Shown here piece by piece: positions 1 to 26,167 of a stretch of DNA of 26,167 nucleotides; the stretch's first letter is position 1; each line of letters opens with the position of its first letter. The stretch is taken from positions 1 through 26,167 of IMG/VR virus record IMGVR_UViG_3300042988_002296. One strand, 5' to 3'. Position numbers and translations under genes: made by a program. The notes below the pieces were generated by a model. The model worked only from the letters and a program-made list of their open reading frames with translations. It searched no databases and was not told the DNA's origin. The stretch comes from a virus.

Positions 1-33
1 CCAATCGGGCGTTGTGTATAGGCAAAATTATCA

Positions 34-73
34 TGGAGTTTAATCAAAGTCAATGGTCTTTAATGAAACTCCA
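34..73. promoter_or_regulatory. Inverted repeat, putative operator of the XRE-type gene
   Basis: Two 16-base arms (34-49 and 58-73) are complementary at 14 of 16 positions around an 8-base spacer. The left arm starts TGGAGTTT and the right arm ends AAACTCCA. The repeat ends about 20 bases before the ATG of the HTH gene and overlaps an AT-rich stretch that includes CATAAT (72-77), a possible -10. Palindromes of this size directly upstream are typical of autoregulated Cro/CI-like genes. Binding by the neighbouring protein is inferred. Confidence 0.5.
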
Positions 74-94
74 TAATTCTGGGCGAGTGGATCA

Positions 95-448
95 ATGAGC
101 CAACTATCCGACTTTCGCCGAAAGGTGCTGAAAAAAAGCCAGGAAGCCCTATCCGCGGAATTGGGCTACGACAAATGGGCCACCTATGCCGCCCAAGAAC
201 GAGGGGAAAACCCTTTACCCGAAGAGGTAAAGGATAGGCTGCGAGGGAAAAAATACGGGTTTCAGGGGGCCTGGCCCGATGAGGAGGCGCGGGAGTCCAC
301 CGCGCCCCCGGCTATGCCCGAGGAAGTCTTGAAGATAAAGGGGCGCGTGGAGGCTTTGGAGAGCCAGTTACTCGCCGCTTTGGTGGCATCCAAGTCCCTT
401 GATCAGCGAGTACGGGAGCTAGAGCGTCGATTGGGGTTGACCGGATAA
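95..448 (+). CDS. XRE/Cro-like helix-turn-helix protein with C-terminal coiled coil
   Basis: A 117-residue protein whose first half reads as a compact Cro/CI-type helix-turn-helix. Residues about 6-50 contain the pattern SQEALSAELG followed by WATYAAQERGENPLP, that is, a SQ-x2-LA-like first helix, a recognition helix, and the E-R-G-x-N-x-x-P end typical of the HTH_3 family. Residues about 74-117 have heptad-like Leu/Val spacing (EALESQLLAALVASKSLDQR) and probably form a dimerising coiled coil. No Ser-Lys peptidase domain is present, so it is a short repressor or Cro-like protein rather than a self-cleaving CI. The ATG is preceded only by a weak purine stretch. The imperfect palindrome just upstream suggests autoregulation. 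It is the first gene of the plus-strand block that converges on the tail operon. A toxin-antitoxin antitoxin is an alternative, but no toxin partner is adjacent. Confidence 0.7.
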   Translation: MSQLSDFRRKVLKKSQEALSAELGYDKWATYAAQERGENPLPEEVKDRLRGKKYGFQGAWPDEEARESTAPPAMPEEVLKIKGRVEALESQLLAALVASKSLDQRVRELERRLGLTG

Positions 449-577
449 TCTCCCAAAGCCGGCCCATCGCTTCCCGCTCCCACCCCGCGCCCGCCGAAGA
501 CAAAACCTTCTTCCCCTTCCGAACTTTCATCAAAAACCCCCCACCCTGGTCCTGATTTTCCTATATCCGAAGCGAAT

Positions 578-604
578 ATGCTAGCACATTCGCGAAGCTA
601 GCAT
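578..604. promoter_or_regulatory. Perfect 8-bp inverted repeat upstream of the ribbon-helix-helix gene
   Basis: ATGCTAGC (578-585) and GCTAGCAT (597-604) are exact reverse complements. The spacer contains the self-complementary octamer TTCGCGAA (589-596). The repeat overlaps a TATGCT hexamer (577-582) that could be a -10, and lies 37 bases before the start of a predicted ribbon-helix-helix protein. Ribbon-helix-helix dimers usually bind short paired sites of this kind, so an autoregulatory operator is likely but inferred. Confidence 0.5.
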
Positions 605-641
605 CTGGACATAGGAAGTAGAAAATGGCAAGCTTTGGGCC

Positions 642-821
642 ATGGCCTCTAAAAACCAAAAGCGAGCGGACCTCAACGTGAGAATCCCGCCCCCGCTCAG
701 GGAACGGCTGAAAAACTATGCTTGGACCGTCAACCGCCCGTTGACCCGCATCGTGTCCGAAGCGCTTGAGCAGTACCTGGCCGACAAGAAAATCGAGCCA
801 CGCCCAAAAACAGAAGCTTGA
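642..821 (+). CDS. Small ribbon-helix-helix (Arc/CopG-like) DNA-binding protein
   Basis: A 59-residue basic protein. After a Lys/Arg-rich start comes ADLNVRIPPPLRERLKNYA, which has the strand-then-helix pattern of ribbon-helix-helix proteins: alternating L-N-V-R-I on the DNA-binding strand, then P-x-x-L-R-x-R-L. The second helix is RPLTRIVSEALEQYLADKK, with the usual S-E-A-L-x-x-Y-L ending. The C-terminus is polar and probably disordered. Such proteins are transcription repressors or antitoxins that bind as dimers. The start has a weak ribosome site, whereas an out-of-frame ATG at 625 follows a good AGGAAG and would give an 18-residue peptide ending at 681, overlapping this start; that could be a leader that couples translation. 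No toxin gene follows, so a stand-alone regulator is favoured. Confidence 0.65.
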   Translation: MASKNQKRADLNVRIPPPLRERLKNYAWTVNRPLTRIVSEALEQYLADKKIEPRPKTEA

Positions 822-958
822 TATACGCGGGTGCAAATCTCGTCGGGGTTCAGGATCTCCCTATCCCAAAGCCCATCCTCGTCCACCAATTTACGGCGGT
901 TGTAGAGTTTTGGTGCAACCTCAACTACCGAAAACCTCCCGTACCTTTCCGTAACTAA
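818..958 (+). CDS. Possible 46-residue protein translationally coupled to the RHH gene
   Basis: A TTG codon at 818 overlaps the TGA of the ribbon-helix-helix gene (TTGA) and opens a 46-codon frame ending at TAA 956-958. The deduced peptide is non-repetitive, with hydrophobic patches (LVGVQDLPIPKPILVHQFTA) and a basic end. The overlap style matches gene junctions elsewhere in the window, but there is no clear ribosome site, the start is TTG, and no family is recognised. It may be a fortuitous open stretch or the remnant of a longer gene. Confidence 0.25.
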   Translation: MIYAGANLVGVQDLPIPKPILVHQFTAVVEFWCNLNYRKPPVPFRN

Positions 959-1095
959 GCAAAATCCCCAAACACCTGAACACCATTTTCGGTGGTAGAT
1001 GTAAGGACTTCCGGCGGTGAGTAAAGGTCTCCGACAGGTTACGGGTTGGATACACGTTGCTAACTTTCGCGACCCTTTGATCGCCCAATAAGGAA
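959..1095. other. Non-coding gap, no convincing gene
   Basis: I see no credible gene here. The stretch is less GC-rich than its surroundings. Together with 920-958 it holds several complementary pairs: ACCGAAAA 927-934 with TTTTCGGT 986-993, CCGTAAC 949-955 with GTTACGG 1038-1044, and ACCTTT 943-948 with AAAGGT 1023-1028. The pairs cross one another rather than nest, so a single simple hairpin cannot use them all. The end of the gap carries the ribosome site (AAGGA near 1090) of the next gene. Confidence 0.4.
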
Positions 1096-1098
1096 GTG

Positions 1099-1494
1099 AT
1101 GCGGACTATTCTTTTCGCCCTACTCCTATGCCCGCCGTCCTTCGCGCTCACGATCGCCACCCTCGAAGAATGCGGCAAGATTCCCGACTCCCTCCAGGTG
1201 GAATGCCGGGCCGATGTCGAGCTGGGCGAGGAGTACCTATACGCCCCGCCAGGAAGTCGGCCCGCACCGACTCTGCGGAAGCCCGTGATGCGGACGAGGG
1301 GCGATTACCTGAGGCGCGCCGGGTACCTGTGGCTTGGCTCCATTGGCCTATCCATGGGCGGGCTGGCCGTGGGGATGGCGACCGATTGGAGTGGAGGATC
1401 CCAGCCTCTCGTCTACGGGCTGCTCGGCGCCTCGTGGGGCCTGTCCGTGGCGGTGCCCATCCAACTGATTTCCGCCGGCAAGGTCAACCAATGA
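1099..1494 (+). CDS. Small secreted or membrane protein, unknown function
   Basis: A 131-residue protein starting at ATG 1099 (a GTG one codon upstream is possible), with AAGGA just before it. Residues 1-17 (MRTILFALLLCPPSFA) look like a Sec signal peptide with possible cleavage after the final Ala. A polar region with a few Cys residues follows. Then come two hydrophobic, Gly-rich stretches, roughly residues 75-93 (YLWLGSIGLSMGGLAVGMA) and 103-126 (VYGLLGASWGLSVAVPIQLI), each long enough to span a membrane. I do not recognise the family. Its place between the regulators and the 312-residue membrane-associated gene fits a cargo block. A spanin or holin role is possible but has no motif support. 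Confidence 0.55.
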   Translation: MRTILFALLLCPPSFALTIATLEECGKIPDSLQVECRADVELGEEYLYAPPGSRPAPTLRKPVMRTRGDYLRRAGYLWLGSIGLSMGGLAVGMATDWSGGSQPLVYGLLGASWGLSVAVPIQLISAGKVNQ

Positions 1495-1652
1495 CCCCCG
1501 GACGCTGGGAAGTGGAGTATACGGATGAGGCGGTTGGGGAGGGAAGTAACATGCGACCTCGGGGAAGCGTCTGACTCTCCAAGCTGCACTCGTCAAGGAC
1601 AATTCCCGCCCCCGTTTCGGCACCAATTCAGTATACTTTAAGGAGTAGGCGG

Positions 1653-2591
1653 GTGAGCGAAAGCATGGTTCAAAAAGAGATATTCGACCTTATCTATGAC
1701 GGGGATCCCGTGGATAACGGCTCCATGGATGTGCGCGATCTTGCGCCATCGCTTCTCGCATTGAGCGATCTTTTCGGCGCTGTCAATGAGGTTGTGTTCG
1801 ATGGCAAGGCCGCCATTTTCACCAAGGTCCACGCCGACTTCAAGACCGGATCTTTTCACATAAAGCTTGAGCTTGGGCAAACACTATTTGGAACAATCGT
1901 AGATCTCTTCAGCAATAAAGAATCCTCCGCAATCGCTAACATGTTGGGGATTGTCGGCGGTAGCATCTCCGCGCCTGTCGGATTTCTCGCCTTTCTTGCA
2001 TGGCTAAAGGGAAAGAAGCCTAAATCCGCCAGCCCGGTTGGGGACCGCTTTCTCATTGTGGCGTCGGATGGCAGGACGATGGAAATTCCTAAACAGATGT
2101 GGCCCTTATATTTCAACCCTAAGGCGCGTAAGGCAGCGGAGGAATTCGTAAGGCCACTCAAAGAGATTGGTATGAAGGCCATAAAAATTGGCCGAAAGAA
2201 TACGCCCGAGCAGCTTATCGATAAATCCGAAGTAGAATACTTTGACGCTCCGCGAGATAAAGCGGAAGAGACGACAACCGAATCCGAAACCTTGCTGAAT
2301 GTAATGACCGTGCAATTCAAGGATGGGCGGAAGTGGCGCTTTTCCGACGGCTCCGCGGAGTTTACGGCAGGCATTCGAGACGAAGCCTTCCTGAGGAGGG
2401 CGAGCAAGGATCTCGCGTTTACCGGAGGCGATCTCCTGCGTGTGAAACTGCAAACTACCCAATGGCAGGAAAATGGGACGCTCAAGTCGAGCCGCGAGAT
2501 TATCCAGGTGCTTGAGCACCGGAAGCCGAATGGGGAGCAGCAGGGAATGGCCTTTCTCCCCCCGGACCCGCCGACTCATTCCCCCTCCTAA
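1653..2591 (+). CDS. Conserved membrane-associated protein of unknown function (candidate phage cargo)
   Basis: A 312-residue protein from a GTG placed 6 bases after TAAGGAG. The N-terminal part has the pattern V-D-N-G-S-M-D-V-R-D-L-A-P-S-L-L-A-L (about 21-38), then a beta-rich stretch ending TGSFHIKLEL (about 66-75). From memory this resembles a widespread bacterial family of unknown function that begins with a 'DVRDLAPALLA' segment and a 'GSF' strand. Residues about 97-117 (MLGIVGGSISAPVGFLAFLAW) form one probable membrane segment followed by a Lys-rich positive patch. The C-terminal two thirds are soluble, mixed alpha/beta and lack catalytic motifs I can name. Composition is less GC-rich than the structural genes, suggesting separate acquisition. 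Position and topology fit superinfection exclusion or another host-directed function, but this is inference. Confidence 0.6.
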   Translation: MSESMVQKEIFDLIYDGDPVDNGSMDVRDLAPSLLALSDLFGAVNEVVFDGKAAIFTKVHADFKTGSFHIKLELGQTLFGTIVDLFSNKESSAIANMLGIVGGSISAPVGFLAFLAWLKGKKPKSASPVGDRFLIVASDGRTMEIPKQMWPLYFNPKARKAAEEFVRPLKEIGMKAIKIGRKNTPEQLIDKSEVEYFDAPRDKAEETTTESETLLNVMTVQFKDGRKWRFSDGSAEFTAGIRDEAFLRRASKDLAFTGGDLLRVKLQTTQWQENGTLKSSREIIQVLEHRKPNGEQQGMAFLPPDPPTHSPS

Positions 2592-2750
2592 GCCCCCAGC
2601 CCCCGGGCGGCCTTCTCATTTCAGGCCTCACCCTGAACCCCCCGAACGCGGGTCAACGGGTCAAACATCGCAAGCAAAGGAACAACCTGTAACTAACAGG
2701 CTTCCCCAATGCGTCGAAGGGTGGTTATGATTATGGGGGTGGGAGGTGGT

Positions 2751-3146
2751 ATGCGTATAGTTTTGGCCTTGGTGACGGCGCTTATCGTGGGGTGTATTAC
2801 GGGCGAGGAAGACCGCGGGAAATACGATGGGCTGTATCGGACGGAAAGATCCGCTGGGGGATGGGGGTATATCTCCATCGAGGGAGAGAAGTGGGAGGAG
2901 TACGGCAAGGATTCTACGGGGAGGGTTTCGCCCCGCAAGTCCATCTTCCATTTCAGGGCCTCGGGAGACACTCTTTACCCCGTGCTTGATCTCCTCCCAA
3001 ACGCTGCCGGTACGAAGTACGAGCCGTGCACCAGCTCATGCGAGTATGGCGCCTATCTTTTTTTGGGGGATAGTTTGAAGTATGTCCTGAGAAGAAATGG
3101 CGATGTGGTAATCGCTCCTCAAATTTGGCTGCGAACCTCCGAGTAG
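2751..3146 (+). CDS. Predicted lipoprotein, unknown function
   Basis: A 131-residue protein starting at ATG 2751, preceded by a GGGAGG tract. An upstream in-frame ATG at 2709 would place 14 extra residues before the signal and is less likely. The first 18 residues (MRIVLALVTALIVGCITG) are a lipoprotein signal peptide with lipobox L-I-V-G-C, so the mature protein would begin at Cys15 and be lipid-anchored. The mature part is small and polar, with repeated Tyr/Gly (DGLYRTERSAGGWGYISIEG) and two closely spaced Cys (C-T-S-S-C), and looks like a beta-rich domain. Phage-borne lipoproteins are often superinfection-exclusion factors, but no family is recognised. It ends 5 bases before the stop of the convergent tail gene, with no terminator visible between them. 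Confidence 0.6.
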   Translation: MRIVLALVTALIVGCITGEEDRGKYDGLYRTERSAGGWGYISIEGEKWEEYGKDSTGRVSPRKSIFHFRASGDTLYPVLDLLPNAAGTKYEPCTSSCEYGAYLFLGDSLKYVLRRNGDVVIAPQIWLRTSE

Positions 3147-3151
3147 CCAGA

Positions 3152-5818
3152 TCACGGTGAGGTATCCGGCTCCAACATGACGCTCACCTCGATGTAGTCT
3201 TTACCGTCCGACCCGTCCCCCGGTACGACAATCTTTCCCACTATCCACCCGGCCACGCTCTCCCCGTCAGTAGCGAAGCTGTCGTTGAAGGTCACCTTAT
3301 CCAGCAGCTCAAGGATTGCGTGGGTCGCAGTGTTGGGTAGGCGGTAGGAAATGATTTCCTTGCGGAAGGCCGTCCACTGGCATATTTCGTCCATGTACAG
3401 CTTGGCGGCGTTCTGGGCGGCCGGCAGGCCCCAAGCCCCCTCCGCGTCCGGGAACCACGATGCGTCAGCCATATCATCCGGAAGGGTCTGGATAAGCCCG
3501 TATCTCTGCCAGGAGAGGTGGCACGGGTCCCAATTGTTCTTTGCCCTGGCGTACTCATCGTTGTTGTACCCGAGCGCGTAGGACCTCCACAGCGCCGCCC
3601 CGTTTCCGTCCAGGGTAGCCTCGGCCGGGAATTGGTCTTCGTCTATCTTTGTGATCTGGAGGAAGAGGTCGTACTTCTCCGTGCCAGGGTTCCATGCATA
3701 ATTTACCTGGGGGGCATTGTACAGGCGCGAAAGGCTCGTTAGCTCGCGAGACCCGATAGACCCGTGAAGGATAACCGCCGCGTCGTGAGTCGCAACGGCA
3801 GCGCTACCCCTCCAAGCCTTCGCCGCGCGCGCCCCGTTGTTACGCGGGATGATGCCAAAGAAGCCGAACTGAGCAAGGTCTTGGCATAGGTCAAATGATG
3901 CCGCACCCCCATCCAACTGCCGACCGATACACCAATCTCGGCGAGCCCCGGTCGAAGGATGGGAGAGCGCGTCGAAGGACACGGTATCGACGGCATTGGG
4001 AGCGCCGTCGAAGTCCCTGATGATTGCCTCCACGGCGTCGGCGATGGTTAGGACGGGGTTGGCGGCGGTCTTCCGTCCGCCCCAGGTGCTTCCAAAAGTC
4101 TCTCCGATGACCTTGGAATACAGTGTGTCAGATACGAGATTTACGATCTTTCGGCCTACGAATCCAATTTCCTTTAAACGGATATAGGTGTTGGCGTTAA
4201 TGGTCCCGGCTGGGTCGATAAATATCGAAACCCTAAGCGTGCCGTAGGCCGTCGCTTTTTTTTCATCACCGATTAGTGACTGGATTGCAAACTCTGATCT
4301 TCGGGTATAAAAGGCTTGGGGGGTGTCAGAGTCTCCAAAGTATTCCCCGGGTAGGGAAACAAAATTCGCACCTTCTTCTTCCCAGGTGTTTTCAATGTCT
4401 GGGAGAAGCGAAAGCCCCCCAACAATAGCGGTAGTCCTTCGGCCATACAAATCCACTGCCGCAACATTGAATTCTAGATCGGAGTTATACGGATCAGCGG
4501 AATTTGCCGAGACGTTTACCAGAAGAAATATTTCGCTGTAATCCTTAGTTAGCTCCTGCGATGGGATTTTGACATCCAAGCCCACCGCCATTTTTTCAAG
4601 ATGCGCCGTGGCGATGAATTCAACGTAGGTGTTCCGGTTTTGATCGAAGGCGCTCCCGATGACTCCGTCGCTGAGCGCGGCATTGAAGAGTTCATGAATA
4701 GACACATCCTCGGGAACTATTGGCGTGAATACCGAAAGGTCGGCATTGCCTTCGATCCCCTCGACGATGACCTCTACGCCCGGCAAACCTACGTCTGAAA
4801 TTTCAGCCGCTTCTTCATTAAGGAGAACCTCATTGACATCTCCAAAGGTTTTCGAGGAGTCGTCATACGCTTCGACCACAGGGCGGCCACTGGATCCATT
4901 CTCGAATGAAGAGATGGGCCTGCTGGAAACGATGAGGACTCCAGAAAACTCAGCCACCTCGAAATAGGTGACGCTCTGATCGGTTTGGGATGTCGAGGTC
5001 CAGATATTCGGCGCAGCGTCAAACGGGCGTGCGAGGGTGACCCGGGTGATATCGGTTCCTGTGTTGGTGGCGAGGTTGGAAATGATTCGGATGGCCTGAT
5101 CGGAGCCGCCAATGAAGATCCGGAGGTACCTCCCCACAAGGAGAGGGGCGTTTGCGCCGAAAGATACCCCCTCAGTATACAGGTCCACCGTCCTGTCTCC
5201 CTCGCTATAAGCCTTGGCGGCGCATACGGTGAAAGAAACCGAGCCAATCAAGTTGAGGGTTGTCTTTTCCCCTGCTGCCCGAACATTGACGAGGGTGGCG
5301 TGGGTGATTCTGCCTAGCGAAACTGGGACAAATTTATCCAGGCTATCTTGGGGCGCGCTCGCGAATTCTTCGGTTGTGATTCGGCGAGTAAGAGCTGGCC
5401 GGTGAATGCTCCTGAACGCGTCCATGGCCCGGATGCGGAACTCATGCTCATCGGAGTCGAAGTCCCCGACGCGGCCCGTCCAGTCCTGCGTGGCGACCCC
5501 ATCCCGGAAGGTGTAGAAAACTATCTCCTTCTGCACCAGGTTGAGGCCCAAGGTCTGGATGCGCTTCCACAGCGGGGTGCCGTCCACCTCCGCGACCACC
5601 GCCAGGGAGAACCCGCTCATGGTGGCGTAGGAGCCGCCGGCGGTGATTTCAATCTCCTGGGAGACGGGGGAGAAGGACCCCTTGGTGATGAGTCCCTCCT
5701 TCCACCCGTCGATAGCGGGGCGGCCGGTGATCCATTGGATGACGCCGCCCACGAGGCCAAGGGAGTAGTCGGTGAGGGCCTGGCTGGTGGTTATCTTGAC
5801 GCCGTATTGGATGTCCAT
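3152..5818 (-). CDS. Phage tail tip / baseplate-hub-like structural protein
   Basis: An 888-residue protein, last gene of the tail operon. The N-terminal about 190 residues look like a known phage tail domain: a GSFSPVSQEIEITAGGSYAT segment, then LWKRI, a V-x-F-Y-T-F-R-D-G strand, W-T-G-R-V-G-D-F, and P-V-S-L-G-R-I-T-H-A. The end (LLDKVTFNDSF ... VAGWIVGKIVV ... DYIEVSVMLEPD) matches the usual C-terminal strand pattern of tail-hub proteins, in which W-x-V-G-x-I precedes a final beta hairpin. The middle (about residues 290-600) is beta-rich and encoded by noticeably more AT-rich DNA, suggesting domain exchange. The ATG follows the spike stop by 3 bases and lacks a good ribosome site, so translation is probably coupled. 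The exact hub position in the virion is inferred. Confidence 0.6.
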   Translation of the reverse strand: MDIQYGVKITTSQALTDYSLGLVGGVIQWITGRPAIDGWKEGLITKGSFSPVSQEIEITAGGSYATMSGFSLAVVAEVDGTPLWKRIQTLGLNLVQKEIVFYTFRDGVATQDWTGRVGDFDSDEHEFRIRAMDAFRSIHRPALTRRITTEEFASAPQDSLDKFVPVSLGRITHATLVNVRAAGEKTTLNLIGSVSFTVCAAKAYSEGDRTVDLYTEGVSFGANAPLLVGRYLRIFIGGSDQAIRIISNLATNTGTDITRVTLARPFDAAPNIWTSTSQTDQSVTYFEVAEFSGVLIVSSRPISSFENGSSGRPVVEAYDDSSKTFGDVNEVLLNEEAAEISDVGLPGVEVIVEGIEGNADLSVFTPIVPEDVSIHELFNAALSDGVIGSAFDQNRNTYVEFIATAHLEKMAVGLDVKIPSQELTKDYSEIFLLVNVSANSADPYNSDLEFNVAAVDLYGRRTTAIVGGLSLLPDIENTWEEEGANFVSLPGEYFGDSDTPQAFYTRRSEFAIQSLIGDEKKATAYGTLRVSIFIDPAGTINANTYIRLKEIGFVGRKIVNLVSDTLYSKVIGETFGSTWGGRKTAANPVLTIADAVEAIIRDFDGAPNAVDTVSFDALSHPSTGARRDWCIGRQLDGGAASFDLCQDLAQFGFFGIIPRNNGARAAKAWRGSAAVATHDAAVILHGSIGSRELTSLSRLYNAPQVNYAWNPGTEKYDLFLQITKIDEDQFPAEATLDGNGAALWRSYALGYNNDEYARAKNNWDPCHLSWQRYGLIQTLPDDMADASWFPDAEGAWGLPAAQNAAKLYMDEICQWTAFRKEIISYRLPNTATHAILELLDKVTFNDSFATDGESVAGWIVGKIVVPGDGSDGKDYIEVSVMLEPDTSP

Positions 5819-5821
5819 GAT

Positions 5822-8533
5822 TTACCAGGTGATGGCCGCGCGCTTCCAGGTGTTGGTTGCGGTGCAAACATAGATGTAGTCCGCATCGTGGCAGATTTGC
5901 CCCTTCGTGCCGGTGGCGGTCGCGCTGGCGGGTGTGCGCTGCGTCGAGAGTTGGAGATTGGCCCCGGCGAGCGCCAGCCCGTCATAGCTCAGAATACCGG
6001 AATCGTACACGTTGCCCGCCGCCATTGTACTGAGGTACAGGGAGGCGTCTTCACTTCCGGCTGTCGCATCCGTCACGTAGAACCGTATCTTCCCCCAGAC
6101 AGTCTGATTGCTGGAGGAGTTCTTGCTGGTGGCCATTAGGACGCCGGGCTCACTCCCGGCTCCAGACACGTTAATACCACCTATGTCGAGCGTACCGGCG
6201 TGCAGCCCAGTGAACTTCGTATATCCCGAGCTATCCATTGTGAGCGCCGTGATCTCGGAGCCCGCGCGAAGCAATTTAACCCGGAGGCTTGAATCCTCAG
6301 ATCCGTTCGTGGCATCGTCAACAAGGGCTCGTATCCTAGCGAAAACCTTGTCGTATCCGGAGGCGTTAGCGGAATGGAAGTCTACCGACGCTACTTCGTC
6401 AGCCGCTGCGGCCGCAGCCGTCCTTTTAATGGACACCTGCCCTACAGTAGCGCTCCTGGCCTCCATATCGGCAGCGGATAGGTTGCCGGTCACGTCCAGC
6501 GCGCCGCCGATGGCCGTGTACCCGGCGATACCGACGTTTCCGGTCGAGCCGTTCAGGGTGAATTTACCGCCCCAGGAGACATCCCCCGTAAGGGTGGTAC
6601 TGTACCGCTGGGAGGCGCCGCTCGTGAGGACGGAGATGTTGGGGAAGTTGACCCCGATATCCTGCACCAGGCCGCCGGTTGAGCCGGCCGTTCCAGGTGC
6701 CGCGAAGTTGATGTGCCTGGGCGTAGAGGCGTTGATTCGTCCGCCGTAAATGAGCACCGCGCCGCGCTGCCGGTAGTCGATGGGCATCTCGGGGATGGTG
6801 AGGGCCGCATTGGCATTGGTGGCGGTCGCGGCGGCCGACATGGCATAAGAAACCTCGGTGGTCACAGAGGAAACCGTGGTACCCCCGGGAATCCCCGATC
6901 CGGTGATTGCCTGCCCGCCGGCTATCCCCCCAACCGCGGTCAGGTACACCCGGCTCGAACCGCTCAAGGTGTGTCCAGTGAACGCGGACCCGCCGATGGT
7001 GAGCGCGACGCCCGAGGCCGAGGCTGTGGCGTTGGCGCTCAGGTCCACATAGCCCGCGTTCCGGTAGGCGATGGTGGTGCTGCCCGGAATGCCGGTCCCG
7101 CTGACCGCCTGGCCGATGGCGAACCGCTCCTCGGCCAGCTGGGTCAACGTGATCACCCCATTCGCCGTGGGAAGTTCCGATAGGGTAATACCCGCATTAT
7201 GGCGGATAGAAACGACGTAAGTCCCAGCGGCAACCCCGGTACCCGACAGCATGCGCCCCGGCACCGCCCCGGCCGTCGAAGACATGGTCACTTCGAGACT
7301 CGAAGTGTTGGTGGTCACATTGGAGAATGTGATCGGTGCCATGGTGAAGGTGTGCGCGCCGTTGGCGATTCCGGCCTTGACCACGTCCCTCTCGATGGAC
7401 ACGATAGCGCTTCCGCTGGCCGTAGCCGCATTGGAGATCGTGAAGCCTACTCCATGATCAACGGATGTGATGTAGGTATTCGCTGGGATGCCGGAACCCG
7501 TGACGAACTTCCCGACATAAAACGGTTCGGTGTTCGACGTTAGAACCGTGGTGTTCGATTGGAGCGTGCAGGTGAATGACCGAGCAAGGTCGGTATGGCC
7601 TATGGTGCAGCCAACGAGATCCACCGACCAGATATTAGCGAATCCAGAATCGTCGTATCCCACGAGGAACGGGCCGTTACCCTCCTGCTCGCATCGGGAA
7701 AACGAAATCAATCCGCTGTTTGGGCTGCGACGGACGTACCCAATCGTCGGAGAGGATCCTACGAATTGGCACTTCTCGAAATATATGAGCCCCGAGCGGT
7801 CGGATACGTCCACGCCCACGGTCGTGGGTTTGATGTGATACCCGGAGAATATGCAGTCATTGAATTTGATGTGGAATACCACATTCCCCTGAATCGTCAC
7901 CAGGCGAGGGCTGTTTGCGATATAGCAATTATTGATGGTCAGATTGTCGATCTGCGTTCCGACCGTGTCCCCAATCCTTAGGCAGACTCCTGCCGTCCCA
8001 TTTCGCACATCATCGATGCGCAGGTGATCCAGGGTGTTCCCGAGGCAGCTATAGGTATCGGTGCCGGAGAGGTATGAAGGCATCTCCAGACAGGTATCCG
8101 CCAAGTCGCCCCCGGAGATTCGCAGATGTTGAATGGCTGAGAAGCGCGACCCGCGCATGGTCATCAAGGTTCCGCCGGCCGCGCCGGTCCACTCCAGGAC
8201 CGTTCCGCACTTATTTTCACCGACCAGACGGAACCCATCCTTATTCGCAATAGTCAGGGGCGAATCAATCTCCAGCGTCCCCGCCGGCAGAAAGACCAGG
8301 CGGAGCGCGCTGTCGATGGCGGCCTGGATGGCCTGCGCCCAGGTGTTCGACCCCTTCTTGAAGCTGGACGCCGTGGCGACCGGATTCACCAAGATATGGT
8401 TGTCGTCGTAATCGAGGAACCAGAACGAGCGGGAGGAGGAATCGAAACCGATTTCGCCCGGCTTCATGGCGAGTTTGAGCACGGTCTCGGAACTCCGGGA
8501 GCGGTGCCCATAGGTGAAAGGAACGTCTGCCAT
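5822..8533 (-). CDS. Tail spike/fibre with beta-helix domain and Ig-like repeats
   Basis: A 903-residue protein with a strong GGAGGA ribosome site. Residues about 60-320 have the signature of a right-handed parallel beta-helix (pectate-lyase-like): WAQAIQAAID, then V-F-L-P-A-G-T-L-E-I-D, then rungs with N-T-L-D-H-L-R-I-D and I-D-N-L-T-I-N-N-C. Residues about 321-581 contain four degenerate copies of a G-x-x-V-x-G-T-G-I-P-x-x-T-x-V module ending near A-A-T-A. Residues about 715-850 hold two copies of a unit with I-R-x-x-V-x-D-A-T-x-G-S-E-D. The end (CHDADYIYVCTATNTWKRAA) is the usual closing strand of phage fibres. It probably recognises, and may degrade, a surface polysaccharide; catalytic residues cannot be named. 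Unusually, it lies between the Dit-like and hub genes. Confidence 0.75.
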   Translation of the reverse strand: MADVPFTYGHRSRSSETVLKLAMKPGEIGFDSSSRSFWFLDYDDNHILVNPVATASSFKKGSNTWAQAIQAAIDSALRLVFLPAGTLEIDSPLTIANKDGFRLVGENKCGTVLEWTGAAGGTLMTMRGSRFSAIQHLRISGGDLADTCLEMPSYLSGTDTYSCLGNTLDHLRIDDVRNGTAGVCLRIGDTVGTQIDNLTINNCYIANSPRLVTIQGNVVFHIKFNDCIFSGYHIKPTTVGVDVSDRSGLIYFEKCQFVGSSPTIGYVRRSPNSGLISFSRCEQEGNGPFLVGYDDSGFANIWSVDLVGCTIGHTDLARSFTCTLQSNTTVLTSNTEPFYVGKFVTGSGIPANTYITSVDHGVGFTISNAATASGSAIVSIERDVVKAGIANGAHTFTMAPITFSNVTTNTSSLEVTMSSTAGAVPGRMLSGTGVAAGTYVVSIRHNAGITLSELPTANGVITLTQLAEERFAIGQAVSGTGIPGSTTIAYRNAGYVDLSANATASASGVALTIGGSAFTGHTLSGSSRVYLTAVGGIAGGQAITGSGIPGGTTVSSVTTEVSYAMSAAATATNANAALTIPEMPIDYRQRGAVLIYGGRINASTPRHINFAAPGTAGSTGGLVQDIGVNFPNISVLTSGASQRYSTTLTGDVSWGGKFTLNGSTGNVGIAGYTAIGGALDVTGNLSAADMEARSATVGQVSIKRTAAAAAADEVASVDFHSANASGYDKVFARIRALVDDATNGSEDSSLRVKLLRAGSEITALTMDSSGYTKFTGLHAGTLDIGGINVSGAGSEPGVLMATSKNSSSNQTVWGKIRFYVTDATAGSEDASLYLSTMAAGNVYDSGILSYDGLALAGANLQLSTQRTPASATATGTKGQICHDADYIYVCTATNTWKRAAITW
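6791..7573 (-). repeat. Four degenerate tandem Ig-like modules in the tail spike
   Basis: In the encoded protein four segments (about residues 321-380, 402-465, 470-513 and 529-581) share the core V-x-G-x-G-[IV]-x-x-x-T-x-[IV], followed by a strand and A-T-A-[ST]. The repeats are recognisable at the protein level only; the DNA copies have diverged. Modules like this are common in phage fibres and vary in number between relatives. Confidence 0.6.
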
Positions 8534-9376
8534 TTATCCTCCCGGGGTCCCGTAGGTATCGGGCTCGCCGCTGGTGCCTGCGGTCAGGTGGTCGAAAAGG
8601 GTGTCGCCGGCATCGGACCCGGCGGAGAAGTAGGGGTCGGCCTGGGCCAAGGTGAGGTTCAGTTCCCACCTATTCAGGTTGATCCGCCTGTCCTCCCACG
8701 CCACCACATGGCACATCTGGTAAGCCGCCTCCGAGCCATTCGCGCCAAAGGGGTAGAGGGTGGGAAGCAAGGACGGGAATTGCACCGGGTTTCCCCGGGC
8801 CGTGGTGAGGAGGTAGGCCCGGATGGCCATCATCTGCTCCGTGGTCTGAACGAACTTTGCCGAGAACAGGCCTGCGTCCGTCTCGTGGTCCAGGTAGCTG
8901 GCGGTCTGGCCATAGCTGAAATGCTTCTGGTTCTCGTGGGAGCGGTCGCCTTCCCAGCCCTCCTGGAGCCGCAGGGAAGCCCAGGACGACGTTATCCCAA
9001 GCAGGGCGGGGGAAAGGGCCCGGAAGGTGATTTCCAGGGCGTCGGCGCCCGTGTGGAAGACGTTCCGGCGCATCCCGTGGTTGACGACAGTCGCCGAGAT
9101 GGACCCGGAATAGTCCACGTTGGCCCCGAAGACCATTTCTCCCGAGGACATGGAGGAAAGGGTTATCCCGTTCCGATTCGCCGCGAGGACGGCTTGCAGG
9201 CTGTCCAGGTGGGCCACGGTATCGGAGACGAGGACCGTACCCTCGTAGACATCCTCCGAGGCCCCCCGGTCCCGCCCCTGGTGATACCCGGTCGAGAGCT
9301 TGGAGAACGTGACGGACCACTTGGTCCGAGGCTCGGGCCAGGGGCGGATACGGTAGGAGGTGCCGCCGATATTCAC
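8534..9376 (-). CDS. Distal-tail (Dit)-like minor tail protein
   Basis: A 280-residue protein starting at GTG 9376; that codon overlaps the TGA of the tape-measure gene (GTGA). The frame stays open further upstream in high-GC DNA, but that part is Arg/Gly-rich low-complexity sequence antisense in character to nothing functional, and lies inside the tape-measure gene, so the internal GTG is preferred. The protein is beta-rich with W-x-V-x-F-S-K-L-S-T-G-Y-H, a long helix Q-T-T-E-Q-M-M-A-I-R-A-Y-L, and W-E-L-N-L-T-L-A-Q-A-D-P near the end. Position directly after the tape measure and before spike and hub is the standard place for Dit, which caps the tail tube and joins it to the tip. Sequence similarity alone would not prove it. 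Confidence 0.55.
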   Translation of the reverse strand: MNIGGTSYRIRPWPEPRTKWSVTFSKLSTGYHQGRDRGASEDVYEGTVLVSDTVAHLDSLQAVLAANRNGITLSSMSSGEMVFGANVDYSGSISATVVNHGMRRNVFHTGADALEITFRALSPALLGITSSWASLRLQEGWEGDRSHENQKHFSYGQTASYLDHETDAGLFSAKFVQTTEQMMAIRAYLLTTARGNPVQFPSLLPTLYPFGANGSEAAYQMCHVVAWEDRRINLNRWELNLTLAQADPYFSAGSDAGDTLFDHLTAGTSGEPDTYGTPGG

Positions 9377-11331
9377 GCCCGCACCCCGAGGTAATCCGCG
9401 TCCCGCTCCTGGCGCTTGAACTGGCGGAGGCTGTCCCCCACGGCCTCGGCCACCCGCTGGGCATCCGCGCGCGTGGCGGCGCCCGAAAGCTGGATGTTGA
9501 TGACCGGGGCGAAGGTCCGCTGGGAGGCTATCTGCCGGGTCTCGGCGGCGGTCTTCACCTTGGCGCCGCGGGGGAGGTAGACCTTTTCCGGCCCCCGCTC
9601 GCCGACCAGGGCCTCGCCGCCCGGCGCGAAGTCGGTGCCGGTGGCGAACTTCTGCTCCTTGATGGCGTTCACCTGGGCCATGCCCGAAGCAATCACGCCG
9701 GCCATGGCGATGAAGTTCCATGGGGGAACGCCCGAGGTGAGGGCCTTGGTTGCCGCAAGGGAGGTGTTGGCGATGGCCTCGGCCGCCGCCAGGGTCTTCC
9801 ACCGCATGCGGGCGGCCCGGTCCTTCATGTTGGCCTGGGCGGCCAGGGCGGCAAGCCCTCCGAACAGGGTGGAGGTCGCGGCAAGCTTGGCTTCCCGCTC
9901 CTTGCGCGTCTGCTCGATGCGCTTGTCGCTCTCGCTCTTTTCGACGTTCGTCCGCTCTATTTGCTGGCGGAGCTCGATGGCGGAGAGGTCGTCCCCTTGC
10001 TTCCGGGCCTCTTCCAGCTCCGTCTCGTGCCTCACCTTGAGCTGGGCGAGCGGGTCCTCGCCGGCTTGGGCCATTCTGAGACCGCCCTTGTACTTCGATT
10101 CCCGCTCGTCCTTCTCCTGCTTCCGCCTGTCGTAGATGGCTTGGGCCCTGGCCTCGTCCTCGGCGTTCCGCTTGGCCACCTCGGCGGCCTTGGCGGCCTT
10201 GCCCTCCTTGTACTTGAGGACCTTTTCCTCGTTCCGCTGATTCACCTCGCGGACATCCCGATCCCACGCCCACCGCTCCTCTTGCTCGGTCTTGGCGTCC
10301 TTGATTTCCTGCTTCCTCTGATCCGTGGTTTTCTCAGCCGCCTTCAATTGGGATTTCAGGCGGGCCGCGTCCCATATTTTTTCATCCTCGATGCGGACGC
10401 CGGTGGCCTTCTTCCAGGCCGCGCTCTCCTTCTGCATTGCCTGAGCCCGCAGGTCTATATAGACCCCCATGCCGGCATTCATTGGGACGCTCGACATCGC
10501 CTTCGCCTTCTCGTACCGCTCCTGGATGGCGAGCAACTCCTTGACCTTGGCAGGGTCCTTGACGCCCTCGCCCATGCCGGCCCGGAGATTCGCCGCCGCC
10601 TCCGCGTCCCCGATCAGCTTATTGAGCGCCGCCGAAACCGCCGTGATGCCGATGATCGCCGCCCCGACCGGACCCATGGTCAGGCTGCCCAGGGCGCCGC
10701 CGAAGCCCATGACGGCCGAAGCGGCGAGGCCGGAGGAGGACGCGACGGTCGTCATGGCGGGCGCCCACTTGCCGAGGCTTCCGTTCAACTTGTTGAAGTT
10801 CTCCAGCATCTTCTGGAAGGGCGTGTTGGGGAAATTCGCCTTGTCCATCTCGATGCGGGATACGACGGCGGCATGTCGGCGATTCTCCGCCTCTATCGCT
10901 AGGTCATTTGTTTTCACGTCGGCGAGGATTTGCGCGTGCCTCGCTTTTTCGATGGCGATGCGCCTATCGAAGCGGTCGATGGTAAGGGCCGCTTCCTCGA
11001 TGGCGGCCTTCCGCTCCAGCCGGGCCGCCACGGCGATGCGGTTCTCGGTCGTCTTGAGCGTGGCGCGGCTGCTTTGCTCCTGGATGGTGGCGCGCTGCTT
11101 CTCCATGCGCTCCTCGAGGGCGACGGAGGCGCGTTGCATTCGGATCCGATTGGCCTCGGCCTTCTCGTGGATGGCGCGGAGCTTGTCGGCCTGCTTCTGG
11201 CTCTCGGAGTTGGCGTACTCGCTCTGCTTCTTGACGGTGGCGCCGACCGAGCCGAGCTTGTTGATGAGGAGGTCGATCTTTTTCGACACCCCATCGCTCA
11301 TCTCCGCGCTAAATTTCATGTTTTTAGACAC
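9373..11331 (-). CDS. Tape measure protein
   Basis: A 652-residue protein that sets tail length and occupies the tube lumen. Residues about 30-165 and 250-490 are Lys/Arg/Glu/Ala-rich coiled coil with almost no Pro. Residues about 192-239 form a Gly/Ala-rich hydrophobic patch (AASAVMGFGGALGSLTMGPV). The C-terminal motif FATGTDFAPGGEALVGERGP (562-581) followed by E-K-V-Y-L-P-R-G is a well-known signature near the end of siphovirus tape measures. The start is GTG 11331, overlapping the stop of the chaperone T frame; an ATG four codons later is possible. At about 0.15 nm per residue the tail would be near 100 nm. The gene follows the G/GT frame pair exactly as expected. Confidence 0.9.
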   Translation of the reverse strand: MSKNMKFSAEMSDGVSKKIDLLINKLGSVGATVKKQSEYANSESQKQADKLRAIHEKAEANRIRMQRASVALEERMEKQRATIQEQSSRATLKTTENRIAVAARLERKAAIEEAALTIDRFDRRIAIEKARHAQILADVKTNDLAIEAENRRHAAVVSRIEMDKANFPNTPFQKMLENFNKLNGSLGKWAPAMTTVASSSGLAASAVMGFGGALGSLTMGPVGAAIIGITAVSAALNKLIGDAEAAANLRAGMGEGVKDPAKVKELLAIQERYEKAKAMSSVPMNAGMGVYIDLRAQAMQKESAAWKKATGVRIEDEKIWDAARLKSQLKAAEKTTDQRKQEIKDAKTEQEERWAWDRDVREVNQRNEEKVLKYKEGKAAKAAEVAKRNAEDEARAQAIYDRRKQEKDERESKYKGGLRMAQAGEDPLAQLKVRHETELEEARKQGDDLSAIELRQQIERTNVEKSESDKRIEQTRKEREAKLAATSTLFGGLAALAAQANMKDRAARMRWKTLAAAEAIANTSLAATKALTSGVPPWNFIAMAGVIASGMAQVNAIKEQKFATGTDFAPGGEALVGERGPEKVYLPRGAKVKTAAETRQIASQRTFAPVINIQLSGAATRADAQRVAEAVGDSLRQFKRQERDADYLGVRA

Positions 11332-12051
11332 GGCTCGTCAGCTCCTGGTATTCAGCGTGTTTGCCGCGGTAATAGCGCTCGAAGGCCACGAAACGCGGGT
11401 CGCGCTCGTGAAACGGCCCCCGGGTATGCGGGTGCCGCTCCTCGTAGCTGTACCACTCCCACCACTCCCAAACGGTCCTTGGGATGAAGGGCACGGGGCA
11501 GGAGTGATACGCGACTTGGTTTCCATCGTCATCCAGTAAATCGTCCTTGACCGCAACAGGCGAAGGTTTGAGACACCCCCAAGCCTCCTTCAGGCCTGGG
11601 TTACGTCGGCACTTTCGGCAGTCCTGCTCGATGGCTCCGACGTGTGTTGCGGCGAGGAGTCTAAACCCTCCTTCTCCTCCTCGGTGAGGCCGGTGAGGTT
11701 CATGCACTTCCAGAACAGGGCCAGGATGGTCGGGTCCGGCAGCAGGTCGATGGCCTCCTTGTTGAACCCGAGCGCGATTCCCGTCCCGAGGTCGAGCAGG
11801 TTCTCCCATCCCAGGCAACCACCATCCTGGAGGGCCTTGACCATGCTGTCGCGGTTCAGCTCCTTGCCGAGGAGCTTCTGCTCAACCTCCCGCTGTACCG
11901 GGGTCGGAAAGCGGCAGAGCCGAAACAGGGGACGGTAGGCATCCTCCACCTTCTGGAACGCCTCCGGGGTATAAGGAAGCGAACTCCCCGGGGCAAAGGG
12001 GAGGAGGCCGGAAAGCTTCCTTCGGATCTCGTCGGTCATCTCGCGTTTCAT
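11324..12051 (-). CDS. Tail assembly chaperone GT fusion made by -1 frameshifting
   Basis: The upstream frame (12051 down to 11662, 130 codons) joins the downstream frame (11662 to 11324, 112 residues) when ribosomes slip back one base on GGGTTTA, giving a 242-residue product. The T part has four Cys in the pattern C-x2-C-x11-C-x24-C (DCRKC, WGCLK, YHSCP) and an aromatic block (VWEWWEWYSY), recalling T-like domains of some siphoviruses; a zinc site is possible. By analogy with lambda G/GT, the fusion recruits tail-tube subunits to the tape measure during assembly and is absent from the mature virion. The T frame has no plausible start of its own: its upstream extension lies in the shadow of G. 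Its stop overlaps the tape-measure start. Confidence 0.8.
11590..12051 (-). CDS. Tail assembly chaperone G
   Basis: The unshifted product, 153 residues, starts at ATG 12051 with AAGGAAG just upstream. It is mostly helical, with a Pro/Leu-rich start, a central TPVQREVEQKLLGKELN segment and LPDPTILALFWKCMNLTGL (about 104-122), then an acidic patch TEEEKEG and a short Ser/Thr-rich tail that replaces the T domain. It is not a virion component in well-studied phages; it coats the tape measure and is produced in large excess over GT. Its position between tail tube and tape measure is the fixed location for this pair. Confidence 0.8.
   Translation of the reverse strand: MKREMTDEIRRKLSGLLPFAPGSSLPYTPEAFQKVEDAYRPLFRLCRFPTPVQREVEQKLLGKELNRDSMVKALQDGGCLGWENLLDLGTGIALGFNKEAIDLLPDPTILALFWKCMNLTGLTEEEKEGLDSSPQHTSEPSSRTAESADVTQA
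11662..11668 (-). other. Slippery heptamer GGGTTTA for -1 frameshift
   Basis: Read on the minus strand in the G frame the bases are split G-GGT-TTA, the X-XXY-YYZ arrangement in which P- and A-site tRNAs can re-pair one base back. Continuing in the -1 frame reaches the whole T domain. Seven bases upstream is AGGAGG within a purine run, positioned like the Shine-Dalgarno-type stimulator of dnaX. A weak downstream stem (CUCC with GGAG) is possible. Confidence 0.8.
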
Positions 12052-12075
12052 TGCTTCCTTTCAGCCTGGTTCCAA

Positions 12076-13032
12076 TCAGGCGCTTTGGGTGATACTCCAC
12101 TCGTCCGAACCGCTCGTCTCATGCAGCTCGTACTCCTGCTCGAAGGTGAGGGCGCCGCCTCGGTCCCCGTTCTTGCTGGTGAGGGGCTGTGCCTTGAGGG
12201 CGGCGACGGTCCACTTGATGGCGCCGGCCGTCGCCAGGCTGAACGCCCCTTCCGTGCCGGCCGCCCACCGCGTGTAATGAGCGTCGGTCGCCACGAGGGT
12301 CGCCTTGGGGTTCATCGACAGCTTGGGCTTTCGGCTCGAGATGTACGCCGCCAGGTACCCGGTCGAATCCGCCGGGTCATAGTCGAGCTGCACCTCGTTC
12401 CCGAAGTCGAGGGAGAATTTCCCGATCTTCTGCGCCGTGCTCGCGTGGGTGATGGTGGCCCCGATGACCGCCGGGGGGATGCCGGTATCCGGGGAGGTGA
12501 GGACCGAGGCGGTCCCGTCCGCGATGGAGACGAAGGCCCCGGTAAAGGTGAAGGTGGCGACGAGGGGTTGACCGAGATCGTCCAGGGAGATGACGCAATT
12601 CCCCATCGCCCCCTTCATGGTGTAGATGAGGGCGCTTCCGGATACGGGGATCTCATAGACCCGAATGGTCATGGTCCGGCTGTTCCCCTCGTCCGCGGTC
12701 GCAAGGGGAGTCCAAGCGACGGAGGTCGAGGCGGTGACGGTCTCGAGGGCTCCACAGGCCTGGAAGAACTTGGAGACGTTCGGAGCGGTGCCCACGGCGG
12801 CGCCGGTCACCATGTCGTACTTGAAGGTAACCGTCGCCTTCTTTTTCCCCATGACGGCGGAGGCGGCCGAGTGGCGACCGGACGCGAAGGGCCGGAGGTA
12901 GGATTCTATTTCCGGGTCGAACTGGATGTCGCGCAGGCGCACGTTGCAGGTGGCGTCAGCGGTGGCTATGGCTGTGCCGCTGGTCGTCTCCAGGGCGCCC
13001 GCGAGCAAGCGCTTGGCGGTGACAAAGGTCAT
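12076..13032 (-). CDS. Major tail tube protein
   Basis: A 318-residue beta-rich protein starting at ATG 13032 after GGAG. It begins KRLLAGALETTSGT, then has D-I-Q-F-D-P-E-I-E-S-Y-L-R, G-K-K-K-A-T-V-T-F-K-Y-D, K-F-F-Q-A-C-G-A-L-E-T and W-T-P-L. These match the order of segments in siphoviral tail-tube proteins that assemble into stacked hexamers. The C-terminal part (about 180-318) is a second beta domain with repeated Ala/Thr strands. It lies directly before the G/GT chaperone pair, the usual order. No sheath gene follows or precedes it, which supports a non-contractile tail. Confidence 0.8.
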   Translation of the reverse strand: MTFVTAKRLLAGALETTSGTAIATADATCNVRLRDIQFDPEIESYLRPFASGRHSAASAVMGKKKATVTFKYDMVTGAAVGTAPNVSKFFQACGALETVTASTSVAWTPLATADEGNSRTMTIRVYEIPVSGSALIYTMKGAMGNCVISLDDLGQPLVATFTFTGAFVSIADGTASVLTSPDTGIPPAVIGATITHASTAQKIGKFSLDFGNEVQLDYDPADSTGYLAAYISSRKPKLSMNPKATLVATDAHYTRWAAGTEGAFSLATAGAIKWTVAALKAQPLTSKNGDRGGALTFEQEYELHETSGSDEWSITQSA

Positions 13033-13035
13033 TGG

Positions 13036-13188
13036 CTACTCCTCCTCTTTCTTGGTTTTCTCCGGAGGGTCGAGCACCTCCACCTTGTCCTTCAGGTTGC
13101 CGAGATCCTTGACCTCGAGCTCATCGCCCTGGTTGTACCAGACGCCGTCGTACATCACCGATTCGTACCGCTTCACCCGCACGCGCAT
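13036..13188 (-). CDS. Small basic/acidic phage protein, 50 residues
   Basis: A 50-residue protein starting at ATG 13188 and stopping 3 bases before the tail-tube start. Its 3' end GAGGAGTAG supplies the ribosome site of the tail-tube gene. It contains MRVRVKRYESVMYDGVWYNQ followed by G-D-E-L-E-V, the pattern of a small beta (SH3-like) protein frequent near head-tail genes of siphoviruses: basic start, V-x-Y-D-G-x-x-Y-x-x-G-D-E, acidic end. Function is unknown; an association with head-tail joining or tube assembly is inferred from position only. Confidence 0.6.
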   Translation of the reverse strand: MRVRVKRYESVMYDGVWYNQGDELEVKDLGNLKDKVEVLDPPEKTKKEEE

Positions 13189-13190
13189 GC

Positions 13191-13343
13191 TTACTTACCG
13201 GTCTTCCTGAGGAACAGCTTCCCGATATTGATCAGCACCTGGAGGGTGCTATTGGCCTTCACCGGAAGGTGAGGGAGCGCCTGCTCCAGCACGAGGATAG
13301 CCACGGCCAGGGCTTCGATAGGGTTCGCTTTGATCCACTCCAT
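13191..13343 (-). CDS. Small hydrophobic protein, possibly holin-like
   Basis: A 50-residue protein whose ATG (13343-13341) shares one base with the TAA of the preceding gene. After MEWIKANPIEA comes the hydrophobic stretch LAVAILVLEQALPHL, then a second amphipathic segment VLINIGKLFL and a basic end. It is about the right size for one membrane pass. Together with the upstream XhlA-like protein it may form a small membrane pair. Calling it a holin is not justified by sequence alone; no endolysin lies nearby. Confidence 0.5.
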   Translation of the reverse strand: MEWIKANPIEALAVAILVLEQALPHLPVKANSTLQVLINIGKLFLRKTGK

Positions 13344-13558
13344 TAGTTCCTCCAAGCTGGGATGATGACGGGCAGGAGCTTTTCCAAAACCAAGAGCCCG
13401 CCCACGATAACGGCGAACCGGACTTGAACGTCCGTCAGGGTTTTCGCCATGCCCGTGATGGTGCCGGACAGCTCCGCGATGGTTTTCACAAGGTGCGCGA
13501 ATCGTTCTTCATGCTTCACCACGTCCATTTCGACCTGCCTCAACCTGTCTTGCATCAT
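13343..13558 (-). CDS. XhlA-like protein: coiled coil plus C-terminal membrane anchor
   Basis: A 71-residue protein starting at ATG 13558 (or the next codon), overlapping the upstream TGA as ATGA. Residues about 4-45 have heptad spacing (RLRQVEMDVVKHEERFAHLV) expected of a coiled coil. Residues about 49-67 (AVIVGGLLVLEKLLPVIIP) form a membrane-length hydrophobic segment near the C-terminus. This is the architecture of the XhlA (haemolysin XhlA) family that accompanies holins in some phages. Its place among the head-tail connector genes is odd for lysis, so a structural or membrane-anchoring role remains open. Confidence 0.5.
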   Translation of the reverse strand: MMQDRLRQVEMDVVKHEERFAHLVKTIAELSGTITGMAKTLTDVQVRFAVIVGGLLVLEKLLPVIIPAWRN

Positions 13559-14043
13559 CCCGCCACGCTTGGATCCGTGATGACCTGCCGATACTGCACG
13601 CGGATGTTGATCGCCACCCCGACCTTGGGGCTATTGATCTTGATCCCGAAGGGAACCGATCCGTTATACCGGACCATCATCGCCGTCGCGGCGCCGGCTT
13701 CATTGGGCAGGGTCCAGAAGTTGCCCAGCCTGTGAAGGATGTCCGCCTTGAGGGATTCCCGGGCGAGCACCGGATCCGCCCCATCTCGCAGGATGCAGAT
13801 GAGATCCATCTCGACCTCATTGTGCCAGAGCCCATCCGACTGGTCCTGGTTCAGCACCACCTCGCGCAGGCTCTGCATGATGACCGCGGGAAAGTTGAGC
13901 ACGGCGGAAAGGTTGAGGACCTCTTCATGGACCTCGCGGATGGTGTTCTGATACCCGTTGCTTTCCGTCACCTGCTCGAGTTGGTACTTGAGGGCCCTCC
14001 GCATCCGGGTTTCGGCCATGTCGGCATTGGCGTACACACTCAT
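13555..14043 (-). CDS. Tail completion / tail terminator-like protein
   Basis: A 162-residue protein. Its ATG (14043) overlaps the TGA of the gp10-like gene as ATGA, and its own stop overlaps the next start the same way. It has an N-terminal helix with M-A-E-T-R-M-R-R-A-L-K, a strand N-E-V-E-M-D-L-I-C-I-L-R-D-G and a closing strand V-G-V-A-I-N-I-R-V-Q-Y-R-Q, a mixed alpha/beta layout seen in phage tail terminators that cap the tail tube for joining to the head. The order connector, gp10-like, this gene, tail tube matches the HK97-like plan. The specific family is not certain. Confidence 0.5.
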   Translation of the reverse strand: MSVYANADMAETRMRRALKYQLEQVTESNGYQNTIREVHEEVLNLSAVLNFPAVIMQSLREVVLNQDQSDGLWHNEVEMDLICILRDGADPVLARESLKADILHRLGNFWTLPNEAGAATAMMVRYNGSVPFGIKINSPKVGVAINIRVQYRQVITDPSVAG

Positions 14044-14435
14044 TCCACCAGCCTCCGGATGGCGTCCTCGAGAGCCTTGGAGTAGAGGGATTCCCCGTCT
14101 TCCTCAAAGGCCTCCTCGAGGTACAGGCGCTTCGGCAGGCGGTCGGTGCCGGTCTGGTGGTAATGCCAGTAGGGGGCGCCCCGGTTGAACACCTGGGATA
14201 CGATGCGGTCCTGGGTGACCTCGGTCAGGGAGCGGACGGATTGGTACAGGCGGCCGGTCCTGATGTTGAGCCCTAAGTCCCCCGACGTGCGGCCCGAGAG
14301 CCACTCGGAGCGAAACAGTTCCACCACCTCATTGCCGGCCTTGGCGAAGCCCTGCTCCAGGGCCTGCCGGTATCCATCCACACGCCCCCGGAGCTCGGCG
14401 ATGACTTCCTCGGTATTCACATGGACTATGACCAC
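14040..14435 (-). CDS. HK97 gp10-like head-tail joining protein
   Basis: A 131-residue protein starting at GTG 14435 immediately after the TAG of the connector gene. The first 50 residues are helical (YRQALEQGFAKAGNEVVELF), then R-T-G-R-L-Y-Q-S-V-R-S, a short strand region with H-Y-H-Q-T-G-T-D-R-L-P-K-R-L-Y-L, and a C-terminal helix ending IRRLVE. The R-T-G-x-L-x-x-S core followed by a strand and P-x-R-x-[FY]-L is typical of HK97 gp10 / virion morphogenesis proteins that act in head-tail joining. Position between connector and terminator-like genes agrees. Confidence 0.65.
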   Translation of the reverse strand: MVIVHVNTEEVIAELRGRVDGYRQALEQGFAKAGNEVVELFRSEWLSGRTSGDLGLNIRTGRLYQSVRSLTEVTQDRIVSQVFNRGAPYWHYHQTGTDRLPKRLYLEEAFEEDGESLYSKALEDAIRRLVE

Positions 14436-15320
14436 CTAGAGCCTCTTGTTCTGGTAGGTGTCCAGGAGCGCCACTATCTCCGGCAGGAAGCCGTACACGT
14501 TTTTGAGATCGGCGCGGGAGGCCCGATTCTCCCCGTCCTTGGAGACGATGATGTTCTCGAAGTTGTCCTGATTCCGGTACAGGTACCGGACATGCATCTC
14601 GCAGGCCTGCACCAGGTCAGGGTACGTCTCGGCCAGGGAGAGCGAGGAAGCCGCGCCAAGCGTTGCCGTGACAGGTGTCGGCGCGGCCCCTTCGACGCCC
14701 CCGCTCTGCAAGGCGTTGTTCAGGGTGGCGTATTCGGTGATGGTCTCCCCGGCCTCGAAGACCCCATAGATGGATTCGTAGGTGATGGAGAGGCTGGAGG
14801 TGGAGGCGATTCGACCCACGGCCATCGAGGTGGCCCCCTGGATGAAGCGGCCGGCCGTGAAGGTGGAGGCGCTCTTGCTCCAGGTGGATGACACGGCGTC
14901 CGCCGCGAGGCCCCCGGTGTAGATGATGCGGACGCTCTTGGGAGCGACCGAGGCCCATGGGGGAATGAGGAGAGAGTCGTTATAGGCGCCGTCGGCGGTG
15001 AAGTGGATGGCGCGGGAATCCCCCGACACGATGTAGTCCGTCGAGGGGACCAGGGTTTCGGACCCCGAATACTTGCCGGAGTTGTCGCAGTGGATAGACG
15101 TGACGGAGGCGATGGGATACGCCTTCGGACGGAATACCCGCTGCCCCAGATGGGGGTCGAAGTATTCCGTCCGCGAGGTGAGCTGAAGGCTATTCAGCCG
15201 GCGGAGGTGCTGGCCGATTTGGGTCGAGGCCGTGGCGATGAGCCTGAGAAAAACCCCGTCCTCATGGGCGGAGGTCTTTCCCAGGGCGTTCTTCACCCGG
15301 TTGAGGCTGGTGAGCTTCAT
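14436..15320 (-). CDS. Head-tail connector (gp6/gp15-like) with inserted domain
   Basis: A 294-residue protein. Residues 1-140 (NRVKNALGKTS, then ATASTQIGQHLRR, L-x-S-R-T-E-Y-F-D, Y-P-I-A-S-V-T-S-I) and 230-294 (ETYPDLVQACEMHVRYLYRN) match the helical head-tail connector that docks under the portal. Usual members are about 110-200 residues. The excess is a single Ser/Thr/Gly-rich beta segment, residues about 141-229, containing the motif A-G-R-F-I-Q-G-A-T-S-M-A-V-G-R followed by G-V-F-E-A-G-E-T-I-T. That pattern occurs as a small surface domain in several phage proteins. The start at ATG 15320 has a purine-rich leader (AAGGGG) about 13 bases away. Confidence 0.65.
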   Translation of the reverse strand: MKLTSLNRVKNALGKTSAHEDGVFLRLIATASTQIGQHLRRLNSLQLTSRTEYFDPHLGQRVFRPKAYPIASVTSIHCDNSGKYSGSETLVPSTDYIVSGDSRAIHFTADGAYNDSLLIPPWASVAPKSVRIIYTGGLAADAVSSTWSKSASTFTAGRFIQGATSMAVGRIASTSSLSITYESIYGVFEAGETITEYATLNNALQSGGVEGAAPTPVTATLGAASSLSLAETYPDLVQACEMHVRYLYRNQDNFENIIVSKDGENRASRADLKNVYGFLPEIVALLDTYQNKRL

Positions 15321-15341
15321 CCGTGGCCTCGGCCCCTTGGC

Positions 15342-15761
15342 TTAGTACGCGCCGATGACGTTGAGCGGGTACACGTCCACGGAGAAATTCATCCCGGTGG
15401 CGATGGTGCCGTTCACCAAGGTGTTGACCCGCACCTGATGGTCCCCGGGGTTGAAAAAGGCGAGCCACATCTCGCCGGATGCGGGGGTGTCGCCCTGCCC
15501 GCCTGTGACCTCGGTCGCGCCGAAGGGAACGGATACGAGATCCACGTAGGTCGAGGTGGCGGCGGCGGTGTTGGCCTGGAACAGAACCACGTAGAGCTCG
15601 TCATTGCTGACGATCTCGCAGGCGGTCCAGGCGATGCGGGCCGCCATCCATCCGCGACCACAGAAGACGGCCGTCTCCGCGGTGTCGGCGGCCACGAGGG
15701 CGGCGGCCTTGAGGGCGACGCCGCCCGATCCGTAGTCGATTCCGTAGGTTGCAATGGCCAT
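15342..15761 (-). CDS. Small head-associated protein, possible capsid decoration
   Basis: A 139-residue, Ala/Val/Thr-rich protein of alternating short strands (ALKAAALVAADTAETAVFCG, then ELYVVLFQANTAA) with few charges, starting at ATG 15761 after GGAG. Composition and length are like capsid decoration or cement proteins. It stands two genes downstream of the major capsid gene. I do not recognise a family, and a receptor-facing or unrelated structural role is possible. Confidence 0.5.
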   Translation of the reverse strand: MAIATYGIDYGSGGVALKAAALVAADTAETAVFCGRGWMAARIAWTACEIVSNDELYVVLFQANTAAATSTYVDLVSVPFGATEVTGGQGDTPASGEMWLAFFNPGDHQVRVNTLVNGTIATGMNFSVDVYPLNVIGAY

Positions 15762-15764
15762 TGT

Positions 15765-16031
15765 CTACTCCTTGGCGGTCACGCCGAACATGGGGCGGCT
15801 CTCGCCGGCGCCCTCACGGTTTTGTTTCTCTTCGCCGTAGTACATTCCGAAGGGGACTGCGCCCCCATGCGCTTCGGCCTTGGGCGAGGCGTAGACCGGC
15901 GCATCGTTGTTGAAATTGACGGACGGGTCCGCGGGGTCCCAGGTGGCCGCCAAGACCGGCACAGGCCCCGCCGGGGAGGCGGGAGCCGGGGCGCTGGCCC
16001 CTTGCATTTCGGTCTTGCGCGGCCTACCCAT
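15765..16031 (-). CDS. Small hypothetical protein next to the capsid gene
   Basis: An 88-residue protein starting at ATG 16031, which shares its A with the TAA stop of the capsid gene (TAATG). The first 30 residues are Ala/Pro-rich and basic at the start (MGRPRKTEM) and look disordered. The rest has W-D-P-A-D-P-S-V-N-F-N-N-D and P-F-G-M-Y-Y-G-E-E, short segments with aromatic residues. Its final codons GAG-TAG carry the ribosome site of the following gene. No family recognised; it is probably structural by position. Confidence 0.5.
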   Translation of the reverse strand: MGRPRKTEMQGASAPAPASPAGPVPVLAATWDPADPSVNFNNDAPVYASPKAEAHGGAVPFGMYYGEEKQNREGAGESRPMFGVTAKE

Positions 16032-16954
16032 TACGACACCGCGTTCTTCACGTTCTTGACGCGAACGAAGGAGCGGGTCTTGACCGGGGCCACGCCCATG
16101 TACCAATCGAGACGCGAGGTCTTGAAGTTGGTGGCGTCCTGCGCGCCCTCCACCTTGGGGGCCGCGCTCTGGAAGCCGGTCACCATCTCCTCGCCGAAGG
16201 TGACGATGTAGACCGAGCAGGCCGTTCCGCCCGTCAGGGTGTCGCCGTCCTCGACCGTGGACAGCATGTCGGTCCCCTTGCCGTCGCGCAGGACGATCCA
16301 GGGGATGCCCATGTAGAACGGGGTGAGGACGCCGAAGTCATTCTTCTCGTACACGATGTTCTGCTGGCCGGAACCGTTGGTCCGGGCGAGCTGGGACATG
16401 CGCAGGAAGGGCAGCCAGTTGGAGTAGATGAAGGTGGAGCCCGGCACCACGTCGGCATAGCCGAACGCGCTGTCCATGATGGCCATGGTCAGGACATCAC
16501 CGCCCGAGGTCGTGCCGGCGGCGACGTTCTGGGTGGTGTAATCGTTGATGGCCCAGTTGCGCAGGCCCTTGAGGGAGGTGCCGGCGCCGCCCTCGAAGAT
16601 GTCCACGGTCGCCTTGCGGGCGAGGGCGCGGATCTGCTGGGCCCGGTAGAAGGCAACCGCCTCGGGCTCCTCGGTGACGATTTTGTCGTCGACCTTGATC
16701 TTGCCGCCGTATGCCTTGGTCACGGAGGCGTAGGGCTTTACCGTCCCCTGACCCTCGGTGAAGTCCGAGCCGATGGCGCGGGCGCCGATGTTGGAGTCGA
16801 GAGTGTCCTCGACCGTCCAGCGCATCGTCCCGTTCGGGCGGTCCTGGACCGGGAGAACCTGGAGGGGGTGGTAGGTGCTCGCGTAGAGCTGGATGACGGC
16901 CCGCTCGGGGCCTTCGGGCAGGTGCTTACTCGCCTCGAGAAGTGAAAGGGCCAT
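16031..16954 (-). CDS. Major capsid protein, HK97 fold
   Basis: A 307-residue protein starting at ATG 16954 with AGGA at a good distance. It shows the segment order of HK97-like capsids of the short type without a delta domain: N-terminal arm (YASTYHPLQVLPVQDRPNG), E-loop with G-T-V-K-P-Y-A-S-V-T-K-A-Y-G-G-K-I-K-V-D, spine helix (AVAFYRAQQIRALARKATVD), then P-domain strands and a long C-terminal beta segment with S-V-Y-I-V-T-F-G-E-E-M-V-T-G-F-Q. It directly follows the scaffold gene, and size and position make the call firm. No protease gene is present, so assembly relies on the separate scaffold. Confidence 0.9.
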   Translation of the reverse strand: MALSLLEASKHLPEGPERAVIQLYASTYHPLQVLPVQDRPNGTMRWTVEDTLDSNIGARAIGSDFTEGQGTVKPYASVTKAYGGKIKVDDKIVTEEPEAVAFYRAQQIRALARKATVDIFEGGAGTSLKGLRNWAINDYTTQNVAAGTTSGGDVLTMAIMDSAFGYADVVPGSTFIYSNWLPFLRMSQLARTNGSGQQNIVYEKNDFGVLTPFYMGIPWIVLRDGKGTDMLSTVEDGDTLTGGTACSVYIVTFGEEMVTGFQSAAPKVEGAQDATNFKTSRLDWYMGVAPVKTRSFVRVKNVKNAVS

Positions 16955-16963
16955 GATGGTTCC

Positions 16964-17575
16964 TCATTTGAGGTACGCCATGGGGTCTTTTAAGAGGCCC
17001 GTCTGGGTCGTACCGTTGGTGTTCGGTTGCTTGCCAGACCCTTGGGAACCAGATGCCTTTTCAAGATGCGGATTCGACTTCAGGAACGCTGCGACCGCCT
17101 CGTCGGGCTTCGCCGCTACCGGCTCGCCCTTCTCATTGATGCGGTGATAGAAGGGCTTCCCTTCCTCCCCATGCCCGACCAGTCCCTCGGTCTGCATGAG
17201 CGCGAAAACCTGGTTGGGGCTTATCGCGCTGGAGGCGGCGGATACCACGGAGCTTTTCAGCTCCGCTGCCTTATTGGCTCGCTCCGCCTTGGTCGCCTTC
17301 TCCTCGGCCTGATTCCATTTCTGGGTCAGGTCGGCGAGCTGCTCCTGGAGGGCTCGAAGTTCGGGGGTTGCCCCTCCGCCCTTCTTGGCGTCCTCCAGCT
17401 TGGCGGCCAAGTCCTTCTTCTCGTTCTTCAGCGTCTCACGCTCGGCGGTGATGTCGGCGTTGGCCTTCTTCACCGTCTCGAGCGCCGACGCCTTGTCGAA
17501 CGCATCCTTGAGTTCCTGAACCAAACCCGGATTCGACTTGATGGCTTCGATTTCCAGGATCTGCTCTATCGGCAT
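16964..17575 (-). CDS. Capsid scaffold protein
   Basis: A 203-residue, Lys/Glu/Ala-rich protein between portal and capsid genes. Residues about 20-105 form a long charged coiled coil (ALETVKKANADITAERETLK and QLADLTQKWNQAEEKATKAE). The C-terminal half is Ala/Ser-rich, ending SGSGKQPNTN with a short hydrophobic tail. Coiled-coil scaffolds act as internal cores during procapsid assembly and leave afterwards. ATG 17575 has AAGGGA about six bases upstream. It is the first gene after a 119-base intergenic gap carrying a LexA-type site, so it may head a separately controlled transcript. Confidence 0.8.
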   Translation of the reverse strand: MPIEQILEIEAIKSNPGLVQELKDAFDKASALETVKKANADITAERETLKNEKKDLAAKLEDAKKGGGATPELRALQEQLADLTQKWNQAEEKATKAERANKAAELKSSVVSAASSAISPNQVFALMQTEGLVGHGEEGKPFYHRINEKGEPVAAKPDEAVAAFLKSNPHLEKASGSQGSGKQPNTNGTTQTGLLKDPMAYLK

Positions 17576-17660
17576 CGCAAGTTCCCTTATGCGGTGTTGG
17601 GCGACGTTCCCTTGCGCCCACGCTATAAGGGTACCTAGACGCCAGTAGGAAACAAGCGAC

Positions 17661-17685
17661 TATATACCCAAACGTTTGTTCGGTA
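17661..17685 (-). promoter_or_regulatory. LexA-type operator and possible promoter before the scaffold gene
   Basis: On the minus strand the bases read TACCGAACAAACGTTTG then GGTATATAGT. The core CGAAC-AAAC-GTTTG fits the Gram-positive SOS box GAAC-N4-GTTY. TATAGT immediately downstream (about 17661-17666) is a plausible -10 with the box covering the spacer; the -35 is weak (GATACC). It lies in the only sizeable gap of the head operon. A repressor bound here would block RNA polymerase. Function is inferred from sequence alone. Confidence 0.55.
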
Positions 17686-17694
17686 TCGGGGAAG

Positions 17695-19146
17695 TTACGA
17701 GGCCTTCGGGAAGGCTTCCGGCTTGGGCTCCACGGGGAGGGCGGGGGACGCGGAGTCTATTTCCGCATTAATCGCTTCCTGCTCCGCGGGGTCCGTGGTG
17801 ATGTCGCCGGTAATCCGCTTCATGGCCAGCCTCTTCCCGAGCTCGGAAGGGAAGCCGGCATTCCGGAGCTGCATCACCTGGTCCACCTTGTCCTTGAAGG
17901 ATCGGACATCGAAGGATGTGGGGTACTTGATGGAAAACTCGGAGCTCACCTTGAGGATGGCCGCGACGATTCCGACGACCTGGGTCTCGAAGGCTTGCAG
18001 GTCCATGGCGTGGGCAAAGAGGTTGGCATCCATGTCCTGGAAGTCATACGCCTTGGACACCCCGGACTGAGGGCCCGCCTGGGCGTTCTCGAGGGGCAGG
18101 GCCTCCTTGCCGGTGGCCTCGGACTGCGCGGCCAGGCCGAAGTATTGCCAGGCCTGGGCGTTGGCCTTGTCCACTATCTCGATGTTCTTTTCGAGATACC
18201 CCGGCTTGGCGGCCATGTCCTGGATGACCATTATCTCGCCGGTCTTCTCCTGGCTCGTGAGGCTGGGGAGATTGGTCGAGGGGTCGCGTTCGCGCTCGAT
18301 GCGGGACCCGTCCCAATCGTTCGATCCGATGACGAGGATGGATCCGTATTTCAAGATCTCCATGTTCGCCTTGGACAAGTGATTGTTGCCCATGATGAGG
18401 TGACGGGAGGAGGAGAAGAAGGTGGATTTCCCCAGGGTCTTGGAGGAATCGACCACGAAGGCGGACTGCACGGCCACCGGGACCACGCCGAAACCATGCT
18501 CGAATGCCTCGATGACTTGGCCCCTGTCGTCGTGCCTGTAGTACGCGGTCTCGGTCCAGGTCACGGTTTCCCGGCCGGAGTCCCCAGGCTGGGCGAACGC
18601 GTCTTCCTGGTCGATGTTCTCGGCCTGGGAGTAACGGAACCACAGGAGGCGCCCGTCCCTCCCCCATGCCCAGTTACGGACCTGCAAGGGGTGAAGGATG
18701 TTCAGGTACGGCATGCCCGCGGCCAGCTCCTGGGCCTTGTTCAGCATCATCCCCCGGGGCTTGTCCACGACACCGAAGATGGTCCCGTAGGCGCGCAGGT
18801 TGGGGCTCGCCTGGTTCTTCACAAAGTCGGACAGGGCTTGCCCGGATTGGTCGGCGCGGTCGATGAACCGCTTGAGGTCATCCGACTTGGTTTGCCTGTC
18901 TATCTTCTGGCGCATGATGAAGTCGCCGGCCGTGGAGATGAGCTTCTGGGTGGGATTGAAGAAGCCGACCCGGAACGGTTCCTTGCGCTTGGCCTTCTCG
19001 GTCGGGCTCTCATTGGGCAGGCCGTGGAAGAACGAATCCCCGGTATAGCATGCCTCGTCCTCATCGACGAGAACGCGGATGCGCTCCCACGCGGGCTTGA
19101 TGTCCCGGATCTCCTTATGCTCGGCCTCGAGAATTTTAACGTCCAT
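17695..19146 (-). CDS. Portal protein
   Basis: A 483-residue protein that forms the dodecameric DNA entry ring. It starts at ATG 19146 after GAGGTGG. The N-terminal half has R-V-G-F-F-N-P-T-Q-K-L-I-S-T-A-G-D, W-A-W-G-R-D-G-R-L-L-W-F-R-Y and P-V-A-V-Q-S-A. The long helical part near 300-400 includes LEKNIEIVDKANAQAWQYFG and Q-S-E-A-T-G-K-E-A-L-P, typical stem and crown segments, and the end is Pro-rich. The pattern is close to large SPP1-like portals. It lies between TerL with the 57-residue protein and the scaffold gene, as expected. The last residues (PVEPKPEAFP) look disordered. Confidence 0.85.
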   Translation of the reverse strand: MDVKILEAEHKEIRDIKPAWERIRVLVDEDEACYTGDSFFHGLPNESPTEKAKRKEPFRVGFFNPTQKLISTAGDFIMRQKIDRQTKSDDLKRFIDRADQSGQALSDFVKNQASPNLRAYGTIFGVVDKPRGMMLNKAQELAAGMPYLNILHPLQVRNWAWGRDGRLLWFRYSQAENIDQEDAFAQPGDSGRETVTWTETAYYRHDDRGQVIEAFEHGFGVVPVAVQSAFVVDSSKTLGKSTFFSSSRHLIMGNNHLSKANMEILKYGSILVIGSNDWDGSRIERERDPSTNLPSLTSQEKTGEIMVIQDMAAKPGYLEKNIEIVDKANAQAWQYFGLAAQSEATGKEALPLENAQAGPQSGVSKAYDFQDMDANLFAHAMDLQAFETQVVGIVAAILKVSSEFSIKYPTSFDVRSFKDKVDQVMQLRNAGFPSELGKRLAMKRITGDITTDPAEQEAINAEIDSASPALPVEPKPEAFPKAS

Positions 19147-19309
19147 GTTCCACCTCTTCGATTATCTCCCGGCCGTCATAGGAATTGTGGATGACCAGGA
19201 CGTTTCCATTCTCCAGGTATTCGACCCTTGGGACGCACTCGCATTGCCCCGCGCTCTCGGTGTCATGCGGCTCCAAGTCATTCACGGGATAGACATGCCT
19301 GATGCTCAT
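19136..19309 (-). CDS. 57-residue conserved phage protein between TerL and portal
   Basis: A 57-residue protein from ATG 19309, which overlaps the TerL TGA as ATGA; its own end overlaps the portal start by 11 bases. It reads MSIRHVYPVNDLEPHDTESA, two closely spaced Cys (C-E-C), then V-L-V-I-H-N-S-Y-D-G-R-E. The combination H-V-x-P-x-N-D-L-x-x-H near the start and V-x-H-N-S-x-D-x-R at the end is, from memory, a recurring small protein found beside portal or terminase genes in many podo- and siphoviruses. Its role is not known to me; the Cys pair suggests possible metal binding. Confidence 0.6.
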   Translation of the reverse strand: MSIRHVYPVNDLEPHDTESAGQCECVPRVEYLENGNVLVIHNSYDGREIIEEVEHGR

Positions 19310-20631
19310 ACCGAATACCCTCCAGAGACATAGCGCCCGCCCCCGGACACAACGGGGAAGCGGTAATCGATGTAGTACCCGAGCCCATCGGAGATATGCC
19401 CGATGTCGGGGTCGCTGAAATTCCCGTTCAGAAACTCCTCCATGGTCGCGCGCTGGAGGTCGTGGATAAGAGGCTTGCAGTTCTTCCCGATGAGCAGGCC
19501 GACCTCTCCGGCGGCATTGCGTAGGCGGGCGTTGACGGCGTTCAGCCTGTCCTTGCGCTTCGGATGGGACGGCTTGACCTTGATGGATAGGCCGCGAGCC
19601 CCGGCGAACCCTTTACGGATAAGGGTGATGTCGGTCTTGCCGGCGCCGTGGGCGGTGCGGCTGTTGGCGGCGGGGTCGGGGAAGACCTCGTAATGGAAGT
19701 CCTTCCCGAAGTGATTGAGGATGCGCTCGCATGCGGCATCGGTATCGCAGTTGCGGAAGGCGAAGGACTCGATGACCACCGGCACCAGGCGGCCCCCGAC
19801 GTACTCCTCCTGGATAGCCACCGAGCACATGGGGTCGAAGTTGAAATCCATGGCGATGATGATGGGGCGCATCGGGTCCGCCTGCCGAGGCTCGGTCAGG
19901 TTCCAGGCTCCGAACGCATGGTAGGCCAGCCCGTCGAATCCCTCGAAGGACCCCTCGTACTCCTGGCGGAATATCCGCTCATCCATCGAGCGCTTGGCGG
20001 CCTCGATTTCCTTGGGGGCGAGCACGTCCGAGGAGAACCAATGGTAGTAGGCCCATTCCGGATCCTCGGGGCACTCGAGGTATGACCCTTCCCCGGGAAG
20101 GCTCTTGGGGATGGCCCCGCCGCAAGCGTATAGGGCGAGGTCGTACCAATGGTTTCGACCCTCGGGAACCCCATCGAGATAGGCCCACCCCCCGGTATCG
20201 GACAGGACGGGCCGGATGTTGGCCTCCCACCCGCCGGGCTTGGTGTCGGCGAGCTCGGTGATGTGGCATCCATGCCAGGGCTGGCCCTCGATGCGCTGGG
20301 GCTTGTCGAGGCCCACGACGTGGATCTCGGTCCCGTTGAGGAGGGTCACGCAAAGGTCGGTCTCGCTCGGCTCCTTGATCCAGAAGGGGCGGGTTTGGCT
20401 CTTCACCCGATCCCAGAAGATGGCCTTGGCCTGGCTGCGCGTGGGAGCGCCGTGGAAGTACCGATGTCGGGGGTTGCGCAGGGCGGAGGTCAAGACCTTC
20501 CGGGATCCGATGAGGGTCTTCCTCGAGCGCCGGCCCGATGGGACCACGAAGAATCTGTGGGTCTTGTCCCGGAGGAGCTGGGCCTGGATAGGGGTCAGCC
20601 CTTCGAGCTTGACGGGCAGAGCGTCAACCAT
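19306..20631 (-). CDS. terL: Terminase large subunit
   Basis: A 441-residue packaging ATPase-nuclease. I take ATG 20631, which overlaps the TerS stop by 8 bases (ATGGTTGA), as the start; a 23-codon Pro/Ser-rich extension to 20700 would lie inside TerS. The Walker A loop is PSGRRSRKT (31-39). The expected Walker B strand is H-I-T-E-L-A-D (123-129), with Glu at the catalytic position but Thr before it. The coupling motif lies near L-D-G-V-P-E-G-R-N-H (152-161). The RNase-H-like nuclease has Asp262 (IIIAMDFNFDP), Asp319 (FPDPAAN) and Asp415 (HISDGLGY). It cuts and pumps DNA into the procapsid with TerS and the portal. Gene order supports this firmly. Confidence 0.9.
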   Translation of the reverse strand: MVDALPVKLEGLTPIQAQLLRDKTHRFFVVPSGRRSRKTLIGSRKVLTSALRNPRHRYFHGAPTRSQAKAIFWDRVKSQTRPFWIKEPSETDLCVTLLNGTEIHVVGLDKPQRIEGQPWHGCHITELADTKPGGWEANIRPVLSDTGGWAYLDGVPEGRNHWYDLALYACGGAIPKSLPGEGSYLECPEDPEWAYYHWFSSDVLAPKEIEAAKRSMDERIFRQEYEGSFEGFDGLAYHAFGAWNLTEPRQADPMRPIIIAMDFNFDPMCSVAIQEEYVGGRLVPVVIESFAFRNCDTDAACERILNHFGKDFHYEVFPDPAANSRTAHGAGKTDITLIRKGFAGARGLSIKVKPSHPKRKDRLNAVNARLRNAAGEVGLLIGKNCKPLIHDLQRATMEEFLNGNFSDPDIGHISDGLGYYIDYRFPVVSGGGRYVSGGYSV

Positions 20632-21160
20632 CCCGGGCCTCGAGGGCGTCGGCGATGCGGGCGAGCTGGGTTTGGGTGGACTCGGGGTCGGGATCGCCAC
20701 CCCGCTTTTTGTCGAAGGCCCCGAGGTGATTGCCGAGGAGCTCCAACGCCTTCATCTTGTCGGGGAAGCGCACCTCTACCCACACATCCCCGTCCTTGCC
20801 CCGCTTCTCGTTGATGGAGGCGAACACAGTGCCGTCGAGCTCCTCGAAGGGCTTGAGGGTGGTCCCGGACTCGTTAATATTTTGGAACTGGGATTTGATG
20901 TCGAGAAAGGCGAATTTGGCCAGCTCGGCTATGACTTCATCGACAGAAACCCGCGCCCGAAGGCTTGCAGCGTCCTTTAGCTGGGTGATTCTGGCCTTGA
21001 TATTCGCTTGGGTTAACAGGCGCGATGCTTGTTGAGCGGCGGCCTTGGGGGAGTACTTGGCGCGGATGGCGGCCTTCTTGCCGTCGTAGTCCAGGAGGTA
21101 CTCCCGGCAAAACTGTTCTTGCTGGGGGGTGAGGCTAGGCGGGGACGAGGGCCGCGTCAT
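20624..21160 (-). CDS. terS: Terminase small subunit
   Basis: A 178-residue protein starting at ATG 21160 with GAGG five bases upstream. The N-terminal DNA-binding part is the classic TerS signature: L-T-P-Q-Q-E-Q-F-C-R-E-Y-L, D-G-K-K-A-A-I-R-A-K-Y-S-P-K-A-A-A-Q-Q-A-S-R-L-L and A-R-I-T-Q-L. A central helix and a beta segment (DVWVEVRFPDKMKALELLGNHLGAF) follow, matching the Terminase_2 family. The C-terminus (about 155-178) is acidic then helical and would contact TerL. It recognises the packaging site on the concatemer. Its start overlaps the end of the LexA-like gene by 26 bases. Confidence 0.9.
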   Translation of the reverse strand: MTRPSSPPSLTPQQEQFCREYLLDYDGKKAAIRAKYSPKAAAQQASRLLTQANIKARITQLKDAASLRARVSVDEVIAELAKFAFLDIKSQFQNINESGTTLKPFEELDGTVFASINEKRGKDGDVWVEVRFPDKMKALELLGNHLGAFDKKRGGDPDPESTQTQLARIADALEARDG

Positions 21161-21374
21161 GGGGCCTCGTTAGGCGGATAGCCCGCTTCTGGCCGGTGAT
21201 GCGGTGGATAGCGCCCTTCTTTTGCAGGGCGACCATAACCTGCCAGACCGATTGGGTCGAGGTGATGCTGAATCGGTGGCCGATTTCACGGTAGGTGGGG
21301 GCAATCTTGTCCTGCTCTATTCGGGCCTGGATGAAGGACAAGATTTCAGACTGCCGCTCAGTCAGGCCGCGCAT
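21135..21374 (-). CDS. Stand-alone LexA-like winged-helix DNA-binding protein
   Basis: A 79-residue protein corresponding to just the N-terminal domain of LexA: L-T-E-R-Q-S-E-I-L-S-F-I, A-P-T-Y-R-E-I-G-H-R-F, a recognition helix S-T-Q-S-V-W-Q-V-M-V-A-L, then K-K-G-A-I-H-R and the wing Q-K-R-A-I-R-L. The P-T-x-R-E-I-G and R-A-I-x-L spacing is close to Bacillus-type LexA. There is no Ala-Gly cleavage site and no Ser-Lys peptidase, so it cannot inactivate itself after RecA activation. It is the first gene of the packaging operon and overlaps TerS. LexA-type sites upstream of it and in the portal-scaffold gap are plausible targets. The ribosome site is weak. Confidence 0.8.
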   Translation of the reverse strand: MRGLTERQSEILSFIQARIEQDKIAPTYREIGHRFSITSTQSVWQVMVALQKKGAIHRITGQKRAIRLTRPHDAALVPA

Positions 21375-21421
21375 CTTGAATCAATAGTAGCAGGTAACAT
21401 GGGAATGTCTCACTACTAAAT

Positions 21422-21438
21422 TACCGAACATTCGATAG
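21422..21438 (+). promoter_or_regulatory. Degenerate copy of the LexA-type site upstream of the LexA-like gene
   Basis: TACCGAACATTCGATAG shares 13 of 17 positions, including an exact TACCGAACA, with the site at 17669-17685. It lies 48 bases before the ATG of the LexA-like gene, in an intergenic gap. It contains the short palindrome CGAA-CA-TTCG. Autoregulation is a reasonable inference. Confidence 0.4.
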
Positions 21439-21491
21439 ACGATCACTGTGTTCCTTTCGGTGGCGGGTGGGGATTGGATTGGTACCCTCGC

Positions 21492-22028
21492 CTACGGCTC
21501 GGGGCCTTCGGCCTGGAAGGTGCGGATGGCGGCTTCGGTCTCGACCCCGTTGCGTAGCATTTTGTCCACGCTATCGGCGAAGGCGGCGGCCTGCTCCAGG
21601 TTGAGGAAGGCCTGGGGCGCCGTGTCGGCGACGACCCCGCCATTGCGGGCCATCCATTCCTTCTGCCCTTCCCGGGGCTTCCCGCGCTTCCGCTTGAGCT
21701 CCTGGGCGAAGTAGATGCCGTACCGGCCCCCGGTGGAGGCGAGGGGGAACAGAAAGATGTTGTCGGGGATGCCGCATATCTCCGGGCAGCCGGCGCGCTG
21801 GTAGACGTGATCAGGGATGCGGACGAAGCCGATGTCCATGCCGTCGGCCTTGTCGTTCACGGCCTCCTGGATGTGAGCCTCGGAGGGTCCGGCCTGGCCC
21901 TTGACCTTGACCCGTTCGACCTTGGGGAAGGCAAGGCCCTCCTGGCCCGGCAGGACGCGGAGCCGGTGCTCGGTGGTGGGGAATTGGCCCTTGGACGCCA
22001 GAAGGCGCCGCTTCCAGTCTTGGCTCAC
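21492..22028 (-). CDS. VRR-NUC-type nuclease (PD-(D/E)XK superfamily)
   Basis: A 178-residue protein starting at GTG 22028, which overlaps the TGA of the preceding gene (GTGA); upstream extension is Pro/Arg-rich shadow sequence. It shows the VRR-NUC order: Glu51 in a helix (EAHIQEAVND), G-I-P-D at 86-89, a strand, then Q-E-L-K at 109-112 giving the E-x-K pair, and Q122 in E-G-Q-K-E-W-M, followed by a G-G-V-V-A-D-T strand. These nucleases act on branched or flapped DNA, and in phages they are found near replication or packaging genes. Asp89, Glu110 and Lys112 are the likely metal-binding set. It stands just upstream of the packaging operon, so resolution of replicated DNA before packaging is a possible role. 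Confidence 0.75.
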   Translation of the reverse strand: MSQDWKRRLLASKGQFPTTEHRLRVLPGQEGLAFPKVERVKVKGQAGPSEAHIQEAVNDKADGMDIGFVRIPDHVYQRAGCPEICGIPDNIFLFPLASTGGRYGIYFAQELKRKRGKPREGQKEWMARNGGVVADTAPQAFLNLEQAAAFADSVDKMLRNGVETEAAIRTFQAEGPEP

Positions 22029-22246
22029 GCGGACAGCCTCCTGGCCTTGGCAAGGAGTTTCAGGGCCACGGCGCGCGCGTGGGCCTTTCGCAGGGCCTCC
22101 CGCTCGGCGAAGGTCTTGCGCGCCGGCGGGGCCTTCGGGGGCCTCGGGGCCGGCTCGACCTTTGGCCTCGGGGGGATGCGCATGGCCAGGCAGGCGGGGC
22201 AATGATCCGGCCAGCAGGTCAGGTGTCCATGGCTACAGGTCCTCAC
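22025..22246 (-). CDS. Small Cys/His-rich protein (possible zinc knuckle)
   Basis: A 73-residue protein starting at GTG 22246 seven bases after a strong AAGGAGG. The first 22 residues (CSHGHLTCWPDHCPACLAMR at positions 4-23) hold four Cys and three His suitable for a zinc site. A Pro-rich linker and then a basic Ala/Arg-rich helix (AEREALRKAHARAVALKLLA) follow. It is translationally coupled to the nuclease gene by GTGA. A nucleic-acid-binding accessory role is inferred from the zinc-like head and basic helix; no family is recognised. Confidence 0.6.
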   Translation of the reverse strand: MRTCSHGHLTCWPDHCPACLAMRIPPRPKVEPAPRPPKAPPARKTFAEREALRKAHARAVALKLLAKARRLSA

Positions 22247-22322
22247 GGGTACACCTCCTTGGGTTGGCTAAATTCGCGTTGTTTCGGCATTTTTAGATCC
22301 ACCTGCACAAATATTTTTCGTA

Positions 22323-22364
22323 GCCCGATTAAAGCTTGCGCTCGGGGCCCGATTGTAGTATCTT
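22323..22364 (+). promoter_or_regulatory. Putative promoter with flanking direct repeats, divergent region
   Basis: TTGCGC (22336-22341) and TATCTT (22359-22364) are spaced by 17 bases and precede the plus-strand small-gene group. The octamer GCCCGATT occurs at 22323-22330 and again at 22347-22354, flanking the -35. An A/T-rich stretch lies upstream at about 22308-22320. A regulator could bind the repeats. Minus-strand genes start at 22246, so this gap must also hold their promoter, which I cannot define. Confidence 0.4.
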
Positions 22365-22410
22365 GTGTGAGTCGGCAGGCAATGAGGCCCCGGCGAAAGA
22401 GGAGCAGAAA

Positions 22411-22605
22411 ATGGCCAACATCAACACCCTCATCAGCAAGCTGGAGCGTGAAGAGGTCACCCACGGCATCGCCGGAGACAAGCGTCGCATCCTGCGGGAC
22501 GAGCGCTTTTCTCTCATCGCCGCCCGCAATAGCCGGGACCCGGAGCGGATTGAAAAAGCGGTCGCTGAGGCCGAGCGAGTGATTGAGATGTGGGCCGCCT
22601 ACTGA
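22411..22605 (+). CDS. Small helical protein, unknown function
   Basis: A 64-residue protein from ATG 22411 with GAGGAG eight bases upstream; an in-frame ATG at 22336 would add a segment overlapping the promoter and is unlikely. It is charged and helical (NTLISKLEREEVTHGIAGDK and ERIEKAVAEAERVIEMWAAY). It is the first of four small plus-strand genes, divergent from the nuclease pair. No family is recognised; such small acidic/basic helical proteins are common in phage early regions. Confidence 0.5.
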   Translation: MANINTLISKLEREEVTHGIAGDKRRILRDERFSLIAARNSRDPERIEKAVAEAERVIEMWAAY

Positions 22606-22689
22606 CCCCCTGACGCATGTGACCCACGGCCCACGGGCCGGTAAACACCACGCCCGGTGGGAAGGCCGGGCGAAAAAGGAGAGACGGAA

Positions 22690-22875
22690 ATGGCGCAAGC
22701 GAAGGACGGATACCGCTACTACCAGGTCGAGACCCCCGTGATTTTTCGCGAGGTGATGCTCCCCGAGGACCGCGACGATTTCTCCCCGACCCAGGAGCGC
22801 GAGATGAAGCGGCTGGAAAAGCTCGCCGAAGCGCACGGGACCCACGTGCAGACGTCCAGCTACGAGCGGGGCTGA
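22690..22875 (+). CDS. Small hypothetical protein
   Basis: A 61-residue protein starting at ATG 22690 with GGAG nine bases upstream. It is polar and charged, with D-G-Y-R-Y-Y-Q-V-E-T-P-V-I-F-R near the start and a basic helix MKRLEKLAEAHGTHVQ. No family is recognised. The 85-base gap before it contains CGGCCC-AC-GGGCCG and further GC-rich complementary stretches, which could slow transcription but lack a U-run. Confidence 0.5.
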   Translation: MAQAKDGYRYYQVETPVIFREVMLPEDRDDFSPTQEREMKRLEKLAEAHGTHVQTSSYERG

Positions 22876-22878
22876 CCC

Positions 22879-23211
22879 ATGGATCGCCCCATCCCATCCC
22901 ATATCGCCTGGCGCTGCGGGGGCCTCCGGGACCTCCTGCGCGCCCTCAAGGCCATCCCCGAGGCAGAGACGGGTACATCCAGGGATCGCGCCAGGAAAGC
23001 CGTCCTGGACGCTCACGCGCGAGATCGCGGCTGCGTCCGGGGCGGGGATCCTCGCCGCTGGTACACGGCGGAGGAATGGGCCGCCTACCGCCGGGAGAAC
23101 CCGGGGTATCGCCTGGACTCGGCGCGGCACCGGACGGCGGCCCTGTCCCTGCCGGCCAAGTTCCGCCGGGAGCGGGCGGCGGCGGGCGGGCGGGCGCCCC
23201 GGGAGGAGTAG
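22879..23211 (+). CDS. Small Arg-rich hypothetical protein
   Basis: A 110-residue protein starting at ATG 22879, three bases after the preceding TGA, so probably coupled because no strong ribosome site is seen. It is basic, with G-L-R-D-L-L-R-A-L-K near the start, a Trp/Tyr patch W-Y-T-A-E-E-W-A-A-Y-R-R-E-N-P-G-Y, and an Ala/Arg-rich end. Its 3' terminus CCCGGGAGGAG recurs at other gene junctions in the window. No family recognised. Confidence 0.45.
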   Translation: MDRPIPSHIAWRCGGLRDLLRALKAIPEAETGTSRDRARKAVLDAHARDRGCVRGGDPRRWYTAEEWAAYRRENPGYRLDSARHRTAALSLPAKFRRERAAAGGRAPREE

Positions 23212-23241
23212 CCTTGCCATGGCCACCAGGAGAGGACCACG

Positions 23242-23442
23242 ATGAATAAGCGCGACATGCTCATAGCCCGCATCCGGACGGCCGGATACCACCAGGACCA
23301 ACGGACCATGATCCGCATCTATGTAGAGTCCCGTAACATCAGCCAAGCGACCGCGCAGAGGGCATTTTCCGAGGGCGCCAGACTTCGGGCGGCTGGCATG
23401 GCCTGCTCCTGCACTCAGTGCATCACACCACGACCTGCCTAG
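23242..23442 (+). CDS. Small conserved phage-type protein, unknown function
   Basis: A 66-residue protein starting at ATG 23242 with GGAGAGG eight bases before it. It reads M-N-K-R-D-M-L-I-A-R-I-R-T-A-G-Y-H, then R-I-Y-V-E-S-R, A-x-A-x-R-A-F and a C-terminal C-S-C-T-Q-C. From memory a similar small protein with this start and a Cys-rich end occurs in many temperate phages. Function unknown; a DNA- or metal-binding role is possible. Last gene of the plus-strand group, convergent with the next minus-strand gene. Confidence 0.5.
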   Translation: MNKRDMLIARIRTAGYHQDQRTMIRIYVESRNISQATAQRAFSEGARLRAAGMACSCTQCITPRPA

Positions 23443-23452
23443 GGGTGACAGC

Positions 23453-23647
23453 TTACGCGTGGTCGCTTCCTCCACTGGGGGAGACCAGGTCCATGTCCTC
23501 CTGCTCCGTGCCCGGGGGCTCGGGGGCCGGGCCCATCCCTCCAGACACCACGGCCCCGCATGCCATGCACAGGAGGGTGTCGCCGTGCATGTGGCGGGTC
23601 CCATGGAGGGGGCAGGAGTAGCGGCAATCAGCCACGCGATTTCCCAT
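23453..23647 (-). CDS. Small zinc-ribbon-like protein
   Basis: A 64-residue protein. ATG 23647 lies 20 bases inside the preceding gene; a GTG at 23635 whose GTGGCTGA covers that gene's stop is an equally good start. It carries C-x3-C-x2-H (CRYSCPLHG), then M-H-G-D-T-L-L-C-M-A-C-G, so C-x2-H plus C-x2-C could hold one zinc. The C-terminus is Gly/Pro/Ser-rich and acidic. It is the last gene of the right-hand minus-strand train. Function unknown. Confidence 0.5.
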   Translation of the reverse strand: MGNRVADCRYSCPLHGTRHMHGDTLLCMACGAVVSGGMGPAPEPPGTEQEDMDLVSPSGGSDHA

Positions 23648-23840
23648 TGAGAGCGGCCCCGGAACCCACGTATGCATCCGTGATCTCCCCCGTCATATCC
23701 TCGAGTTTCCTTTGAAAATCGCGGAACTCGATGAGGTTGACGAAGCGGATTATTGTCGAGTCGTTCAAGTGCAGGAAAATTCCGCACTCGCACCTGTCGC
23801 CGTCCTTGTCGTAGAGGTCGATGGAAAACTTTACCCTCAC
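23628..23840 (-). CDS. Small hypothetical protein, 70 residues
   Basis: It starts at GTG 23840, overlapping the TGA of the preceding gene (GTGA). It begins RVKFSIDLYDKDGDRCECG, a beta hairpin with C-E-C, followed by I-F-L-H-L-N-D-S-T-I-I-R-F and a helix EFRDFQRKLEDMTGEI. The fold looks like a compact alpha/beta domain of the type found in phage early regions. No family recognised. A purine-rich junction (GGAGGAGAGCC) about 20 bases upstream repeats at the junction before the 146-residue gene. Confidence 0.5.
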   Translation of the reverse strand: MRVKFSIDLYDKDGDRCECGIFLHLNDSTIIRFVNLIEFRDFQRKLEDMTGEITDAYVGSGAALNGKSRG

Positions 23841-24277
23841 GGGGCACCCCCTTCCCGGCTCTCCTCCCGGGATGCCGCCGCCCGTTCCTTCTCCGACTGC
23901 TCCATGTAGGCAGCATATAGGGCTTCGGCTTTCTCTTCGTCCTTGCGGATGGCCTTCGATTCGTCGAGCCACGCCTTGAGCTTCCTGTTGTAGGGCTCCA
24001 GTTCCTTGGCTATGGCGGCGAACTCCTTGTGACACTTTGCGCGGTTCAAGCCGGTACGCAGGGCGTCGATTTTCGCTGCTACACCGCTCTCAAGTACGTT
24101 CTTCTCGCGCCGCGCCATCGCCGCCTTGAAAGCCGCATTATGCCGTGCGAAGAGCAATTCGCTTTTGCGAGGCGGCCGCAGTAGGAGCCCTACTTGTTCG
24201 GAGAGCCAGGCAATGATCTCCCCCTTCGTCATGCCGTTGAGGACTTCCAAAGCATCGTCCCGTTCCTTGGCTCTCAC
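23837..24277 (-). CDS. Coiled-coil hypothetical protein
   Basis: A 146-residue protein starting at GTG 24277, GTGA-coupled to the previous gene. It is almost entirely helical and charged. After a short N-terminal domain (MTKGEIIAWLSEQVGLLLRP) come long amphipathic helices (AKCHKEFAAIAKELEPYNRK and EEKAEALYAAYMEQSEKERA). The last residues R-E-E-S-R-E-G-G resemble the end of the upstream gene (R-E-E-S-H-E-G-G), owing to a 15-base direct repeat. Function unknown. Confidence 0.5.
   Translation of the reverse strand: MRAKERDDALEVLNGMTKGEIIAWLSEQVGLLLRPPRKSELLFARHNAAFKAAMARREKNVLESGVAAKIDALRTGLNRAKCHKEFAAIAKELEPYNRKLKAWLDESKAIRKDEEKAEALYAAYMEQSEKERAAASREESREGGAP
23857..23871. repeat. 15-bp direct repeat, copy 1 (gene 3' end)
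   Basis: GGCTCTCCTCCCGGG is identical to 24297-24311. On the minus strand it encodes S-R-E-E-S at the end of the 146-residue gene and supplies GGAGGAG to the next start. Confidence 0.6.
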
Positions 24278-24471
24278 GGCGTCTCCCCTCCCTCGTGGCT
24301 CTCCTCCCGGGCGCTGGACACCCGTCGGATATACCTGTGATACCGCGGGCTCCTATGCCCGTGGAAATCCGAGTCGTACCATCCACAGTTGATCTCAACC
24401 TTGTCCCCCGGTTCCCCGGGAATGGATTCCGGGATCTCTACCCACCCTCTTGGGATGACCGCTATCATCAT
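24274..24471 (-). CDS. Small hypothetical protein, 65 residues
   Basis: It starts at ATG 24471, overlapping the upstream TGA as ATGA; a second ATG follows directly. It reads M-M-I-A-V-I-P-R-G-W-V-E-I-P, then a beta region with C-G-W-Y-D-S-D-F-H-G-H-R and basic Y-H-R-Y-I-R-R-V, ending R-E-E-S-H-E-G-G. The aromatic and His-rich centre is unusual, but no family is recognised. Confidence 0.5.
   Translation of the reverse strand: MMIAVIPRGWVEIPESIPGEPGDKVEINCGWYDSDFHGHRSPRYHRYIRRVSSAREESHEGGETP
24297..24311. repeat. 15-bp direct repeat, copy 2 (gene 3' end)
   Basis: Identical to 23857-23871, at the equivalent place near the 3' end of the neighbouring upstream gene and before a GTG start; probably the trace of a duplicated junction. 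Confidence 0.6.
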
Positions 24472-24662
24472 GGTTCGCTCTCCACCCGTGTGACGCCAAA
24501 GCCCGGCGGGCGCATGGCTACCCCCAGGCCGTGCAGCGCGTCCCTGGCCTGGAGGGTATGCGCCGCTATCTCCCCGCGCTCGGCGAGGAGTAGGACCCAC
24601 CTGGAGACGTCCTCCAGGGCGTAGAGGCGCGCGGCCCGCTCTCGGTGTTGCCTAGAGCCCAT
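24468..24662 (-). CDS. Small helical hypothetical protein, 64 residues
   Basis: It starts at ATG 24662, overlapping the end of the preceding gene by 11 bases. It is Arg/Ala/Leu-rich: REARLYALEDV-type helix (RAARLYALEDVSRWVLLLAE) followed by helix TLQARDALHGLG and a short basic tail. The frame remains open upstream in the shadow of the preceding gene. No family recognised; it is a compact helical protein. Confidence 0.45.
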   Translation of the reverse strand: MGSRQHRERAARLYALEDVSRWVLLLAERGEIAAHTLQARDALHGLGVAMRPPGFGVTRVESEP

Positions 24663-24897
24663 GGTCCACCCCTTCGCCCCGCAGGGCTGCCATGTAATCC
24701 GCCAGGTGCTTTTCCACCCCAGGGACGTCGTACCCGTCCACGTGCGCGGCGATCCCGTCGCCTTCTCCATTATCGTACCCAGCACGGAAGGCAGCCTCCA
24801 GGCTCGGGGAGACGGGGATCGGGGCGCAGGACTGGCAATCCTCTCGACGCCCATCCCGCCATTGATTTGTTGCGCCGCAAAGATGGTCATACCTCAT
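24652..24897 (-). CDS. Small hypothetical protein, 81 residues
   Basis: It starts at ATG 24897, 11 bases inside the preceding gene; the alternative upstream ATG at 24927 adds an Arg/Pro-rich stretch and is less likely. It contains two Cys pairs near the start (L-C-G-A-T-N and D-C-Q-S-C), then S-L-E-A-A-F-R-A-G-Y-D-N-G, and a helix V-E-K-H-L-A-D-Y-M-A-A-L-R. The F-R-A-G-Y-x-x-G segment is common in small phage proteins of unknown function. Confidence 0.5.
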   Translation of the reverse strand: MRYDHLCGATNQWRDGRREDCQSCAPIPVSPSLEAAFRAGYDNGEGDGIAAHVDGYDVPGVEKHLADYMAALRGEGVDHGL

Positions 24898-25393
24898 GGT
24901 CGGTCTCCTTGGGGGCCTCAGTCTCATCCTCAGCCATTGCCACCTTGTCCGCCTGTGCGGAGATCTCCCGCAGGCCCCGCATCATGTCAGGGGTGATGAT
25001 GGCCCCCTTGGGCTGTGGGCGTCCATCCACGGCGTCAATCAGGGCGTCTCGTGAGGCGACCATTACGATTGGGTCCCTCCATTGCGCACCCCCATCGTTG
25101 TAGTCGCGCATGGCCTTGACGTAGGTGCGGGCCAGGGAGGCGATGCGCCCGTCCGCAACTGTCGATGGATCTTTGGCGGTTGCTTGGCCCCGTATCTCCC
25201 GTATCATAGTCGTTACCTGGGCCAGAATGGCGTCTATCTGGGATTGCTCCGTGGAGGAGATGTAGCGGCCCCCGCGAGGCTCTGGGCGGGCAAGGGCCGC
25301 CTCCACCCTCCTGAATTCCGCGAACGGCTTTCCTCTATGTGGGGATTCGTTCAGGTAGGAGCGTATTGCTTCGATGTCTTTTTCGATGGTCAT
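24887..25393 (-). CDS. Hypothetical protein, 168 residues
   Basis: It starts at ATG 25393; the bases ATGA also contain the stop of the alternative methyltransferase frame. AGGAG lies about 10 bases upstream. It is mainly helical, with an N-terminal I-E-A-I-R-S-Y-L, the centre SQIDAILAQVTTMIREIRGQ, then S-L-A-R-T-Y-V-K-A-M-R-D-Y and a final acidic tail. No family is recognised. Its tight coupling to the methyltransferase locus suggests co-expression. Confidence 0.5.
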   Translation of the reverse strand: MTIEKDIEAIRSYLNESPHRGKPFAEFRRVEAALARPEPRGGRYISSTEQSQIDAILAQVTTMIREIRGQATAKDPSTVADGRIASLARTYVKAMRDYNDGGAQWRDPIVMVASRDALIDAVDGRPQPKGAIITPDMMRGLREISAQADKVAMAEDETEAPKETDHEV

Positions 25394-25875
25394 GCTATGG
25401 TATCTCCTATGTTACTGGTATTGATTGATGATTGGTGTTGGTCCGCCGAGGAGGATCCAGGCTGCCGCCGCTTGGAGCGGGACCCATGCGTCCCCGAGGG
25501 CGCTGATTCGACGGCCGCGGTCGAGCCCAGCGGAAACCCCATCCACCACTCGGCAAATGCCGGGGTGAGGCGGATTCCAATGGTACGCGCCACAGTATCC
25601 TGCAGCGGCTTGGATCGCGTCTCCGTCTGCCTGCTGTATCCCTCCGCGCAGAGGGTTGGGAGCATGCGAAGAGCATTCCGCAATCCCACCTGCCGCTTCT
25701 TGCCGGTCGGGTCCATGCCGGTGAAGGTCGTGCCCGGCGGAAGCGTCCGGGATCCTTGCATTTCCGAGGCAGTCAGGGTCGGCATTAGCCGAAGGGCTGT
25801 CGCTATGCCGTTCCCGGATTTCGCGCTCGCCCCCTTGCGGTTGTGGTTGCCGCAAACAGTCAGCGTCGGCAAGGT
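25390..25875 (-). CDS. Alternative-frame methyltransferase C-terminal segment
   Basis: The frame one base ahead (+1) of the methyltransferase frame is open here and reads L-P-T-L-T-V-C-G-N-H-N-R-K-G-A-S, two further M-P-T-L-T / L-P-T-L-C repeats, then R-L-T-P-A-F-A-E-W-W-M-G-F-P-L-G (typical motif-IX region) and a Ser/Arg-rich end. These are the hallmarks of one widespread class of phage C5 methyltransferase C-termini. It has no believable start of its own after the catalytic motifs. Its TGA (25392-25390) overlaps the ATG of the next gene as ATGA, the junction style used by most genes of this cluster. It could be the true C-terminus after a +1 frameshift, a sequencing indel, or a dual-coded domain. 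Confidence 0.45.
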   Translation of the reverse strand, partial: TLPTLTVCGNHNRKGASAKSGNGIATALRLMPTLTASEMQGSRTLPPGTTFTGMDPTGKKRQVGLRNALRMLPTLCAEGYSRQTETRSKPLQDTVARTIGIRLTPAFAEWWMGFPLGSTAAVESAPSGTHGSRSKRRQPGSSSADQHQSSINTSNIGDTIA

Positions 25876-26167
25876 GCGCGAGCAGAAACCACCTGTCCCG
25901 CTTATGAGGGGCCCCAACTTCCGCAGCGGATAGGGTTCCATCCTCGTAGGTGTATCCACGGTCGCGGAGGTCGCGCAGGACCCGATCCCGTCCTCGGTTT
26001 TTGATTTGGGGGCTGTTCTCGAAAAAGACCCATCGAGGACCCCAAAGGTCAATTGCTCGGAGGCATCCGGCATAGGTGGGACCAGTGCTGGATCCTCTGA
26101 GCCCAGCCCCTTTTCCGGCGCTCGAAATATCTCGGCAAGAGAATCCCGCTGCGAGGAGATCCACGCC
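25412..26167 (-). CDS. C5-cytosine DNA methyltransferase, 5' end beyond the window
   Basis: Partial: at least 250 residues, with the beginning (SAM-binding motif I) outside the window. Counting from the GTG at 26164, motif IV is G-F-S-C-R-D-I-S (7-14) with catalytic Cys10 but Ser in place of the usual Pro. E-N-S at 49-51 is motif VI. G-A-P-H-K-R-D-R (84-91) is motif VIII. The recognition region has L-A-D-A-D and A-N-A-D-P-D. I-C-R-V-V-D-G-V-S-A-G-L-D-R (203-216) and L-G-D-A-W-V-P (223-229) fit motif X of another common class. It methylates cytosine at C5 and probably protects phage DNA or marks it for packaging. The same DNA encodes methyltransferase-like sequence in a second frame. Confidence 0.85.
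   Translation of the reverse strand, partial: GVDLLAAGFSCRDISSAGKGAGLRGSSTGPTYAGCLRAIDLWGPRWVFFENSPQIKNRGRDRVLRDLRDRGYTYEDGTLSAAEVGAPHKRDRWFLLAHLADADCLRQPQPQGGEREIRERHSDSPSANADPDCLGNARIPDASAGHDLHRHGPDRQEAAGGIAECSSHAPNPLRGGIQQADGDAIQAAAGYCGAYHWNPPHPGICRVVDGVSAGLDRGRRISALGDAWVPLQAAAAWILLGGPTPIINQYQ

Follow-up and report, generated by a model that had tools for sequence, protein, structure and literature searches.

Can a single stretch of phage DNA encode the two halves of one enzyme in overlapping reading frames? The question is raised by a C5-cytosine DNA methyltransferase gene lying at the end of a viral contig (IMG/VR record IMGVR_UViG_3300042988_002296, positions 1 to 26,167; this whole stretch of 26,167 nt is called the window). 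A first-pass annotation had noticed that the C-terminal half of the gene reads as methyltransferase in frame A and again in the overlapping +1 frame, B. It had proposed that one locus gives two proteins, either through a +1 ribosomal slip at TTT-C or through a switchable recognition domain, and had kept an assembly indel as the alternative. Comparison with relatives makes it highly probable, in our view, that this locus specifies a C5-cytosine DNA methyltransferase of two subunits, the alpha and beta chains, each using one of the two frames of the same bases.

Two readings of one methyltransferase gene

Translation confirms all sequence statements of the first-pass annotation and places the locus on the minus strand, with the following features:

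25412..26167, minus: alpha chain, frame A, C5-cytosine methyltransferase large domain with motifs IV-VIII and X (PF00145, phrog_363, 11 relatives with the same layout)
25390..26166, minus: beta chain, frame B (+1), predicted recognition part and motif IX (phrog_1008, match to L015, purifying selection in B)
26123..26146, minus: alpha motif IV, GFSCRDIS, from translation (usual form GFPCQDIS)
26003..26026, minus: alpha motif VI, FFENSPQI, from translation (aligned family A1/A3)
25877..25915, minus: alpha motif VIII region, GAPHKRDRWFLLA; codon selection passes from A to B just past it
25508..25873, minus: doubly read region with selection in B (window against 11 relatives), comprising the predicted beta recognition part and motif IX, and the alpha linker
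starts 25872, minus: frame B LPTLTVCGNHNRKGAS, from translation
25846..25872, minus: beta LPTLTVCGN, first of three P-T-L repeats, from translation (conserved in alignment A4)
25759-25785 and 25636-25662, minus: second and third P-T-L repeats of beta, from translation
25525..25572, minus: beta motif IX-like RLTPAFAEWWMGFPLG (contains AEWWMGFPLG), in frame with I-VIII and X in single-chain relatives
25517-25561, minus: alpha reading of the motif IX bases, GICRVVDGVSAGLDR, from translation
25457..25507, minus: alpha motif X, ISALGDAWVPLQAAAAW (ISALGDAWVP lies within); codon selection is back in A
25412-25414, minus: alpha stop, from translation
25390-25392, minus: beta stop TGA, from translation
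25390..25393, minus: ATGA overlap, shared by the beta stop TGA and the next gene's ATG, from ORF positions
24887-25393, minus: next gene, with its start ATG in the ATGA overlap

The window's alpha holds the C5-cytosine methyltransferase catalytic motifs IV, VI, VIII and X, and the catalytic Cys of motif IV is retained; motif I (SAM binding) is present in relatives, the window's gene being cut at 26167 before it. Frame B carries, over the same bases as A, the motif IX-like 'LTPAFAEWWMGFPLG' together with the target-recognition part. With IV-VIII and X in A and IX in B only, the window therefore shows the large-chain/small-chain arrangement of the M.EcoHK31I type; it is not of the single-chain type, in that motif IX is out of frame with the alpha motifs.

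Motif IV reads GFSC[R/K]DIS in the window and in two relatives (L002 and L003), the near-invariant Pro and Gln being substituted and the Cys kept; motif X also reads GDAWVP, and activity or substrate may differ. The methyltransferase of L002 is flanked by long low-complexity repeats (about 1-1750 and 2650-4621; GYGDGDGYG / SATATASA readings). As the first-pass annotation had pointed out, the B stop overlaps the next start as ATGA; the next gene, beginning at beta's stop, may be translationally coupled to beta and not to alpha.

The separate database searches of the two frames that the first-pass annotation had proposed each gave significant methyltransferase matches. Alpha matches PF00145 (E=2.9e-15) and, in the PHROG search, phrog_363 (4.4e-32). 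For the tail alone, frame A matches phrog_32758 (4.2e-05) and phrog_363, both 'DNA methyltransferase' PHROGs, and frame B matches a different 'DNA methyltransferase' PHROG, phrog_1008 (2.4e-04), the motifs named in the two frames lying at the expected bases, offset by one. The B tail is also 62% identical to L015 (4e-53). It had been suspected that two familiar methyltransferase tail families are frameshifted versions of each other; the two families are indeed two frames of the same DNA.

Frame B is open across all 777 nt of the gene present. At a GC content of 63%, however, only 1.22 stops are expected there (P=0.22), and an open B is not significant by itself. Moreover, the contig end at 26167 truncates the 5' end of the alpha gene, and the 5' end of beta is not seen either, the first B-frame ATG within the window being at 26073. 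As the window alone cannot establish frame B, the case rests on relatives.

Motif layout and codon selection among relatives

A tblastn search with either tail of the window against annotated phages gave no match at 1e-5, and relatives were therefore drawn from IMG/VR and GTDB. Each frame served as a query, followed by motifs I-VIII alone, and these scans gathered at least 326 loci, the sources being IMG/VR, bacterial genomes and annotated phages. Among the matches listed, motif VIII has an identifiable end in 319 loci; of these, 264 keep motif X in A along with I-VIII and have motif IX in B (family consensus 'LNPxWVEWLMGWPxGW'); 23 have both IX and X in B, mainly in Streptomyces phages and actinobacterial genomes, and nine have all motifs in one frame. 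These proportions describe the retrieved loci, which are related and not fully independent, and are not a census.

The set spans complete isolate phage, plasmid and chromosome records as well as prophage-like bacterial loci. The split-frame layout also occurs in Salmonella phage S9-5, Acinetobacter phage ABMM1, Vibrio phage 1.236.O, Paenibacillus phage Shelly and mycobacteriophage SG4; a Salmonella-phage-like copy is found in 4 of 5,426 E. coli genomes, and an alpha chain used as a tblastn query hits 472 Mycobacterium phage records. Existing annotations often list frame A alone, B having been chosen in Pseudomonas phage phPA-G and Vibrio phage 1.236.O; both frames are annotated in few records, such as Paenibacillus phage Shelly (gp55 and the 'internal gene' gp56).

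Such breadth bears on the possibility that assembly or sequencing indels have put the tail in the wrong frame. Indels are seen in a few relatives (L074, L263, L307), but hundreds of contigs share the layout, as do complete records of isolate phages, plasmids and chromosomes, and both frames are intact in each. The chance that indels account for the layout is negligible, and for the family as a whole the alternative raised in the first-pass annotation is excluded by a pattern present in hundreds of loci, complete isolate genomes included.

Several loci depart from the common layout. In L307, L310, L312, L074 and L263 an indel swaps the frames in the recognition region or at motif IX, so that I-VIII and IX are fused into one frame and X falls outside it, with some difference of detail in L263; three contigs of one lineage share a single such indel. 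L059, L060, L066, L189-L192, L198 and L202 have I-VIII in one ORF and the recognition region, IX and X in a +1 ORF. Streptomyces phage phiBT1 gp9.1, annotated as 'may be inactive', is among these AquI-like split loci; the AquI-like split in Streptomyces phages, gp9.1 included, and in actinobacteria may well be active. In Mycobacterium phage Llama (genes 74/75, L331), alpha, compared with SG4 gene 64 (L337), changes frame once motif VI is passed, and the interrupted chain is annotated as two DNA methylase genes.

The frame on which selection acts was determined by counting substitutions per codon position in in-frame alignments, third positions varying most in the selected frame. Over 621 pairs from 90 sequences, selection is in A for motifs I-VIII, in B once VIII has ended and until X is reached, and again in A at X, and these switches coincide with the motif borders. 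Correction for kinship among loci is only partial in such tests; in 79 disjoint pairs, A is selected over I-VIII in 77 of 77, B between VIII and X in 70 of 74, and A at motif X in 46 of 47. The window itself agrees: against its 11 nearest relatives among the matches listed, tail identity is 0.54-0.68 in B and 0.34-0.49 in A, with excess substitutions at B third positions. Selection by frame, in the window's comparison as in the disjoint pairs, thus supports two earlier proposals, namely that one locus gives two proteins and that the +1 frame is the one in use over the tail.

A contrary reading would make A a whole functional methyltransferase and B a meaningless frame, open through composition and the conservation of A. 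The open B expected by chance in the window agrees with it, as do the many annotations that list only A. It does not account for a tail more conserved in B than in A, with substitutions at B third positions, nor for a B that stays open in genes of 46-50% GC, where 4-9 stops are expected, carries motif IX and matches single-chain enzymes. Codon positions across relatives reject this reading, which the window alone could not do, and we consider it highly improbable.

Conversely, the codon-position tests on relatives detected no codon constraint of its own in the alpha tail in frame A, except at motif X. The switchable recognition domain suggested in the first-pass annotation is not supported by such a tail: the two frames are complementary halves, not alternatives.

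Open frames and start codons

The openness of both frames was assessed in 213 non-redundant genes. Between motifs VIII and IX, 212 of them have no stop in A, where 3.0 are expected when synonymous B codons are shuffled, and 212 have none in B. Under motifs I-VIII, 179 have no stop in B, against 3.07 expected when synonymous A codons are shuffled. Stops are not depleted in the third frame. In the 34 genes that do have B-frame stops under motifs I-VIII, beta must start internally or otherwise. Because a set found with the whole of alpha is biased towards an open A, openness was re-tested on sets chosen by I-VIII alone; these agree, so that the choice of intact alpha chains is not the cause.

Start codons add to this picture. 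In the largest subclass the gene opens with [A/G/T]TGAATGAG, alpha starting from the first codon and beta from an ATG four bases later. In all 100 genes the alpha Asn codon containing this ATG is AAT, compared with 39% at their other Asn codons (Fisher P 6e-33, relatedness of genes ignored), and in 96 of the 100 a beta-frame stop directly precedes the ATG. Several phages (L067, L068) have no alpha start codon at the usual place and retain the beta ATG. In another clade the start is ATGACATG, beta preceding alpha. An obvious 5' beta ATG is absent from the window's nearest relatives among the matches listed (L015, L002, L250, L254, L257). Two overlapping frames can be translated from adjacent starts in E. 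coli, at AUGUG and GUGUG sites (PMC9841429), and the start codons described here, overlapping or nearly adjacent, suggest that alpha and beta are co-initiated in many relatives.

Programmed frameshifting would instead yield one fused enzyme, through a +1 slip after motif VIII and possibly a -1 slip back before X, with A alone as a by-product. The selected frame does change at exactly two points, and in the Streptomyces phages and actinobacteria that have IX and X in +1 a single slip would complete the enzyme. Against this, motif X lies in A in the window's class, where one slip would give an incomplete enzyme and two opposite slips would be needed; beta has a conserved ATG of its own, preceded by a stop; and the TTT-C proposed earlier as slip site is unconserved, occurring in frame near motif VIII in only 6 of 213 relatives and being absent from the window's nearest ones among the matches listed, so that the family lacks the conserved slip site that marks frameshift genes. 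Finally, A is open under B and B is open under I-VIII. This openness of each frame beyond its own part fits two complete polypeptides, and slips would require neither. We regard frameshifting as unlikely, and it seems probable that members of this large phage and prophage methyltransferase family, many of which are misannotated, as a rule make two proteins from the same bases, often by co-initiation.

A proposed two-subunit enzyme and its known counterparts

C5 methyltransferases consist of a large domain with motifs I-VIII and X and a small domain with the recognition region and motif IX (PMC3404938), and good complementation is obtained when a chain is cut between motif VIII and the recognition region (PMC5944983). 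As alpha and beta divide along these two structural domains, we propose a mechanism of complementing chains. Alpha would be the large catalytic domain, with motifs I-VIII joined to X by a linker that only has to be free of stops. Beta would be the small DNA-recognition domain, with the target-recognition region and motif IX; its N-terminal extension, a largely unselected +1 reading of the I-VIII bases, may be a mere leader. We infer that both chains are translated and that they probably assemble into a heterodimer forming one enzyme, which would likely methylate cytosines in phage DNA, and perhaps host DNA, and so take part in phage DNA modification.

The part assigned to beta derives from homology. 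Searches of Pfam and NCBIfam found no model for beta, and no PDB entry emerged as a relative with a profile built from six beta chains. A larger profile, built from 210 beta tails, matches the corresponding segment in 9 of 9 single-chain methyltransferases (best 8e-10) and in 23 of 23 loci of the split actinobacterial type, with both IX and X in B, and matches 0 reversed control sequences. In single-chain relatives the equivalent of beta's end, 'FVEWMMGLPxGWVTD...LGNGVVPQQ', is in frame with the rest, and the model of one of them, L009, matches M.HhaI along its length (Foldseek), the middle of the model being of low confidence. Because its profile matches the equivalent segment of single-chain enzymes, sequence comparison identifies beta as the portion of the enzyme that holds the recognition region and motif IX.

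Alternatively, beta could overlap the methyltransferase as a separate protein with another job, such as a phage counter-defence factor. A start of its own and selection on its frame would suit such a protein, and unrelated out-of-frame genes are known in phage methylases, as with a hidden HNH endonuclease (PMC11855218). The AlphaFold model of the window's isolated beta chain is not confidently folded (pLDDT 63, pTM 0.29), which would also suit a separate protein; this weak model was not counted as evidence and no fold search was made with it. The match of beta to the recognition/motif IX segment of single-chain methyltransferases and the lack of a motif IX in alpha's own frame argue against a separate job, which we find very unlikely.

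If the two-subunit reading is correct, this would be among the most widespread long dual-coding gene pairs of tailed phages. Databases hold phrog_363 and phrog_1008 as separate 'DNA methyltransferases'; here they are two frames of one gene, so that one-chain annotations miss half of the enzyme. A protein cloned from a single frame would probably be inactive, and specificities of phage methyltransferases may have been left unassigned in this way. As a long natural dual-coding gene in which each frame is strongly selected where the other only stays open, the locus offers a clean setting to study the origin, co-initiation and evolution of overlapping genes, and phage isolates of Mycobacterium, Streptomyces, Salmonella, Vibrio and Acinetobacter make the arrangement directly testable. 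The literature searched contained no description of overlapping methyltransferase subunits in phages, which is not proof of absence; what appears new is how widely phages have the arrangement, where exactly the domains are split, with the recognition part in beta, and the co-initiated starts of a large subclass.

The arrangement nevertheless has counterparts. In M.EcoHK31I the small subunit's coding sequence lies out of frame within the gene for the large subunit, just as the small chain of the window's family does within the gene of the large chain. M.EcoHK31I is likewise a two-polypeptide C5 methyltransferase with motif IX on the small chain, its large subunit bearing I-VIII and X (Lee, Kam and Shaw 1995, as summarised in PMC3404938), a likeness that concerns published motif layout and not sequence. 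It differs in that its predicted recognition domain is assigned to the large subunit, whereas selection and homology place it in beta here; it is also part of a restriction-modification system (YGGCCR), whereas the present loci are mostly phages and prophage-like. M.AquI (CYCGRG) has two chains split between VIII and IX, but with motif X on the small chain and not, as in the window's class, on the large one; it is closer to the Streptomyces and actinobacterial relatives with IX and X in B (L059, L060, L066, L189-L192), a feature found in only 23 loci among the matches listed. Single-chain C5 methyltransferases (M.HhaI, M.HaeIII; L009, L212, L213) have the same motifs in the same order, with the beta-equivalent segment between VIII and X, but in one chain and one frame.

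Among phages, the ShiLan element of mycobacteriophage methylases also places a second protein out of frame in a phage methylase gene, but it is a mobile HNH endonuclease insertion (PMC11855218), whereas beta would be the enzyme's own recognition part. In Paenibacillus phage Shelly (NC_041909), for which a search for functional work on gp55/gp56 found none, gp56 is annotated as 'g55 internal gene', is nested in +1 and has the beta motif, although beta starts internally there; the arrangement had thus already been noticed by the annotators of that phage.
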